Source: Promicromonospora sp. AC04 (GTDB lineage Bacteria > Actinomycetota > Actinomycetes > Actinomycetales > Cellulomonadaceae). Taken from it: a stretch of DNA of 64,000 nt. Below the pieces are notes generated by a model. The model did not search any database, was not told where the DNA came from, and saw nothing but the letters and a program-made list of their open reading frames with translations. Position numbers and translations under genes: made by a program. The stretch spans positions 248,001-312,000 of the forward strand of contig NZ_QBUG01000004.1 in NCBI RefSeq assembly GCF_003058225.1, given 5' to 3'. The stretch's first letter is position 1. Every line of letters starts with the position of its first letter. Shown in pieces: positions 1 to 64,000 of the stretch.

Positions 1-74
1 AGGGTGACCACGCCGCCCCTGGCCGCGCTGCGCCCCAGTGACTCGGCACGTGGTCGCGTCGGCGCCTCGCTCAT
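1..74 (-). CDS. 5' end of a further polysaccharide-cluster gene, possibly a flippase (partial)
   Basis: An ATG at 74-72 is preceded by a perfect AGGAGG (82-87, minus strand) at 7 nt spacing and opens a frame that runs off the window edge. The SD overlaps the TAG stop of the upstream pyruvyltransferase gene, so the two genes are tightly coupled. The visible start is a short hydrophilic stretch, MSEAPTRPRAESLGRSAARG, followed by GVVTL. N-termini of polysaccharide flippases (Wzx/MviN type) often look like this just before the first membrane helix, and a flippase is the one standard function missing from the cluster seen here. Existence of the gene is well supported; the function is inferred from 24 residues and context only. 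Confidence 0.5.
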   Translation of the reverse strand, partial: MSEAPTRPRAESLGRSAARGGVVT

Positions 75-85
75 CCGAACGCCTC

Positions 86-1177
86 CTAGACAGCCGGCTC
101 GACGGAACGAGGCGCCCCTCGCCCGGAGACCGCGTCCAGCACCGTGCGCTCGAGCTCCGCGAGCGTCGCCTGTGCTCTCAGCACGACCCTCCGGACCTCC
201 GGCGAACGACCGCGTGCGCCGCGGAGAAACGGGATCAGCTGCGCGGCGTCGGCCGTCGCCGAGTCCATGCTCACGCCTCTGTATCCGACGGCGGCGAAGT
301 GCTCCCGGACCTTCGACGCCGGGCTCGGGGCAAGCTCCACCGGCACAGCTCCGCCCAGCGACGCGAGAATGAGCACGTGCAGCCGGTCGCTGACCGTGAT
401 CGCGGTCTGGCGGTAGAGGCTCCGGAGCTCTGCCTCGTGGTCGATGTCGCCGCGGTCGCCCCAGGGCAGGTGCACACCGCCCAGCGACTCCGCCAGCTCC
501 CGCGCCCGGGCCTCGTCCTGGCGCACCTGCGGAACGCAGACGACGTCCAGCCCCGACTCGTCCGCGAAGGACCGGACCGCCCGCACCCACTGGTCGCCCG
601 GCCATGGCCGGGGTCCTCGCATGCTGACTACGAGCTTGCCGCGGGCGACGTCGTCGTCCCAGTACGCCGGCTCGCTGAACGCGACGTCCGGGGCCAGCGC
701 CCCGTGGCCCACGACATCGAGGCTTCGAGTGTTCCGCCACCACACGTGCTGCGAGATGCGGGACATCGCACGGTGGACCCAGACCGACGGCCCGAAGGCG
801 CCGCGCGCGACCGCGCGCGGCGGCAGCACGACCGCCCCGCCCTTCACCCGCACCGTCGCCGCGAACACCAGGTAGGCGAACTGCCGCGCGAGCATGCGGG
901 CGCTCAGGTCGAGCTCGCCGGGTTCGACCACCAGTGCCGGACGGCGCGATCGGACGAGCGCACCGAAGAACGAGCCGAGCTGGCGTGTGCTGTAGACACG
1001 GTCCGACGCGCGGACGCCGAGCCGCTCCAGCCACCGCTGCGGTGCGCTGCCGACGTAGACGTCGGCGGCCTCGGTCGCCGTCCGCACCCACGCGAAGACC
1101 CGCTCGCGGATCAGGGCGTCGCCGATGTTGGGATAGTCGCCAGTCATCATCGCGAAGACACGGGAACCTTCTGCCAT
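86..1177 (-). CDS. polysaccharide pyruvyl transferase family protein
   Basis: Member of the family that transfers pyruvate ketals from phosphoenolpyruvate to sugars of cell-surface polysaccharides; 363 residues, normal for the family. Visible features are an N-terminal NIGD motif (about residues 17-20) after a short beta strand and the C-terminal SDRLHVLI segment typical of the fold. The start was placed at ATG 1177 and not at the in-frame ATG 1234, because GGAAGGA lies 7 nt before it and directly follows the stop of the upstream reductase gene, while the longer start would overlap that gene by 43 nt and has no comparable SD. The gene is the penultimate visible member of the minus-strand polysaccharide operon. 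The acceptor sugar cannot be told from sequence. Confidence 0.85.
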   Translation of the reverse strand: MAEGSRVFAMMTGDYPNIGDALIRERVFAWVRTATEAADVYVGSAPQRWLERLGVRASDRVYSTRQLGSFFGALVRSRRPALVVEPGELDLSARMLARQFAYLVFAATVRVKGGAVVLPPRAVARGAFGPSVWVHRAMSRISQHVWWRNTRSLDVVGHGALAPDVAFSEPAYWDDDVARGKLVVSMRGPRPWPGDQWVRAVRSFADESGLDVVCVPQVRQDEARARELAESLGGVHLPWGDRGDIDHEAELRSLYRQTAITVSDRLHVLILASLGGAVPVELAPSPASKVREHFAAVGYRGVSMDSATADAAQLIPFLRGARGRSPEVRRVVLRAQATLAELERTVLDAVSGRGAPRSVEPAV

Positions 1178-1191
1178 CTCCAGGTCCTTCC

Positions 1192-2658
1192 TCAGCGAGC
1201 GAGCGCGCGTCGTGCGCGGCGGACGAGTCGCCATGCCTCACCCTTCAGCCGGCCACGAAGCCGTTGTGTGATGGGCCGGGACAGCCTGTCGTGCTTGCGC
1301 ACCAACGGGCGCATGGGTTCGAGGTAGACGTTGAGGTCCCCGGCAGCCTTGGCGCGCTCGAAGAGCTCGAAACTCAGCTCCGAGAGCTTCCGGCGCTCCC
1401 TGACGAGCCGCACCCGACGCCGGGGCACGCGGTACCCGGGCGCCACCCGCTTGCGCGGCACCCACTTGCCGTCGGCCACGTCGTCGGCGAGCCGGACCGC
1501 CAGCCCGTCCCGCCGGTGCCGGAAGTTCCCCGCCTGTGCCTGGGCGAGCTCCTCGGTCGTGACGGGCTCGAGATGGACCTTCCCGTGCTCGGCACCGGAC
1601 CACAGGATTCGCTCGGCGGCCTCGGTCCGCGTCACGACGACGTTCGTTCCCCGAGGGTCGGCCTCGTACCGCGGGATCCAGGCATCGCCGAAGACGACGT
1701 CCGCGGACTCGGCGTACACGTCGTCACAGAAGTTGCAGGCGTTGAGCTGGAACGACGCATGGCCCCACTGCCCGCCGACCAGACGTCCGGGCAGCTCGGT
1801 GGCGGGACGTGTCGAGCCGGCACCCCAGGCACCGAACCGGTAACGCTTCGCGCTCGCGCCCGGGTCCTTGATCCGGAAGTCCACCCGCTCGAGGTCGTCC
1901 GGTGCGATCCCCTCCTGCCACGCGAGCGACTCGGCGAACCCGGACGCCTTCATGTGGCCGCAGACGATCCCGACGAGACAGCCGAACTGCGCCGCGAGCA
2001 CCTCGTCCTCGCGCATCAGCAACCGCATCGCCTGGACGAAGCACGGGACTCCGACGAGCGCGTACGTCTTTCCGTCGCCGCGCAGCTCGGCCACGACGGA
2101 GGCGAAGGTGGTCGAGTAGTAGGCCGACTTCCGGCTGTTCAGGAGCTCGTCCGGTGTCTCGGCCGTCCGGTACTCGAACAGGCGCGGGCCGCCCGACGTC
2201 GGGCCCACGTGCACCACCCGATCGACCTCGCCACGCTCCAGGAGCTGTGCGAGGAACCAGCTCGTCAGCCCCCCGGAGCTGCTCCGGTAGATGTCGTCCT
2301 CATCCGTGAGGCGGCCGGCGTAGGTGCCCCGATAGCGCCCGATCCGGGGGTCCCTGGGGAGCTCCTCCCCGAAGACCTCGCCACTGACTTGATCCTCGTC
2401 GGGAGACTCGTCGGCGAACGGGCAGGTACGCGCGGCAGCCGCGAGCGCGTCCCGGCCGACGCCGCTCGCGTCGGCCTCGTAGTACCCGTACCGGCCGATC
2501 TGGACCGAGATCGCGCCGCCGGTGCGGACCGAGCATGCGCCGCAGCCCACACACATCCGTCGGTCGATCACGTCGAGGATCGTCGGCTCCGGCGATGCGG
2601 CTCCGGCCGCGCTCTCCGCGCACCGCGCCGCGGCACTCGGTCCTCCGGTGGGCGCCAT
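1192..2658 (-). CDS. coenzyme F420 hydrogenase/dehydrogenase beta-subunit-like reductase of the polysaccharide cluster
   Basis: 488 residues resembling the F420 hydrogenase/dehydrogenase beta-subunit family. An N-terminal ferredoxin-type CVGCGAC motif (C36, C39, C42) implies an iron-sulfur cluster, and a second cysteine pair lies in NACNFCDD in the C-terminal half. Members often sit beside pyruvyltransferases in surface-polysaccharide loci, where they are presumed to be flavin/Fe-S redox enzymes acting on a sugar or on the pyruvyl donor; the true reaction is unknown. The ATG at 2658 overlaps the stop of the upstream glycosyltransferase as TGATG, with GGGAG upstream, indicating translational coupling; a GTG one codon earlier is possible. 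Fourteen bases separate its stop from the pyruvyltransferase start. Confidence 0.82.
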   Translation of the reverse strand: MAPTGGPSAAARCAESAAGAASPEPTILDVIDRRMCVGCGACSVRTGGAISVQIGRYGYYEADASGVGRDALAAAARTCPFADESPDEDQVSGEVFGEELPRDPRIGRYRGTYAGRLTDEDDIYRSSSGGLTSWFLAQLLERGEVDRVVHVGPTSGGPRLFEYRTAETPDELLNSRKSAYYSTTFASVVAELRGDGKTYALVGVPCFVQAMRLLMREDEVLAAQFGCLVGIVCGHMKASGFAESLAWQEGIAPDDLERVDFRIKDPGASAKRYRFGAWGAGSTRPATELPGRLVGGQWGHASFQLNACNFCDDVYAESADVVFGDAWIPRYEADPRGTNVVVTRTEAAERILWSGAEHGKVHLEPVTTEELAQAQAGNFRHRRDGLAVRLADDVADGKWVPRKRVAPGYRVPRRRVRLVRERRKLSELSFELFERAKAAGDLNVYLEPMRPLVRKHDRLSRPITQRLRGRLKGEAWRLVRRARRALAR

Positions 2659-3662
2659 CACGTCTCCCGGCCGAGGACTGCCCGATAGGTGTCCCGGTGC
2701 AGACGCCCGACCTGGTCCCAGTCCCGGTTCCGGAGGTTCGGGGAGCCCGTCCGGCGCCCCGTCCGCGCCGAGGAGATCGCCTTCTCGATGTCGTCAGCGG
2801 TCAGCGGCCCGTCGAACAGATGCACCCATCCGGCGCCGACCTCCTGGTCCAGCGCCTCCGAGGACCCGCTGCGCGGCATCAGGACGGGCCGGTCCAACGA
2901 GAGCGCCAGGAGGGCCGCGCCGGAGTTGTGGAAGTTCGTGTACGCCAGGACCACGAGCTCGGCCGAGCGGATCTCCCGCACGAGGTCGTCGTCGCTCACG
3001 AACTCGAGCCGATGGCTGACCCGGTGGTCCGCCGCGGCCGCGGCCCGCACGGCGTCGGCGATGCTCTCGTCGAGGGCCTTGCCGACGATCCGGAGATCAA
3101 GCTCCTCGTCCGGAAGCTGGGCGAAGACGTCGAGCAGCCGCTCGATCCCCTTGTACGGGCGGATCCGCCCGAACTGGAGAAGACGCCCCCGGACCTGGCC
3201 CCAGCTCGGGTCGAGGTGGAACCGTCCCCGGAAGTGCCCGTGCGGGATCTCGACCGACCAGGTGCCCTCGGGCACCTTCGTCGCCGGGTTCAGGACGATG
3301 CGCAGCCTGGTCTGCCGGTCGATCGCCGCCAGGATCCGTCGCTCGCCCCTCGTACCCGACTCGTGCGGTTCCTCGTTGTGCACCGTGCGGACCAGAGGGA
3401 TACCGCTCACGGAGAGCCTGACCAGCACCGCCCGCATGAGGAGGCGCTTGACCATCGTCCCCGGCGCGGTCCGATGCCGTACCAGCGACTCCGGCCAGTG
3501 GACATGGAAGATGTCGTACGTGCCGAGGAGCGCACGGCCCCACGAGAAGGACAGGACCTCGACCTCGGCGGGCACGGCGCCCTCGTAGATCTGGTCGACG
3601 TACCGCGTGTTGCCGCCGGTACGGTCTCCGGCGGTGTGGAGCACTCGCACCGCCTCAGGCAC
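2658..3662 (-). CDS. glycosyltransferase (GT4/GT-B-like) of the polysaccharide cluster
   Basis: About 334 residues with the look of a GT-B glycosyltransferase. It begins VRVLHTAGDRTGGNTRYVDQ, has YDIFHVHWPES as the donor-side strand, LLQFGRIRPYKGIERLL marking the start of the C-terminal Rossmann half, and an E-rich SSEALDQEVG segment near the nucleotide-sugar site. It would add one sugar to the lipid-linked repeat unit at the inner membrane face. The frame is open up to 3785, but that extension is low-complexity Arg/Thr and overlaps the kinase gene. The GTG at 3662 overlaps the upstream stop by 8 nt and is preferred; GTG 3650 is an alternative. Donor and acceptor are unknown. Confidence 0.78.
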   Translation of the reverse strand: MPEAVRVLHTAGDRTGGNTRYVDQIYEGAVPAEVEVLSFSWGRALLGTYDIFHVHWPESLVRHRTAPGTMVKRLLMRAVLVRLSVSGIPLVRTVHNEEPHESGTRGERRILAAIDRQTRLRIVLNPATKVPEGTWSVEIPHGHFRGRFHLDPSWGQVRGRLLQFGRIRPYKGIERLLDVFAQLPDEELDLRIVGKALDESIADAVRAAAAADHRVSHRLEFVSDDDLVREIRSAELVVLAYTNFHNSGAALLALSLDRPVLMPRSGSSEALDQEVGAGWVHLFDGPLTADDIEKAISSARTGRRTGSPNLRNRDWDQVGRLHRDTYRAVLGRET

Positions 3663-5322
3663 CGGTACCCGCCTGCGACGTTTGGCCTTCCTTGTGCACC
3701 GGGTGCACCGGGTCGAACGGGTGCCGCGCCGACCGGCGGCTCGAGCCCGCCTCGACGGGTGACCCGTCGGGGGCGACGTCATCAAGCTCAGGATCGGGCT
3801 TCGCAGGGCCAGGGCCGTCGTCGTCCGCGCCCGTCGCCGTCAGCCCGGACAGGCGACCGACGCCGTCCCGCACCACGTCGGCCAGGCCGCCGAGCACACC
3901 GCTGGCCCGCCAGCGGCGCGGGGCGTCCTCGCTGGTCCGGGCGGGCTCCTTGCCCTGCACCGAGTCCACCGGACCGTAGGCGTAGTACCCGCCGTACCCG
4001 TAGCCCGCGCGTTCGACGGCGGCGACCCGGTTCACCACCACTCCGAGCACTCGGGCTCCGACGGTATCAAGCGCGCCGAGCGCCTCGGTCAGCTGAGGGC
4101 GATGGGTGATCCCCGCCCCGACGACCACTACGGCGCCACCCGTCATCTTCGCCAGGATGGCGCCGTCGGTCACCGGCAGCAGCGGGGCCGTGTCGGCGAT
4201 CACGACGTCGTACGCATCGGCCAGCTCGGCGAGCAGCGCCGCCATGCTCTGCGACCCCAGCAGCTCGCTCGGGTTCGGCGGAACCTGCCCGGACGGCAGG
4301 ACGTGGAGATTCGACGTGCCCCAGGGCTGGATCGCGTCCTCGTGCCTCACGCGCCCGATCAGGACCGTCGTCAGGCCCACGGACCCCTCGAGCCCCAGGT
4401 ACCCCGAGACGGACGGGCGCCTCAGGTCGGCGTCGATCAGCAGCACCCGAGAGCCCGCGTCGGCCAGCGTGATGGCCAGGTTGATGCTCGTCGTCGACTT
4501 GCCCTCTCCGGGCAAGGCCGAGGTGATCACGAAGACGCGTGGCCCGCCGCCGACCTCGAGGAACTGCAGGTTCGTGCGGAGTCTCCGGAACGCCTCGGCG
4601 CGCGGCGCATGCGGGCTCTCCTGGACGATGAGCGGATGCTCGGCGACGTCCTCGTCGAAGTTGATCACCCCGATCACCGACGCGTCGGTCAGCTTCTGGA
4701 CGTCGCTCTGGGACCGGATCTTCGTGTCGAGCATCTCCCGCAGGAACGCGAGGCCCACCCCCAGGAAGGCACCCAGGAAGAGCCCGAGCGTGAGAACCAC
4801 CGCCGTATTCGGTGACACCGGCCTCGATGGCACCGTAGCGTCGCGAACCGTACTGATCGTGACGGAGGCCGCTGTGTCACCCGCGGAACGCTCCAGCTCC
4901 GGGACGACGACCGCCAGGCTCTCCGCGATCCCGTCCGCTGTCCGCGCCGCGAGGTCGGGCGAGGAGTCGGCGACCGTTATCGTGATCAGGACCGTCTCCG
5001 CCGGCTGCTCCGCCTGCACCCGCCCCGCGAGCGAGGTGACGGAGTCGTCGAGCCCCAGGCTCTCGATCACGGGCTCGAGGACGCGCGGGCTGGTGATGAG
5101 CTCCGCGTACGACTTCACCTTACGGACCGTGAAGTTGTTGCCCTCGATCATCTCGTTGAGCGAGGTCCCACCGCCGACCGCCACATAGACCTGGGACGAC
5201 GCGCGATACATCGGGGTCATTGTCAGGAGGATCACGACGGCGGCGATCACCGCGGCGACGACCGTGGCGACGACCGTCACCCACCGCTTCCGAAGTACGT
5301 TGAGGTATTCGTTCGCTTCCAA
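3655..5322 (-). CDS. polysaccharide co-polymerase/bacterial tyrosine autokinase (Wzz-BY-kinase fusion)
   Basis: 555 residues. Membrane helices near 13-35 and 172-195 bracket an extracytoplasmic Wzz domain. The cytoplasmic BY-kinase domain has Walker A ALPGEGKST (about 269-277), Walker A' LLIDADLRRP (about 295-303) and Walker B VVIADTAP (373-380). A tyrosine cluster, YGYGGYYAY (441-449), is the likely autophosphorylation tail and is followed by about 100 acidic, disordered residues. It should control chain length and export by cycles of phosphorylation, reversed by the LMW phosphatase at 12984-13535. The start codon is TTG, chosen because GAGGAA lies 6 nt upstream. It heads the distal half of the cluster after a 130-bp gap (5323-5452) in which I see no convincing promoter or terminator. 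Confidence 0.92.
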   Translation of the reverse strand: MEANEYLNVLRKRWVTVVATVVAAVIAAVVILLTMTPMYRASSQVYVAVGGGTSLNEMIEGNNFTVRKVKSYAELITSPRVLEPVIESLGLDDSVTSLAGRVQAEQPAETVLITITVADSSPDLAARTADGIAESLAVVVPELERSAGDTAASVTISTVRDATVPSRPVSPNTAVVLTLGLFLGAFLGVGLAFLREMLDTKIRSQSDVQKLTDASVIGVINFDEDVAEHPLIVQESPHAPRAEAFRRLRTNLQFLEVGGGPRVFVITSALPGEGKSTTSINLAITLADAGSRVLLIDADLRRPSVSGYLGLEGSVGLTTVLIGRVRHEDAIQPWGTSNLHVLPSGQVPPNPSELLGSQSMAALLAELADAYDVVIADTAPLLPVTDGAILAKMTGGAVVVVGAGITHRPQLTEALGALDTVGARVLGVVVNRVAAVERAGYGYGGYYAYGPVDSVQGKEPARTSEDAPRRWRASGVLGGLADVVRDGVGRLSGLTATGADDDGPGPAKPDPELDDVAPDGSPVEAGSSRRSARHPFDPVHPVHKEGQTSQAGTGA

Positions 5323-5452
5323 GAGTTTCCTCGTCGTCTCGAACTGAATGGCCTAGTTACGCGATATGCGCATTACGACCACACCAAGGCCTGTCGTCTG
5401 ACCGAGGGTAGCCCGCACGCATTGACTGCGCGCCCGGGACGCATCAAACATT

Positions 5453-6334
5453 TCACGGTGAGCCGCCCGCCAGATGCGTCCGCACGAACAACCAACCACT
5501 TTGCATGAACTGCGCCGGATCCACGGTTATGGCCCTGGCCAGAAACCCGGCGGCCGATACCGGCGCCCCCGACACCTGCGCGTGCCTGGCCCGATACAAG
5601 AGTTCCTGGCATCGCACGCCCCGACGCGAAAGGCTGTGGTCAGGAATCCCGAGCCAAGCCCCGTAATACCTCCTGATCCTCTGCTTGCAGTCCAGGACAC
5701 CACGCGCGGCCGTGGTTGATTTACCCCCGTACATCCGGTATTTGAGTGCCACCGCCGAATGCCGGACCAACATGCCCGCCAAGGAAAGCCTGATAAAGAG
5801 CTCGAAATCCTCCGCGTAACGCGTGTGCAGCTGCGGCGGAAGCCGCTCGCCCTCGGTGACCAGCACCGACCGCCGGATCACCGCACCCCCGGGCGGCCAC
5901 GGGCCGAATCCCGACCTCATGATCACGTCCAGCGAGATCTCGCCGTACTTCGACGGCCATGGTCGTTCGGATCCGTCGGGCCAGACGCCGCGGACGTCGC
6001 CGCCGGCCGCGACGACGTCGGGCGCTTCGTCGAGAACCTTTATCGACTCGCGCACGCCGCCGGGCACGAGCTCGTCATCGGCGTCGAGCAGAACAACGTA
6101 CGTGCCCGACGCCGCGCGCAACCCCGCCTGGCGTGCTGCCGATGCGCCGCTGTTCTGCTGAAACAGCACGCGCGCCCCGTGCCTGCGAGCGATCTCCGTC
6201 GTCGCATCCATTGATCCGTCGTCGACGACGATCACCTCGTCCGCGGCCGCGGCAAAGGCGCTGTCGACGGTCGCGCCCAGGGTCGCCGCCGCGTTGAACG
6301 CGGGGATCACCACCGACAGCCCGGGCTCAGGCAT
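5453..6334 (-). CDS. family 2 glycosyltransferase
   Basis: 293 residues with a classic GT-A layout: LSVVIPAFNAAATLG at the start, EVIVVDDGSMD for the nucleotide site, VVLLDADDEL as the metal-binding DxD, and YAEDFELFIRLSLAG in the acceptor region. There are no membrane helices, so it is a cytoplasmic, membrane-associated transferase of the repeat-unit pathway. ATG 6334 is preferred over the longer open frame to 6436 because GGGGAG lies 8 nt upstream and the start overlaps the Wzy-like gene by only 8 nt. The sugar specificity cannot be read. Confidence 0.88.
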   Translation of the reverse strand: MPEPGLSVVIPAFNAAATLGATVDSAFAAAADEVIVVDDGSMDATTEIARRHGARVLFQQNSGASAARQAGLRAASGTYVVLLDADDELVPGGVRESIKVLDEAPDVVAAGGDVRGVWPDGSERPWPSKYGEISLDVIMRSGFGPWPPGGAVIRRSVLVTEGERLPPQLHTRYAEDFELFIRLSLAGMLVRHSAVALKYRMYGGKSTTAARGVLDCKQRIRRYYGAWLGIPDHSLSRRGVRCQELLYRARHAQVSGAPVSAAGFLARAITVDPAQFMQSGWLFVRTHLAGGSP

Positions 6335-7568
6335 GGACCAGCTCCCCTCGGAACGTATGGCTGTCCGCGGGAAGCGCGGCCTGCGGTGCGGTGCGCCCGG
6401 CGCGCTGCAGCAGGTGCGTCGAGATGAACGGCGCAAGTGCGTACAACGCCATGAACGGAATGACCTCGATCGACTGGTAGACGAACGTCTCGAGCATTCC
6501 CCCGATCAGGCCCGCACGAAGCCACGAGTGCGATCTGTCCACGGCCCAGATCGACTGGCTCATGATGAGGTAGAACAGCACGACCCCGAGAACTCCGAAG
6601 CTCACGAGCTGCTGGAAGAAACCCGACTCGACGACTCCGGCGGAACCACCACCGAAGTTCTCCGTCACGTTCGTATACATGCCGGTCCAGCCCCCGATGA
6701 CGAGCGGGGAGTCGGACCACAGCTCGGCGGCCTGGAACCACTTGGTCACGCGGCCCTCATTGCCCGCGGCGTCAACGCTCAGCGAGCCAAGAATCCGTTC
6801 CGCATAGACAGTTCCGCTGAATACGGCGGCTCCTGCGAGAAGCAGCCCTGATCCCCAGTAGACATACCGGATCCTGGTCGACAGGCGCCTTGCCGTGAAC
6901 ACATAGGCAACAAACCCGAGTGCCAGGATCATCGCCCCGGAACGGGAGAAGCTGACGACGATGGCGATGGCGAACAGCCCGGCCAGCACGGCGTAGACGG
7001 GACGCTTCCGCGAGCTCCAGAACTCCATGAATACGAATACGAGCATCGCGATGAACAACGGATAGTGCAGATAGTTGCCGGTCATCGACGACGGGCGCAC
7101 GAGGCCACCCATGCTCGCGAGGTCGCTGCCGGGAAAGGTGTCGAGAAGGAGCTGGCCCTGCTGCAGGAAACCCACGGTGACGGAGGCGATCCCGGCGAGC
7201 CCCAGCCAGAACGCGACGGGCACGTCGCCCGCGTCCTCCGCCTCGCGCGAGCTGAGGACCAGGATGGTCACGGCGAAGAAGGCCATGACCCCGACGTAGA
7301 TCCACCCCGCCGCGCTCGCCTTGACGACCGTCACGTAGGCGGCCGACACCATAGCGACCAACAGGAACAGATAGACCGTCCAGACGCGCCGTGCCTGGCC
7401 CGGACGATTTGTGCCACGCGCCATCAGGAGAGCCACCACGAAGGCCAGCATCGCGAGCGCCTGCCCCACGTAGGCGACCTGCTTGCCGAGCGACGTCTCC
7501 AGCACTCCGCGGGTGCAGGCAGCCACTACGCACACCGCGAACGTGACGGTGAGCAGGGCCTTACGCAC
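6327..7568 (-). CDS. O-antigen/exopolysaccharide polymerase-like membrane protein (Wzy/WaaL type)
   Basis: 413 residues, almost entirely hydrophobic, with roughly ten to twelve predicted membrane helices. The largest non-membrane stretch, between about 275 and 325 (VDAAGNEGRVTKWFQ... and VTENFGGGSAGVVESGFFQ), resembles the periplasmic loop of Wzy/O-antigen ligases with its E-S-G-F pattern. In this cluster it would polymerize lipid-linked repeat units at the outer face of the membrane. The start is GTG 7568, overlapping the preceding gene by 8 nt. Polymerase and ligase cannot be separated by sequence reading, but the co-polymerase in the same operon favours a polymerase. Confidence 0.83.
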   Translation of the reverse strand: MRKALLTVTFAVCVVAACTRGVLETSLGKQVAYVGQALAMLAFVVALLMARGTNRPGQARRVWTVYLFLLVAMVSAAYVTVVKASAAGWIYVGVMAFFAVTILVLSSREAEDAGDVPVAFWLGLAGIASVTVGFLQQGQLLLDTFPGSDLASMGGLVRPSSMTGNYLHYPLFIAMLVFVFMEFWSSRKRPVYAVLAGLFAIAIVVSFSRSGAMILALGFVAYVFTARRLSTRIRYVYWGSGLLLAGAAVFSGTVYAERILGSLSVDAAGNEGRVTKWFQAAELWSDSPLVIGGWTGMYTNVTENFGGGSAGVVESGFFQQLVSFGVLGVVLFYLIMSQSIWAVDRSHSWLRAGLIGGMLETFVYQSIEVIPFMALYALAPFISTHLLQRAGRTAPQAALPADSHTFRGELVHA

Positions 7569-8376
7569 GGCCGGCCCGCGCTCTCATCGGACGCACGGCG
7601 TCGATCTGGTTCACCACCCGGGCCCGTTCTCCCACGGGTACCAGGCAGTGCGGATGCTTCCGGTAGAACCGCCGGGCCGAGGAGAGCTCGAGCTTCCATG
7701 CCTGCGCCGAGAACCCCCGTCCGGTCTCCCGGCCCCAGCCGTGCCGCCAGCGCACGTCGCCGTCCACCCGGACGCTCATCCCGTGCTCCCAGGCCCGCAG
7801 CCCGAGGTCCGCGTCCTCGTAGTAGACGAAGAAGCCGGGGTCCCAGCCGCCGAGCGTCTCGAAGTCGGCACGCGTGATCGCCAGCGCGGCACCCATCACC
7901 CAGACCACCTGGATCAGCTCGCCGGGACCCGCGAAGCGCAGGTACCGGTCGTCGCGCAGACGCATCAGGTGCCTGAGCTTGCGTGTCGGGTACGGCGTGC
8001 CCCGTCCGTTCTCCTGGGGCGATCCGTCGGCGTTCACCAGCTGGGGAGCCACGATCCCACCGTGCCGCCGCACCTGGTCGGCGAGGGTCGCGATCCCGTC
8101 GGGCGTGACTGTGACGTCGGGGTTGCAGAAGATCAGCACCTCGGAGTCGGTCACCGACGCTCCCACGTTGTTCGCCGCGGAGAACCCTCGGTTCGAGCCG
8201 AGCGCGACGACCTCCCCGCCGAGCCGGCGCGCGACCTCCCTCGAGTCGTCCGACGAGCCGTTGTCGACCACCGTCCATCGGTACGGCACGAACTGCTGGC
8301 CGGCCCAGAACCGCTCGAGGGCACGTGCGCTGTTGTACGAGACGGTGATCAGGCTGACCTCGTCAGAGGACGTCAC
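7561..8376 (-). CDS. family 2 glycosyltransferase (rhamnosyltransferase-like)
   Basis: 271 residues, GT-A fold: LITVSYNSARALERF at the N-terminus, WTVVDNGSSDDS, LGSNRGFSAANN, and FCNPDVTV in the DxD position. The segment GFFVYYEDADLGLRAW is characteristic of the WbbL/rhamnosyltransferase branch. It likely adds an early sugar, often rhamnose, to the lipid carrier. GTG 8376 has AGGAGAG 7 nt upstream. An 80-bp gap separates it from the sugar transferase upstream, and its stop (TAA) lies inside the Wzy-like gene. Confidence 0.87.
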   Translation of the reverse strand: MTSSDEVSLITVSYNSARALERFWAGQQFVPYRWTVVDNGSSDDSREVARRLGGEVVALGSNRGFSAANNVGASVTDSEVLIFCNPDVTVTPDGIATLADQVRRHGGIVAPQLVNADGSPQENGRGTPYPTRKLRHLMRLRDDRYLRFAGPGELIQVVWVMGAALAITRADFETLGGWDPGFFVYYEDADLGLRAWEHGMSVRVDGDVRWRHGWGRETGRGFSAQAWKLELSSARRFYRKHPHCLVPVGERARVVNQIDAVRPMRARAGRA

Positions 8377-8456
8377 GGGTTTCTCTCCTTGTCGGGCCCT
8401 GGCGTCAGGGCTTGTTCTTGGTCGGGGTCTCGGGGCCAGTCAGTCTCGGGGCCGGG

Positions 8457-9992
8457 TCAATAGGACCCGCTGGGAAAGAGCACCTCGCGTGTGGTCCGCA
8501 GGATGATTCCGATGTCACCCAGCAGGCTCCAGTTCTCGACGTAGTAGAGATCCAGACGCTTGCTCTGATCGATCGACAGGTCGTTGCGGCCGCTCACCTG
8601 CCACAGCCCGGTCAGGCCGGGCTTGACGAACAGACGACGCCGCAGCGCGGCGTCGTACTGCGCGACCTCGAGCGCCACCTGGGGGCGTGGGCCCACCAGG
8701 CTCATGTCGCCCTTGATCACGTTGAGCAGCTGCGGGAACTCGTCGAGCGAGTACTTGCGCAGGAACCGGCCCAGCCGGGTGACCCGGGGGTCCGCCTTCG
8801 GCTTGTAGAACACGCCGACGTCGCCGTCGAGCATCTCGGCGAGCTCCGCCTCGGCGTCCTGCCGCATCGACCGGAGCTTGAGGAGGGTGAACGGCTTGCC
8901 GTTCTGGCCGATCCGCTGCTGCGTGAACATCGCGGGGCCTGGGCTCGTCAGACGGACCAGACAGGCGAGGACGAGCATCGGCACGCTGACGGCCAGCAGG
9001 ATCAGCGTGGCGACGACCACGTCGAAGATCCGCTTGATCGCATGCTGCGCGCCCGTGTAACCAGGAGGCGAGACCTGTACCACCGGCAGGCCATCGACCG
9101 GGGTGATCATCAGGCGAGGGCTCGCGACGTCAGCCAGTGCCGGCACCACCACGAGCTCAGCGCCCGTGGGCTCCAGGTCCCAGGCGAGCTGTTTGAGCGC
9201 CTGCGGCGTCGCCCCGTCGGACGCGGTGACCGCCACCGCATCGACGTCGTGCGCCCGCGCTGCCGCCGCGGCGTCCTCGATCCGGCCGAGCACCGGAACG
9301 CCGTCCACCGGCGAGGCGATGGAGCTGCCGCCGGGAAGACACAGCCCGATCACCTGGAACCCAGCCTGGTGGGTGCGGTCCGCCCGGCGGCACAGGTCGA
9401 TGACGGCGTCGCGCGCGCCGACCACGAGGGTGCGCCGCTGAAAGTCGCCCCGTGCCCGCTCGCGGTGCAGCTTGCTCGCGAGCAGCCACCGGCCGCCCAC
9501 CACGAGCGCGATCCCGATCGGCAGGGTCACGGCCACGTACGACCGCGCCAGGTCGAACTTGACGAGGTAGCAGACGATCGCGGTGAGCCCGAAGAGTGCG
9601 GCCGTCGCGCGCACCACCCGGAGGTACTCCTCACGGCCTGAGCCGAGCAGCCGCGGGCCACGTGAGCCGACGAGTCCGAGCGCGAGCACCCATGCCTCGG
9701 CGAGCAGGACCGAGATGAGGACGTACTGTCCTCCGCGCGGCTCGAAGAGGTCCACCTCGATGCTCCGGTCGAACCGGAGCACGTACCCGAACGCGACCGC
9801 CGCCATGACGGCGGCGATGTCCACGAAGAGCGCCCGTCGGACGATGACGTCCTGCCAGGGCGCCGCCGGTCCCCGGCGCAGGGACGGGGCTGCCATGGAG
9901 ACCGTGCGGTGGGGTGCTTCGCCGGTCAGCTGCTCCTCGAGCTCTGCGGCCCGGCTGTCGACGTCGGCGGGGAGACGGTTGTCGATGGTCAA
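8457..9992 (-). CDS. exopolysaccharide polyprenyl glycosylphosphotransferase (initiating sugar transferase)
   Basis: 511 residues. Four or five N-terminal membrane helices (about 45-180) and a CoA-binding-like middle domain ([25 protein letters not shown]) precede the C-terminal bacterial sugar transferase domain. That domain is marked by [14 protein letters not shown], the [11 protein letters not shown] segment, VGPRPQ and [13 protein letters not shown]. The enzyme transfers a sugar-1-phosphate from UDP-sugar to undecaprenyl/decaprenyl phosphate, the first committed step of the cluster. The start is TTG 9992, with AGGAG 6 nt before it; the next ATG is 33 codons downstream. A 16-bp perfect palindrome (10025-10040) and a strong hairpin lie just upstream. 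Confidence 0.93.
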
Positions 9993-10024
9993 GATCCACT
10001 CCTGGACGTGGGCATCCGAGACTG

Positions 10025-10040
10025 TCCATCCATGGATGGA
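10025..10040. promoter_or_regulatory. 16-bp perfect palindrome upstream of the sugar transferase gene
   Basis: TCCATCCATGGATGGA is a perfect dyad centred 40 bp upstream of the TTG start and located between the 10047-10088 hairpin and the SD. It could be an operator for cluster regulation or an extra RNA stem. No regulator gene for it is recognizable here. Confidence 0.45.
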
Positions 10041-10046
10041 TGAAGG

Positions 10047-10088
10047 CCCACGCGCTGCACCTCACCCAGATGAGGTGCAGCGCGTGGG
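10047..10088 (-). terminator. terminator hairpin after the LAATG protein gene
   Basis: Arms of 18 nt (10047-10064 and 10071-10088) pair perfectly around a 6-nt loop, 39 bp past the stop of the 10127 gene. There is no U-tract, as is common in actinobacteria. If it terminates efficiently, the sugar transferase promoter must lie in the 54 bp that follow; otherwise it acts as an attenuator. Confidence 0.7.
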
Positions 10089-10126
10089 TCGATCAGGAGG
10101 CCGCCTGGGGGGCGGTCCCGAACAGA

Positions 10127-10666
10127 TCAGCTGCGGCGAGCCCGGACACGGGTCGCCGCGATCGCGCCCAGGCCGAGGAGCAGCAGCCCGCCGGCGGCCG
10201 CGAGATACGGCAGGCTCGACGAGCCGGTCGCAGCGAGGCCCCCGTCGTCGTCTCCGGTACCCGCCGCGACGGCGGTGATCGTGTAGACCTCGGACAGCGG
10301 CTCGCCGTCCGCGTCGAGGACCTGGACGGTGTAGTCGCCGGCCGCGGAGACGGTGGCGGTGCTGGACACGGTGCCGTCAGCGTCGAGCGTCAGCTCCTCG
10401 GAGTCGGCACCGGCCACTTCAACGGCCTCGTCGGCCGCAGCGGCTTGACCCGCGAAGGCAATCTGGACAGTGATGGTCGCACCCGCAAGATCCGGGCACG
10501 TGACGGTGAAGTCGAAGGGGTCGCCCACCGTCACGGTCAGCGTCTCGAAGGTGATGACGCACGGAAGCTCGCCCGGCCCGTAGTCATCATCTGCGGCCGC
10601 GACCGACGCCGGAACCAGCACGGCGGCTGCGGTGATGGCGATGGCGCTGATGAGGCGTCGAAGCAT
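10127..10666 (-). CDS. secreted, sortase-anchored (LAATG) Ala/Asp-rich surface protein
   Basis: 179 residues: a signal peptide (MLRRLISAIAITAAAVLVPASVAA), an acidic beta-rich extracellular region with two cysteines (CVITF, VTCPDL), an acidic linker, then an LAATG sorting motif, a hydrophobic helix and the basic tail RVRARRS. LAxTG signals are used by class E-type sortases in high-GC Gram-positives. No sortase is encoded in the window. The extracellular part resembles an immunoglobulin-like bacterial surface domain but I do not recognize the family. It probably decorates the cell wall alongside the polysaccharide. Confidence 0.8.
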   Translation of the reverse strand: MLRRLISAIAITAAAVLVPASVAAADDDYGPGELPCVITFETLTVTVGDPFDFTVTCPDLAGATITVQIAFAGQAAAADEAVEVAGADSEELTLDADGTVSSTATVSAAGDYTVQVLDADGEPLSEVYTITAVAAGTGDDDGGLAATGSSSLPYLAAAGGLLLLGLGAIAATRVRARRS

Positions 10667-10788
10667 GCTCAGTCCTTGATGTTGTGGCGTTGTTGCTGCA
10701 CGTATCGGTGCCTTGGCACCGGACCCCGCGACCCTGCATATCCAGCGCGAGACGCGCGTTCCTCAGTCGATTTCATCAGCCGGATCCG

Positions 10789-12774
10789 TCATTCTTCGAT
10801 CGACACCTTGACTGGCCTCGGGCCAGGAGTTGTCCGGAGAATAACGTCCCCATCCTGATGCTTCCCGGTGATAATTACATACGTCACAGAAGATGTCGCG
10901 CCCGGACGCAGCGTGATATCTCGGAATGACAGCCAAAGTTCGTCATGTTTCTGTGGCGATAGCCCGATTTGTTCTGAATTCTCGGATCCGGATGCGAAGC
11001 CGCCTCCGGCCGGTGCGTAGACCAGCGCCCGCAACCGGATCTCGCCGGGCCGGCTCTCCTCGGGCCCCACGATGTACGGCGACAGCTCAGGCACCTCACC
11101 AGCATCGACGCGCGACGTGTAGGTGACGGTCACGGCCAGCTCGCGCGAACCGTCCGGCCGTGTCTCGCGCTCCTGAAGGTCCACTGCGGTGTCGACGTAG
11201 TAGGCGATCTTGGCCATCTGAATACCCTGGGTGAAAACGCCGACCACCGGGCGGTCGGCGTTCACGCCGCGGAGCGCGCCGTCGAGCACCGTGCCCTCCA
11301 GCAGGCCCGCCTCGGCGGGCTCTCTGGACCACACGAGCAGCCGGCCCTCGCGGGCCGCCGCGACAAGGGCGTCGACCCTCGCCGCGGGATCGCCCGCCCC
11401 CGCGGACAGGGTCGCGAACGCCTGCCGGGCGGTCTCCTCGAAGATCGCGTCCTGCGCCTCGGGCGTCTGCGTCTTGTAGACCCCGTTGAGCAGGTAGGCC
11501 ACGAGGTCGTCGCCCTCGAGCGTGCCGCCCGGCCCGGTGTCGACCTCGCCCAGCAGCCCGGCCAGCACGACGGGGTCCGCCGTGAGCACGCCGTCCACGG
11601 CCTGCCCGGTCTCCCGGCGCCACATCTCGCGCGCGATCCTGGCCGCCCTCGGGAAGTCCGGCGTCGACGTCACGTTCTGCATCCACCGGCCCAGGTCCTT
11701 GCCCCCGAAGATCTGCCGTTCCTCCGTGGTCAGCGGGACCACCGGCTTGTCGAACGGTCCTACCTGCGACCCCGGAAGCTGGCCGGTCAGCTCGATCTCA
11801 CCGTCCTCGGCGTGGAGCACCAGCACCGTCCCCGCGATGCCGCCGAGGGACCGTGGCTCCGCGTTGTTCTGCACCAGCACCAGGTAGTCCCGCGGCCCGT
11901 CGGTGCCGAGCATCGGCGGGATGAGCTGCGCGGCGCGGGCCGCCGTAGCGGTCGACGCCCTCAGGCCGACGAGCTGTTCCTCCAGGTCAGCGACGGCTTC
12001 GGACACCTGCGGCAGCATCGGCGAGCCGCCGGTGCGCTGCACGCCCTGCAGCGCGTACCCGACGGCCTGGTCGGCCAGCTTCACGTCGGGCGCCACCTTC
12101 TCCAGGGGCGCGAGGTCGACACGCCCGCCCGTCGGCGAGAGCGTTGCGGGGTCCACCACCTCGACGACGTCGGCGAGCTGCGGCAGCGGCCCCTGGGCCA
12201 GCTCGTCGACCGTTGCGGCCATGGCGGCAACGGCCTCGACCGTCGGGCCGACGCCGGGCAGCCTGCCCACCAGCGACCAGTGGAGGCCGCCGGTGGCGTC
12301 CCGGGCGTTCGCCGCATGTTCCTGCACGTCGGCCACCGTGCTGTCGAGCTGCTCCGTGCGGCCGGCGACGGCGTCGGCCTGCAGGGTGGCGACGCCGCGC
12401 GCCGCCTGCTCCAGCGAGCTCCGCGCCCGCACGGCGTCCAGCGCCACCCACGCGACGAGCAGGCCGAGGACCACCAGGAGCCCTACTGCGCCGAGCGCCG
12501 CGATCCGTAGGTTCCGACGGCGGCGGCGCGTCCAGAACGGCGGCCTGGGCTGCGGCGGTTTCCTCCACGGCGGCGGCGTCGGTCGCTCCCACGTGATCGC
12601 CGCCGAGCCGCCGGCACCGGGCCCGTCCGGGCCGGGCGGCCCGACTCTCCGGAGCGGAAGGACCTTGGCGCCACGTCCGGCGCCCGTACCTGTTCTCGTG
12701 CTCTCAGAGGGGCCTTTGGCAAGCGGGATCACCGGCACGCTCGCCCACTTCTCGCCCCATCCAGGATGTGTCAC
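10789..12774 (-). CDS. DUF4012 domain-containing membrane protein
   Basis: 661 residues: a proline/arginine-rich cytoplasmic N-terminus, one membrane helix (LRIAALGAVGLLVVLGLLVAWVAL), then a long extracytoplasmic region containing DUF4012, visible as RDYLVLVQNNAEPRSLGGIAGT and the VDGVLTADPVVLAGLLGEV segment. DUF4012 proteins are common in actinobacterial surface-polysaccharide loci, and some are distant relatives of LytR/CpsA-type attachment enzymes; the activity is unproven. The start was set at GTG 12774 because CAGGAGGT lies 4 nt upstream; the frame is open to 12882, but that extension has no SD and lies in an AT-rich promoter-like stretch. Confidence 0.8.
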   Translation of the reverse strand: MTHPGWGEKWASVPVIPLAKGPSESTRTGTGAGRGAKVLPLRRVGPPGPDGPGAGGSAAITWERPTPPPWRKPPQPRPPFWTRRRRRNLRIAALGAVGLLVVLGLLVAWVALDAVRARSSLEQAARGVATLQADAVAGRTEQLDSTVADVQEHAANARDATGGLHWSLVGRLPGVGPTVEAVAAMAATVDELAQGPLPQLADVVEVVDPATLSPTGGRVDLAPLEKVAPDVKLADQAVGYALQGVQRTGGSPMLPQVSEAVADLEEQLVGLRASTATAARAAQLIPPMLGTDGPRDYLVLVQNNAEPRSLGGIAGTVLVLHAEDGEIELTGQLPGSQVGPFDKPVVPLTTEERQIFGGKDLGRWMQNVTSTPDFPRAARIAREMWRRETGQAVDGVLTADPVVLAGLLGEVDTGPGGTLEGDDLVAYLLNGVYKTQTPEAQDAIFEETARQAFATLSAGAGDPAARVDALVAAAREGRLLVWSREPAEAGLLEGTVLDGALRGVNADRPVVGVFTQGIQMAKIAYYVDTAVDLQERETRPDGSRELAVTVTYTSRVDAGEVPELSPYIVGPEESRPGEIRLRALVYAPAGGGFASGSENSEQIGLSPQKHDELWLSFRDITLRPGATSSVTYVIITGKHQDGDVILRTTPGPRPVKVSIEE

Positions 12775-12937
12775 CAGACCTCCTGAAGGCTGTTTCCGCG
12801 CGGTAGCCGTCACGTTACCTGCGACATGCCTGGCGGGCGCGTCGGAATTCACCACTTTGCATTTATCAGGCCTATTTTCCATGCATTTCTATGATGACGA
12901 CCGGATGGCGCTGAATAGAGCCAAAGTAATGGACCGC

Positions 12938-12943
12938 TAGAAT
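12938..12943 (+). promoter_or_regulatory. candidate -10 element for the tyrosine phosphatase gene
   Basis: TAGAAT lies in an unusually AT-rich stretch (12840-12945) between the divergent DUF4012 and phosphatase genes, 41 bp before the phosphatase ATG. No clear -35 is visible at 17 bp spacing. Confidence 0.4.
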
Positions 12944-12983
12944 GGCATCAGACTTTGCCGCAGATCCCGAGAGAGGCATCTTC

Positions 12984-13535
12984 ATGACCCTTACGGTGCT
13001 CGCCGTCTGCACGGGCAACATCTGCCGCTCCCCCGCCGTCGAGACGCTCCTGCGCGGCGTCCTCGACACCTCCGTCGTCGTCGGCAGCGCCGGGACGAAC
13101 GCAATGGTCGGTCACCCGATCGCCGAACCCATGGCCGAGCTCCTGACTGCCGGCGGGTTCCCGCCGGTCGGCTTCGCCGCGCGGCAGCTCACCACCGACC
13201 TCATCGAACAGGCCGACCTGATCCTCGCCCTGACCCCCCAGCACCGCGCCGACGTCCTCGAGTACGTGCCGTCAGCCGTGCGCCGCACCGTCACCGTCGG
13301 TGAGCTGGGCCGGCTGTCGAGCACCCTGATACCGGGCGCCGTCGTCGGGCAGGACGACGCCGCCCGGCTCGCCGCTCTCCTGCCCGCCGCCCTCCAGGAG
13401 CGGCCGCGGCACGTCGGCCGCCACCACGACGACGGCGTCGTGGACCCCTACGGACACTCCGCCGCCACCTACCGACGCTCCTACGACCAGATCCTCGACG
13501 CACTGACCCCGGTGATGGCCGCGCTGCGCGCGTGA
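12984..13535 (+). CDS. low-molecular-weight protein-tyrosine phosphatase (Wzb-like)
   Basis: 183 residues. The catalytic P-loop VCTGNICRS (Cys9, Arg15) is at the N-terminus, and VVDPYG near residue 155 supplies the general-acid aspartate. It dephosphorylates phosphotyrosine and is the expected counterpart of the BY-kinase at 3655-5322, which is 7.7 kb away on the opposite strand. ATG 12984 is preferred to the upstream in-frame ATG 12942 because GAGAGG lies 8 nt ahead and homologues start at the first beta strand. Confidence 0.88.
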   Translation: MTLTVLAVCTGNICRSPAVETLLRGVLDTSVVVGSAGTNAMVGHPIAEPMAELLTAGGFPPVGFAARQLTTDLIEQADLILALTPQHRADVLEYVPSAVRRTVTVGELGRLSSTLIPGAVVGQDDAARLAALLPAALQERPRHVGRHHDDGVVDPYGHSAATYRRSYDQILDALTPVMAALRA

Positions 13536-13599
13536 TCCGGTCCGGCGGAATTCACCCGGGGCACGGCCTGTGACAACGGGCTTGACGACCTCTTGTCCG

Positions 13600-13605
13600 T
13601 ACACT
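13600..13605 (+). promoter_or_regulatory. candidate -10 for a leaderless DUF2530 transcript
   Basis: TACACT is followed after 6 nt by the GTG at 13612, the spacing expected for transcription starting at the initiation codon. No SD is present. Confidence 0.45.
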
Positions 13606-13611
13606 GGCCAG

Positions 13612-13872
13612 GTGCCAACGATCCGCTCCCTGCTGGCCCACCCCGAGGAGCGTCGGCCCAGCCCGCCGGCCCCGCGCGCCGACCTCTACCGGGTCTTCGG
13701 CGCGGGTGTCGGCCTGTTCGCGATCGGGCTGATCGTTGCGCTGATCCTGCTCCTCACCGGTCACGGCAGCGTCGAGTCCGTCGCGATCTGCGGCACGGGG
13801 ATCGTGCTCGGCGGACTCGGTCTGCTCTGGGCCCGCCGCCAGAAGCGACGGCAACAGCAGCCACCGGCGTAG
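13612..13872 (+). CDS. small two-helix membrane protein, DUF2530-like
   Basis: 86 residues: a proline-rich N-terminus, a first membrane helix (VGLFAIGLIVALILLLTG), the motif VAICGTGIVLGGLGLLWARR forming a second helix and ending in a basic cluster, then a Gln/Pro tail. This pattern fits the small actinobacterial DUF2530 membrane family of unknown function. GTG 13612 is chosen because the upstream GTG 13570 extension reads through a promoter-like element and has no SD. It is convergent with the sacsin-like gene; the 16-bp repeat array lies between them. Confidence 0.65.
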   Translation: MPTIRSLLAHPEERRPSPPAPRADLYRVFGAGVGLFAIGLIVALILLLTGHGSVESVAICGTGIVLGGLGLLWARRQKRRQQQPPA

Positions 13873-13893
13873 CGGCTGGGCGCCCGGCGCTCC

Positions 13894-14115
13894 GTTCCTG
13901 GTGTGCTCCGTTCCTGACCCAGTTCTCTGCCGCACCCAGTTCCTGCCGCACTCAGTTCCTGCCGCACTCAGTTCCCTGGCGCACCCAGTTCCTGGCGCAG
14001 TCGGTTCCTGGCGCACTCGGTTCCTGGCGCACTCGGTTCCTGGCGCACTCGGTTCCTGGCGCACTCGGTTCCTGGCGCGCTCAGCCCCAGGCACGCTCAG
14101 CCCCAGGCGCGCTCC
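13894..14115. repeat. 14-unit tandem array, 16-bp unit, running into the 3' end of the sacsin-like gene
   Basis: Fourteen units based on GTTCCTGGCGCACTCG follow one another. Units starting at 14004, 14020, 14036 and 14052 are identical; outer units vary, and three are 12 or 17 nt long. The last two have diverged to a GCCCCAGGCxCGCTCx form and contain the TAG/TGA end of the sacsin-like gene (stop 14097-14099). Because 16 is not a multiple of 3 the array is frame-breaking and reads open in several frames on both strands; no real protein is encoded by it. There are no spacers, so it is not CRISPR. Confidence 0.93.
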
Positions 14116-17100
14116 GCGCTCAGCTCTACCGCACGTGCCGGGTCGCGCAGCGCCGCCTCCAGGAGGAGTGCGTCCGCCCCCGTGAGCTCGGCCAGCGCTC
14201 GGGCAAGGCCCTCGGGCGAGACGGCGTGCGCGACAGCGCGCCGGTCCGCGCTCGTTGTGCCCGCACCCGTTGTGCCCGCGCCCGTCGTGTCCCCGCCCGT
14301 CACGGCCCCGCCCGTCACGTCCGCCGACACCCACCAGGCAACGGGCTTGCCCTCCACAGTCAGCGTGTCGTGGCGGTGCCAGGTCGCCGGCGCGCCCGGC
14401 ACGAGGGCCCGGACCCGCGGGTCGAGCTCGACCAGCTCGCCGGGGTCGTCGGGGGTGATGTCCGAGTCGCCCTCGAACGGGAGGTCCAGCAGGTCGGCGA
14501 GCGCCTCGGCGACGTCGGCCGGTGCGGGGACCACCGGGCCGAGCTGGGCCCACTGCGGCGAGGCGGCGACCGCGAGGTCGTCCGTGCTCTCCACCGTGAT
14601 GCCGGCGGGGCCAAGCGCGGGCAGCCTGGCCGGCGCGAAGGCGCGCGAGTCGTCGGCACGCGACTCGGCGGCACGCGAGTCGTCGGCGCGGGCGAGCGCG
14701 GCCAGACCCGACCAGACGGCCCGGGCGACATCGACGGACAGCCGCGCAGGCTTCTCCCCGTCCGCCCCGGGCAGGCGCTCCAGGACCGCCGGCCAGTCGT
14801 GTCCGGGCAGGTCAGCAAGGTTGTGCAGGCCACCGAGCGCGGTCAGGAGGTCCGCGCCGAGGCCGGCGGTCTCCGGCGGGGCCGTCGGCAGCAGCGGCGT
14901 TTCCACGAGGGCGAACGGCCCGCCGAGACGCCGCCGCAGGAACCACGCCGTGTACGACGCCGCCTCCCGGCCTGGGGCGTCCGGCGAGCGCACGGGTGTC
15001 AGGAGCGCGCGGCGCAGGTCGGGCTCGGCGGAGATGCGGGCGAGCGCCGCGGCAAGCGGGCTCCGCTCGGGATCGGCGTCTGCCGTGTCCCGCAGCGCGT
15101 CGAGGTCGGGGACCGCCTCCGCGTCCCCGATCCATGCGCCGGGGCCGAGCTCGTCCGCGAGAAATTCGAGGTACTCGTCCCAGTCGGAGAGCCAGCCGGC
15201 GGGGTCGTCGGGACCGTAGTCGGCGTCCTCCGTATCGTCCGCGTCGGGCGTCACGACGTCGACGACGTGGTAGACGCCCAGCTCGGCGCGCGCCCCGGCA
15301 GCACCGAGGGTCTCGTCGCCCCAGCGTTCGACGACGCCGTCGCGCACCGCGGCGAGGTCCAGGTTCCGCGCCGCCCAGGTACCGGGCAGCGCCGCCTCGC
15401 GCAGCGGGACGACGCCGTCGTCCGCCACGACGGGAAGCTCCCCCAGCCAGAAGGGGAGGCCCTCCGGGCCGACGTCGGCGATCGCGAGCTGAACCAGCTC
15501 GAGCACTGCCGAGACGGTCTCGGCGGGCGTCGGATCGTCGGGTGCCCACGACTCGCCGGGCGTCGGATCGTCGGGTGCCCACGACTCGCCGGGCGCCGCA
15601 CCAGCCGATGGCCCTGCCGGCAGGGCAGCGCCGAGGCGGTCGGCATCGCCGTCGTCCAGCACGTCCTCGGCGGCGGCGAGCGCAGCGGACCGGACCGCGG
15701 CGTCCGCGAGCAGCCCGCGCGGCGTGGTGGACGCGGCGCCCGCCCGCTCCAGGACGGGATGGGCGGCGTCCGGGTGCACCACGCGGACCCCGAGCGCGCG
15801 GGTGATGCCGGCGAGGTGCGGGGCGTCGAGCAGCACGGTCCCGCGGGCGCCGCGGGTCACGCGGCCGTCGGCGAGCGGGAGCGGCGCCCCGGCGACGGCC
15901 TCGAGCACCGCGGGCTCTCCGGCGTGCGCCGCGAGGGCGGCGAGCGCCGCGTGGACGACACGCGGCTCGGGCGGGAGCACCTCGACCAGGTCGGCGAGGT
16001 CGAGGGAGTCGGCCCCGAGCGAGCGCACCAGGGCCTGGTATCGCACGGGGACGGTGACCAGCGGCCGCGGGGCGCCGGCGGCGAGCGCACGGGCGAGCGT
16101 CGGGTCCTCGCCGAGCGGCCCCGCGAGGAAGGCCGCGTCCCGGGGCGCGATCCGCGGCGCCGCGCCGGGCCGGTCCTCGACTGCCGCGCGGGGCCCGTCC
16201 TCGGCCGCCGCGCCGGGCCGGTCCTCGGCAGCCACGCCGAGCCCGTCCTCTCCCGTCGCGCCGGGCCCGACCTCGGCCGCGGCACCCGGCGGCTGATCCG
16301 GCGCGCTCGGCGACAGGAGCGGGGTGTCGCGCAGGGCAGCGGTGGCGGACGCGCGGATCGCGGCGTCGACGTCGCCCGCCGGGAGCCCGGTCGGCACCAG
16401 GCCGAGGACGTCGCGCTCCGCGGCGGGCTCCCCGGAGAACGCATCCTGCCCCTTGGGTCGAGCGCCGAGCTCGCCCAGGAATGCGGCATAGGCGCGGCCC
16501 GCCTCGGCAGCCACCCGGTCCGACGTCGGCCCCGGCAGCACGCCCCGCCGCCCCGGATCTACGGGGAACGACGCGATGAGCAGCGCGGGGAACGTGAGCC
16601 GCACGTCGGTGGGTGTCGGCGCGTGCAGCACCGGGCTCGCCGCCGCGCGGCTCCCTGCCGTGCGGTCTCCCGCCGAGTGGCCTTCCGTCGAGCGGCCCTC
16701 CGTCGAGCGGCCCTCCGTCAAGCGGCCCTCCGTCAAGCGGCCCTCCGCCGAGCGGATCCCCGCCGTGGGCAGCGCCCAGAGCACCGACCAGTCCGGACGG
16801 CGCGCCTCGGACGGCAGCGAATCGTCCGGTCCCAGCGCCCCGGACGCCCGGTACACGCACCACCGCGATCCCACGTCGCGCAGCACGCGCGAGTTCGCCG
16901 ACGGCGCCATGCCGCCGGGTTCAGAACCCGGCTGACCTGCGAAGTCATCCTCGATCACTACTTCGTCGAGCGCTGGCAGCGCGAGCAGGAGGGCGTCGTC
17001 GACGGCGGCGAGCTGGGCCCGGACGGCGGCCACCGCATCGGCGTCGCGCAGCAGGAGCTCGACCACGGTGTCCGGCTCGTCCGGCGCGGTTCCAGGTGCG

Positions 17101-18197
17101 GGGAACGGGAGGCGCAGCACGGGCAGCGCGGCGCCACGCGCCTCAGCAGCGGCTCTGAGGTCGGTCGGTTGCCGGGCGGCCGAGGTGAGGTCGGTCGGTT
17201 GCCCGGCAATCGAGGCGAGATCGGTCGGTTGCCCGGCAATCGAGGCGAGATCGGTCGGTTGCCCGGCAATCGAGGCGAGGTCGGTCGGTTGCATCGAGAT
17301 CGGTCCGTTAATGGACCGATCTCGATGCAACTGACCGATCTCGCTCTCGGCAGGTGACAACGGACCGAACTCGGCGCCGTCCGGCCCCAGCCCGAGCTCC
17401 GAGCGGGTCGCGGCGAGCGAGAACCGCACGCCACCGTCTCGGGACCGGACGACCACCTCGTCCGATACGGACCGCACAGCAGCGAACCCGACCCCGAACC
17501 GTCCGACCTGGTGTACGGGACCGCCATCGCCGGACCCGCGGTCGCTATACCCGCAGTCGCCGAACCCGCCATCGCCATACCCGCCGGACCCGCGGTCGCC
17601 GGACCCGCCGACACCGGACCCGTCCGGGCCACCCGGCCCACCGGGCCCACCCGGCCCACCCGGCCCACCCGCGCCACGGGACTCCCCGACCTTCGCGGAG
17701 GCGCGCAGGGAGGCCAGCGAGGCGACGCCGTCGGTGTCGAGCGGTGCGCCGGTGTTGGAGGCGACGAGCCACCAACCGCCGCTAGACCTGTCGCCGCCAG
17801 ACCCGCGGTCGCCGTCAGACGTGTCGCCGTCAGACGTGTCGCCGCCGGACCTGTCGCCGTCGGACCTGCCGCCACCAGACCCGCCGCCACCAGACCCGCG
17901 GTCGCCGTCGGACCTGTCGCCATCGGCCCCGTCGCCGCCAGACCCGCGATCGCCATCGGCCCCGTCGCCGCCAGGACCGCGCACCTCCAGACGGAGAGTC
18001 AGCCGCCCCGGCACCCCGGCGCGCGCGGCGGCGTCGGCCGCGTTCTGCGCGAGCTCCACCACCACCCGGTCGCGGTAGTAGCCGCGCGCATGGTCCTCCT
18101 CGGAGTTCGCGTCCTCGCGAAAGCGGGTCGGCGATGCGAGCCACGCCTCGGTCACCGCGCGCCGCAGCGCACCCGTGCCGAAGGGGTCGTGGGTCAC
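14097..18197 (-). CDS. sacsin-like N-terminal ATP-binding (GHKL) protein with many internal repeat tracts
   Basis: 1366 residues. The N-terminus has GHKL (Hsp90-like) ATPase motifs: VVELAQNAADAAAR (N-box), ASNTGAPLDTDGV (G1 box) and VGRFGVGFAAV (G2 box). The rest is a large Leu/Val/Asp-rich region of unknown fold, as in actinobacterial sacsin N-terminal-like proteins. Low-complexity tracts interrupt the ATPase domain and later parts: SGGDGDR-type (about 17780-17990), collagen-like GGP (17627-17680), 30-bp units (17161-17280), 15-bp EGRST units (16667-16757), AEDRPGA units (about 16180-16275) and two 33-bp units (about 15534-15599). All keep frame. GTG 18197 overlaps the DUF3027 stop as GTGA; the open frame continues to 18446, but that would overlap DUF3027 entirely. 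The function is unknown; a chaperone-like ATPase is inferred. Confidence 0.8.
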   Translation of the reverse strand: MTHDPFGTGALRRAVTEAWLASPTRFREDANSEEDHARGYYRDRVVVELAQNAADAAARAGVPGRLTLRLEVRGPGGDGADGDRGSGGDGADGDRSDGDRGSGGGGSGGGRSDGDRSGGDTSDGDTSDGDRGSGGDRSSGGWWLVASNTGAPLDTDGVASLASLRASAKVGESRGAGGPGGPGGPGGPGGPDGSGVGGSGDRGSGGYGDGGFGDCGYSDRGSGDGGPVHQVGRFGVGFAAVRSVSDEVVVRSRDGGVRFSLAATRSELGLGPDGAEFGPLSPAESEIGQLHRDRSINGPISMQPTDLASIAGQPTDLASIAGQPTDLASIAGQPTDLTSAARQPTDLRAAAEARGAALPVLRLPFPAPGTAPDEPDTVVELLLRDADAVAAVRAQLAAVDDALLLALPALDEVVIEDDFAGQPGSEPGGMAPSANSRVLRDVGSRWCVYRASGALGPDDSLPSEARRPDWSVLWALPTAGIRSAEGRLTEGRLTEGRSTEGRSTEGHSAGDRTAGSRAAASPVLHAPTPTDVRLTFPALLIASFPVDPGRRGVLPGPTSDRVAAEAGRAYAAFLGELGARPKGQDAFSGEPAAERDVLGLVPTGLPAGDVDAAIRASATAALRDTPLLSPSAPDQPPGAAAEVGPGATGEDGLGVAAEDRPGAAAEDGPRAAVEDRPGAAPRIAPRDAAFLAGPLGEDPTLARALAAGAPRPLVTVPVRYQALVRSLGADSLDLADLVEVLPPEPRVVHAALAALAAHAGEPAVLEAVAGAPLPLADGRVTRGARGTVLLDAPHLAGITRALGVRVVHPDAAHPVLERAGAASTTPRGLLADAAVRSAALAAAEDVLDDGDADRLGAALPAGPSAGAAPGESWAPDDPTPGESWAPDDPTPAETVSAVLELVQLAIADVGPEGLPFWLGELPVVADDGVVPLREAALPGTWAARNLDLAAVRDGVVERWGDETLGAAGARAELGVYHVVDVVTPDADDTEDADYGPDDPAGWLSDWDEYLEFLADELGPGAWIGDAEAVPDLDALRDTADADPERSPLAAALARISAEPDLRRALLTPVRSPDAPGREAASYTAWFLRRRLGGPFALVETPLLPTAPPETAGLGADLLTALGGLHNLADLPGHDWPAVLERLPGADGEKPARLSVDVARAVWSGLAALARADDSRAAESRADDSRAFAPARLPALGPAGITVESTDDLAVAASPQWAQLGPVVPAPADVAEALADLLDLPFEGDSDITPDDPGELVELDPRVRALVPGAPATWHRHDTLTVEGKPVAWWVSADVTGGAVTGGDTTGAGTTGAGTTSADRRAVAHAVSPEGLARALAELTGADALLLEAALRDPARAVELSAERAWG
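17161..17338. repeat. 30-bp tandem repeats ending in a 26-bp inverted repeat, inside the sacsin-like gene
   Basis: Units starting TCGGTCGGTT occur at exactly 30-bp steps (17161, 17191, 17221, 17251, 17281) and encode GQPTDLASIA. The last unit becomes the left arm (17281-17306) of an inverted repeat whose right arm is 17313-17338: 26-nt arms, one mismatch and one interior change, 6-nt loop. The hairpin is translated in frame as RDRSINGPISM. Confidence 0.93.
17617..17990. repeat. collagen-like and SGGDGDR-type in-frame repeats in the ATPase domain
   Basis: About 17627-17680 is a 9-bp repeat encoding GGP steps. About 17780-17990 is an irregular 15/18-bp repeat encoding Ser/Gly/Asp/Arg runs. Both lie between GHKL motifs, as insertions in loops, and keep the reading frame. 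Confidence 0.85.
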
Positions 18198-19027
18198 GCG
18201 GGGGATTCGCCACCCGCGGGCACCTCGTCCGCCTCGGACACCGCCTCGACCTCGTTCTCGTCGATCAGCGGCGCGGGCGCCGGCCAGTCGGTCGCGTGCG
18301 CCTCGACGTCGGTCTCCGAGTGGGCGCCGCAGCCGTGGTCGAGGGAGACCACCTTGCCGTCGTCGGGCGACCACTCGTTGGCGCACACCCCGAAGAGCTG
18401 GCCCATCGGGCCGGACAGCGGGATGAGGAACGCGCAGGCCATGCACTCGGCGGCCGCCGCGACGGCCCCGGCGGACGTCGGCCCGCGCGAGCCGCGGTAC
18501 CAGCGCTCGGCGGCCTCGTCGCGGCCCTGCGGGGACAGGACGCGGGCACGGGCGAGCGCGAGCTCGTCGATCGCCACCTCGTCGACCTCTGGGTCACCCG
18601 TCGAGGTGTACCCGGGCTCGAGCCGCGGGTCGTCGGCGCGGAACGGCAGCACGTCGCCCGGGCCGACGTCGCCCGGGCGCAGCCGCTCGGACCACGGGAG
18701 CCAGGCCGGGGCGAGGACCGCATCGGAGCCGGGCAGCAGCTCGACCTCGCTGATCGTGGCGGTCCGGCCGCGCGGCACGCGCGTCACCGTGACCGTCCAG
18801 TGCCAGCCGCGGTACCCCCGCATGGTCGCCGCGAAGCGGTGCGAGACCACCCGCTCGTCCTCGAAGAGGGTGCCGAGGTGCTCCCCGACGTCGTCCGGTC
18901 GCTCAGCCACCTCCTGCGCGGCGGCGCGCGCGAGCTCGGCCGCACCGTTCAGCACGGCGTCTCGGCTCGAGCGTGCGGCGACCCGCCGGGTGGGCGTTCG
19001 TGTGGCGGGCGCGGTGATCGTCACCAT
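18194..19027 (-). CDS. DUF3027 domain-containing protein
   Basis: 277 residues of the actinobacterial DUF3027 family, function unknown. Recognizable parts are FEDERVVSHRFAATMRGYRGW, the WSERLRPGDVGPGDVLP block and a cysteine-rich section with CMACAF, GVCANEW and DHGCGAHSE, which could bind a metal. The C-terminal 40 residues are acidic. The gene lies 23 bp after the cold-shock gene and its stop overlaps the GTG of the sacsin-like gene, so the three form one transcript. ATG 19027 is annotated; GTG 19024 has better SD spacing (GAGGA, 5 nt). Confidence 0.87.
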   Translation of the reverse strand: MVTITAPATRTPTRRVAARSSRDAVLNGAAELARAAAQEVAERPDDVGEHLGTLFEDERVVSHRFAATMRGYRGWHWTVTVTRVPRGRTATISEVELLPGSDAVLAPAWLPWSERLRPGDVGPGDVLPFRADDPRLEPGYTSTGDPEVDEVAIDELALARARVLSPQGRDEAAERWYRGSRGPTSAGAVAAAAECMACAFLIPLSGPMGQLFGVCANEWSPDDGKVVSLDHGCGAHSETDVEAHATDWPAPAPLIDENEVEAVSEADEVPAGGESPA

Positions 19028-19050
19028 GTTCCTCGGGACCTCGTGGGGGT

Positions 19051-19425
19051 TCAGGCGTCGAAGTCGTCTGCGACCTTGCGCAACATCTTGGCAAGCATCT
19101 CCGAGTTCTTCGGATAGCGCCCCTTGCGCAGGTCAGTTGCGACGCGGTCGAGCATCTGCGTGAGGTCGGCGACGAGCACAGCCATGTCGTCGGGGTCCTT
19201 CCGCTTCGCCTTGGCGACCGACGGCGCGGCGTCGAGCACCTTGACCGCGAGCGCCTGCGGACCGCGGCGGCCGTCGGCCACTCCGAAGTCCACGCGTGCG
19301 CCCGGCTTCGGGACGACGCCGTCGGGCAGGGCCGAGGCGTGCAGAAATACCTCGCCTCCGTCCTCGTTGGCGATGAAACCGAAGCCTTTGTCGGTGTCGA
19401 ACCACTTGACCTTGCCGGTGGGCAC
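19051..19425 (-). CDS. cold-shock domain protein with C-terminal extension
   Basis: 124 residues. The first 65 or so are a cold-shock domain with RNP1 (KGFGFI) and RNP2-like (EVFLHASAL) motifs. The last 60, including DDMAVLVADLTQMLDRV and KGRYPKNSEMLAKMLRKVADD, form a helical extension absent from CspA. Single-stranded RNA/DNA binding is expected. The start is GTG 19425 with AAGAAGG upstream. It leads the csp-DUF3027-sacsin-like operon; the 194-bp region 19426-19619 upstream is non-coding and presumably carries its promoter. Confidence 0.9.
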   Translation of the reverse strand: MPTGKVKWFDTDKGFGFIANEDGGEVFLHASALPDGVVPKPGARVDFGVADGRRGPQALAVKVLDAAPSVAKAKRKDPDDMAVLVADLTQMLDRVATDLRKGRYPKNSEMLAKMLRKVADDFDA

Positions 19426-19619
19426 TGCAACCTTCTTCTGTGCTTGTCGATACTGCTCGCGGAACTGCTCATAGCGGCCCGGGCTGCTGCGACTGAGCGC
19501 GCCACCTCCGGCCGAAGCACAAGGTTACCGGGCGGAAGGCTGCCGCGTCGCATGCATTGGGCGTACTTCGCCCGTACCGCCTGCCCGACGCCGGCACCCG
19601 GCCGCCCGATCGCTCGGTT

Positions 19620-20354
19620 TCACACCCCGATCCCCAGGTCCGCACCGAACCGGAGCGCCACCTCGTCGAGCCACGCCTCAGGGTCGGCGACGGGGCCGAC
19701 CAGGTGCCCGAACAGCTCGAACGAGATGGTGCCGAAGAGCGCCGTCCATGCCATCAGGGTGCGGCGGATCGTCTCGGGCAGCGCCTCGTCGGACAGGTCG
19801 GTCTCCCGCATCAGGCCGTGCTCCGCGAGGAACTCCAGCGCGGGCGCGACCGTGCCGGGCGCGGCGGCGGCCCCGGACAAGGGCACGACCGCCGGGCGCG
19901 CCCCCGCCGCGTAGGCGTCGCCGACGATCCCCACGAGCACGCGCACGACGCGCGTGGCCGGCGCGACGGTGTCCCGCGGCGCGGCGTAGCCGGGTACCGG
20001 AGTGCCGTACAGCAGCCCGAACTCGCCCGGGTGCGCGACGCACCACGCCCGCACGGCGCGGAAGGTGGCGAGCCAGCGGGCGGTCGTGTCCGCGCGGTCG
20101 GCGACGGCGGCGTCCGCGGCCTCGGCGGCGGCGCCGAGCTCGTCGTACGCCTCGATGAGCAGGGCGGTGAGCAGGGCGTCCCGGCTCGGGAAGTACCGGT
20201 ACACGGCCGAGGACACCATCTCGACGTCGCGCGCGACGGCGCGCAGCGACAGCGCGGCGGGGCCGTCGGTGGTCAGCCGCGCGCGGGCCGAGTCGAGGAT
20301 CTCGCGGGTGATCGTCTCGCGGGCAAGGGCGCGGGCGGTGCGGGCCGGACTCAT
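19620..20354 (-). CDS. TetR/AcrR family transcriptional regulator
   Basis: 244 residues. The N-terminal helix-turn-helix is clear (LSLRAVARDVEMVSSAVYRYF, SRDALLTALL), with a C-terminal ligand domain of the type seen in many actinobacterial TetR proteins (VRAWCVAHPGEFGLLYGTPVPGY). ATG 20354 has GGGAG upstream; the longer open frame to 20594 runs into the divergent gene. It is divergently transcribed from the SDR gene, and two copies of the same inverted repeat lie in the intergenic region, so it very probably represses both genes. Confidence 0.9.
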   Translation of the reverse strand: MSPARTARALARETITREILDSARARLTTDGPAALSLRAVARDVEMVSSAVYRYFPSRDALLTALLIEAYDELGAAAEAADAAVADRADTTARWLATFRAVRAWCVAHPGEFGLLYGTPVPGYAAPRDTVAPATRVVRVLVGIVGDAYAAGARPAVVPLSGAAAAPGTVAPALEFLAEHGLMRETDLSDEALPETIRRTLMAWTALFGTISFELFGHLVGPVADPEAWLDEVALRFGADLGIGV

Positions 20355-20392
20355 GTCTCCCAGGCTGCCATGCCGGATCACTGCACACAAAC

Positions 20393-20407
20393 GAGAGCAC
20401 TGCTCTT
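20393..20407. promoter_or_regulatory. TetR operator copy 1
   Basis: GAGAGC-ACT-GCTCTT, an inverted repeat with 5 of 6 arm positions matched, centred at 20400 between the divergent TetR and SDR starts. It matches the second copy at 20450-20464. Confidence 0.75.
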
Positions 20408-20449
20408 GCCAAGCGGGATCCCGCGTGCCACGCTTACCGCAGGACAACA

Positions 20450-20464
20450 GAGAGCACCGCTCTC
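20450..20464. promoter_or_regulatory. TetR operator copy 2
   Basis: GAGAGC-ACC-GCTCTC, a perfect 6-bp-arm inverted repeat centred 57 bp from copy 1 and 18 bp before the SDR start codon, where bound repressor would block transcription or early elongation. Confidence 0.78.
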
Positions 20465-20481
20465 GGAATGGAGCATCGATC

Positions 20482-21402
20482 ATGTCTGACAGCCACCTCA
20501 TCGTCGGCGCCGGCCCCATCGGCCGCCACGTCGCCGCCCTCCTCGCCGACCGCGGTTCCCGCGTCACCGTCGTGAGCCGCTCGGGCCGCAGCACCGGGAT
20601 CGACGGCGTCCAGCACCTCGCCCTCGACGCCTCCGATCCCGACGCCCTGGCCCGCGCCGCCGAGGGGACCGACTACCTCTACAACTGCGCCAACCCGGCC
20701 GACTACACCCAGTGGGAGCGGGTGTGGCCGCCGCTCGCCGCCTCGCTGCTGTCCGCCGCCGAACGCTCCGGCGCCGTCTACGCCATCACCGGCACCCTCT
20801 ACCCCTACGGCCCCGTCGACGTCCCCATCTCCGAGGACCTGCCCGAGGCCGCCACCGACCACAAGGGCCGCCTCCGGGCCCGGATGTGGGCCGAGGCCAG
20901 GGCAGCGCACGACGCCGGGCGCATCCGCGCCGTCGAGATCCGCGGCTCCGACTACATGGGTCGCGGCGTCGGCGGCAACGGCCACATCTCGCGCCTGGTG
21001 CCGGACGCCCTGCGCGGCAAGCGCGCGCTGATGATGGGCCGCACCGACCTGCCCCACACCTTCACCGACGTGCACGACGCCGCCCGCACGCTGGTCGCGG
21101 CCGCCGAGGACCCGGGCGCCCACGGACGTGTCTGGCACGTCCCGAGCAACCCGCCGGTCGCGCAGGCACAGGCCCTGACCGACGTGCTCGCAAGCGTGGG
21201 CAAGCCGCCCGTGAAGGTCTCCTCCCTGCGCGGCGCAGGGCTCGCGGCAGCCGCCCTGGCCGTCCCCTTCATGCGGGAGATGCGCGAGATCATCTACCAG
21301 TGGGAGCGGCCCTACGTCCTGGACGACTCCGCCGCCCGCGCCCGTTTCGGCATCGCCCCGACCCCGTGGGACGAGGTCTGCCGCCGCACCGCGCAGGGCT
21401 GA
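20482..21402 (+). CDS. NAD(P)-dependent epimerase/dehydratase-like (SDR, atypical) protein
   Basis: 306 residues. The N-terminal Rossmann motif HLIVGAGPIGRHVAALL is followed by a second strand ending VTVVSRSGR and by DYLYNCANPADYTQW. TGTLYPYGPVDVP precedes the active-site region, but there is no clear YxxxK: the equivalent stretch is KGRLRARMWAEARA. It may be a reductase or just an NAD(P)-binding protein. ATG 20482 follows GGAG at 8 nt, 18 bp after operator 2. It is likely the target of the divergent TetR protein; the substrate is unknown. Confidence 0.82.
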   Translation: MSDSHLIVGAGPIGRHVAALLADRGSRVTVVSRSGRSTGIDGVQHLALDASDPDALARAAEGTDYLYNCANPADYTQWERVWPPLAASLLSAAERSGAVYAITGTLYPYGPVDVPISEDLPEAATDHKGRLRARMWAEARAAHDAGRIRAVEIRGSDYMGRGVGGNGHISRLVPDALRGKRALMMGRTDLPHTFTDVHDAARTLVAAAEDPGAHGRVWHVPSNPPVAQAQALTDVLASVGKPPVKVSSLRGAGLAAAALAVPFMREMREIIYQWERPYVLDDSAARARFGIAPTPWDEVCRRTAQG

Positions 21403-21463
21403 CCCGCCCCCGGGCGTGGTACGGCCGGACTTCGGCCCAGGAAACCCGCGTAGCATCGTCAGG

Positions 21464-24211
21464 ATGGCCTCCTCGCTCCCCGCAGCGCCGGCGGCGGCCA
21501 CGCGGCACTTCGCCGACGACCTCCGGCAGCGCTCGGACACCGCGCTCGCCGCGCTCCTGCGCGCCCGTCCTGATCTTGCCGCTCCATCCCCCTCGACACT
21601 TCGCTCGCTCGCAGCCCGTGCGTCGAGCCGCACCTCGCTCGAACGCGCTCTCGCGCGCACCGACGCCCTGACCCTGCAGGTCCTGGAGACGGTGCTCGCG
21701 CTCGAGCCGGTCTTCCGGGCCCCGCCCGAGTCGCAGGGCCCCCGCGAGGTACCGGAGCGGAGCGACCACACCCCGCCGGGTGCGGGCGCCGGCGGGCCGC
21801 CGCCCGGACCCCTCAGCACCGAGGTGGTCAGCTGGGCGCTCGGCGGGTCCGCGGAGGACCGGCCCCGGGTCGAGGCCGCCGTGCGCCTCGCCGTCGAGCA
21901 GGCCCTGCTCTGGGACGCCGGGCCCGGTCCCGACGTCGAGGGCGGCGAGGCGTCAGCAGGCCCGGGCACCGCCCTGGTGGCGCCCGTCGACCTGCGCACA
22001 ACGCCCGGGCTCGACGAGCTGCTCGGCCCGAACCCCGCGGGCCTGGGCCCGCACCTCGACCCCGTCCCGGAGGGGCTGACCGAGGCGGTCAGGCGGTCGC
22101 TCGGCTCGGCTCCCGGCCCGGCCGAGACGGCCGCGGCGCTCGACACGCTCCTCGCCGGGGCACCCCCCGGCGCCCGCACGATCCTCGACGCGCTCGCCTG
22201 GGGACCGCCGGTCGGCGTCGTCCCGCCCGCGGGATCCCGGCCGCGCGACGCGGTGAACTGGCTGGTCACCGAGCATCTCCTGGTCCGGTCGGACGCCCGG
22301 CACGTGGTCCTGCCGCGCCTGGTCGGGCTGGCGCTGCGCGGCGGGCACACCCACCGCCAGCCGCACACCCGCGCACCCGGGCTGCAGGGCCGCACGGTCC
22401 GCACCGCCACCGTCGACGCCGAGGCCGCGAGCGCCGCGCTCGAGCTGGTCCGCCGCGTGCGGGTGCTGCGGCAGTACTGGGACGGCCACCCGCCGTCGGT
22501 CCTCCGGGCGGGTGGCCTGGGCGTGCGCGACCTGCGCCGGGTCGCCGTCCAGCTCGAGGCGGACGAGCGCGCGACGGCGTTCGTGATCGAGGTCGCCGCC
22601 CTGGCCGGCCTGGTACGGGACGACGGCGACGCGCCGCCGTCGTACGTGCCGACCGTCACCGACTGGGACGACCTGGACGACGCCACCCGCTGGGCCCGGC
22701 TGGTCGAGGCCTGGCTGGCCTCCCGCCGTGCGCCGTGGCTCGTGGGCTCGCGGGACGACAAGGGCGCGCTGCGTGCGCCGCTGTCGCCCGACCTGCAGCG
22801 GCCGTGGGTGCCGCGCCTGCGCAACGGCGTGCTGGGGGTGCTCGCCGCCGGGTCGGCCGAGGAGACCGTGCTCGCGCCGGCTCCCGGCGCGGTCGTCGAG
22901 GTGCTGACCTGGCACACGCCCCGCTCCGTGCCGCCCGCGAGCGCGGTCGAGGGCCTGCTGGCCGAGGCGGAGTGGCTGGGCGTGACCGGGGCCGGCGCGC
23001 TGTCGACGCCGGGCCGCGCCCTGCTTCCCGTCCCACCCGACCAGCCCCAGGTACCGGGCGCCATCGCCGCTGCGCTGCGTGCGGTCCTCCCCCACGAGGT
23101 GGACGAGATCCTGCTGCAGGGCGACCTCACGGGGATCGTCCCGGGCCGCCCCACGCGCGAGCTGGCGCGGCTGCTGGAGCGGTCCACGGACATCGAGTCG
23201 CGGGGCGCCGCGACGACCGTGCGGTTCAGCCCGGCGTCGGTCACGAGGGCGCTCGACCAGGGCGAGACCGCTGACGGCCTGCTGGACGAGCTGGCCCACC
23301 GGTCGCCCGTGCCCGTCCCGCAGCCCCTGGACTACCTGGTCCGGGACACCGCCCGGCGGCACGGCGCGGTGCGCGTGGGTTCGGCGTCGTCATACCTGCG
23401 GGCGGCCGACGCCACCGTGCTCGCCGGGCTGGAGCACGACCCGACGCTCGTCAGCCTGGGCCTGGTGCGGCTCGCGCCCACCGTGCTCGCGGCGTCGGTT
23501 CCCGCGGCCACCCTGCACGAGACCCTGCGCAGCCGTGGCCTGGTCTCGGCCCTCGAAGGGCCGGACGGCCAGGTGCTCGTCGCACGCCGGGGCGTGACGG
23601 GCCGGGCGATGCCGGCCCCGCGCTCGGCGGCCGCGATCCGGATGGGCTCCGCGTCCGACGTCGCAACCCGCACGCCCGATCCCGAGGCCCTGGTCGCCGA
23701 GCTGCGCGCCGTCGAGACGGCGGCGCGGGCCGGTGCACGGGCGCGGGCGGACGCGGCCGAGGTGGCGCACTCCGTGACGGCGACCGGCGGCGGCATCCCG
23801 CTGCGCGGCTACCGTGTGGTCGGCAGCCGGCTGAACCGGGTGAGCACTGCAGAGGTCCCGCCGGGGCCGACCGGTCCCCCGGTGCCGCCCGCGCCGACAA
23901 ACGGGGCGGCCGCGCGCGGCGCCACGCCGGGCGAGAGCCCGGCCGTCAGCCCGGGAGTCGACCCGGAGGACGACGACCCGGGAACACAGCACCCCGCTGA
24001 CGGGTTGGCACTGCTACGCGACGCGCTCCGCGACGGTTCCACGGTGATCGTCGAGGTGGCCGGGCACACCGGCCGGCTGGAGCGCCGCGAGCTGAAGCCC
24101 CTGAACCTCGACGGCGGCAGGCTCCGCGCGCTCGACCCGGACAGAGAGGCCGAGCTGACGATCGCCGTCCACCGCATCGCGTCGGTCCTGCCGACGTCGT
24201 CCACGCCGTAA
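21464..24211 (+). CDS. helicase-associated domain protein (XPB partner)
   Basis: 915 residues. Large actinobacterial protein encoded directly before XPB. It starts with a Ser/Ala-rich helical segment and contains winged-helix-like repeats, then the helicase-associated region visible as DEILLQGDLTGIVPGRP, RGAATTVRFSPASVTRAL and VRVGSASSYLRAAD. The C-terminus (ALLRDALRDGSTVIVEVAGHTGRLERRELKPLNLDGGRLRALD) is a WYL-like domain. ATG 21464 is preceded 7 nt away by TAGCAT and has no SD, so a leaderless transcript is likely; the frame is open to 21416. It probably works with the helicase in DNA repair or transcription; the direct role is unproven. Confidence 0.85.
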   Translation: MASSLPAAPAAATRHFADDLRQRSDTALAALLRARPDLAAPSPSTLRSLAARASSRTSLERALARTDALTLQVLETVLALEPVFRAPPESQGPREVPERSDHTPPGAGAGGPPPGPLSTEVVSWALGGSAEDRPRVEAAVRLAVEQALLWDAGPGPDVEGGEASAGPGTALVAPVDLRTTPGLDELLGPNPAGLGPHLDPVPEGLTEAVRRSLGSAPGPAETAAALDTLLAGAPPGARTILDALAWGPPVGVVPPAGSRPRDAVNWLVTEHLLVRSDARHVVLPRLVGLALRGGHTHRQPHTRAPGLQGRTVRTATVDAEAASAALELVRRVRVLRQYWDGHPPSVLRAGGLGVRDLRRVAVQLEADERATAFVIEVAALAGLVRDDGDAPPSYVPTVTDWDDLDDATRWARLVEAWLASRRAPWLVGSRDDKGALRAPLSPDLQRPWVPRLRNGVLGVLAAGSAEETVLAPAPGAVVEVLTWHTPRSVPPASAVEGLLAEAEWLGVTGAGALSTPGRALLPVPPDQPQVPGAIAAALRAVLPHEVDEILLQGDLTGIVPGRPTRELARLLERSTDIESRGAATTVRFSPASVTRALDQGETADGLLDELAHRSPVPVPQPLDYLVRDTARRHGAVRVGSASSYLRAADATVLAGLEHDPTLVSLGLVRLAPTVLAASVPAATLHETLRSRGLVSALEGPDGQVLVARRGVTGRAMPAPRSAAAIRMGSASDVATRTPDPEALVAELRAVETAARAGARARADAAEVAHSVTATGGGIPLRGYRVVGSRLNRVSTAEVPPGPTGPPVPPAPTNGAAARGATPGESPAVSPGVDPEDDDPGTQHPADGLALLRDALRDGSTVIVEVAGHTGRLERRELKPLNLDGGRLRALDPDREAELTIAVHRIASVLPTSSTP

Positions 24212-24253
24212 GCCGCAGCTGAGCAAGACCAGAGCAAGACTGAGGGAGACTCC

Positions 24254-25951
24254 ATGCCCGACGGCCCGTTGATCGTGCAGAGCGACAAGACGCTCCTGCT
24301 GGAGGTCGACCACCCGAGCGCCGAGCAGGCGCGCCGCTCCATCGCGCCGTTCGCCGAGCTCGAGCGCGCGCCCGAGCACGTGCACACCTATCGCCTGACG
24401 GCGCTGGGCCTGTGGAACGCGCGCGCGGCCGGCCACGACGCGGAGCAGGTCGTGAACACGCTCATCGAGTTCAGCCGCTACCCGGTGCCGCACGCGCTGC
24501 TGGTCGACGTCGCCGAGACGATGGCCCGCTACGGGCGCCTCGTGCTTTCGCAGGACCCGGCGCACGGCCTCGTGCTGCGCACCACCGACAAGGCGGTCCT
24601 CGCGGAGGTGCTGAAGTCGCGGCGCACGGCGGGCCTCGTCGGCGAGCGCCTCGACGAGTCCACGGTGGCGGTGCACCCCTCCGAGCGCGGCCACCTCAAG
24701 CAGGTCCTGGTCAAGCTCGGCTGGCCGGCCGAGGACCTCGCGGGCTACGTCGACGGCGAGAAGCACCCGATCGAGCTGAGTCCGGTCACCAAGCCGCGGA
24801 CGCCGCACGAGAAGGCCGCCGCCTGGGAGATGCGGCCGTATCAGGCGCAGGCCGTGGACGGCTTCTGGCACGGCGGCTCGGGCGTCGTGGTACTGCCCTG
24901 CGGCGCGGGCAAGACGATCGTGGGCGCGGGCGCGATGGCGAAGTCCGGCACGACCACGCTGATCCTGGTGACCAACACGGTGAGCGCGCGGCAGTGGCGC
25001 GACGAGCTGGTGCGCCGGACGACCCTCACCGAGGACGAGATCGGCGAGTACTCCGGCGCCCGCAAGGAGATCAAGCCGGTCACCATCGCGACCTACCAGG
25101 TGCTCACCACCAAGCGGAAGGGCGTCTACACGCACCTCGAGCTGCTCGACGCGCGCGACTGGGGCCTCGTCCTGTACGACGAGGTGCACCTGCTGCCCGC
25201 CCCGGTCTTCCGGATGACGGCGGACCTGCAGGCCCGACGCCGCCTCGGCCTGACCGCGACGCTGGTGCGCGAGGACGGCCGCGAGGACGAGGTGTTCAGC
25301 CTGATCGGGCCCAAGCGGTTCGACGCGCCCTGGAAGGACATCGAGTCCCAGGGCTACATCGCGCCCGCCGACTGCGTGGAGGTGCGGCTCACGCTCCCGG
25401 AGAGCGAGCGCATGACGTACGCGACGGCCGAGCTGGAGGACAAGTACCGGCTGGCCGCGTCGGCGTCGGGCAAGAAGAAGGTGGTGGAGCAGCTCGTGGC
25501 GCGCCATCCCGACGACCAGGTGCTGGTCATCGGGCAGTACCTCGACCAGCTCGAAGAGCTGGCCGAGCACCTCGGCGCGCCGATCATCACCGGGGCGACC
25601 ACCAACAAGGAGCGGCAGCGGCTGTTCGGGGCGTTCCGTGAGGGCGAGATAACGCGCCTCGTGGTGAGCAAGGTCGCCAACTACTCGGTGGACCTGCCGG
25701 AGGCGTCGGTGGCGATCCAGGTCTCGGGGTCGTTCGGGTCGCGGCAGGAGGAGGCGCAGCGCCTCGGGCGCATCATGCGGCCCAAGGCCGACGGCCGCAC
25801 AGCGCACTTCTACGCGGTGGTCGCGCGCGACACCGTCGACCAGGACTTCGCCGCCCATCGGCAGCGGTTCCTGGCCGAGCAGGGGTACGCGTACCGCATC
25901 GTGGACGCCGAGGACCTGGACGAGTCGCCGGCCGATTCCTCGGCCCCCTGA
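24254..25951 (+). CDS. DNA repair helicase XPB
   Basis: 565 residues, superfamily 2 helicase. Residues 1-180 hold the XPB-specific N-terminal region. PCGAGKT (215-221) is Walker A, DEVH (309-312) is motif II, RED (339-341) is the XPB signature, and QRLGRIMR near the C-terminus is motif VI. It unwinds DNA 3'-5' with ATP hydrolysis and is related to the archaeal/eukaryotic repair helicase. ATG 24254 has GAGGGAG 7 nt upstream. It lies 42 bp after the helicase-associated gene, in the same direction. Confidence 0.95.
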   Translation: MPDGPLIVQSDKTLLLEVDHPSAEQARRSIAPFAELERAPEHVHTYRLTALGLWNARAAGHDAEQVVNTLIEFSRYPVPHALLVDVAETMARYGRLVLSQDPAHGLVLRTTDKAVLAEVLKSRRTAGLVGERLDESTVAVHPSERGHLKQVLVKLGWPAEDLAGYVDGEKHPIELSPVTKPRTPHEKAAAWEMRPYQAQAVDGFWHGGSGVVVLPCGAGKTIVGAGAMAKSGTTTLILVTNTVSARQWRDELVRRTTLTEDEIGEYSGARKEIKPVTIATYQVLTTKRKGVYTHLELLDARDWGLVLYDEVHLLPAPVFRMTADLQARRRLGLTATLVREDGREDEVFSLIGPKRFDAPWKDIESQGYIAPADCVEVRLTLPESERMTYATAELEDKYRLAASASGKKKVVEQLVARHPDDQVLVIGQYLDQLEELAEHLGAPIITGATTNKERQRLFGAFREGEITRLVVSKVANYSVDLPEASVAIQVSGSFGSRQEEAQRLGRIMRPKADGRTAHFYAVVARDTVDQDFAAHRQRFLAEQGYAYRIVDAEDLDESPADSSAP

Positions 25952-25976
25952 CATCGGCCCTGCCCAGGGCCGTGAA

Positions 25977-25998
25977 AATGCCCTTCACGCTGGGCATT
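25977..25998 (+). terminator. possible terminator after the XPB gene
   Basis: Seven-base arms AATGCCC / GGGCATT around an 8-nt loop, 26 bp past the stop. The stem is short and there is no U-tract, so it is a weak call. Confidence 0.4.
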
Positions 25999-26076
25999 CA
26001 CCTGAGGATTCGTTGCACGTCCACAGCGTTACAGCCTCCGATTGCGGTGTCTTGAACCCGGGGTGACGATCAGGGC

Positions 26077-28287
26077 GTGATCGAGTCCTCAGCAAGACAC
26101 GAGCATCCGCACGATCCCGGCACCCGGGCTTCCGGGGGATGGGCAGTCGTTGCCTTCGCGGGCCTCGTCGGCGTCGTTCTCGCGGCCACCTCCCAGGCCG
26201 CCAACGCGACGGTCGGCGAGCCGGCCGAGCCGCTGCCGTCCGTGTCGCCGCGCCTCTCGGCGGCCACGCAGGCGCAGCTCATGTCGGACGTGCTGCCCGC
26301 GTCGCCGCCGATCACCCTCACGGACCCCGTGACCGACGGCGCGGGCGTGCTCACCGACGCCGAGCGCGCGGACGTCCGGGCCGCCGTCGACCGGCTCGCC
26401 GACGAGTCCGACCTGCGCATGTTCGTCGTGTACATCGAGAGCTTCGACGGCACCGATCCCGTGGACTGGGCCAACGCGAGCGCGAACCAGTCCGGGCTCG
26501 GCACCGACGACCTGCTCCTGGCGATCGCCACCGTCGACCACCAGTTCGGCCTGTCCGCGGACAGCAACGTCAAGCTCACGAACACCCAGCTCGGGCAGAT
26601 CGACAACACCATCGCCTCCGCTGTCGAGGACGAGCGGTGGGCCCCGGCCGCGACCGACGCCGCCGACCGCGTCCGCCGGGCGATGGCCGGGGCGACCGAC
26701 CCCCTGCTCATGGCGGGCATCGCCCTGGCGGCGGTCCTCGTGCTCGCCGCAGCGGGCTACGTCCTGTGGCGGTTCGCCGTGCCCCGGCTCCTGCCGCGCC
26801 TCGCGCGGCTCACGGAACGCACCTCGGCACCCGGCGGCCCGACGCCGGACGAGTTCGCCGGCCTGACCCTCGCCGAGCTCGACGAGCGCGCCGCGGCGAC
26901 CCTGGTCGGGATCGACGACGCGCTCAAGACCTGTGAGCAGGAGCTCGGCTTCGCCCGCACGGAGCTGGGCGCCGACGCGACGAGGGGCTTCGAGCAGATC
27001 CTGGCGCGCGCCGCCGGCGATGTCCGCGAGGCATTCGCGATCCGCCAGCAGCTGGACGTCGCGGCCGCGGAAGCGGAGGACGGCGGGCCGGAGGGCACGC
27101 AGCCCGACGGCGGCGCGGCCGAGGCCGCCGGCCGGCGCGCGCGCCTGACGCGGATCATCGCGCTGTGCGAGGGCGCCGCCGACACGCTCGACGCGCGTAC
27201 CCGCGCGTTCGACGACCTGCGCCGCCTGCAGCAGCGCGCCCCGGAGGTGCTGGCCGACGTCGTCGCCCGCGAGCCCGAGGTGGTCAGCCGGGTTGCCGCC
27301 GCGCGCGCCACGCTGGAGGAGCTCGCCACGACGTACCCCGCGAACACGCTGGCGACCGTGTCGGGCAACCCGGAGCAGGCGGAGCTGCTGCTCGCCAACA
27401 CCAAGGAGGCGGTGGCCGCCGGGCGCTCGGCCCTGGACGCCGGGCAGAAGGTCGTCGCCGTGGCGCACGCGCGGGGCGCGCAGAACGCGCTCGGGCAGGC
27501 AGTCATGCTGCTCGACGCCGTCGACGCCACCGCGGTCCACCTCGAGGAGGCCGCCGGCCGCCTCGACAAGTCGGTGGCGTCGCTCACCCAGGACGTGACC
27601 TCCGCCAAGGCGGTGGCGGGCGACTTCCGGGTCACCCTCGCGCGCACCGCCGCCCAGGCCTCGCTCAAGCACGTCGAGGTGACGCGCGACGGCGGCGACC
27701 CGCTGGCCGGGCTGCAGCGCATCGCCGCGGCGGAGGCCTCGCTCGACGCCGCACTGGCGTCCACCCGGGACGCCACCGAGGTGGCGGCCCGGGCGTCGGC
27801 GCTGCTGCGCGACACGCTCGGCCGGGTCGACGCACAGCTGCGGCAGACTGCCGACTTCGTCGCCACGCGCCGCGGGGCCATCGGCTCGACGGCGCGGACG
27901 CGGCTGGCGGAGGCGGTCCGGCTGGCCGACGTCGCCCACTCGCTCCACCCGACCGATCCCGCCGCGGCGCTCGACGAGGCCCAGCACGCGAGCACGCTGG
28001 TGCAGGAGGCGACGCGCCTCGCCCGCCAGGACGCGGACGCCGTCGTGGCGGCCGTCGCCGCCGAGGCAGAGCCCGACGCCGACAGGTCGGACGCGAACGG
28101 GCCGATCACCGGCGGCATGATGCTCGGCGGCATCCTGCTCGACCCGAACCTAGTCCGCTCCCGCAAGCGCGCCCACACTGCGCGCATCGGCGGCGGGTTC
28201 GGTGGCGGTGGCTTCGGCGGCGGCCGCCCCGCAGCGCTCCGGAAGCTGGGCACGGTCCGCGCCTGGTGGCCGGCGCCGGCGAGGTGA
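26077..28287 (+). CDS. TPM domain-containing membrane protein
   Basis: 736 residues: a secretion signal or signal anchor (AVVAFAGLVGVVLAATSQA), a TPM domain (VTDGAGVLTDAERADVRAAVDRLADES..., STVDWAN-like VDWANASANQSGLGTDDLLLAIA), a membrane helix near 210-230 (AGIALAAVLVLAAAGYVLW), then about 450 residues of Ala/Glu-rich coiled coil and a Gly-rich end (GGGFGGGGFGGG). TPM proteins are thought to act at the envelope, in phosphatase or photosystem-repair-like roles; the role here is unknown. The start is GTG 26077. The last 20 residues are not Ser/Gly-rich as in relatives, and another frame at that point reads RSGSWARSAPGGRRRRG, so a small frameshift near the 3' end is possible. Confidence 0.85.
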   Translation: MIESSARHEHPHDPGTRASGGWAVVAFAGLVGVVLAATSQAANATVGEPAEPLPSVSPRLSAATQAQLMSDVLPASPPITLTDPVTDGAGVLTDAERADVRAAVDRLADESDLRMFVVYIESFDGTDPVDWANASANQSGLGTDDLLLAIATVDHQFGLSADSNVKLTNTQLGQIDNTIASAVEDERWAPAATDAADRVRRAMAGATDPLLMAGIALAAVLVLAAAGYVLWRFAVPRLLPRLARLTERTSAPGGPTPDEFAGLTLAELDERAAATLVGIDDALKTCEQELGFARTELGADATRGFEQILARAAGDVREAFAIRQQLDVAAAEAEDGGPEGTQPDGGAAEAAGRRARLTRIIALCEGAADTLDARTRAFDDLRRLQQRAPEVLADVVAREPEVVSRVAAARATLEELATTYPANTLATVSGNPEQAELLLANTKEAVAAGRSALDAGQKVVAVAHARGAQNALGQAVMLLDAVDATAVHLEEAAGRLDKSVASLTQDVTSAKAVAGDFRVTLARTAAQASLKHVEVTRDGGDPLAGLQRIAAAEASLDAALASTRDATEVAARASALLRDTLGRVDAQLRQTADFVATRRGAIGSTARTRLAEAVRLADVAHSLHPTDPAAALDEAQHASTLVQEATRLARQDADAVVAAVAAEAEPDADRSDANGPITGGMMLGGILLDPNLVRSRKRAHTARIGGGFGGGGFGGGRPAALRKLGTVRAWWPAPAR

Positions 28288-28402
28288 CACTGATCACGCG
28301 ACCCGTCACGCGGTCGGCGAAATGTCCGAAGAGCGGTAATTTGCAATGCGGATCTTCAGACATCCTGCCGATCACACGGACAACCATTCCGGAAGGTCAC
28401 TC

Positions 28403-29206
28403 GTGAAGAAGTTCGCCCTGCCCGCCGCCCTGCTCCTCGCCCCGCTGCTCGCGTCCTGCGCAGCGGCCTCGCCCGACGAGGCGGCGACCTCCGCCCCGCC
28501 ACCCGCCGCGGAGGGCGAGGTGCACTGGTCCTACGACGGCGAGAAGGGGCCCAACGAGTGGGGCCACCTCACCAAGGACTTCGCCGCGTGCGAGGCCGGT
28601 GACGCACAGTCGCCCATCGACCTGCCCGACCACGCCGCCGAGAAGCTGACTGAGCACCCGAAGATCACGTCGTCGCCCACCGTCGGCGAGTCGGTCGACA
28701 CCGGTCACACCATCCAGCTCGTGCCCGACGGCGACGCGTCCGAGGTCGAGTGGAAGGACAACGAGTTCGACCTCGCCCAGGTGCACTTCCACCTGCCGTC
28801 GGAGCACACCGTCGAGGGCAAGGCGCTGGACGCCGAGTTCCACTTCGTCCACACCACGGAGGACGGGCAGGTGCTCGTCCTGGGCGTGCTCGCCCAGACG
28901 GGCGACGCCGAGAACGAGGACTGGCAGCCGTTCATCGACGGCGCTGCCGAGCCGGGCTCGGACGAGCTGCCGATCGACGTCGCCGCGATGCTGCCGACGG
29001 ACCCGACGTTCGAGGAGTACGCGGGCAGCCTCACGACACCGCCGTGCACCGAGGGCGTCGACTGGGTCGTCTACCACGAGCCCATAGAGCTGTCGGCGGA
29101 ACAGATCGCCGTGCTCAAGGAGGCGTACGAGGACAACGCCCGCCCGGTCCAGCCGCAGGGTGACCGCGTGGCCTACGAGGGCACGGTCACGGTGTCGGAC
29201 GGCTGA
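28403..29206 (+). CDS. alpha-class carbonic anhydrase, secreted lipoprotein
   Basis: 267 residues. The signal peptide ends in lipobox LLASC (Cys19). The alpha-carbonic anhydrase fold shows AQSPIDL, the zinc-ligand strand QVHFHLPSEH, AEFHFVH carrying the third histidine, and LTTPPCTEGVDW. It hydrates CO2 on the outer face of the membrane. GTG 28403 follows GGAAGG at 6 nt; the frame is open from 28346, but that would add a non-secretory N-terminus. A bidirectional terminator follows it. Confidence 0.92.
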   Translation: MKKFALPAALLLAPLLASCAAASPDEAATSAPPPAAEGEVHWSYDGEKGPNEWGHLTKDFAACEAGDAQSPIDLPDHAAEKLTEHPKITSSPTVGESVDTGHTIQLVPDGDASEVEWKDNEFDLAQVHFHLPSEHTVEGKALDAEFHFVHTTEDGQVLVLGVLAQTGDAENEDWQPFIDGAAEPGSDELPIDVAAMLPTDPTFEEYAGSLTTPPCTEGVDWVVYHEPIELSAEQIAVLKEAYEDNARPVQPQGDRVAYEGTVTVSDG

Positions 29207-29231
29207 CCGCCGGTTGACCTGGACGGTCGGT

Positions 29232-29272
29232 AGAAGGTCAGGAGATCGGTAGTCCGGGTCTCCTGACCTTCT
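29232..29272. terminator. bidirectional terminator between carbonic anhydrase and NYN genes
   Basis: Perfect 14-bp stem (29232-29245 with 29259-29272) and 13-nt loop between two convergent genes. Confidence 0.75.
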
Positions 29273-29300
29273 GCGTACCACGCGCCCTGGCCGGTTCCAG

Positions 29301-29894
29301 CTACAGGTAGCGCAGCGGGTCGAACTCCTCGATCGGGATGATGCGGACGCGCGGCAGCATGGTGGTGAAGGCGTCGGCGTCGGCCTCGAGGTCGTACATG
29401 ACCAGGCCGCGCTGCTCCAGGTCCGTGAACCGGGAGTTGACGAACTCCCGGAATCCCAGCAGGCCGACGCGGCGGTCGTCGTCGTCGAGCAGCGCCTCGA
29501 TCTGCGGCAGGAAGTCGCCGTCGTGGCTCGCGAGCAGGACGTCGCCGGGGCGGTCCATCAGCGCGTCGAGCGTGCGCTGGATACCGACGTCGACGACCTT
29601 CTCCGAGCCCTGCGCGGCCAGCGGGATCGGCTTGTAGCCCATGGCGAGCAGCGCCTGCACGAACGGCATCGGCATCTGGCCGGACGTCGCGTTGAGGAAG
29701 AACAGCGGCACGACGCTCTGCGACCACACCTTCTCCGCGAACGCGGAGATGCGGTCCCAACGGGGGCGCTCCTCGGGTGCCGGACGGCGGTTCAGCACGT
29801 TCATGCCGAGCGTGGCGTCGATGTTCTCACCGTCGACGATGAGATACGTGCGCCGGGGAGTCTGCCCAGCTTCCTGCGGGGACGGTGCTGACAT
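29301..29894 (-). CDS. NYN domain protein (PIN-like RNase family)
   Basis: 197 residues of the NYN/LabA (DUF88) family. Acidic motifs typical of the PIN-like active site are TYLIVDGENIDATLG, GSEKVVDVGIQRTLDALM and DVLLASHDGDFLPQI. It is probably a metal-dependent ribonuclease, with unknown target. ATG 29894 has no SD but TAGGCT ends 7 nt upstream, the pattern of a leaderless transcript. Confidence 0.87.
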   Translation of the reverse strand: MSAPSPQEAGQTPRRTYLIVDGENIDATLGMNVLNRRPAPEERPRWDRISAFAEKVWSQSVVPLFFLNATSGQMPMPFVQALLAMGYKPIPLAAQGSEKVVDVGIQRTLDALMDRPGDVLLASHDGDFLPQIEALLDDDDRRVGLLGFREFVNSRFTDLEQRGLVMYDLEADADAFTTMLPRVRIIPIEEFDPLRYL

Positions 29895-29959
29895 GCCTGA
29901 CAGCCTAGCGGCGTGCCGGGTACCGGGCCGGACGATGCTCTGCCGAAGCCGGGGCGATT

Positions 29960-29992
29960 TCTCGGGCGAATCTCAGGCACCCTTCAGGAACC
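29960..29992 (+). promoter_or_regulatory. three 11-bp direct repeats upstream of the response regulator
   Basis: TCTCGGGCGAA, TCTCAGGCACC and CTTCAGGAACC follow in step from 29960, 29971 and 29982, i.e. one DNA turn apart with core TCRGG. OmpR/PhoB-family regulators bind such direct repeats. They end 17 bp before the ATG and would cover the -35 region, fitting autoregulation. Confidence 0.65.
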
Positions 29993-30009
29993 AGCCGCAC
30001 ACTTGAAAC

Positions 30010-30735
30010 ATGGCTACTCCTGAGGCGCGTCTCGTCGTGGTCGACGACGAACCGAATATCCGTGAGCTCCTGTCCACCTCCCTGCGTTTCGCGGGCTTCG
30101 AGGTACACGCCGCCGCGGACGGCAACGGCGCTCTCCAGCTCGTCCGCGACGTCGAGCCGGACCTCGTGGTGCTCGACGTGATGCTCCCCGACATGGACGG
30201 CTTCACCGTGACGCGCCGCATGCGGGCGACCGGCCGGCACACCCCCGTCGTCTTCCTCACCGCGAAGGACGACACGCAGGACAAGGTGCAGGGCCTGACC
30301 GTGGGCGGCGACGACTACGTGACCAAGCCGTTCAGCCTCGAGGAGGTGGTGGCCCGGATCCGTGCGGTGCTGCGCCGCACGGGCGTGCCCGCCCCCGAGG
30401 AGGAGGCGGTGCTGCACGTCGGCGACCTGGAGATGGACGAGGACTCGCACGAGGTGCGCCGCGCCGGCGTCGAGGTGGACCTGTCCCCCACGGAGTTCAA
30501 GCTGCTGCGCTACCTCATGCTCAACTCCGGCCGCGTCCTGTCCAAGGCGCAGATCCTGGACCACGTGTGGCAGTACGACTGGGGCGGCGACGCGAACATC
30601 GTCGAGTCCTACATCTCCTATCTGCGGCGCAAGATCGACACGCTCGAGGTCGAGGGCGAGACCCTGCCCCCGCTGATCCACACGAAGCGCGGCGTGGGGT
30701 ACCTGCTGCGCGCCCCGCAGCCCGCCCGTGCTTGA
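30010..30735 (+). CDS. OmpR/PhoB family response regulator
   Basis: 241 residues. The receiver domain has the acidic pair (VVDDEP), phosphoacceptor Asp56 (VVLDVMLPDMDGF), Thr84 and Lys106. The C-terminal winged helix shows VDLSPTEFKLLRYLM, RVLSKAQILDHVW and SYISYLRRKID...IHTKRGVGYLL. It overlaps the sensor kinase gene by 8 nt, so the two are co-translated. Resemblance is to the actinobacterial MprA/TcrX group; ortholog assignment would need a tree. Confidence 0.94.
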   Translation: MATPEARLVVVDDEPNIRELLSTSLRFAGFEVHAAADGNGALQLVRDVEPDLVVLDVMLPDMDGFTVTRRMRATGRHTPVVFLTAKDDTQDKVQGLTVGGDDYVTKPFSLEEVVARIRAVLRRTGVPAPEEEAVLHVGDLEMDEDSHEVRRAGVEVDLSPTEFKLLRYLMLNSGRVLSKAQILDHVWQYDWGGDANIVESYISYLRRKIDTLEVEGETLPPLIHTKRGVGYLLRAPQPARA

Positions 30736-32290
30736 GCGGACCAAGGAGCGCCTCTCCGGCATCCCGCTGCGCGCGCGGCTCGTCGCGATCATCTCGCTGC
30801 TGCTGGCCGCCGGACTGGGGATCGCGGGGATCGCGACCACCACCGTGGTGTCGAACTACCTGGAGCGGCAGGTGGACCAGGAGCTGCACACCGCCGCCCT
30901 GGGACTCACCACGGGTGTTCCGCAGCAGGGATCTGGGCCGGGTCTGCCCAGCGACTACTACGTCCAGGTCACGTACGAGGACGGTACCGTCAGGACGAAC
31001 CGCACCGAGGCGACCCTCAACCAGTTCGGCCTGCCCGATCTCCCGGACATGACGTTCGAGGAGGCCGCCGCCAGCAAGGGCCAGCCGTTCACCGTGCCCG
31101 CCACGAGCGAGTCCGCGCAGAGCGAGAGCTGGCGAGTCGTCACCTTGGCCGTGACTTTCCAGCCGGGCGGCGAGCAGGTGATCGTCTACGTGGCACGTCC
31201 GCTGGTGGGCATCGACAGCACGGTCTCGATCCTGACCAGCACCCTCGTCCTGTCCGGGCTGGGCATCGTGCTCCTGGGCGGGCTCACTGCATGGGTCCTG
31301 GTCGAACGTTCGCTCCGGTCGCTGCGCTCCGTGGAGCACACCGCCGCACAGATCGCGGCCGGTGACCTCACCCAGCGTGTGCCCGAGGCACCGCCCACCA
31401 CGGAGATGGGTTCGCTCGCGGCGTCGCTCAACGCGATGCTGACGCAGATCGAGCGGGCCTTCGCCGCGCAGGAGGCGTCGGAGGTGCGGATGCGGCAGTT
31501 CGTCTCGGACGCGTCGCACGAGCTGCGCACGCCCGTCGCGACCATCCGCGGCTACGGCGAGCTCTACCGGATGGGCGCCCTGGACACCACGGACAAGGTC
31601 GACGACACGATGTTCCGCATCGAGGACGCCGCCCGCCGGATGGGCACGCTCGTCAACGACCTCCTGGTGCTCGCCCGGCTCGACGAGGGCCGGCCCGTCG
31701 CCCGGGAGGACGTCGACCTGGCGGCCCTGGCACGGGACTCGGCCCAGGACCTGCACGCCCTGGACCCGACGCGCGAGGTCGCCGTGGTGCCGCTCTCACC
31801 CGAGGGTGACGGCGCCGCCGGCCGGGTCCCCGACACGCTCGTCGTGGAGGGCGACAGCGACCGGATACGACAGGTCCTCACCAACCTCATCGGCAACGTC
31901 GCGCGGCACACGCCTGCGGGCACGCCGGCCGAGATCGCGCTCGGCGTGCTGCCCGGCCCTCCGGACCAGAACGGCACTCCGCAGCGCAGCAAGGACGCCG
32001 ACAACGCCGGGCAGGACGGCGAGGGCACGGATCCGAGCTCGGACGAGCCGCCGTCGGGCAGCCTGGCCGTGCTCGAGGTGCGCGACCACGGTCCCGGCCT
32101 CACCGAGGAGCAGGGCCGCCGGATCTTCGAGCGGTTCTACCGCGCGGACTCCTCGCGTACCCGCGAGTCGGGCGGCTCGGGACTGGGGATGGCGATCGTC
32201 GCGGCGATCGTCGGCACCCACGGCGGACACGTCGAGGTGGCGCCCACCGCGGGCGGCGGCCTCACGGTCCGGCTGACGCTGCCGCTCTGA
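30728..32290 (+). CDS. two-component sensor histidine kinase
   Basis: 520 residues: a membrane helix (about 18-40), an extracytoplasmic sensor (about 45-165), a second helix (about 167-192), HAMP, HisKA with SDASHELRTP (His264), and an HATPase domain with N-box NLIGNVARHTP (N390) and G1 DHGPGL (about 453-458). Between the two, residues about 408-444 are an acidic Gly/Asp/Ser/Gln insertion (QNGTPQRSKDADNAGQDGE) that is unusual in this loop. GTG 30728 overlaps the regulator stop. The signal sensed is unknown. Confidence 0.94.
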   Translation: MLERTKERLSGIPLRARLVAIISLLLAAGLGIAGIATTTVVSNYLERQVDQELHTAALGLTTGVPQQGSGPGLPSDYYVQVTYEDGTVRTNRTEATLNQFGLPDLPDMTFEEAAASKGQPFTVPATSESAQSESWRVVTLAVTFQPGGEQVIVYVARPLVGIDSTVSILTSTLVLSGLGIVLLGGLTAWVLVERSLRSLRSVEHTAAQIAAGDLTQRVPEAPPTTEMGSLAASLNAMLTQIERAFAAQEASEVRMRQFVSDASHELRTPVATIRGYGELYRMGALDTTDKVDDTMFRIEDAARRMGTLVNDLLVLARLDEGRPVAREDVDLAALARDSAQDLHALDPTREVAVVPLSPEGDGAAGRVPDTLVVEGDSDRIRQVLTNLIGNVARHTPAGTPAEIALGVLPGPPDQNGTPQRSKDADNAGQDGEGTDPSSDEPPSGSLAVLEVRDHGPGLTEEQGRRIFERFYRADSSRTRESGGSGLGMAIVAAIVGTHGGHVEVAPTAGGGLTVRLTLPL

Positions 32291-32308
32291 GGCACCCGCA
32301 CTACGTAT

Positions 32309-32344
32309 CGGGCGCTCAGGTCACTCCGGTGACCTGCGCGCCCG
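32309..32344 (+). terminator. terminator after the two-component operon
   Basis: 16-nt arms (32309-32324, 32329-32344) with one mismatch around a UCCG tetraloop, 19 bp after the kinase stop. Confidence 0.78.
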
Positions 32345-32458
32345 ACGCGTTCGGCGCTCGGCCGATGACCACCATCCAAGACGGTGGTAGCCACCGCTGA
32401 CCAGATCGGTAATAGGCTGGCAGTGCAGTGACCGACCTCAACCGTTAGGCAGATTCAC

Positions 32459-33163
32459 ATGGGCGTGCTGACGTCTGACGCGCCACAGTGGTTCCTCAAA
32501 TCCTTCGTCCGCAGCGCGGTGGGCGCGGGAGCCACGGCGGCCACCGAGGTGATCGAGGAAGTCGGCCAGACCCTCCTCGACCGCTGGGCCGACGAGCACC
32601 GGCACTTCCACAACCTGCGCCACCTGGCCGCCGTCCTGCACCGCGTGGACGAGCTGGCCGAGGAGACGCACGAGCCCGACCTGGTGCGCCTCGCCGCCTG
32701 GTACCACGGGGCGGTGTTCAACGCGGAGCGCAAGTTCGCCGACGCCTCGCAGGGTGGCGAACAGTCAACGGCCTCGGCGATCCTGGCGCACGACGAGCTG
32801 ACCGGCCTCGGCGTGCCCGCGCGCGCCGCAGACCGGGTCGCCGCCCTGGTCAACGCCATCGTCCGGCACGCGCCGGACCCCACGGACTTCGACGCCGCGG
32901 TGCTGAACGACGCCGACCTCGCGATGCTCGCCGCCGAGCCCCAGCGCTACAAGGACTACAAGTCGGCGGTGCGGGCCGAGTACGCGCACATCCCGACCGA
33001 GGACTACATCCGAGCCCGGATCCGGGTCATCGAGCGGCTGCTCGCCCGCAAGTCGCTGTTCCTCAGCCCGATGGGCGCCGCGTGGGAGGAGCCCGCGCGG
33101 CAGAACCTCGACATGGAGCTGCACCGGCTGCGCAAGGAGCAGGCGAAGCTCGGCACCGCCTGA
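32459..33163 (+). CDS. HD domain-containing predicted phosphohydrolase
   Basis: 234 residues. Metal-binding HD-type motifs: EHRHFHNLRHLAAVLHRVDEL, LAAWYHGAVFN (in place of the canonical HD) and VLNDADLAMLAAEP. Such proteins hydrolyse phosphoester substrates; the substrate is unknown. ATG 32459 is 7 nt after AGGCAG. It stands alone between the two-component operon and the WXG100 gene; the 160 bp after it have no recognizable feature apart from the SD of the next gene. Confidence 0.83.
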   Translation: MGVLTSDAPQWFLKSFVRSAVGAGATAATEVIEEVGQTLLDRWADEHRHFHNLRHLAAVLHRVDELAEETHEPDLVRLAAWYHGAVFNAERKFADASQGGEQSTASAILAHDELTGLGVPARAADRVAALVNAIVRHAPDPTDFDAAVLNDADLAMLAAEPQRYKDYKSAVRAEYAHIPTEDYIRARIRVIERLLARKSLFLSPMGAAWEEPARQNLDMELHRLRKEQAKLGTA

Positions 33164-33323
33164 GGCAGACCCTCCGCACGGCCCCGCAGCGGTTCGAGCA
33201 CGACCACAACCCCGGCTTCGGCGTGCCCGTGCACAGCGCGCTCCGGAAGCGCCCCGCCGTCGGCCGGCGCGTACCTACCTTCGTAGCGACGCCGGACGGG
33301 CCGGCGCACGGGAGGTGATGGTC

Positions 33324-33608
33324 ATGCGGTTCGAGGTCGACAGCGACCAGGTGGAGCAGGCGAGCGCGGCAGTGGCGAGCTCGGTGGCGACGGTACGCGC
33401 GGAGGTGGCGGCGCTCATGCGCAATCTCGACGCGCTGCAGGCGACCTGGCAGGGGCCGGCCGCCGCGGCGTTCGGTGGCACGGTCACGCAGTGGCGCGGC
33501 GCGCAGGCACAGGTCGAGGGCGCGCTGGACGCGATCCAGTCCGCCCTGGCGGCTGCGGCCCGCACCTACGCGGAGGCGGAAGCGGCAGCCACCCGCATGT
33601 TCTCCTAG
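33324..33608 (+). CDS. WXG100 family type VII secretion target
   Basis: 94 residues, all helical, with the hallmark W42-Q43-G44 turn between two amphipathic helices (WQGPAAAAFGG). Such proteins are exported by ESX/Type VII systems, often as dimers; no ESX apparatus gene is in the window, so partners are elsewhere. ATG 33324 follows GGAGG at 8 nt; GTG 33315 and ATG 33318 are upstream in-frame but too close to the SD. A perfect palindrome terminator follows. Confidence 0.88.
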   Translation: MRFEVDSDQVEQASAAVASSVATVRAEVAALMRNLDALQATWQGPAAAAFGGTVTQWRGAQAQVEGALDAIQSALAAAARTYAEAEAAATRMFS

Positions 33609-33615
33609 AAAACGG

Positions 33616-33667
33616 CCGACGCCGGTCGGTCACCTTCCGTACGGAAGGTGACCGACCGGCGTCGGCT
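33616..33667. terminator. 52-bp perfect palindrome, bidirectional terminator
   Basis: 26-nt arms without mismatch, centred between 33641 and 33642, with no unpaired loop required at DNA level. It lies between the convergent WXG100 and groEL genes, 8 bp past the WXG100 stop. Confidence 0.85.
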
Positions 33668-33705
33668 GAGCACCCGGACCGTAGCCCGGACGGGTCAGGC
33701 CGGAC

Positions 33706-35433
<1,728 letters not shown>

Positions 35434-35449
35434 TCACCATTCGACCCTG

Positions 35450-35476
35450 CTGTCACTCTCGAACGGAGAGTGCTAA
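35450..35476. promoter_or_regulatory. CIRCE element 1 (HrcA operator)
   Basis: Left arm CTGTCACTC, 9-nt spacer, right arm GAGTGCTAA: the right half matches the CIRCE consensus exactly, the left half in its last five bases. It lies just downstream of the groEL -10 region. Confidence 0.85.
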
Positions 35477-35477
35477 G

Positions 35478-35509
35478 ACATTATTGGCACTCGGACCAGG
35501 AGAGTGCAA
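35478..35509 (-). promoter_or_regulatory. groEL promoter
   Basis: On the minus strand TTGCAC (35504-35509) is the best -35, and the AATAAT/TAATGT stretch (35478-35485) the best -10 region, at 18-20 bp. The promoter is embedded between the two CIRCE copies. Confidence 0.6.
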
Positions 35510-35510
35510 G
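35484..35510. promoter_or_regulatory. CIRCE element 2 (HrcA operator)
   Basis: TTGGCACTC, 9-nt spacer, GAGTGCAAG: eight of nine matches in the left arm and the right arm nearly consensus. It overlaps the -35 region of the groEL promoter. Confidence 0.88.
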
Positions 35511-35545
35511 ACGCGTACACCGCGAGCGAACGCCGTGCCGAGTCC

Positions 35546-35634
35546 ACCCGGACGCCAGGCGGGGCAGACGCGCCGGGTCTACCCGGACGCCAGCCGGGGC
35601 AGACGCGGTGCGTCTACTCAGGTGCCAGCCCGGG
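35546..35634. repeat. 35-bp tandem repeat overlapping the end of the oxidoreductase gene
   Basis: Two near-identical 35-bp units (35546-35580 and 35581-35615) and a partial, diverged third one follow in step. The stop codon of the minus-strand oxidoreductase (35614-35616) lies at the unit 2/3 junction, so the repeat has grown from the gene 3' end outward. Confidence 0.8.
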
Positions 35635-37152
35635 CGTGTGCCGGTCGTCGAACTCCCGCAGCAGCGCCCGACGCGCGGCGTGCCAGCCGCCCATCCCGTG
35701 CACGCCCGGGCCGGGCGGGGTCGACGCCGAGCAGAGGTACACGCCCTCGGCGACCCGGTACGGGTCGAGCGCGGGGGTGGGCCGCGCGACCATCTGCCAC
35801 ATGGTTGCCGCGCCGGCCGAGATGTCGCCGCCCGGGTAGTTCTGGTTGTGGCGCTCCATCTGCGCGGCGGGAATGCACCGCGAGCCGACGACGACGTCGC
35901 GGAACCCGGGCGCGAACCGTTCGATCTGCCGGGTGACCACCTCGGTGACGTCCTGCGTCGAGCCGGCGGGCACGTGGGCGTAGGTCCACAGGGGTCGCGC
36001 CGCGCCGCGCAGACGGCCCGGGTCGGCGACGCCCGGATCGCTGACCAGGACCGTCGGATGGTCGGCGTGCAGCCCGTGCGCGACGGTGTCCTCGGCGACG
36101 ACCATCTCGGCCCGTGTGCCGCCGAGGTGCACGGTCGACGCGGCTCCGACGTCGGGCACCTGCCAGGGGACCGGACCCGACAGGACGAAGTCGACCTTGG
36201 CCGCGGCGTTGCCGTGCCGGAACCTGCCCAGGGCACCGCGGTGCGGAAACCGGATCCGGTCCCCCAGTACCCGGACCAGGGTGCTCGGCGTGGTGTCGAA
36301 GAGGACCGCGCGGGCGGGCGGGAGATCGGGCCAGCTGTCGACCCTGCGGCCGGTCTCGACGGTGCCTCCGTGCGCCTCCAGATCGCTGACCATGGCGTTC
36401 GTGATGGCCTGGGAGCCGCCGACCGGAATCGCCCAGCCGCCGTCGGCGTGCGCGAGGGCCGCGAGGAGCAGGGCGGTGCCCGCACCCGCGAGCGACGGGA
36501 GCGGCGTGATGTTGTGCGCTGCGACGCCGGTGAGCAGCGCCTTCGCCTCTTCGGTGAGGAACCGGCGGTCCCAGCGCGGGCCGCCCTGCTCGAGGAGTGC
36601 GGCGCCGAACCTCAGGCCGGGCCGGATCGCCGAGGCGAGGCCCCAGGGCTGCCGCGCGTGCCCGCCCGGGCTCCCCAGGCTCCCCACCCCGTCCAGCATG
36701 CCGCGCACGGTCCGCTTGTCCCCCATGGCGAGCGCGGTGACCTGCTGCCAGTCGGCGGCGAGGGGGCCGATCAGGTCGCGCCAGGCTTCGCCGTCGGGTC
36801 CAAGGCGGTCGGTGGTCCTGGCCAGGTCGCGGAAGGCGAGGCCGGCCCGGCCGCCGTCGAGCGGCTGGGCGTAGGCGATGTCCGGCGCGACGAGCTCGAC
36901 ACCGCGCGCCGGGAGGTCGAACGCCCGGAAGAACGGCGACGCCCAGGCCATGGGATGCACGGCGGAGCAGAGGTCGAAGACCATGCCGGCGGCATCGTCG
37001 GCGAGCTCGGGGATCGGGAGGGTGCGCGCGCCGCCCCCGATCGTCGGCTGGGCCTCCAGGACCCGGACCCCCAGCCCCGCACGGGCGAGCGTCACCGCGG
37101 CCGCCAGGCCGTTGGGGCCGGAGCCGACCACCACCGCGTCGAGAAGGGTCAC
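35614..37152 (-). CDS. phytoene-desaturase-like FAD-dependent oxidoreductase
   Basis: 512 residues. The N-terminal FAD dinucleotide motif [21 protein letters not shown] is followed by [14 protein letters not shown]; the C-terminal half has the FAD-binding end [23 protein letters not shown]. This matches the NAD(P)/FAD-dependent, carotenoid-desaturase-like oxidoreductase family found widely in actinobacteria; the substrate is unknown. GTG 37152 gives the complete Rossmann strand, though the GGAGG before it is only 1 nt away, so initiation may be leaderless. It is transcribed alone. Confidence 0.88.
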
Positions 37153-37381
37153 GCCTCCATCGAATCATGCTGACCGGCACGACGGCGGGCGCCGGGCACG
37201 AACCAGAACGAGCAGCCGCGGTACGGGGCGGCTGCTCGATCGCGTCGGACATCGTCGTCCGACACTGCACGGCACCGGTCGTCGTCGACCGTCAAGTTCG
37301 GACGCCAGGGTCTGGGTCCCGGCATCCTCGGGGGGAGCGGCGGGCGACGGGCGGGCCCTTCCCACCCGTCGTCCCATCGAA

Positions 37382-37585
37382 TCAGAGCGGACGAACCTGC
37401 TCTGCCTGCGGACCCTTCTGCCCCTGCCCCACCTCAAACTCGACTTCCTGCCCCTCATCGAGGGACCGGTAACCATCGGACTGGATCGCGCTGTAGTGAA
37501 CAAAAAGGTCCTGGCCGCCGGCAGTCGGGGTAATAAAGCCATACCCCTTCTCGGCGTTGAACCACTTGACGGTGCCCTGGGCCAT
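37382..37585 (-). CDS. cold-shock protein CspA-type
   Basis: 67 residues, exactly the CspA length: [18 protein letters not shown] (RNP1 KGYGFI) and DLFVHYSAI (RNP2). It binds single-stranded nucleic acid and melts RNA structure. ATG 37585 follows AAGGAG at 8 nt. The open frame extends to 37786 without reason; the 200 bp upstream likely include the long 5' leader that cold-shock mRNAs usually carry. Confidence 0.95.
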
Positions 37586-37765
37586 GCGTAGTTCTCCTTG
37601 TACCTCTGCACGGGACACTCGGTCGACCCGTGGTGGTTCGAGCCTAGTGGTCCGTCTCACACCAGGGAACCCTCTATGCCCGGTATGCGGCATTAAGCGG
37701 TCGGCGAACACGCAGGTCAGAGGGCTGCAGAGAGGCCCATGCAGGTGAATATCAACGTAGTGGTA

Positions 37766-37790
37766 CGGGTTGGTGAGATCTGCCAACCCG
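37766..37790 (-). terminator. possible terminator of the LytR_C gene
   Basis: Eight-bp stem CGGGTTGG / CCAACCCG with 9-nt loop directly beyond the LytR_C stop on the minus strand. Confidence 0.5.
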
Positions 37791-38402
37791 CTACTTCACG
37801 ATGACGACGACCGCGTATTCCGACGCCGTGACGTCCGCGGACTCGATGGCAGTGGTCGCGCCGACTGCCTGAGCGACAGCCGCAGCGGTGTCCGCCCGGT
37901 CCGCGCTGTACAGCACGGTGGTCTCGGTGTAGCCCTCGCCCAAGCCCTCGGTGTCGTCGTCGGGGAGCACGTTGCCGGTGAAACCGGCCGCGACGATCGT
38001 TGCGGCCAGGTCCGCCGCGGACCCGTCCGGGCCTCCCGAGTTCAGGACATGGACCGCCGCCGTCAGGTCAGCATTGGCGGGGTTGCCCGTAATGCCACCG
38101 GTCGACGCCGACGCGGAGGCTGAGGGCGACGCGCTGGGGGAAGCGCTCGGCGACGCGGCGGGGGCCGTTGCAGACGCCGAGACCGAGGCAGACGGATCGC
38201 CCGACGCCTCTGCCGGGTCATCGTCTCCGGAGAGCAGTGTGATGCCGCCCCACGCCACGGCGGCGCACACGACGGCAACCAGCAGGAACGGCCAGGCCGA
38301 GCTCCAGCCGCTGCGCGGTGCACGGTGCACACCCACAGGTGCGCCCCCGGGGACGGCGACGTCGAACTCGTCGGGCGGGTAGGGGTAGCCACTCTTCGTC
38401 AC
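37791..38402 (-). CDS. LytR C-terminal domain-containing protein
   Basis: 203 residues: a short cytoplasmic start ([20 protein letters not shown]), one membrane helix ([19 protein letters not shown]), a Ser/Ala/Pro linker, then a LytR_C domain outside the cell ([27 protein letters not shown]...TTVLYSADR). It is linked by order and direction with the DUF3263 and ung genes, a recurring actinobacterial neighbourhood. A role in cell-wall polymer handling is inferred. Confidence 0.83.
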
Positions 38403-38444
38403 GGCAGAGAGAGTAGCGGGTCGTTGTGACGGATCGGTGCCTTC

Positions 38445-38792
38445 TCAGTGGTTCTCATCGGCCAGCCGCCGTGCAGAACGGGTTTGCTGCCGGGTCGACC
38501 GGAGCCTCCGCAGGCGCTTGACCAGCATCGGGTCATGCTCCAGGGCGGCAGGAGAGTCGATCAGCGCATTGAGAACCTGGTAATAACGCGTGGCGGTCAG
38601 GTCGAACAGCTCCCGCGCCGCTTCCTCCTTGGCGCCCGCGTACTTCCACCACTTGCGCTCGAACGCGAGGATCTCGCGGTCACGGTCGGAGAGCTTGCTC
38701 CCGACCCCCTCGACAACGGGGGTATCGGCGCCAGAAACGAGTAGCTCGCTCATCTGCCCACCGTAGGTCGCAAGAACATGCCTGTCATTCAC
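38445..38792 (-). CDS. DUF3263 domain-containing protein
   Basis: 115 residues of the DUF3263 family, probably DNA-binding. The conserved core is LSDRDREILAFERKWWKYAGAKEEAARELFDLTATRYYQVLNALID, which reads like a helix-turn-helix of the AraC/sigma type. The start is GTG 38792 with AAAGGA at 6 nt; ATG 38753 is an alternative. It lies between LytR_C and ung. Confidence 0.82.
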   Translation of the reverse strand: MNDRHVLATYGGQMSELLVSGADTPVVEGVGSKLSDRDREILAFERKWWKYAGAKEEAARELFDLTATRYYQVLNALIDSPAALEHDPMLVKRLRRLRSTRQQTRSARRLADENH

Positions 38793-38856
38793 CTGAGTCC
38801 TTTCACGTTGTCTGCACGCCGACCTGTCCGCCGACCCCGATTTCGGTCTGCGACCC

Positions 38857-39582
38857 CTACGGCAGGCGCCAGTCGACCGGCTGCGCGCCCTGCTGCTCGA
38901 GCAGCGCGTTGGCCCGGGAGAACGGCCGCGACCCGAAGAAGCCGCTGCGCGCCGACAGCGGCGACGGGTGCGCGCTCTCGACGACCGGGACGTCGCCGAG
39001 CCACGGCTTCAGGTTGCGCGCCTTCGCGCCCCACAGGATCGCCACGAGCGGCCCGCCCCGCGCCACCAGCGCACGGATCGCGGCCTCCGTGACCTCCTCC
39101 CAGCCCTTGCCCGAGTGGGAGTCGGACGCGCCGGGACGGCAGGTCAGCGTCCTGTTGAGCAGCATGACCCCCTGGTCAGCCCAAGGCCGCAGGTCGCCGT
39201 TCGAGGGCTTCTCGATCCCCAGGTCGTCGTACAGCTCCTGGTAGATGTTGGCCAACGACCGCGGGACGGGCCGCACGTCCGGCTGCACCGAGAAGGACAG
39301 GCCCATTGCATGGCCCGGCGTCGGATACGGGTCCTGCCCCACGATGAGCACGCGCACGTCAGCGAGCGGCCGCTTGAACGCCGCGAGCACGTTCTCCCCC
39401 GCGGGGACGTAGGTGCGCCCCTGGGCGACCTCCGCGCGCAGGAAGTCGCCCATCGCATGGATGCGCGGCTCGACGTCGGCCAGCGCTTCGGCCCAGTCCG
39501 GCGCGATGACCTGCGACAACGGCGGCCGGCCGGAGGCGGGATCGGCGTCGACGGGGGGTGTCGGGTTCACGGTGGTCTCCAC
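38857..39582 (-). CDS. ung: uracil-DNA glycosylase (family 1)
   Basis: 241 residues. Motif [20 protein letters not shown] with the catalytic Asp and motif [20 protein letters not shown] are present. The position after Tyr is Pro, not His, as in many actinobacteria. It removes uracil from DNA in base-excision repair. GTG 39582 is chosen because a -10 (TAATCT) ends 7 nt before it and a -35 lies 17 bp further; the frame is open to 39612, and GTG 39570 with GGAG is a second option. Confidence 0.94.
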
Positions 39583-39589
39583 GTCCAGG

Positions 39590-39618
39590 AGATTACCGGC
39601 ACCCTCCGACACTGACAG
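39590..39618 (-). promoter_or_regulatory. ung: ung promoter, leaderless
   Basis: On the minus strand -35 CTGTCA (39613-39618), 17-bp spacer, -10 TAATCT (39590-39595), then 7 nt to GTG 39582, so the transcript should start at the start codon. Confidence 0.65.
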
Positions 39619-39673
39619 TTCGTGCTGCCCGACACACCCTCTTGTGACGACTCTTCACGGCGCAAGCGGGACA

Positions 39674-40528
39674 ATGAGCACCGTGAGCGCGACGACTAAC
39701 CCAGAACCGGAAGGCCCCACCACCGACCTCCCCACGACAACTCCCGTCCGCTGGGCGCGGTACGTAGCCATGGGCGACTCCTTCTCGGAGGGTCTGTGGG
39801 ACCCGTACCCCGACGCCCCGGACGTTCAGCGCGGCTGGGCCGACAACCTCGCCGCCATCCTCTCCGCACGCCGGATCGCGGCGGACCAGGCGCCGCTCGA
39901 GTACGCGAACCTCGCGATCCGCGGCCGCAAGCTGCGCCCGATCGTCGCCGAGCAGCTCGACGTCACGATCGACGCCCAGCCGGACCTCGTCTCGCTGGTT
40001 GGGGGCGGCAACGACATCCTGCGCGCCACCGCCGACATCGACGCGATCTCGGCAGCGCTGGAGGACGCGGTCGTCGCGCTCCGCGCCTCCGGCGCCGACG
40101 TCCTGATGGGCACCGGCTTCAAGGCCGGCGCCGCCCTGAGCTGGACCAACGGCCGTGTGGGCATCTTCAACGCGAACGTCTGGTCCATCGCCAGCCGCCA
40201 CGGCGCGCACGTCCTGGACCTGTGGGGCATGCGGTCGCTCGCCGACCTCCGCCTCTGGTCCGGGGACCGCATCCACCTCACCCCCGAGGGCCACCAGCGG
40301 GTTGCGAACGCCGCCCTGGTGGCGCTCGGCCTCGACCCGGACGAAGCCGCCTACGACGTCCCGCTCGACGCCGCCCCGCCCGCCGCCTTCCGCGAGACCG
40401 CCCGCGCCAACGCGGCCTGGATGCGCGAGCACGTGGGCCCGTGGATCAGGCGCCGGCTGACAGGCACCTCCAGCGGCGACGGGCGCACCGCAAAATGGCC
40501 GACGCCGGAGGCGTGGCCGCGCGCGTGA
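39674..40528 (+). CDS. SGNH/GDSL hydrolase family protein
   Basis: 284 residues. Block I VAMGDSFSEG with the nucleophilic Ser, block III VGGGNDIL, and block V DRIHLTPEGH supplying Asp and His form the catalytic set. An esterase or lipase acting on an unknown ester is expected. No signal peptide is visible, so it is cytoplasmic. ATG 39674 is annotated, but GACAAT ends 7 nt before GTG 39683, so a leaderless start three codons later is possible. Confidence 0.88.
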   Translation: MSTVSATTNPEPEGPTTDLPTTTPVRWARYVAMGDSFSEGLWDPYPDAPDVQRGWADNLAAILSARRIAADQAPLEYANLAIRGRKLRPIVAEQLDVTIDAQPDLVSLVGGGNDILRATADIDAISAALEDAVVALRASGADVLMGTGFKAGAALSWTNGRVGIFNANVWSIASRHGAHVLDLWGMRSLADLRLWSGDRIHLTPEGHQRVANAALVALGLDPDEAAYDVPLDAAPPAAFRETARANAAWMREHVGPWIRRRLTGTSSGDGRTAKWPTPEAWPRA

Positions 40529-40564
40529 CACCTCGTGCGCCCCTACACTTTCGAGGGTGAATCT

Positions 40565-40600
40565 CAGAGGCTCCCCGGTGCTCGCACCGGGGAGCCTCTG
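40565..40600 (+). terminator. strong terminator after the SGNH hydrolase gene
   Basis: 16-bp perfect stem (40565-40580 with 40585-40600) around a CTCG loop. TACACT (40544-40549) lies just upstream, see findings. Confidence 0.85.
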
Positions 40601-40625
40601 CTGTCTCGCCGGCCAGTCGTCACCG

Positions 40626-40657
40626 CGTAACTTAACAATCTAGATGGTACAGTTACG
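40626..40657. promoter_or_regulatory. 32-bp operator of the MFS exporter gene
   Basis: Dyad centred at 40641/40642 with 13 of 16 positions symmetric; outer arms CGTAACT / AGTTACG and a perfect ATCTAGAT centre. It ends 3 bp before the ATG and contains the -10 TACAGT (40648-40653), so bound TetR protein would occlude the promoter. Confidence 0.78.
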
Positions 40658-40660
40658 ATC

Positions 40661-42193
40661 ATGATGATGAGTCCTCCGCTCAGTGCGGACACGTCCGCGC
40701 TGGGCACCAAGCGGCGCTGGACGCTCCTGGTCACCGTGGGCACCGGTCTGCTGCTGATCACCCTGGACAACTCGATCCTGTACACGGCGCTGCCCACCCT
40801 CACCCGCGAGCTCGAGGCCAGCTGGGCCGAGAGCCTGTGGATCATCAACGCCTACCCGCTGGTGATGACCGGGCTCCTGCTCGGCTCCGGCACCCTGGGC
40901 GACCGGTTCGGGCACCGGCGGATGTTCCTCGCGGGCCTGGTCGTCTTTGGGCTGGCCTCCCTCATGGCAGCGACCGCGCCCACCCCGGAGGTGCTGATCG
41001 CCGCCCGCGGCCTGCTGGCCGTCGGCGCGGCCGCGATGATGCCTGCCACGCTCGCCCTGATCCGGGTCGCCTTCGTCAACGAGCGCGAGCGCAACATCGC
41101 GATCAGCGTGTGGGGCAGCCTGTCGGTGGTCGGCGGCGCGCTCGGGCCGATCGTCGGCGGCGCGCTGCTGGAGCAGTTCGCCTGGGGCTCGATCTTCCTG
41201 ATCAACGTGCCGGTGGTCCTCGTGGCCGTGATCCTCGTCGTGGCCGTCGCCCCGGAGGACGAGCCGCACCCCGGCACCAGGTGGGACTTCGTCTCCTCGG
41301 TGCAGGCCCTGGTCACCCTGGTCGGGCTGGTGGTCCTGATCAAGGAGGTCGCCAAGCTCGACCGCTCCGGAGCCGTCGTCCTCGGCGCCGGCCTCGTCAC
41401 CGTCGTCGGGTGGTGGGTCTTCGTCCGCCGGCAGCGGCGTCTGCCCTTCCCGCTGCTCGACCTGTCGATCTTCCGCAACGCCGCGTTCGCCTCCGGAGTG
41501 CTGGCGGCGGCGGTCGCCATGTTCGCCATGGGCGGCCTGCAGCTGGCCACCACCCAGCGGTTCCAGCTTGTGGCCGGCTTCTCACCCCTCGAGTCGGGCA
41601 TGCTGGTGGCCGCCGTTGCGATCGGATCCCTGCCGTCGTCGCTCCTGGGCGGGGCGTTCCTCCATGTCGTGGGCTTGCGCGTCCTGATCGGTGGCGGCCT
41701 GGGTGTCGGGGCCCTGGGCGTCGCCGGGACCCTGGTCGGCGTCCAGCACGGGATGGGCTGGCTGCTTGCCGGCCTCCTCGTCACGGGTCTCGGACTCGGC
41801 TCGGCGATGTCCGTGGCCTCCACGGCGATCATCGGCAACGCGCCGGCCCGCCGGGCAGGCATGGCCTCCTCGGTGGAGGAGGTCTCCTACGAGTTCGGCA
41901 ACCTGGCCGCCGTCGCGCTGCTCGGCTCGCTGCTCACGACGGTCTACACGATGACGATCCGCCTGCCCGACGACGCTCCCGCGGCGGCGGGCCGGTCCAT
42001 GAGCGACGCCCTGACCGCTCCGGGCGCAGGACCTGAGGTCCTTGACGCTGCGTTCCGGGCGTTCGGGTACAGCTACTCCACGGTAATGGTCGTCTGCGCC
42101 GGGGTTCTCGCCCTCGGCGCTATGGTCACCACAGTGCTGCTCCGGAACTACGGACCGGGGTCGGCATCCTCCGCCTACGGCTCCGGCCACTGA
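40661..42193 (+). CDS. MFS transporter, DHA2 (14-helix) drug:H+ antiporter family
   Basis: 510 residues with about 14 membrane helices. Motif A GDRFGHRRMF (cytoplasmic loop 2-3) and the LDNSILYTALPTL segment of helix 1 mark the EmrB/QacA-type DHA2 family. It exports drugs or other compounds with proton exchange; the substrate is unknown. It begins ATG ATG ATG with no SD; TACAGT ends 7 nt earlier, so the transcript is probably leaderless. Its own TetR regulator follows after 37 bp. Confidence 0.92.
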   Translation: MMMSPPLSADTSALGTKRRWTLLVTVGTGLLLITLDNSILYTALPTLTRELEASWAESLWIINAYPLVMTGLLLGSGTLGDRFGHRRMFLAGLVVFGLASLMAATAPTPEVLIAARGLLAVGAAAMMPATLALIRVAFVNERERNIAISVWGSLSVVGGALGPIVGGALLEQFAWGSIFLINVPVVLVAVILVVAVAPEDEPHPGTRWDFVSSVQALVTLVGLVVLIKEVAKLDRSGAVVLGAGLVTVVGWWVFVRRQRRLPFPLLDLSIFRNAAFASGVLAAAVAMFAMGGLQLATTQRFQLVAGFSPLESGMLVAAVAIGSLPSSLLGGAFLHVVGLRVLIGGGLGVGALGVAGTLVGVQHGMGWLLAGLLVTGLGLGSAMSVASTAIIGNAPARRAGMASSVEEVSYEFGNLAAVALLGSLLTTVYTMTIRLPDDAPAAAGRSMSDALTAPGAGPEVLDAAFRAFGYSYSTVMVVCAGVLALGAMVTTVLLRNYGPGSASSAYGSGH

Positions 42194-42230
42194 ACCGACC
42201 TCACCGAGACGCACTCACTCTGGAGGCCCC

Positions 42231-42779
42231 GTGCGACCGAGCAACCGTGACCGAATCCTCGATGCCGCCGTGGGTGTCGTCCAGCGTGAGGGCGTCACCG
42301 CCGTCACCTTCGACTCGGTGGCGGCCGAGGCGGAGCTGACGCGCGGCGGGATCATGTACCACTTCCCGTCCCGCGAGGGCCTGCTCGCCGCGATCCACCA
42401 GCACCTGGCCAACCGGTGGGAGGCCTCCCTCGTCGCGGACGCCGGCCGGCCCGCCGACCAGCTCACCCCCGACGAACGGCTGGCCGCCTACATCCGGGTG
42501 TGTGCGCAGTCCGCGACCCGTGCCGAGCTGCAGCTCATGCTCGAGGCCGGCAACCGCCCGGAGTGGGCCGCGCCCTGGAGCGAGGTCCTGGAGCGCTGGG
42601 CGCCCGCCGCCGACGACGCCGAGGCCGATCCCGCGTCCCTGGCCAGGCTCGTGGCCCGGCTGGCCGCCGACGGGCTGTGGATGTTCGAGTCGATCTCCTA
42701 CCGCATCATGCCCGAGGCCCAGCGCCGCGCGGTCGCGGAGCACCTTGCGCGGGTGGTCGCCGCTCCGGACGGCAGCTGA
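42231..42779 (+). CDS. TetR family regulator of the MFS exporter
   Basis: 182 residues. An N-terminal TetR helix-turn-helix (RDRILDAAVGVVQREGVTAVTFDSVAAEAELTRGGIMYHFPSREGLL) is followed by an all-helical ligand domain (TetR_C type, GLWMFESISYRIM). GTG 42231 lies 4 nt after GGAGG. As the second gene of the pair it would be derepressed together with the exporter, giving feedback through the 40626-40657 operator. Confidence 0.9.
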   Translation: MRPSNRDRILDAAVGVVQREGVTAVTFDSVAAEAELTRGGIMYHFPSREGLLAAIHQHLANRWEASLVADAGRPADQLTPDERLAAYIRVCAQSATRAELQLMLEAGNRPEWAAPWSEVLERWAPAADDAEADPASLARLVARLAADGLWMFESISYRIMPEAQRRAVAEHLARVVAAPDGS

Positions 42780-43158
42780 TTTCTGTCAGCTCACGCCAAC
42801 CTGGAACTGGCATCAAGGACCAAGCAGTGCGAGCGGCACGACCGCAACACCATGAGCCTCTCGCCGAGCGACCATCTTGGCCGCTGTTGTACAACTTCGT
42901 CGTTCAATTCTAGGCAACTTCGTCGAGACTTTTTAGGCAACTTCGTCGGCGATTCTTAGGCAACTTCGTCGATGAGCGCCGTCGACCCGACCACGCAAGC
43001 ATGCGATTGAACGACTGGAAAACCATGCGACCGGTAGACCAGAGACCGTCTGTGCCGGTGAGCGCGCCCACCGGCATCGAGGCGAAGGCTTGGCGGTGAC
43101 CGGAGTGCGTAGTCAGGCAATTGGTCAGGCTGGGCCCAATCCGCAGCCTCAGGAACGG
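42780..43158. other. intergenic region with remnant repeats
   Basis: No protein gene is supported in these 379 bp. They hold the 42888-42971 repeat tract and otherwise lower-GC sequence without recognizable content. No integrase or transposase remains. Confidence 0.6.
42888..42971. mobile_element. IS-end-like repeat relic beside tRNA-Thr
   Basis: Four copies of TAGGCAACTTCGTCG (first copy TGTACAACTTCGTCG) start at 42888, 42911, 42934 and 42957, exactly 23 bp apart with non-conserved 8-bp gaps. IS21-family ends begin with TG and carry several such internal repeats, so this looks like one end of an IS21-like element whose transposase genes are gone. The assignment is an inference; the repeat itself is certain. 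Confidence 0.5.
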
Positions 43159-43193
43159 CAGCAGTCCAGCACCACAACGGCGCTGGACTGCTG
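43159..43193 (-). terminator. terminator after tRNA-Thr
   Basis: Perfect 12-bp stem (43159-43170 with 43182-43193) and 11-nt loop, 8 bp beyond the tRNA 3' end on the minus strand. Confidence 0.75.
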
Positions 43194-43200
43194 GAACGTC

Positions 43201-43276
43201 TGGAGCCGCCTGTCGGGTTCGAACCGACGACCTTCCGCTTACAAGGCGGGAGCTCTACCAGCTGAGCTAAGGCGGC
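43201..43276 (-). tRNA. tRNA-Thr (anticodon TGT)
   Basis: 76 nt including an encoded 3' CCA. The acceptor stem is GCCGCCT/AGGCGGC, the D arm reads GCTCAGCTGGTAGAGC, the anticodon loop CTTGTAA gives TGT, and the T arm carries GGTTCGAACC. The anticodon stem has one C-A mismatch at its base. A hairpin terminator follows. Confidence 0.93.
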
Positions 43277-43423
43277 GGGCGGGGAACAGCCTAACGGTTC
43301 CGGCCACCGGATCCGAGTCCAGGACCACGGGCCTGGGAACGCAGACGGAACACAGAGCCGGACACAGACCGGCGGGGCCCCGGACCGCAGCCCGGGACCC
43401 CGCCGTCGACACGCTCGGAACTA

Positions 43424-44266
43424 CTACTCGGACGGTTCCGTGGACGGCTCCGACGAGGGCGCCTCGCCCGTGATCGCCTCTGTCAGCGCGCCGGGAGCCT
43501 GCCAGCCCTCGAACCGCTCGCCGTCGATCAGCACGGTCGGCGTCCCGAACCCGCCGTCGGCGTTGAACAGGGCCTCGTCGCTGGTCGCCGCGTCGGTGGA
43601 GGCCGCGACCCACTCCTCGTAGGTCTCCCGGGCCTGGCCGTCGGAGATGCCCGCAGCCACCTCGGCCGGCACGCCGGCCTGCTCCGCGACCTGCGCGATC
43701 TGCTCGTCGGACAGGCCGGCCGTCTGCTCCGCCGGCTGGCTCGCGAACAACGCGTCGTGGAACGCGGAGAACTGCTCGGGCGCCTGGTCAGCGACCCAAG
43801 CCGCGGCCGACGCGGCACGCGTCGAGTACTCCGTGCCCTGCGACGTACGGTCCAGGATCGAGACGGGGTGCACCACGAGGGTGATGTCGCCGGCCTCGCG
43901 CATCTCGGCGATGCTCGCGCTGTTCGTCTGCTCGAACTGGCCGCAGATGGGGCACATGTAGTCGACGTAGACGTCCAGCGTCGTCGCGCCCTCGTTCGAG
44001 GTGCCCGCCACGCCGTCGGCACCCACCGGGATGCCGGTGTCCTCGACCACGCCGGCGGGGACGTTGTCGACCTTCTCCATGGGCGTCTTCTGACCCTCGG
44101 TGAGGATCAGCACCACCGCCACGATCAGACCGATGACGGCGAGCCCGAGCACGCCCAGCACGATCACACGGTTGCGCTTCTCGCTCGCCTGCTGCTTCTT
44201 CTGGAGCGCGAGGGCCTCGGCACGAGCTGCGTCTCGGCGCTGTGCCTTGGTCTGGTTCGTCGACAT
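43424..44266 (-). CDS. DsbA-family membrane-anchored thiol:disulfide protein
   Basis: 280 residues: a charged cytoplasmic start, a signal anchor (about 34-55), then a DsbA-like thioredoxin fold with Cys-Pro-Ile-Cys (C105-C108) and the cis-Pro loop FGTPTVLIDG. It should catalyse disulfide formation or exchange outside the membrane. ATG 44266 follows GGACC-type sequence weakly; there is no other plausible start. The C-terminal tail is Ser/Glu/Pro-rich. Confidence 0.87.
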   Translation of the reverse strand: MSTNQTKAQRRDAARAEALALQKKQQASEKRNRVIVLGVLGLAVIGLIVAVVLILTEGQKTPMEKVDNVPAGVVEDTGIPVGADGVAGTSNEGATTLDVYVDYMCPICGQFEQTNSASIAEMREAGDITLVVHPVSILDRTSQGTEYSTRAASAAAWVADQAPEQFSAFHDALFASQPAEQTAGLSDEQIAQVAEQAGVPAEVAAGISDGQARETYEEWVAASTDAATSDEALFNADGGFGTPTVLIDGERFEGWQAPGALTEAITGEAPSSEPSTEPSE

Positions 44267-44407
44267 CGGGGTCCTTCGAGATGCGGGCCAATGGGGCGGG
44301 GCGCTTCTGGCGCCCGGGAGGATCCTACAAGCGCTCTCTGGGAAGCGGCTGGGTGTTTCGTTACGATCCGGAAGCCCGGCACGAACACGCGCAGGGGCGC
44401 GAAAGAC

Positions 44408-46231
44408 TCACCACGAGACGTCGGGCCGGTCGCCCAGCGGCCACCAGAGGATGTCCACCGAGCCGCCGAACAGGGGCAGCGCGGCGAGCACCGCGAGCGC
44501 CAGCACGATCAGCGTGACGACGGCCTTGCGGCCCCCCGTAGGAGCGATCCGGCGCAGCAACGGCCCGGCCCCGACCCGCGTCCCGTACGACGCCGGTCCC
44601 CACCACGACACGATCACCGTCACCAGCATCGCGACACCGAGCACGAGGCTGTCGACGATGGGCTGGTTCATACCGCCCACCGACCGCGCCTCGACCGTCT
44701 CGATGGGGACGATGATCACGTTGCCCGGTGCGAAGAACATCAGTCCCAGCAGCACCACGATCACGCCGACGCAGATCCCGACGGCCGCGGCGGGCAGCAC
44801 GCCGAACACGGCGCGCACCAGGTGCCAGGGGGACAGGAGGGTCGCGACGAGTGCGTCGGTACGGTTGGGGCCGCGCCGCGCGCGGCGGCTGCGGAACTCG
44901 TCGACGGCGATCCCGGCCAGGCGGGTCACGATCAGCAGGGCCACCAGCACGGCGACGGCGATCCCGGGCCGGGTGGCGGCGAGCGTCACCAGCGCGAGGG
45001 TGATCGCGGCGAACAGCGTCCGATAGCCAGTGACGCGCGCGGGGTTGGCCGGTTCCAGGGCAAAGGTTGGTCCGGCCGACGACGCCGGGCGCGGCGTGCC
45101 CACCGCGCGACCCGTGACCGACCGCCCCCGGGCCGGGCTGGGCGCCAGGTCCTTCACGCCGCCGATGCTCGCGCCGGAAGCCCCGGCGACTGCTGCGGCT
45201 CCCGCCGCCGCCCCGACGCCCGCGCCGCCGGCGGCCGCCGATACCGGCCGCCGGTGCGGCAGCACGCCCTGCGGCATGACCCGCGTCGAGCCGACGTCGG
45301 CCGCCGTCGCGGCGGTGGGCCGGTCACCGGTTGCGGCGCCGACAGCGTCGACGACCGTCGTCTCCGAGTCGTCCTCGCCCTCCGTCGCGGCGACGAACGC
45401 GTCCGACTCGGCCTTGAGCGCCCGCGCTACCTCGTCCGGCCCCCAGCGTTCGGCGGGCACGGCCCGGAGCGCGGCGCCGAGCGCGCGTCCGGCGCGCCGC
45501 GGCAGGCCGTCGAGATCGGCCTGGCCCTGCCGTGAGCGCCGCAGCACCAGCTCGGTGGGCCGCACGCCGAACGGCGCGCGGCCGGTGCCGGAGAACGCGA
45601 GCACGGCGGCCCAGGACCACCAGTCGGTGTCGGGACCGGGCTCGGCGCCGTCGAGCAGCTCGGGCGCGAGGTAGCCGGGGGTGCCCATGACGAACCCGGT
45701 CCGGGTCGCCCGGACGTCGCCCGGGCCCTGCGCGAGCCCGAAGTCGATGAGGACCGGCCCGGACCGCGCGATGAGCACGTTCGATGGGGTCAGGTCGCGG
45801 TGCACGACGCCGGTGCCGTGCACGGCTTCGAGGGCGTCGGCCAGCTGGTCGGCGAGCTCGAAGAGGTCCCGGGGGTCGAGCGGCCCGCGCTCGTCGATCT
45901 CCTCCTCGAGCGTGGGGCCCTCGACGAGCTCGGTGACGATGAAGGCATCGGGCCCGTCGAGCTCGGCGTCCAGCACGCGGGCCACGGCCGGGTGCCGCAG
46001 GCCCTGCAGGGCGGTCGCCTCGCGGCGCAGCCGCTCGCGGGCCGCGGGATCGTCGAGGTGGCGGTGCAGCATCTTGAGCGCCACGGCGTTCCCGCCGTCG
46101 TCCTGCGCACGGTAGACGGCGCCCATGGCGCCGGAACCGATCTCGCGCACGACCGTGTACCCACCGAGCTTCGAACCGGCTGCGGGGCCGGGTCCGTTCG
46201 GGGGCGCGATCGAGGCCTCCACCTCCTCCAT
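44408..46231 (-). CDS. Ser/Thr protein kinase with C-terminal membrane helices
   Basis: 607 residues. Kinase motifs: glycine loop IGSGAMGAVY, Lys in VALKML, catalytic HRDLTPSNVL, DFG in VLIDFGLA and APE in GYLAPELL. After an Ala/Gly linker follow several membrane helices (five or so) including AAITLALVTLAATRPGIAVAVLVALLIV, so the kinase domain is cytoplasmic; there are no PASTA repeats. ATG 46231 has TACGGT ending 7 nt upstream and no SD, suggesting a leaderless transcript; the frame is open to 46378. Its targets are unknown. Confidence 0.88.
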   Translation of the reverse strand: MEEVEASIAPPNGPGPAAGSKLGGYTVVREIGSGAMGAVYRAQDDGGNAVALKMLHRHLDDPAARERLRREATALQGLRHPAVARVLDAELDGPDAFIVTELVEGPTLEEEIDERGPLDPRDLFELADQLADALEAVHGTGVVHRDLTPSNVLIARSGPVLIDFGLAQGPGDVRATRTGFVMGTPGYLAPELLDGAEPGPDTDWWSWAAVLAFSGTGRAPFGVRPTELVLRRSRQGQADLDGLPRRAGRALGAALRAVPAERWGPDEVARALKAESDAFVAATEGEDDSETTVVDAVGAATGDRPTAATAADVGSTRVMPQGVLPHRRPVSAAAGGAGVGAAAGAAAVAGASGASIGGVKDLAPSPARGRSVTGRAVGTPRPASSAGPTFALEPANPARVTGYRTLFAAITLALVTLAATRPGIAVAVLVALLIVTRLAGIAVDEFRSRRARRGPNRTDALVATLLSPWHLVRAVFGVLPAAAVGICVGVIVVLLGLMFFAPGNVIIVPIETVEARSVGGMNQPIVDSLVLGVAMLVTVIVSWWGPASYGTRVGAGPLLRRIAPTGGRKAVVTLIVLALAVLAALPLFGGSVDILWWPLGDRPDVSW

Positions 46232-46361
46232 GAGGCACACCGTAGTCGTCGCGGACCGCCGACGCCCGCCAACATCCAGCCCCTGACCAGCAGCGAGACA
46301 ACTGTTCACCCAAGCGGAACACACGCTCGTTACCCTGAGCAGGACAGAGACCTCGCTACTC

Positions 46362-46390
46362 TTGACACTGCATCGCAATACTCATACACA
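46362..46390 (+). promoter_or_regulatory. otsAB promoter
   Basis: TTGACA (46362-46367), 17-bp spacer, TACACA (46385-46390): the best sigma-A-type promoter in the window. The predicted start near 46397 would fall within the SD of the TTG start, so the exact start point needs care. Confidence 0.65.
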
Positions 46391-46406
46391 ACCAAGGAGC
46401 AGTACA

Positions 46407-48737
46407 TTGCCGGGTAAAGACGGGTACGATCTGGTCGTCGTCGCAAACCGGCTCCCGGTCGACTTCTCGGTCGGCCCAGAAGGTGGCCTCACCTGGCAGA
46501 GGTCACCCGGCGGCCTGGTCACCGCACTCGAGCCGGTGATGCGGGAGGCCGACGGCGCCTGGGTCGGCTGGTCCGGAGCCCCCGACCTCGCTCACGAGCC
46601 CTTCACTGCCGACGGGATGCTGCTGGTCCCGGTGACGCTCAGCGCACAGGAGATCGCGCGGTACTACGAGGGCTTCTCCAACGCCACCCTCTGGCCGCTC
46701 TACCACGATGTCATCGCGCCGCCCGCCTACCACCGCCAGTGGTGGGACGCCTACCGCCGGGTCAACCAGCGCTTCGCCGACGCCGCCGCCGAGCAGGCCG
46801 CCCAGGGCGCCGTCGTCTGGGTGCACGACTACCAGCTCCAGCTCGTCCCCCGCATGCTGCGCGACCTGCGCCCGGACCTGCGCATCGGGTTCTTCGACCA
46901 CATCCCGTTCCCGCCGGTCGAGCTGTTCGCGCAGCTCCCGTGGCGGCGGCAGATCATCGACGGGCTGCTCGGCGCGGACCTCGTGGGCTTCCAGCGCAAC
47001 GGTGACGCCGCGAACTTCGTGCGCTCCGCGCGCCGCCTCACCGGGTACACGACGCGCGGTCCTGTCATCACGATCCCGGACGCCGACGGGCGCCCCGGCC
47101 GGCACGTGCGCGCGTCGTCGTTCCCCATCTCGATCGACTCCCACCGGTTCGACACGCTCGCCCGCACGCCCGAGGTACAGGCCCGGGCCAAGGAGATCAA
47201 GGCGGACCTCGGCAACCCGGACACCCTGATGCTCGGCGTCGACCGGCTCGACTACACCAAGGGCATCCGGCACCGGATCAAGGCGTACGGCGAGCTGCTC
47301 GACGACGGCCGCCTCGACGTCGAGCACGCCACGCTCGTGCAGGTCGCGAGCCCCAGCCGCGAGAACGTGGGCGCCTACCAGGACCTCCGCGAGCACGTGG
47401 AGGTCCTCGTGGGCCGGATCAACGGCGAGTACGGCGAGCTGGGCCACTCCGCCATCCACTACCTGCACCACTCCTACCCGCCGGAGGAGATGGCGGCGCT
47501 CTACCTCGCGGCCGACGTGCTGCTGGTGACCTCCCTGCGCGACGGCATGAACCTGGTCGCCAAGGAGTACATCGCGGCCCGCTCCGACGACCGCGGCGCG
47601 CTCGTGCTGAGCGAGTTCACCGGCGCGGCCGACGAGCTCTCCCCCGGCCCCCTGCTCGTCAACCCGCACGACATCGACGGCATGAAGGACATCATCGTGG
47701 CCGCCGCGACCATGGACCCCAAGGAGCAGCGCCGCCGCATGCGGCGCCTGCGCCGCAAGGTCCTGGCCGACGACGTCGCCAAGTGGTCGGAGACCTTCCT
47801 CGGCGTGCTCACCGCCGTGCCCACGCGCCCGCTCATCGTGGACCCGCGCTCCGCGGAGCCCCGCCACCACAACCTCCGGGACGCGCTCACGGCGTTCACG
47901 ACAGCGCCCGAGGGCGTCCCCGCGCGGGGCCGGCTCGCCCGCATGGGCAACGGGAACGGACGGCGCAAGAAGCCGACCACCGGCTGGCTGCTCGCGTCCG
48001 ACTTCGACGGGACGCTGGCGCCGCTCGTGGACGACCCCAAGGCGTCCACGATGACCCGCGCCGCGCGCACCGCCATCGAGCAGCTGCACGCGCTCGGGCA
48101 GGAGGCGCCGGTGCGCCTCGCGCTCGTCTCCGGGCGGGACCTGTCCGACCTCGCCGAGCGCTCCGTCGCCCCCGAGGGCACCTTCCTCGTGGGCAGCCAC
48201 GGCGCGGAGGCCGGGCGGGCCACCACCACCGGCGTCGAGCAGGTGCCGTTCCATCTCACGACCACCCAGTCCGGCCAGCTCGACGCGCTCGTCGCGGGCT
48301 TCGAGTCCGCGGTGTCGGGCCGAGAGGGGGCGTGGGTGCAGGTCAAGCCCGCGGCCGCCGTCGTGCACACGCGCCTGGCGAGCGTGGACGACGCCGCGGC
48401 CATCACCGTGGCCGCCGACGAGGTGGCGGCCAACCTGGGCCTGCCCGTCATGCACGGCAAGGACGTGGTCGAGGTGTCCGTCGTGACCACCAGCAAGGGC
48501 GAGGCGCTGCGCCGGCTGCGCGGTACCGTGGCGGCCGAGCTGGGCGTCGAGAAGGTGCGCGTCCTGTACGCGGGCGACGACACCACCGACGAGAACGCGT
48601 TCAGTGCGCTCGAGGCCCGCGACCTGTCGATCAAGGTAGGCACGGGCGACACGCTCGCCGCCCACCGTGTGCCCGACCCCGACGCGCTCGCCGCCGTCCT
48701 CGCCGACCTCGCGCGCACCCTGAACGACGAGGACTGA
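46407..48737 (+). CDS. bifunctional trehalose-6-phosphate synthase/phosphatase (OtsA-OtsB fusion)
   Basis: 776 residues. The OtsA half (about 1-500) has NRLPVDF, the donor-side HDYQLQLVP and [10 protein letters not shown] segments and [11 protein letters not shown]. The OtsB half starts near 525 with phosphatase motif DFDGT (532-536) and ends with [12 protein letters not shown]. It makes trehalose from UDP- or GDP-glucose and glucose-6-phosphate in one chain, giving osmo- and desiccation protection. The start is TTG 46407, chosen because AAGGAG lies 7 nt before it; an open frame begins at 46362 without SD. Confidence 0.95.
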
Positions 48738-48899
48738 CCGGAGATCTGACCCGGCCGTGACCCGGCCGATACCGCGGCCTTGACCAACCGGGGTACGATC
48801 ACGCTGCAAGTGTCACCGCCGACACGTGAGTGGAAGCAACGGCACCCGACCACAACGGATCGTCCGGCACGTACCTGCCGGTGGAGGGATGTACTAGTC

Positions 48900-50018
<1,119 letters not shown>

Positions 50019-50051
50019 TCCCTCGGCTCGCTGAGGGAACAGTTACATCCT

Positions 50052-50102
50052 CGGGGTGTGTTGCTGTGCGTGGACAATGTCCACGCACAGCAACACACCC
50101 CG
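50052..50102 (+). terminator. very strong terminator after the MsiK-type gene
   Basis: 24-nt arms (50052-50075 and 50079-50102) pair perfectly with a 3-nt loop, then GCAGGTCTTT follows. It lies 34 bp past the stop. Confidence 0.9.
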
Positions 50103-50194
50103 CAGGTCTTTCATCAAGCTCCGCACAGCGGATGCCCCATGCCTCGTGCCCTGCCTGCCCGGCAGGGTGACCGGCTCAGCGCAGAATGGTGCCC

Positions 50195-51442
50195 ATGCCC
50201 CAGCAGAACCTCCAGATCACCGCGGTCGCACCCGACCCCGCGCTGCTGGACCTCCCGTGGGACGTGCCGCTGGCAGAGTGGCCCGAAGAAGTTCTTGCCG
50301 CACTGCCCCAGGGCATCTCGCGGCACGTGGTCCGCTTCGTGAACCACGGTGGCCGGGTCATCGCGATCAAGGAGATCGGCGAGACCGTCGCCTACCGCGA
50401 GTACGAGCTGCTGCGCCAGCTGCACCGCATCGAGGTGCCCTCGGTGGTCCCCGTGGGCGTCATCACGGGTCGCAAGGCGCCCGACGGCGAACGGCTCGAG
50501 GCCGTGCTCATCACCGAGCACCTGCAGTTCTCCCTGCCGTACCGCGCGCTGTTCAGCCAGGACCTGCGCCCGGACACCGCGACGCGCCTCATCGACGCCC
50601 TCGCGGTGCTCCTGGTCCGCCTGCACCTCGTGGGCTTCTACTGGGGTGACGTCTCGCTGTCGAACACCCTCTTCCGGCGCGACGCCGAGACGTTCGCCGC
50701 CTACCTGGTCGACGCCGAGACCGGCGACATGCACCGCACCCTGACCAACGGCCAGCGCAACTACGACGTCGACCTGGCACGCACCAACATCATCGGCGAG
50801 CTCATGGACCTCTCCGCGGGCGAGCTGCTCGACGAGGAGGTCGACGAAGTGGCCATCGGCGACGCCCTGGTCGAGCGCTACAACGAGCTGTGGGCCGCCC
50901 TTACCGTCTCGGAGGCGTTCGACTCCGGGGACCGCTGGCGCGTCGCCGCGCGCATCGAGCGGCTCAACGACCTCGGCTTCGACGTGGGCGAGCTCGAGAT
51001 CACCACGGACATCGACGGCACCAAGGTGCGCATCCAGCCCAAGGTGGTCGACGCCGGGCACCACTCCCGCCGGCTGCTCCGGCTCACCGGGCTGGACGTC
51101 CAGGAGAACCAGGCGCGGCGCATGCTCAACGACCTCGACAGCTACCGCGCCGCGACGGACCGGCAGAACGACCAGGAGCAGATCGTCGCGCACGCCTGGG
51201 TCCGCCAGGTCTTCCGCCCGACGATCGACGCCGTACCGCGCGAGATGCGGCGCAAGCTGGAGCCCGCGCAGCTGTTCCACGAGATCCTCGACCACCGCTG
51301 GTTCATCTCGCAGCAGGCGCAGCGGGACATCCCGCTGCCCGAGGCCGCCGAGTCCTACGTGGAGAACGTGCTGCGGCACCGCCCCGACGAGGACGCCGTG
51401 CTCGGCCTCGCTCCGGGCGAGGAGGCCGAGCAGGAGGTCTAG
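50195..51442 (+). CDS. DUF4032 protein, kinase-like N-terminus
   Basis: 415 residues. The N-terminal half has RIO/LPS-kinase-like landmarks: VIAIKEIGETVAYREYELLRQL (Lys-Glu pair), WGDVSLSNTLF in place of HxD...N, and YLVDAETGDM in place of DFG. The C-terminal half is the DUF4032 domain (VRIQPKVVDAGHHSRRLLRLTGLDVQENQARRMLNDL). It may bind or phosphorylate a substrate, but activity is unproven. ATG 50195 is preceded by CAGAAT 7 nt away and is likely leaderless; ATG 50186 is in frame too. It is convergent with rlmB. Confidence 0.85.
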   Translation: MPQQNLQITAVAPDPALLDLPWDVPLAEWPEEVLAALPQGISRHVVRFVNHGGRVIAIKEIGETVAYREYELLRQLHRIEVPSVVPVGVITGRKAPDGERLEAVLITEHLQFSLPYRALFSQDLRPDTATRLIDALAVLLVRLHLVGFYWGDVSLSNTLFRRDAETFAAYLVDAETGDMHRTLTNGQRNYDVDLARTNIIGELMDLSAGELLDEEVDEVAIGDALVERYNELWAALTVSEAFDSGDRWRVAARIERLNDLGFDVGELEITTDIDGTKVRIQPKVVDAGHHSRRLLRLTGLDVQENQARRMLNDLDSYRAATDRQNDQEQIVAHAWVRQVFRPTIDAVPREMRRKLEPAQLFHEILDHRWFISQQAQRDIPLPEAAESYVENVLRHRPDEDAVLGLAPGEEAEQEV

Positions 51443-51459
51443 CTCCAGGAGGTCTAGCT
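51431..51459. repeat. 14-bp direct repeat across the convergent DUF4032/rlmB stops
   Basis: CAGGAGGTCTAGCT occurs at 51431-51444 and 51446-51459. One copy gives the TAG stop of the plus-strand gene, the other the TAG stop of the minus-strand gene. Confidence 0.75.
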
Positions 51460-52446
51460 GCTCGCCTCGGCGCGCTGCTTGGCCACCTCGTACAGGGTGA
51501 TGCCCGCCGCCACGGCGGCGTTCAGCGACTCCGTGGTGGTCGCGATCGGGATCGACACCACCGCGTCGCACACCTCGCGCACCAGGCGGGACAGGCCCTT
51601 GCCCTCCGAGCCCACGACGAGCACCAGCGGGTCGGTGGCGTACGCGAGCTCGCCCACCTGCATGTCGCCGCCGGCGTCGAGCCCCACCACGAAGCAGCCG
51701 GACTTCTTCAGCTCGGCGAGCTCGCGGGCCAGGTTGGTCGCTCGCGCCACGGGGACACGCGCCGCGGCGCCCGCGGACACCTTCCAGGCCGACGCCGTCA
51801 CGCCCGCCGCCCGCCGCTCCGGCACCAGCACACCGTGCGCGCCGAACGCCCCCGCGGACCGGAGCACCGCGCCGAGGTTGCGCGGGTCGGTCACGCTGTC
51901 GAGCGCCACGATCAGCGGCGGCTCCCCGGCCTCGGCGGCGGCGTCGAGCAGGTCGTCGGCGTCCTTGTAGTCGTACGGCGGCACCTTCATCGCGACGCCC
52001 TGGTGCACTGCGCCGTCGGTGATCTTGTCCAGGTCGAGGCGCGAGGCCTCGAACATCGGGTGGCTGCGCGTGTGCGCGATCTCCAGGATCTCCTTGGTGC
52101 GGTCGTCCGACTCCAGGTGCGTGGCCAGGTAGATGCCCTCGACGGGCATCTCGGCGCGCAGGGCCTCCAGCACCGCGTTACGCCCGGCAACGACCTCGGT
52201 CGCCCCGGCGCCCTTGCGCCCGGCGCCGCGGCCCCCGGGACCGCCCGGACGCCGCCCGGCGGCCGCCCGCCTCTCCGCGGCGAGCTTGCGCTCGTGCGCG
52301 GGGTGGTAGGTGCGGTCCTCGGCCTTGGGGGTCGGGCCCTTGCCCTGCAGCGCCTTGCGGCTGTGGCCGCCGGTGCCGACCTGGGCACCCTTCTTGGAGC
52401 CGGCCTTGCGCACTGCGCCGGCCCGCCTGTTGGAGTTACCTGCCAT
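51454..52446 (-). CDS. rlmB: 23S rRNA (guanosine-2'-O-)-methyltransferase RlmB (TrmH family)
   Basis: 330 residues: a basic, Gly/Arg/Lys-rich N-terminus (about 1-85), the SpoU substrate-binding domain (VVAGRNAVLEALRAEMPVEGIYL), and the SPOUT knot with DSVTDPRNLGAVLRSAGAFGAHGVL, LVLVVGSEGKGLSRLV and SIPIATTTESLNAAVAAGITLYE. It methylates a ribose in 23S rRNA. The basic tail likely aids rRNA binding. It follows cysS with a 93-bp gap containing an inverted repeat; the order carD-ispD-ispF-cysS-rlmB is conserved in actinobacteria, though interrupted here. Confidence 0.95.
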   Translation of the reverse strand: MAGNSNRRAGAVRKAGSKKGAQVGTGGHSRKALQGKGPTPKAEDRTYHPAHERKLAAERRAAAGRRPGGPGGRGAGRKGAGATEVVAGRNAVLEALRAEMPVEGIYLATHLESDDRTKEILEIAHTRSHPMFEASRLDLDKITDGAVHQGVAMKVPPYDYKDADDLLDAAAEAGEPPLIVALDSVTDPRNLGAVLRSAGAFGAHGVLVPERRAAGVTASAWKVSAGAAARVPVARATNLARELAELKKSGCFVVGLDAGGDMQVGELAYATDPLVLVVGSEGKGLSRLVREVCDAVVSIPIATTTESLNAAVAAGITLYEVAKQRAEASS

Positions 52447-52464
52447 CGTCGTCTCGTCTCTCAG

Positions 52465-52532
52465 CCGGTGGTCGACCTTGTCGAGACCACCACGTGTTCG
52501 GTAGGGGTGGCCGCGACAAGCTCGACCACCGG
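52465..52532. repeat. 18-bp inverted repeat between rlmB and cysS
   Basis: Arms 52465-52482 and 52515-52532 pair with one mismatch, separated by 32 nt, then six A residues. The left arm also forms a smaller hairpin with GAGACCACC (52484-52492). The GGTGGTCGA...TCGAGACCACC pattern recalls dispersed palindromic repeats of actinobacteria. Confidence 0.7.
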
Positions 52533-52539
52533 AAAAAAG

Positions 52540-53967
52540 TCAGGAGAGCGCCCAGCGGGCGCCGTCGGCGGAGTCCTGGACCTCGATCCCGGCGGCCGCG
52601 AGGCGGTCGCGGATCGCGTCGGAGGTGGCCCAGTCCTTCGCGGCGCGCGCCTCCGCGCGCGCCTTGAGCTCCGCCGCGACGAGCCCGTCGAGCGCCGTCG
52701 CGTACCGGTTGTCGGCGGACGTCGACCACTGCGGGTCCGCGGGGTCGAGGCCCAGCACGTCGAGCATCGCACGCAGCGTCACCAGCTCGCCGCGTACCGC
52801 GGCGTCGCCCCCGGAGGTGAGGGCGGTGTTGCCGGCCCGCAGGTGCTCGTGCACGACGGCGAGCGCCTGCGGCACGTTCAGGTCGTCGTCCATCGCGGCC
52901 GCGAAGGCCTCCGGAAGCTCCGCCTTGGCGACCTCCTCCGCCGGGACGTCGCCCACCCGCTCCGACGCGCGCGCGACGAAGCCCGACAGGCGCTCCCACG
53001 TGGTGCGCGCCTCGTCCAGCGTGTCAGGCGCCCACTCGAGCATGGAGCGGTACTGCACGGCGACCAGCGCGTAGCGCACCACGGGGGCGGGCGCCTGGGC
53101 CAGCAGCTCGCTGACCAGCAGCCCGTTGCCCAGGGACTTCGACATCTTCACGCCGGCCTGGGTGACCCACGCGACGTGCATCCAGCGCTGCGCGAACCCG
53201 TAGCCCGCGGCCCGCGACTGCGCCTGCTCGTTCTCGTGGTGCGGGAACCGCAGGTCGAGGCCGCCGCCGTGGATGTCGAAGGTGTCGCCCAGGTAGCGGC
53301 GGGCCATCGCGGAGCACTCCAGGTGCCAGCCGGGGCGGCCGCGCCCGTACGGGGTGTTCCACGACGCCGACTCGGGCTCGCCCGGCTTGTTGGCCTTCCA
53401 CAGCGCGAAGTCGTGCGGGTTCTTCTTGGCCTCGCTCGCGGAGCCCGCCACGACCTCGGCGCCCTCCTCGGGGCTGAGGTCCTCGACCTTCTGCCGGGTG
53501 AGCTCCCCGTAGGCGGGCCAGGAGTGCACGTCGAACCAGACGTTGCCCTCGCCCGTGCTGTAGGCGTGGCCCTTCTCGACGAGGCGTTCCATGAGCGCGA
53601 CCATCTCGGGCACGCTGCCCGTGGCCCGCGGCTCGTAGGTGGGCGGGATAACGCCGAGCGCGTCGTACGCCTGGGTGAACACGCGCTCGTACAGCGCGGC
53701 GTGCGCCCACCACTCGCGACCGGCGGCAGCCGACTTGGCCAGCACCTTGTCGTCGATGTCCGTGACGTTCCGGATCAGGGTGACCTTCAGGCCGCGCCGG
53801 GTGAGCCAGCGGCGCAGCACGTCGAACGCGATCACCGGGCGGAGATGGCCCACATGGGGAGGTGCCTGGACGGTAGCGCCACACAGGTAGATGCCGACCT
53901 CGCCCGGGGTGATGGGATTGAAGTCGCGCACCTCGCGCGCAGCGGTGTCAAACAGGCGAATAGTCAC
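52540..53967 (-). CDS. cysS: cysteine--tRNA ligase
   Basis: 475 residues. YLCGATVQ with zinc ligand Cys29, HVGH (class I HIGH motif, about 38-41), WHLECSA (Cys218), HHENE (His243, Glu247) as the other zinc ligands, and KMSKS (274-278). It charges tRNA-Cys. GTG 53967 has no SD; TACCCT ends 6 nt before, indicating a leaderless mRNA with its own promoter in the short space after the LtrA gene. It belongs to the carD-ispD-ispF-cysS-rlmB block, separated from ispF here by four genes. Confidence 0.97.
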
Positions 53968-54034
53968 CTGTCAAGGGTACCGGCGGTCACGCACTCATTT
54001 CCTGCCCGGCGACGCCGTCGTCGCCGGGTGCGGG

Positions 54035-55297
54035 TCAGCGCGTCTCGTCGGCCAGCAGACGCGCCACGTGCTCGTGCCCGCGCACCTCGTAGCCGACGAT
54101 CGTGACGGCCGGGGCGAGCATGACCAGGAGCAGCGACCAGGACATGTGGAACCCGGCCACGGCGGCCGCGACGGCCGCGGCGAGGACAAGGACGGTCCCG
54201 GCGACCAGGAGCATGTGCAGCCTGTCGAACGACCGGGTCAGCACCCAGAACTGCGTGTAGTCGGCCAGCACGGCCACGAGCACCGGCACGGCGACGGCCA
54301 GCACGGTCCCGACGGCGCCGATGTGGGCGTCCCCCGCCAGGTAGTACGCCGCCACGTGCAGCCCGGCGCCCACGCCCGCGAGGCCCGCGAAGACCACGAT
54401 GTTCCCGTAGCCCCAGGCCCACGACCGCTCACGGTGCCGGTGCAGCATCTCGGCGTCGGGCGTGAGGTAGTACGTCCACCAGAGCCCGAACGTGAGGCCC
54501 ATGCCCGCGAGCGCCACGAGAGCGGCGTCGAGCGTCCAGCCGGACTCGTTGGTGACGGCGGACAGCGTCGCGACGGTGCCGATCACGCCCTCGCCGAGCG
54601 TGATGATGGCCAGGAGGCCGTACCGCTCGGCCATGTGGTGGGCGTGCCACGGGGTGCTCCGCTGACCGGGCTGGTCCGCACGGATCCGCTCGGCCAGCCA
54701 CGGTCCCCCCATCTCGACGACAGCCAGCAGCGACCCCACCATGAAGAAGACCGGCACGCTCACGGGCGCGAGAACGAGGATCACCCACCCGATCTGCGTG
54801 ATCGCGAGCGTCCACACGTACCCCATGCAGGTCGCGCGGTACTCGGGCGCCTGCCGGGCCGCCCGCAGCCACTGCACGAGCATGGCCAGCCGCATGACGA
54901 CGTACCCGGCGACCATGATCTCGTTGTGCACTCGATCGCCCTCGACGAGTGACTCGAACATGTCCGGCAGGCCGAGCGCCAGGATCACCACGCCGATCAT
55001 CTGGACCATCGTGGTGACCCGGTAGAACCAGTCGTCGGTGTCGAAGGCGGAGGCGAACCAGGAGAAGTTGATCCACGCCCAGCAGATGGCGAACATCGAG
55101 AACGCGAACCCGATCACGCCGGCCGCCGCATGGCCGTCGGCGACCAGGTGGGCGCCCTGCTCAGCTGCCACGCCGAACCCGACGACGAACGACAGGTCGA
55201 ACAAAAGCTCCAGCGGGGTGGCGGTGCGCGACGGCTCGTGGGGGTCCCGGCCCGTCATCGGTCGGTTGCGGTGGTGCATGGTGGGCAGGGTGGGCAT
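54035..55297 (-). CDS. low temperature requirement A (LtrA) membrane protein
   Basis: 420 residues, about ten to twelve membrane helices, of the LtrA family: RTATPLELLFDLSFVVGFGVAAEQ, WAWINFSWFASAFDTDDWFYR, HMAERYGLLAIITLGEGVIGT and FGLWWTYYL are the recognizable blocks. The function is unknown; named for Listeria growth at low temperature. ATG 55297 has TAGAAC 7 nt upstream, again a leaderless layout. It lies between cysS and the aldolase gene, same strand. Confidence 0.9.
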   Translation of the reverse strand: MPTLPTMHHRNRPMTGRDPHEPSRTATPLELLFDLSFVVGFGVAAEQGAHLVADGHAAAGVIGFAFSMFAICWAWINFSWFASAFDTDDWFYRVTTMVQMIGVVILALGLPDMFESLVEGDRVHNEIMVAGYVVMRLAMLVQWLRAARQAPEYRATCMGYVWTLAITQIGWVILVLAPVSVPVFFMVGSLLAVVEMGGPWLAERIRADQPGQRSTPWHAHHMAERYGLLAIITLGEGVIGTVATLSAVTNESGWTLDAALVALAGMGLTFGLWWTYYLTPDAEMLHRHRERSWAWGYGNIVVFAGLAGVGAGLHVAAYYLAGDAHIGAVGTVLAVAVPVLVAVLADYTQFWVLTRSFDRLHMLLVAGTVLVLAAAVAAAVAGFHMSWSLLLVMLAPAVTIVGYEVRGHEHVARLLADETR

Positions 55298-55331
55298 GGC
55301 CCTTGTTCTACCCGATGGCCCGCGTCCCGGA

Positions 55332-56549
55332 CTACCCGAAGTTCTTCGACTCGCCCCGGTAGGTCGGCACCGTCTCGACGACCTCGGCCCCCCGGACGAG
55401 GTGCACCCGGTCGAACCGCTCCATCATCTCGCCCGCCTTGGCGTGCCGGAGCCAGACGCGGTCCCCGGTGTGCAGCGCGCCGTCGGGCGACAGCCCGCGT
55501 GCCACGTGCAGCGGCGTCTGGACCTCGCCCGTGCCCTCCGGGCCGCTCAGCGCGTACCCGGGCGTGAAGAGGCGCGGCACCCGCGCGGCGCCCGCCTTGC
55601 CGGAGGCCACGTACCCGCCCGCGAACGCCGTCACCCAGCCGGGGGCGGGCTCCCGTACGACGTCCAGCCCGAAGAACGCCGCGGGACGCGCCTGGAAGGA
55701 GCGGTAGCCGTCGAACAGGCCGGGTGCGTACAGGCCGGAGCCGGACGTCACCTCGGTGACGCCGGGCGCGCCGCCGCTCACCTCGATCGACCCGGTCCCG
55801 CCGGCGTTCACGAGCTCGACCTCCTGCCCGACGGCGTCCCGCACCGCCGCGAGGATCCGCACCCGGCGCTCGTTGACCTCGCGCATCGAGAGGCGCTTGA
55901 CGAGCCGGACGGCGGGGCTGGTGTCCGGGAGGCCGGCCACCTGGGCCTCGTAGAACATGAGGCCGCGCACCGCCAGGCCCTTCGCCTGGGCGACCGTCGC
56001 GAGGGCCGCGACGTCGCCGGGCTCGCGCAGGGGCGAGCGGCGCACGCCGAGGTGGGCGGTGAGCCGCCCGAAGCCGACGCGCAGCGAGCAGTCCACGTCC
56101 ACGCAGACCTTGATCGGGTCGCGACTCGCCGCGCCGTCCGCCCCGGCGACAAGCTCCTCGGCGGTAGCGATCAGGCCGAGGTGGGCTACGGAGTCGATCA
56201 TCAGGGTGATCTCGGCCCGGGCCGTGGGATCGGCCGCCAGCTCGGCGAGGGCCTCCGCGTCCACCGTCGGATAGCCGACCAGTACGTCGTGCATACCCTC
56301 GCTGACCAGCCACAACGCCTCACGAAGCGAGTACGCCATGACGCCGGCGAACCCGTGCCCGAGTGCGCGCTCGACGAGGGAACGCACGCGGACCGACTTC
56401 GACGCGACACGAACAGGGACGCCGTCGGCCCGCTTGAGGAGGTCGAGCGCGTTCGTGTCGAACACGTCCAGGTCGACGACGGCGACGGGCGCGGGCAAGC
56501 CGGACGTGGCGGCGGACAGCCGCGCGGCGGTGTCTGCTGCGGAGCTCAT
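55332..56549 (-). CDS. amino acid deaminase/aldolase (PLP, alanine racemase fold)
   Basis: 405 residues. The alanine-racemase-type barrel starts VAVVDLDVFDTNALDLL with the PLP lysine in VRVASKSVR; the C-terminal beta domain (D-threonine-aldolase/D-serine dehydratase-like) has SGSGLYAPGLFDGYRSFQARPAAFFGLDV and LSPDGALHTGDRVWLRHAKAGE. It likely acts on a D- or hydroxy-amino acid. It is divergent from the sugar-lactone oxidase gene, a neighbourhood seen in other actinobacteria. ATG 56549 is 120 bp from the oxidase start. Confidence 0.87.
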   Translation of the reverse strand: MSSAADTAARLSAATSGLPAPVAVVDLDVFDTNALDLLKRADGVPVRVASKSVRVRSLVERALGHGFAGVMAYSLREALWLVSEGMHDVLVGYPTVDAEALAELAADPTARAEITLMIDSVAHLGLIATAEELVAGADGAASRDPIKVCVDVDCSLRVGFGRLTAHLGVRRSPLREPGDVAALATVAQAKGLAVRGLMFYEAQVAGLPDTSPAVRLVKRLSMREVNERRVRILAAVRDAVGQEVELVNAGGTGSIEVSGGAPGVTEVTSGSGLYAPGLFDGYRSFQARPAAFFGLDVVREPAPGWVTAFAGGYVASGKAGAARVPRLFTPGYALSGPEGTGEVQTPLHVARGLSPDGALHTGDRVWLRHAKAGEMMERFDRVHLVRGAEVVETVPTYRGESKNFG

Positions 56550-56657
56550 GACCGAACGCTACTCCCCCGCCCCGGGCGCACGGCAGAGGACCGCCCGACT
56601 CGCCCGGTGCGCGGTCTCGCCCCGGATCGGGCCCTAGTTCGTGCCGCGAGCGCATGG

Positions 56658-56663
56658 GATAGT
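56658..56663 (+). promoter_or_regulatory. candidate -10 for a leaderless lactone oxidase transcript
   Basis: GATAGT is followed after 6 nt by GTG 56670. No SD is present. Confidence 0.45.
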
Positions 56664-56669
56664 GCTCCC

Positions 56670-58004
56670 GTGATCTGGACGAACTGGGCGCGCAACGTCA
56701 GCGCCACACCCGCACGGCACGAGCAGCCGGCCTCCGAGGACGAGCTGTCCGACGCCGTGCGCCGCGCCGTGAAGGACGGGCACCCGGTCCGCGTGGTCGG
56801 CGGCGGGCACTCGTTCATGCCGGCGGCCGCCACCGACGGCGTGCAGCTCAACCTCGATCACCTGAACGCCCTGCACCGCGTCGAGCGCGACCCCGACACG
56901 GGCCACGCCCTGGTCACCGTGGGTGCGGGCATGCGGCTGCACCAGCTCAACCGGATCCTGGCCGAGCGCGGGCTCGCCATGCAGAACCTCGGCGACATCG
57001 ACCAGCAGTCGGTCGCCGGCGCGATCTCCACCGGCACGCACGGCACCGGCGCCCGGTTCGGCGGCCTCGCCACCCGTGTGCGGGCCCTGACGGTGGTGGG
57101 GCCCGACGGCGACGTCACCCGCGCAACGCCCACCGAGCGGCACGACCTGTTCGAGGCGTCCCGCCTCGGACTCGGCGCAACGGGCGTGCTCAGCACCGTG
57201 ACCATCGAGGCCGTCTCCGCCTTCGACCTGCACGCCGTCGAGGAGCCCTGGCCCCTGGACCGGGTCCTCGAGGAGCTCGACCACCTCGTCGCGGACAACG
57301 ATCACTTCGAGTTCTACTGGTTCCCCACCACGCGCCGGGCACTGACCCTGCGCAACATGCGGGTCGAGGCCGGGACGAGCGCGGGATCGGGCCTCGGGCA
57401 CCGGGTGCGCAAGGCCGCCGGGGCGGCCCGGTCCTTCCTCGACGAGGAGGTGCTGTCGAACGGGCTCTTCGAGACGGTCAACCGGATAGCGACCACGTTC
57501 CCCGCGGCGACGCCCACGCTCAACGCGGTCTCGGCCCGCGCCCTGAGCGCCCGCCGGTACACGGCGCCGTCGCACGACGTGTTCTGCACCAACCGCCGCG
57601 TGCGCTTCCGCGAGATGGAGTACGCGGTGCCGCGCGCCGCCGTCGTGGGCGTGCTGGGCGAGCTCGACGCCTGGCAGCGGTCGACGGGCGAGAACGTGCC
57701 GTTCCCGGTCGAGGTGCGCTTCGCGCCCGCGGACGACGTGTGGCTCTCCACGGCGTACGGCCGCGAGACCGCGTACGTGGCCGTCCACCAGTACTGGCGG
57801 CTGCCGTACGCGCGTTACTTCGACGCCGCCGAGCAGATCTTCACGGCTGCGGGAGGGCGTCCGCACTGGGGCAAGATGCACAGCCTCGACGCCGAGTACC
57901 TGGCCGGTCAGTACCGTCGCTTCCCGGACTTCCGCCGGGCGCGCGATGCGGCCGACCCCGAGGGCGTGTTCGCCAACCCCTACACCCAGCGGGTCTTCGG
58001 CTGA
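56670..58004 (+). CDS. FAD-linked sugar-1,4-lactone oxidase (arabinono/gulonolactone type)
   Basis: 444 residues. The N-terminal FAD_binding_4 domain has VRVVGGGHSF (His47, the usual covalent-flavin site), NLGDIDQQSVAGAISTGTHGTGARFGGL and LGLGATGVLSTVTIEAV; the C-terminal ALO domain carries YWRLPYARYF and HWGKMHSLDAEYLAGQYRRF. It oxidises a sugar lactone; whether arabinono- or gulonolactone cannot be told. GTG 56670 seems leaderless. It is divergent from the aldolase and convergent with the TetR gene. Confidence 0.9.
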   Translation: MIWTNWARNVSATPARHEQPASEDELSDAVRRAVKDGHPVRVVGGGHSFMPAAATDGVQLNLDHLNALHRVERDPDTGHALVTVGAGMRLHQLNRILAERGLAMQNLGDIDQQSVAGAISTGTHGTGARFGGLATRVRALTVVGPDGDVTRATPTERHDLFEASRLGLGATGVLSTVTIEAVSAFDLHAVEEPWPLDRVLEELDHLVADNDHFEFYWFPTTRRALTLRNMRVEAGTSAGSGLGHRVRKAAGAARSFLDEEVLSNGLFETVNRIATTFPAATPTLNAVSARALSARRYTAPSHDVFCTNRRVRFREMEYAVPRAAVVGVLGELDAWQRSTGENVPFPVEVRFAPADDVWLSTAYGRETAYVAVHQYWRLPYARYFDAAEQIFTAAGGRPHWGKMHSLDAEYLAGQYRRFPDFRRARDAADPEGVFANPYTQRVFG

Positions 58005-58035
58005 ACCTGCCCGGGTAGAGCCCGAGCCCTGGCCC

Positions 58036-58632
58036 TCACGGCTCCATGTCGTCGAACACGTCGTGGGCCAGGTCGGCGAACCCGGCGCGCGCGGCCGCGT
58101 CGTCCTGGTCGACCATCCACGCGAGCTCGATGCCGTCGATGCGCAGCGCCGTCGTCCGCGCGAGCGCGTCGATATCGGTACGGAACTTGACGTTGGCGAC
58201 GTCGGCCAGCCGCTGCAGGTACTCCCGGGTCATCGTGATGCTCTGCTTGAGGTGCGCCTGCGCCACCTCGCGCAGCACCGGCGTCCGCGCGCCCGAGACC
58301 GCGAACTCGAAGGTCAGCAGCCGCATGTGCTGGTGCTGCTTGAGGCCCAGCAGCAGCGCGTCGACGGTGGCCTCGGCGAGCGTCGGCCGGTCCGGCCCGG
58401 CACCGAGCGCCGCCAGCACGGGCTCCGACGCCCGCATCGCGATGCTGCGGCCCATGGCCCGCAGCATCGCGTCCTTGTCGTCGAAGCAGTAGTGCACGGT
58501 GCCCAGCGAGATCCCGGCCTCCTGCGCCACGCGACGCACGGTCACGGACTCGACGCCCTCACGCAACGCCACGCTCAGGCCGGCCTCGACGATCTCGGCC
58601 CGGCGCTCGTCCAGCGGCTTGCGCTTGTTCAT
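58036..58632 (-). CDS. TetR family transcriptional regulator
   Basis: 198 residues, BetI-like Tet[45 protein letters not shown] is the DNA-binding domain. ATG 58632 overlaps the ispF stop as ATGA, so it is co-translated with ispF. That link to the isoprenoid genes is unusual; it may regulate the lactone oxidase or its divergent partner. The frame is open to 58647. Confidence 0.87.
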
Positions 58633-59177
58633 GCCTTGTCCCCGCAACCGGGCACCACGAGCGCCGTCGCGATCGCGGCGACACCCTCGCCGCGGCCGGT
58701 CAGGCCGAGCGCATCGGTAGTGGTCGCGGTCAGGGAGACGGGCGCGCCGGCGGCGGCGGAGAGAGCCGCCTGTGCCTCGTCGCGCCGCGTGCCGACTCGA
58801 GGATGGTTTCCGATCACCTGGACTGCCACGTTACCGATCATGTACCCCGAAGCCCGAACGCGCCTCGCGGCTTCCGCGAGCAGCGTGGTCCCGGAAGCGC
58901 CCGCCCACTCGGGACGCCCCGTCCCGAAGTGCGACCCGAGGTCGCCCAGGCCCGACGCCGAGAACAGCGCGTCGGCCGCGGCGTGCGCGGCCACGTCGGC
59001 GTCGGAGTGCCCGGCCAGGCCGCGCTCCCCAGGCCAGAGCAGGCCCCCGAGCCACATCTCGCGGTCCGAGCCGTCCGGCGCGAACGCGTGCACGTCGACA
59101 CCGATCCCGGTGCGCGGCAGGGGGTACGCGGCCGGGGCCGGACCCGCGGGGTCCGGCGTGCTCGACGGGTCGGTCAT
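58629..59177 (-). CDS. ispF: 2-C-methyl-D-erythritol 2,4-cyclodiphosphate synthase
   Basis: 182 residues. Zinc-site motif [40 protein letters not shown] and [19 protein letters not shown] are all conserved. It makes MEcPP in the MEP isoprenoid pathway. ATG 59177 overlaps the ispD stop as ATGA; the longer open frame to 59213 is not used. Confidence 0.95.
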
Positions 59178-59890
59178 GCGTTGGTCTCCTGCAGCACGAG
59201 GGACGCGAGCCACAGGTCGCGTTCGGTGGTGATCTTGAAGGCGGCGGCGTCCCCCGCGACGATGTGAACCGGTTCGCCGAGGGCCTCGACCAGGCCGGCG
59301 TCGTCGGTCGCTGCGAGGTGCTCCGCCAGGGCCCGGGCCGCCCCGGTGCGGTGGGCGCGCACCAGCAGGTCGCGGGCGAACCCCTGGGGCGTCTGCACGG
59401 CACGCAGCATCGAGCGGTCCGGCGTGCCGGTGACGAGCTCAGCGTCGCCGTCCGGACGCACCTGCTTCACCGTGTCGGTGACGGGCAGGCCGGGCACGAC
59501 GGCGCCATGGCCGTTGCGGACGGCGCCCACCACCCGCCGGATCAGCTCCGGCGGGACGAGGGGGCGCGCGGCGTCGTGCACCAGCACCACGTCGTCACCG
59601 GGCCTGGCGAGCGCCAGGCCCGCGGCGACGGACGCCTGGCGGGTCGGGCCGCCGTCGGTCACCTCGACGGGGACCTGCACGCGCGGATCATCGGCCAGGA
59701 GGTCGGTCATGACGCCGACGAGGCCGTCCGGCGCGGTCACGACGATGGAGTCCACAACGCCCGACGCCGCCAGGCGTCGGGCGGCGTGCAGCACGAGCGG
59801 AAAGCCGTCCAGCTCCACCAGAGCCTTGGGCAGGTCGCGCCCCAGTCGGGATCCCGAGCCGGCGGCCGTCAGGATTGCAAGGGTCGTCAT
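59174..59890 (-). CDS. ispD: 2-C-methyl-D-erythritol 4-phosphate cytidylyltransferase
   Basis: 238 residues. The N-terminal nucleotidyltransferase loop [30 protein letters not shown] (the Asp-containing motif), [10 protein letters not shown] and RAVQTPQGF identify IspD. It makes CDP-ME in the MEP pathway. It is encoded 109 bp downstream of carD, and translationally coupled to ispF. Confidence 0.96.
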
Positions 59891-59902
59891 CTCGTCGGGG
59901 TC

Positions 59903-59995
59903 CCCACAGGATCATGATTGAAGCGAAGGATCCCGTTGGGGCGCGAGCACCGGGGGTCCTGACAAGTGCGTCAGTAGTGCTTGGGATCCTGTGGG
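59903..59995 (-). repeat. 11-bp inverted repeat spanning the carD-ispD gap
   Basis: CCCACAGGATC (59903-59913) and GATCCTGTGGG (59985-59995) are perfect complements 71 nt apart. A structured intergenic mRNA or a processing site is possible; a direct terminator is unlikely at this distance. Confidence 0.5.
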
Positions 59996-59999
59996 TGGG

Positions 60000-60482
60000 T
60001 CAGGAAGCGAGAACCTCGTCGAGGATCGCTTCCGCCTTCTCCTCTTCGGTGTGCTCGGCCAGCGCGAGCTCGGACACGAGAATCTGCCGAGCCTTTGCGA
60101 GCATTCGCTTCTCACCTGCGGAAAGGCCGCGGTCGGCGTCTCGGCGGGAAAGGTCGCGAACGACCTCGGCCACCTTGATGACGTCGCCGGACGCAAGCTT
60201 CTCAAGGTTCGCCTTGTAGCGGCGTGACCAGTTGGTGGGCTCTTCGGTGTACGGCGCACGGAGGACCTCGAACACGCGATCGAGACCCTCTTGGCCGACG
60301 ACGTCGCGTACACCCACAAGGTCGACGTTTTCCGCCGGGACCTCGATGGTGAGGTCACCCTGAGCGACCTTGAGCTTGAGGTACATCTTTTCTTCGCCGC
60401 GAATCTTGCGGGTCTTGATCTCTTCGATCAGCGCCGCGCCGTGGTGCGGGTAGACAACCGTCTCGCCTACTGTGAACGTCAT
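60000..60482 (-). CDS. carD: CarD family transcription regulator
   Basis: 160 residues. The N-terminal RNA-polymerase-interaction domain ([35 protein letters not shown]) is followed by the helical DNA-binding domain with the conserved Trp ([34 protein letters not shown]). CarD stabilises open promoter complexes, mainly at rRNA genes, and is essential in mycobacteria. ATG 60482 follows AAAGGGGA. It is divergent from the lpqE-like lipoprotein, as in Mycobacterium. Confidence 0.96.
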
Positions 60483-60786
60483 CTGCAGATGTCCCCTTTC
60501 CCTGAAACCAGGTTACCACGGCGTGATCTGGAGAACTTGCACCCTTGGCGTTCCCCCAACCCCGTTCAGGGTGGCGTTTACGCAGGTCAGAGCGCTGCGA
60601 GCAGGGCAGAGCAAGGTCGTCACCACCCCTTGGTCCTCGATCGGATCGTTCCGCACCCGTGACTGTTGCCACTCCCTGACCGGGCAATTCGCCTCCGGTA
60701 ACGATGCGCGGGCACACCCGCGGGCCCACTAAGATGTGGCGGGGATCCGACCCCGCCCGAACCAGACGAACATCAGGGAGTTCACC
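60483..60786. other. divergent promoter region between carD and the lpqE-like gene
   Basis: 304 bp without a supported gene. The plus-strand -10 TAAGAT (60730-60735) and the minus-strand TAACCT-type -10 near 60515 are the candidate promoters. Nothing else is recognized. Confidence 0.5.
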
Positions 60787-61323
60787 GTGTCCCGTCGCGC
60801 CACCGCCGCCCGAGGCGCCCGCACCATCGCCGTCGCGGCGGTAGCCGCAGCGGGGGCCCTCCTCCTGGCGGCCTGCGCCCCGACCACCACGACGCTGACC
60901 TACGACCCGTCCGACGGCGTCGGCGTCTCCGTCCTGGGCGAGGACGACAGGGACCTGCGCGGCATCAACCTCATGGTCGTGTCGGCCGCCGAGGGCGAGG
61001 CAGGCAACGTCCTGGGCGCGCTGGCCAACGAGACCGCTGACGACGTCTCCTTCACGCTCGAGGCCCCGGGCGCCTCCCCCGTCACCGTGGCCGTCCCCGC
61101 GGGCTCCACCGTGTACCTGGGCACCGAGACCGGTGAGCCCGTCCAGCTCGACACAGTGGGCGCCGCGCCCGGCGACTACCTCGACGCGACGCTGACCGTC
61201 GGCAGCGACACCAAGGAGTTCCAGCTCCCGGTCTTCGACGGCACCCTGCCGGAGTACGCGGACTACCTGCCGGTCGCCGCGGTGGCGCCGTCGCCGTCCG
61301 CGTCGCCCTCCCCATCGGAGTGA
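60787..61323 (+). CDS. LpqE-like lipoprotein
   Basis: 178 residues: a twin-Arg/Ala-rich signal peptide with lipobox LLAAC (Cys30), then a beta-rich extracytoplasmic domain (GVGVSVLGEDDRDLRGINLMVVSAAEGEAGNVLGALANETAD) typical of LpqE-type actinobacterial lipoproteins, and a Ser/Pro/Glu tail. The fold is related to copper-chaperone-like domains; no metal ligands are obvious. GTG 60787 follows GGGAG at 7 nt. The position divergent from carD matches the Mycobacterium tuberculosis arrangement (lpqE-carD). Confidence 0.8.
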   Translation: MSRRATAARGARTIAVAAVAAAGALLLAACAPTTTTLTYDPSDGVGVSVLGEDDRDLRGINLMVVSAAEGEAGNVLGALANETADDVSFTLEAPGASPVTVAVPAGSTVYLGTETGEPVQLDTVGAAPGDYLDATLTVGSDTKEFQLPVFDGTLPEYADYLPVAAVAPSPSASPSPSE

Positions 61324-61353
61324 CCCCGCCGAGATAGAACCCTGGCGAGGGGT

Positions 61354-61431
61354 AGAACTGCAGCGAGATAGAACTCTGGCGAGGCGGCACAGCGGTGCTA
61401 CCTCGCCAGAGCTCTATCTCGCTGCAGTTCT
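61354..61431. terminator. long modular hairpin between lpqE-like and pstB genes
   Basis: 31-nt arms (61354-61384 and 61401-61431) with one mismatch and a 16-nt loop, between convergent genes. The left flank holds an extra copy of the module (GAGATAGAACCCTGGCGAGG at 61331-61350). Terminator function is inferred; the structure is visible. Confidence 0.75.
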
Positions 61432-61452
61432 ATCTCGGCAGGACGGCGATCG

Positions 61453-62232
61453 TCAGCCGAAGCGGCCCGAGACGTAGTCCTCGGTGGCCTTCTCGGCGGG
61501 CGACGAGAAGATCGTCGCGGTGTCGTTCATCTCGATGAGGCGGCCCGGCTTGCCGGTGCCCGCGATGTTGAAGAACGCCGTCCGGTCGCTCACGCGTGCG
61601 GCCTGCTGCATGTTGTGCGTGACGATGACGATCGTGTAGTCCTTCTTGAGCTCCTGGATGAGGTCCTCGATCGCCAGCGTGGAGATCGGGTCCAGGGCCG
61701 AGCACGGCTCGTCCATGAGCACCACCTGCGGCTTCACCGCGATTGCGCGGGCGATGCAAAGACGCTGCTGCTGGCCGCCCGACAGGCCGGAGCCCGGTCG
61801 GTCGAGGCGGTCCTTGACCTCGTTCCAGAGGTTGGCGCCGCGCAGGGACGACTCGACCAGGTCCTCAGCGTCGGACTTGGAGATCTTGCGGTTGTTCAGC
61901 TTGACGCCCGCCAGCACGTTGTCCTTGATGGACATCGTCGGGAACGGGTTCGGGCGCTGGAACACCATGCCGATGTTCCGGCGAACCGCCACCGGGTCGA
62001 CGTCGACGCCGTACAGGTCGACGCCCTCGAGCTCGACCTTGCCCTCCACGTACGCGCCGGGGATCACTTCGTGCATACGGTTGAGGGTGCGTAGGAAGGT
62101 CGACTTGCCGCAGCCCGACGGGCCGATGAAGGCCGTGACGGACTTCGGGTCGACGGTCATGGAGACGCCCTCGACAGCGCGGAAGTCGCCGTAGTAGATG
62201 TTGACGTCCTTGACGTCTATACGCTGGGCCAT
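61453..62232 (-). CDS. pstB: phosphate ABC transporter ATP-binding protein
   Basis: 259 residues. Walker [11 protein letters not shown]-loop [14 protein letters not shown], signature [16 protein letters not shown], Walker [14 protein letters not shown] and the PstB-specific end [39 protein letters not shown]. It energizes high-affinity phosphate import. ATG 62232 is preferred over the open frame to 62376. It lies 50 bp after pstA. Confidence 0.97.
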
Positions 62233-62282
62233 CTGTCTGTTCCTTCGGGCTGTGTCTTCGGGTGAGCTGAGGTGTGGGCAGG

Positions 62283-63233
62283 TCAGCGGGTCTTCGGTGC
62301 GAACCAGCGGTTCACGAGGCGACCGGCGACGTTGAGCAGCATCACGATCACGATCAGTGTCAGGGCGGCACCCCACGCGTTCTGGATGGCGATGTCCGCG
62401 ACGCAGTTCGCCTGGCCCTCACGACAGGTTGCGAGACCTTGGCTGTACTGCCGATAGATGAACACGGGCAGCGTCATCATGCGACCCTCGGACGGGTCGA
62501 AGTTGATCGAGTCCGTCACTCCGACGGCGACCAGAAGGGGCGCCGTCTCGCCGATGACGCGGGCGATGGCCAGCAGGACGCTGGTGGTCAGGCCCGCCAC
62601 CGCGGTACGGAGGACCACACGGATGATCGTGAGCCACTTGGGCACGCCGAGCGCGTACGACGCCTCACGAAGCTCGTTGGGCACGAGCTTGAGCATCTCC
62701 TCGCAGGACCGCACCACCACGGGGATCATCAGTACCGACAGCGCGACGGCGCCGATGATGCCGAACCGCGCACCGGCACCGAAGAAGATGGTGAACAGCG
62801 AGACCGCGAAGAGGCCGGCCACGATCGACGGGATGCCGGTCATGACGTCCACGAAGAACGTCACCGCCCTGGCCAGCGGGCCGCGCCCGTACTCGACCAG
62901 GTAGATGGCGACGAGGATGCCGATCGGCACGGAGATCAGCGTGGCGCAGCCGGTGATGATCAAGGTTCCCATGACCGCGTGGTAGATGCCGCCGCCCGGA
63001 TCACCGCCGAAGATGCCACGCATCGAGTAGGACAGGAAGTCGATGGTCACGCGCCCCGCACCGTTGAACAGCACGGTCCAGAGGAGCGAGACCAGAGGCA
63101 CCATCGCCAGCAGGAAGGCGAACCAGATGAGCGCGGCCATGATGCGGTCGGTGCGCCGGCGGCGCGGCTCGGCCGTGGTCAGGAGCGCACGCGTGCGCTC
63201 GGTGGCGTCAAGGGTCGACGTGTCGGCGCTCAT
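62283..63233 (-). CDS. pstA: phosphate ABC transporter permease PstA
   Basis: 316 residues, six membrane helices after a short N-terminal tail ([20 protein letters not shown]). The EAA loop ([31 protein letters not shown]) marks the permease. ATG 63233 overlaps the pstC stop as TGATG. The frame continues open to 63758 without meaning. Confidence 0.95.
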
Positions 63234-64000
63234 CAGTTGGCCCCCGAGAAGTCCTTGCGGCGGGCAACGATGGCCCGAGCGGCCATGTTCACCGCCAAAG
63301 TGATAACGAACAGCGCGAGGCCCGTGGCGATCAGCGCGTTGACGGCCAGGCCGCTCGCCTCCGGGAAGTCCAGGGCGATGTAGGCGGCGATCGTCTGCTG
63401 CTGCGCCGCCTGGAGGATCTTGAACGAGTACAGGAAGCCGGGCGACAGGATCATCAGCACGGCCATGGTCTCGCCGAGCGCGCGGCCCAGACCGAGCATC
63501 GCCGCCGAGATGACGCCGGACTGGCCGAAGGGCAGGACCGCCGTGCGGACCATCTCCCAGCGCGTGGCGCCGAGGGCGAGGGCCGCCTCCTCGTGCAGCT
63601 TCGGAGTCTGCAGGAAGACCTCCCGCGAGACCGCGGTGATGATCGGCAGGATCATCACCGCGAGCACCACGGAGACGGTGGCAAGCGTGCGCGCCGTCGG
63701 CGACACGTTGCCGGCAAAGAGCGGGAACCACCCGAACCACTCGTTCAACCAGGTCCATACGGGAGCGACGGCCGGCGCCAGGACTGCGACGCCCCAGAGG
63801 CCGTAGACGACCGAGGGGATCGCCGCGAGCAGGTCCACGAGGTAGCCCAGGATCTGGGCGAGCCGGCGCGGAGCGTAGTGCGAGATGAAGAGCGCGATGC
63901 CCATGGCCACCGGGGTGGCCATCAGCAGGGCCAGCACAGCCGCGAGGAGCGTGCCGAAGACCAGCGGTCCCACGTACGCGAGGAACGACGTGTCGTCGGG
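63233..64000 (-). CDS. pstC: phosphate ABC transporter permease PstC (5' part beyond window)
   Basis: 255 C-terminal residues are visible; the frame continues past the window edge (PDDTSFLAY before VGPLVFGTLL). Helices and the EAA loop (KLHEEAALALGATRWEMVRTAVLPFGQSGV) identify PstC. GTG 63973 is inside the protein, not the start. pstS is expected upstream, outside the window. Confidence 0.94.
   Translation of the reverse strand, partial: PDDTSFLAYVGPLVFGTLLAAVLALLMATPVAMGIALFISHYAPRRLAQILGYLVDLLAAIPSVVYGLWGVAVLAPAVAPVWTWLNEWFGWFPLFAGNVSPTARTLATVSVVLAVMILPIITAVSREVFLQTPKLHEEAALALGATRWEMVRTAVLPFGQSGVISAAMLGLGRALGETMAVLMILSPGFLYSFKILQAAQQQTIAAYIALDFPEASGLAVNALIATGLALFVITLAVNMAARAIVARRKDFSGAN

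Follow-up and report, generated by a model that had tools for sequence, protein, structure and literature searches.

The cold-shock protein CspB of Mycobacterium tuberculosis (Mtb) is known from a crystal structure, 9XW3, in which its tail is a dimerising helical hairpin, and the CspB dimer binds sRNA with a KD near 1e-10 M (PMC12840758). The accessible part of that paper describes the tail as absent from other bacterial Csps and gives Hfq, ProQ and CsrA as not found in mycobacteria. Loss of cspB from M. smegmatis is reported, in the available text of PMC12300830, to decrease biofilm and to increase H2O2 tolerance. For the DUF3027 family, SCO4330 has been placed among the actinobacterial signature genes (PMC4255298), and a table in PMC7781554 gives Rv0877 as the Mtb gene; we rejected Rv0883c as the Mtb DUF3027 gene on the basis of the same table. 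SCO4330 is also described as belonging to a group of six genes that were each hit by more than five insertions in mutants whose actinorhodin was reduced or abolished (PMC6585502). Sacsin has been reported, in the accessible text of PMC3710099, to act as a chaperone. No paper linking csp, DUF3027 and the ATPase was found in the accessible text of the open-licence literature.

Here we analyze a 64,000-nucleotide stretch of Promicromonospora sp. AC04 DNA, referred to as the window, for which a preliminary description had proposed that csp, DUF3027 and sacsin-like ATPase genes form a conserved stress-related group.

Results

Organization of the gene cluster

The three genes form a minus-strand cluster at positions 14097-19425 of the window, and all of them lie on the same strand. 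The csp gene (19051..19425, minus strand; 124 aa, GTG start) encodes a CspB-type cold-shock protein. It is followed by the gene for a DUF3027 protein (18194..19027, minus strand; 277 aa, ATG start) and by the gene for a GHKL (Hsp90/sacsin-like) ATPase (14097..18197, minus strand; 1366 aa, GTG start). A gap of 23 bp (19028-19050) separates csp from DUF3027, and the TGA of DUF3027 and the GTG of the ATPase gene share 4 bp, GTGA, at 18194-18197. These coordinates confirm the arrangement given in the preliminary description, with one direction of transcription, a 23 bp gap and a DUF3027 stop codon that overlaps the ATPase start. A consensus scan of 13400-21500 revealed no terminator-like sites between the three genes, and a sigma-70 consensus scan revealed no promoter-like sites anywhere in the same interval. 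When upstream regions were compared by eye, we observed that CCGGTAaCCTtG upstream of csp is common to approximately 13 of 19 aligned regions. It contains a -10-like TAACCT (19522..19527, minus strand), and the sequence would fit a candidate promoter ahead of csp. Among the named genomes of the collection, Promicromonospora sp. MEB111 is the nearest relative, with a DUF3027 identity of 94%. Since the cluster is conserved across genomes, as described below, it is not due to chance.

The cold-shock protein is of the tailed CspB type

The csp product matches PF00313 with 60.2 bits against a cut-off of 27 over residues 3-62, and this match together with the alignment defines a cold-shock domain at residues 1-64 (19234..19425, minus strand). 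A tail of approximately 60 residues follows, of which residues 81-124 (19054..19185, minus strand) align as a helical segment with an LRxGRYP turn. Residues D87, L92, G102 and P105 of the tail are invariant across 54 aligned proteins; apart from that of the window, these come from 53 of the 95 csp genes located in the vicinity of DUF3027. A phmmer comparison matched residues 2-123 to residues 1-133 of Mtb CspB (9xw3_A) with an E of 3.3e-31, tail included. Judged by this match, the window Csp is an ortholog of mycobacterial CspB, and its tail is predicted to be a helical hairpin homologous to that of Mtb CspB. The tail noted in the preliminary description is therefore present and matches that of Mtb CspB, while the accompanying statement that the protein has no experimentally fixed role is dated, since a structure and measured RNA binding are available for the Mtb ortholog in the accessible part of PMC12840758. 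In contrast to the account of the tail in the same text, tailed CspB was found in all 196 genomes sampled from the class.

DUF3027 has two conserved parts

The DUF3027 protein of the window covers positions 1-192 of the 193 positions of the PF11228 profile, scoring 290 bits against a cut-off of 25. It is an acidic protein of two parts, a putative cystatin-like domain and a putative zinc site. The N-terminal domain (residues 30-106; 18710..18940, minus strand) is predicted to consist of a helix and a four-strand sheet with cystatin-like topology; structural matches fall mainly over residues 21-106 and scarcely cover the zinc part. The C-terminal part carries a CxxC-C-C-H motif (C195, C198, C215, C233 and H236; 18320..18445, minus strand) whose five residues are all conserved in 67 of 67 aligned proteins, an alignment from which proteins having the N-terminal half only (L146-L149) were excluded. 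This motif is a probable zinc site.

Comparison of DUF3027 with solved structures produced four matches. In three of them a short stretch containing Cys residues matched chains of the scavenger-receptor type (E of 5e-4 to 1.6e-3), and the fourth was to a methanol dehydrogenase (E of 1.1). These were taken as chance. Queried singly against the solved structures, P0001 and P0002 gave no match.

The ATPase carries a GHKL signature

Aligning the window ATPase with 29 of 39 relatives, which do not include divergent members such as those of family f91 and loci L139 and L142, gave a set of 30 proteins. The N box, ELAQN (18042..18056, minus strand), contains E48 and N52, both of which are invariant in 30 of 30, as are glycines G232, G235 and G237 of the G2 box, GRFGVGF (17484..17504, minus strand). 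The G1-box region reads NTG (17748..17756, minus strand), and the position that aligns with the HtpG Asp is occupied by Asn148; this position is Asn in 29 of the 30 proteins and Ser in one, so that the usual Asp occurs in none of them. The family profile matches the HtpG N domain with an E of 1.7e-6. The window protein scores 44.4 bits with NCBIfam P_loop_sacsin, under the cut-off of 50, and 12.9 bits with Pfam SACS, under the cut-off of 32.8, while 23 of the 30 family members match Pfam SACS at an E up to 0.01, the best at 1.6e-8. The earlier designation of the protein as sacsin-like thus needs the correction that its matches to the sacsin models stay under their cut-offs. A profile without a cut-off, PADLOC TmtA, matches with 51.8 bits and an E of 9e-15, its best stretch covering positions 79-327 of 1538. 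Beyond the N domain, the remainder of the ATPase had no Pfam model match at the thresholds used.

Repeat analysis located a minisatellite cluster at 13920..17981, within and just 3' of the ATPase gene. In-frame minisatellites that split the N-terminal domain may partly explain the sub-cut-off sacsin scores. Extreme tandem-repeat density is confined to the window copy among the 39 ATPase genes compared. We rejected the notion that abundant tandem repeats are typical of the family, since 14 of 39 genes had a higher repeat density within the gene (Wilcoxon p 0.13).

Occurrence of the three families

DUF3027 was detected in 25 of 246 genomes of the phylum, every one of them in the class of the window, in 291 of 297 genomes of the order, and in all 196 genomes of the class sample, with a single match in each except for two genomes with two matches. 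Tailed CspB gave one match in each of the 196 class genomes; in the phylum sample of 246 it was found in exactly the 25 genomes that have DUF3027. Far from co-occurring rarely, csp and DUF3027 are therefore found together in all 196 class genomes. The ATPase was found in 57 of 297 order genomes and 104 of 196 class genomes; a threshold of E 1e-20 or better yields 64 and 105, respectively, from which we dropped 7 and 1 genomes with weak N-terminal matches only, in frames of approximately 1420 to 1600 aa. The three-gene grouping, described beforehand as apparently conserved in Micrococcales, is thus not a general feature of the order, the ATPase being commoner in the class sample as a whole. All genomes with csp and DUF3027 come from one class, and their universality represents few independent events.

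Six genomes of the order lack DUF3027. Two of them, of 0.8-0.9 Mb, retain tailed CspB beside a clpC-like gene, as judged by eye; a third has tailed CspB on a contig that apparently ends approximately 1.5 kb beyond; and the other three, in 250 to 580 contigs, have matches of cold-shock-domain length only. The two genomes of 0.8-0.9 Mb indicate that CspB can occur without DUF3027, and many genomes have CspB and DUF3027 without the ATPase. Occurrence is thus nested, with CspB the widest, DUF3027 within it and the ATPase within that, which fits a base, an adaptor and an add-on engine. Since the ATPase is optional in both the order and the class, the cluster consists of a two-gene core, CspB-DUF3027, and an ATPase add-on. 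In families f2 and f5 (49 genomes), the DUF3027 match is weak and a strong ATPase match is absent, and in four DUF3027 proteins of these families the zinc part was seen directly to be missing. This pattern gives weak support to the reading preferred below, since many families with full-length DUF3027 are also without the ATPase.

Linkage of csp to DUF3027

At 100 loci, csp is directly upstream of DUF3027 in 53, and in a further 7 the DUF3027 open frame reads into csp. At the remaining loci, csp shares the strand of DUF3027 but lies farther upstream in 33 (by 218 bp in one and by 1.4 to 8.2 kb in 32), occupies the opposite strand in 2, and was not found in 5. When loci of at least 18 kb are considered, csp is no more than 9 kb from DUF3027 in 91 of 93, the exceptions being L062 and L087, where no csp was found; the next most frequent of the DUF3027 neighbors tested at these 93 loci are a helicase-associated gene (66), the XPB helicase gene (50) and an NCS2 permease gene (50). 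Among the matches listed, csp and DUF3027 are within 10 kb of each other in all 116 class genomes that have both on one contig, a count that excludes genomes without a listed place for one gene. In these genomes, csp is upstream in 104 and downstream in one, giving 105 on the same strand, and is on the opposite strand in 11. Nine of the 126 class csp places listed are on a different contig from DUF3027, and one is without a listed DUF3027 place. Three genomes of 1.2-1.5 Mb have the two genes adjacent with the order swapped, DUF3027 coming first. None of the 378 frames with a match, from 165 loci, fuses two of the three proteins in one open frame.

We also compared the families by mirror-tree analysis. 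With XPB as the species proxy and a set of 50, from which L146-L149 were excluded, the partial correlation was 0.26 for DUF3027-csp and 0.43 for the helicase-associated control. At 27 loci, the values were 0.59 for DUF3027-csp, 0.47 for DUF3027-ATPase and 0.66 for the control. In these sets the correlation of DUF3027 with csp or with the ATPase is not above the helicase-associated control, and the analysis is uninformative.

Linkage of the ATPase gene to DUF3027

Distances between the ATPase gene and DUF3027 were calculated from one place per gene, with second fragments on other contigs dropped except in G383 and with the weak N-domain-only paralogs excluded. In the order, 53 of 58 ATPase places have DUF3027 immediately upstream of them on one contig and strand, with 65 to 1542 bp between matches, and the other five are without a listed DUF3027 place on that contig. 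In the class, 73 of 104 ATPase genes are on the same strand and no more than 1.6 kb downstream of DUF3027; 3 are farther downstream and 5 are on the opposite strand, both within 10 kb; and 7 are more than 10 kb away, 10 are on another contig and 6 are unlisted. Family f91 accounts for 15 of the 17 that are more than 10 kb off or on another contig. Its 17 ATPase genomes have the gene more than 10 kb from DUF3027 in 6, on another contig in 9, adjacent in one and unlisted in one; in three f91 genomes that we examined, csp and DUF3027 are together, and in two of these the ATPase gene is beside MarR and ThpR genes. One genome of family f6 has the ATPase gene 17 kb from DUF3027. Of the 82 class genomes outside f91 for which a DUF3027 place is listed, 80 have the ATPase gene no more than 10 kb away from DUF3027.

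With ATPase starts placed according to the match with the window ATPase, the 4-bp overlap of DUF3027 and the ATPase gene occurs at 19 of 39 loci and in 18 of 20 close relatives of the window. A quick tree built from 100 DUF3027 rows (ATPase present in 39, absent in 54, unknown in 7) gives at least nine changes between presence and absence of the ATPase beside DUF3027, which fits repeated ATPase loss. The tree of the ATPase itself groups mostly by family.

Discussion

The three genes are linked across genomes, and it is likely that the linked genes share a pathway. Our preferred reading, with a probability of roughly 0.4, is that they constitute a module for RNA handling in the class Actinomycetia, in which DUF3027 would be a partner or adaptor of CspB and the ATPase would remodel what DUF3027 holds. 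The base of the module would be CspB, acting as a dimeric RNA-binding cold-shock protein. DUF3027 would be its dedicated partner, binding CspB or CspB-RNA complexes and governing loading or release, and in approximately half of the sampled class genomes the ATPase would dock to DUF3027 at its zinc part, spending ATP on remodelling or recycling of the complex. Both direct contact and remodelling by means of ATP are steps that we infer, and their parts carry different weight: contact between DUF3027 and CspB is an even bet, action of the ATPase through DUF3027 falls just short of one, and RNA complexes as the substrate are a tentative and rather doubtful proposal. The central idea of the preliminary description, a conserved module in which an uncharacterised protein that probably binds metal connects an RNA-binding protein to an ATPase of the Hsp90 type, is retained here. 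A bolder form, in which CspB would be the class stand-in for Hfq or ProQ and DUF3027 and the ATPase would be an ATP-driven machine that strips CspB from tightly bound RNAs or reloads it, so that an Hsp90-type engine would act on complexes of RNA and protein rather than fold proteins, is speculative and distinctly unlikely. Counting against a module are the separation of csp and DUF3027 in many lineages, the f91 ATPases that lie away from DUF3027, the failure to find fusions among the 378 frames, mirror-tree values that do not exceed the controls, and the origin of all the evidence in a single class.

The three genes might instead be conserved neighbors without a common pathway, relics of an old gene order of the class kept by a shared promoter or by rare rearrangement. 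The XPB helicase pair and the NCS2 permease, MarR and MFS genes are also conserved neighbors of DUF3027, at 42 to 66 of 93 loci, and csp is not singled out by the mirror-tree tests. However, the 91 of 93 loci with csp are clearly above the figure for every other tested neighbor, the pair is still adjacent in the three small genomes despite the changed order, and an ATPase gene whose presence changes at least nine times on the quick DUF3027 tree is nevertheless close to DUF3027 in nearly all class genomes outside f91 with a listed DUF3027 place. We regard inherited gene order by itself as somewhat unlikely. It is unlikely, too, that DUF3027 and the ATPase are a protein-folding or remodelling pair that does client chaperone work in the manner of sacsin or HtpG, with CspB merely co-expressed. 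The resemblance of the ATPase N domain to HtpG and sacsin, the tight ATPase-DUF3027 linkage and the chaperone action reported for sacsin in the accessible text of PMC3710099 would suit such a pair, but the presence of DUF3027 in all 196 class genomes against 104 for the ATPase implies that DUF3027 needs a job without the ATPase, and its constant companion is CspB.

An operon for cold or heat stress, which the names Csp and Hsp90-like would suggest, appears improbable. The stress function proposed beforehand stays hypothetical; the phenotypes found in the available text are those of cspB in M. smegmatis (biofilm and H2O2; PMC12300830) and of SCO4330 (actinorhodin; PMC6585502). Although deletion of cspB alters biofilm and peroxide tolerance, its loss raised that tolerance, the opposite of a protective role (PMC12300830, same text); retention of the pair in genomes of 1.2-1.5 Mb suggests housekeeping, and the accessible literature yielded no data on how DUF3027 or the ATPase respond to temperature. 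The TmtA match, which involves part of the ATPase only, raises the prospect of an anti-phage defence system. This is very improbable, since the ATPase gene for the most part keeps its position next to core genes and its tree groups largely by family, and the longer N-domain-only frames elsewhere, mostly of 1550-1610 aa, may be nearer relatives of TmtA.

DUF3027, which is present in all the class genomes sampled and near a CspB with a dimerising tail, is a concrete gene to test in mycobacterial sRNA handling, and should the ATPase work on the same complexes, the Hsp90 superfamily would reach into RNA-protein remodelling.

Compared with known systems, the window Csp has the same cold-shock domain and helical-hairpin tail as Mtb CspB (9XW3), as judged from the full-length match, but the accessible account of Mtb CspB (PMC12840758) mentions no DUF3027 partner, whereas here DUF3027 is linked to csp. 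The window DUF3027 protein is a clear member of the family that includes SCO4330 and Rv0877 (PF11228), for which the sole function lead found in the available text is the loss of actinorhodin upon SCO4330 insertion (PMC6585502); the present analysis adds its linkage to CspB and to the ATPase. With the sacsin N-terminal domain and HtpG/Hsp90, the ATPase shares the GHKL nucleotide-binding signature and the catalytic Glu and Asn, but it differs from sacsin and HtpG in the replacement of the G1-box Asp by Asn and in scores below the Pfam SACS and NCBIfam P_loop_sacsin cut-offs. Hfq and ProQ are unrelated to CspB, and to our knowledge neither works with an ATPase partner. The tight sRNA binding of CspB suggests a job similar to theirs, as proposed in the accessible part of PMC12840758.

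Tandem repeats of the ATPase gene

When tandem-repeat rows scoring 70 or more were counted across the 64 kb window, we observed a burst of minisatellites at 13920-17981, which holds 26 of the 30 rows. Within the ATPase gene (14097-18197, minus strand), 24.6% of the sequence lies in such repeats, compared with 1.4% in the remaining window. The same tandem-repeat comparison revealed no such enrichment of the ATPase gene in 38 relatives. Every row that starts within the window's ATPase gene has a unit length that is a multiple of 3, and arrays with a 16-bp unit lie at the ATPase stop codon and immediately beyond it. Selection for keeping the reading frame is only a suggestion here, because multiple-of-3 units are usual outside the ATPase gene as well (278 of 346 rows across 39 loci).

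Relatives and neighbours of the module genes

Several genomes carry, at another location, a second sacsin-like family, seen as weak rows in searches of the order and the class with the ATPase profile. Its open frames are mostly 1550-1610 aa long (range, 1423 to 1779), and its match to the profile is confined to the N domain. The DUF3027 tree and the ATPase tree each group the record of one locus, L029, titled Sphaerisporangium cinnabarinum, with Cellulosimicrobium, and the title is probably a mislabel.

In loci L146-L149 (families f2 and f5), the matches retain only the N-terminal half of DUF3027, and csp still adjoins the gene. An acidic tail follows this half in the proteins read (L022-L025). 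Two genomes of 0.8-0.9 Mb (L168 and L169) yield no DUF3027 match and keep the tailed CspB, adjoined by a clpC-like gene identified by eye.

Genes for a Helicase_C_3 protein and an XPB/ERCC3 helicase occupy 21416-25951, on the strand opposite to csp. Of the 93 loci of 18 kb or more, 66 have the former and 50 the latter no farther than 9 kb from DUF3027.
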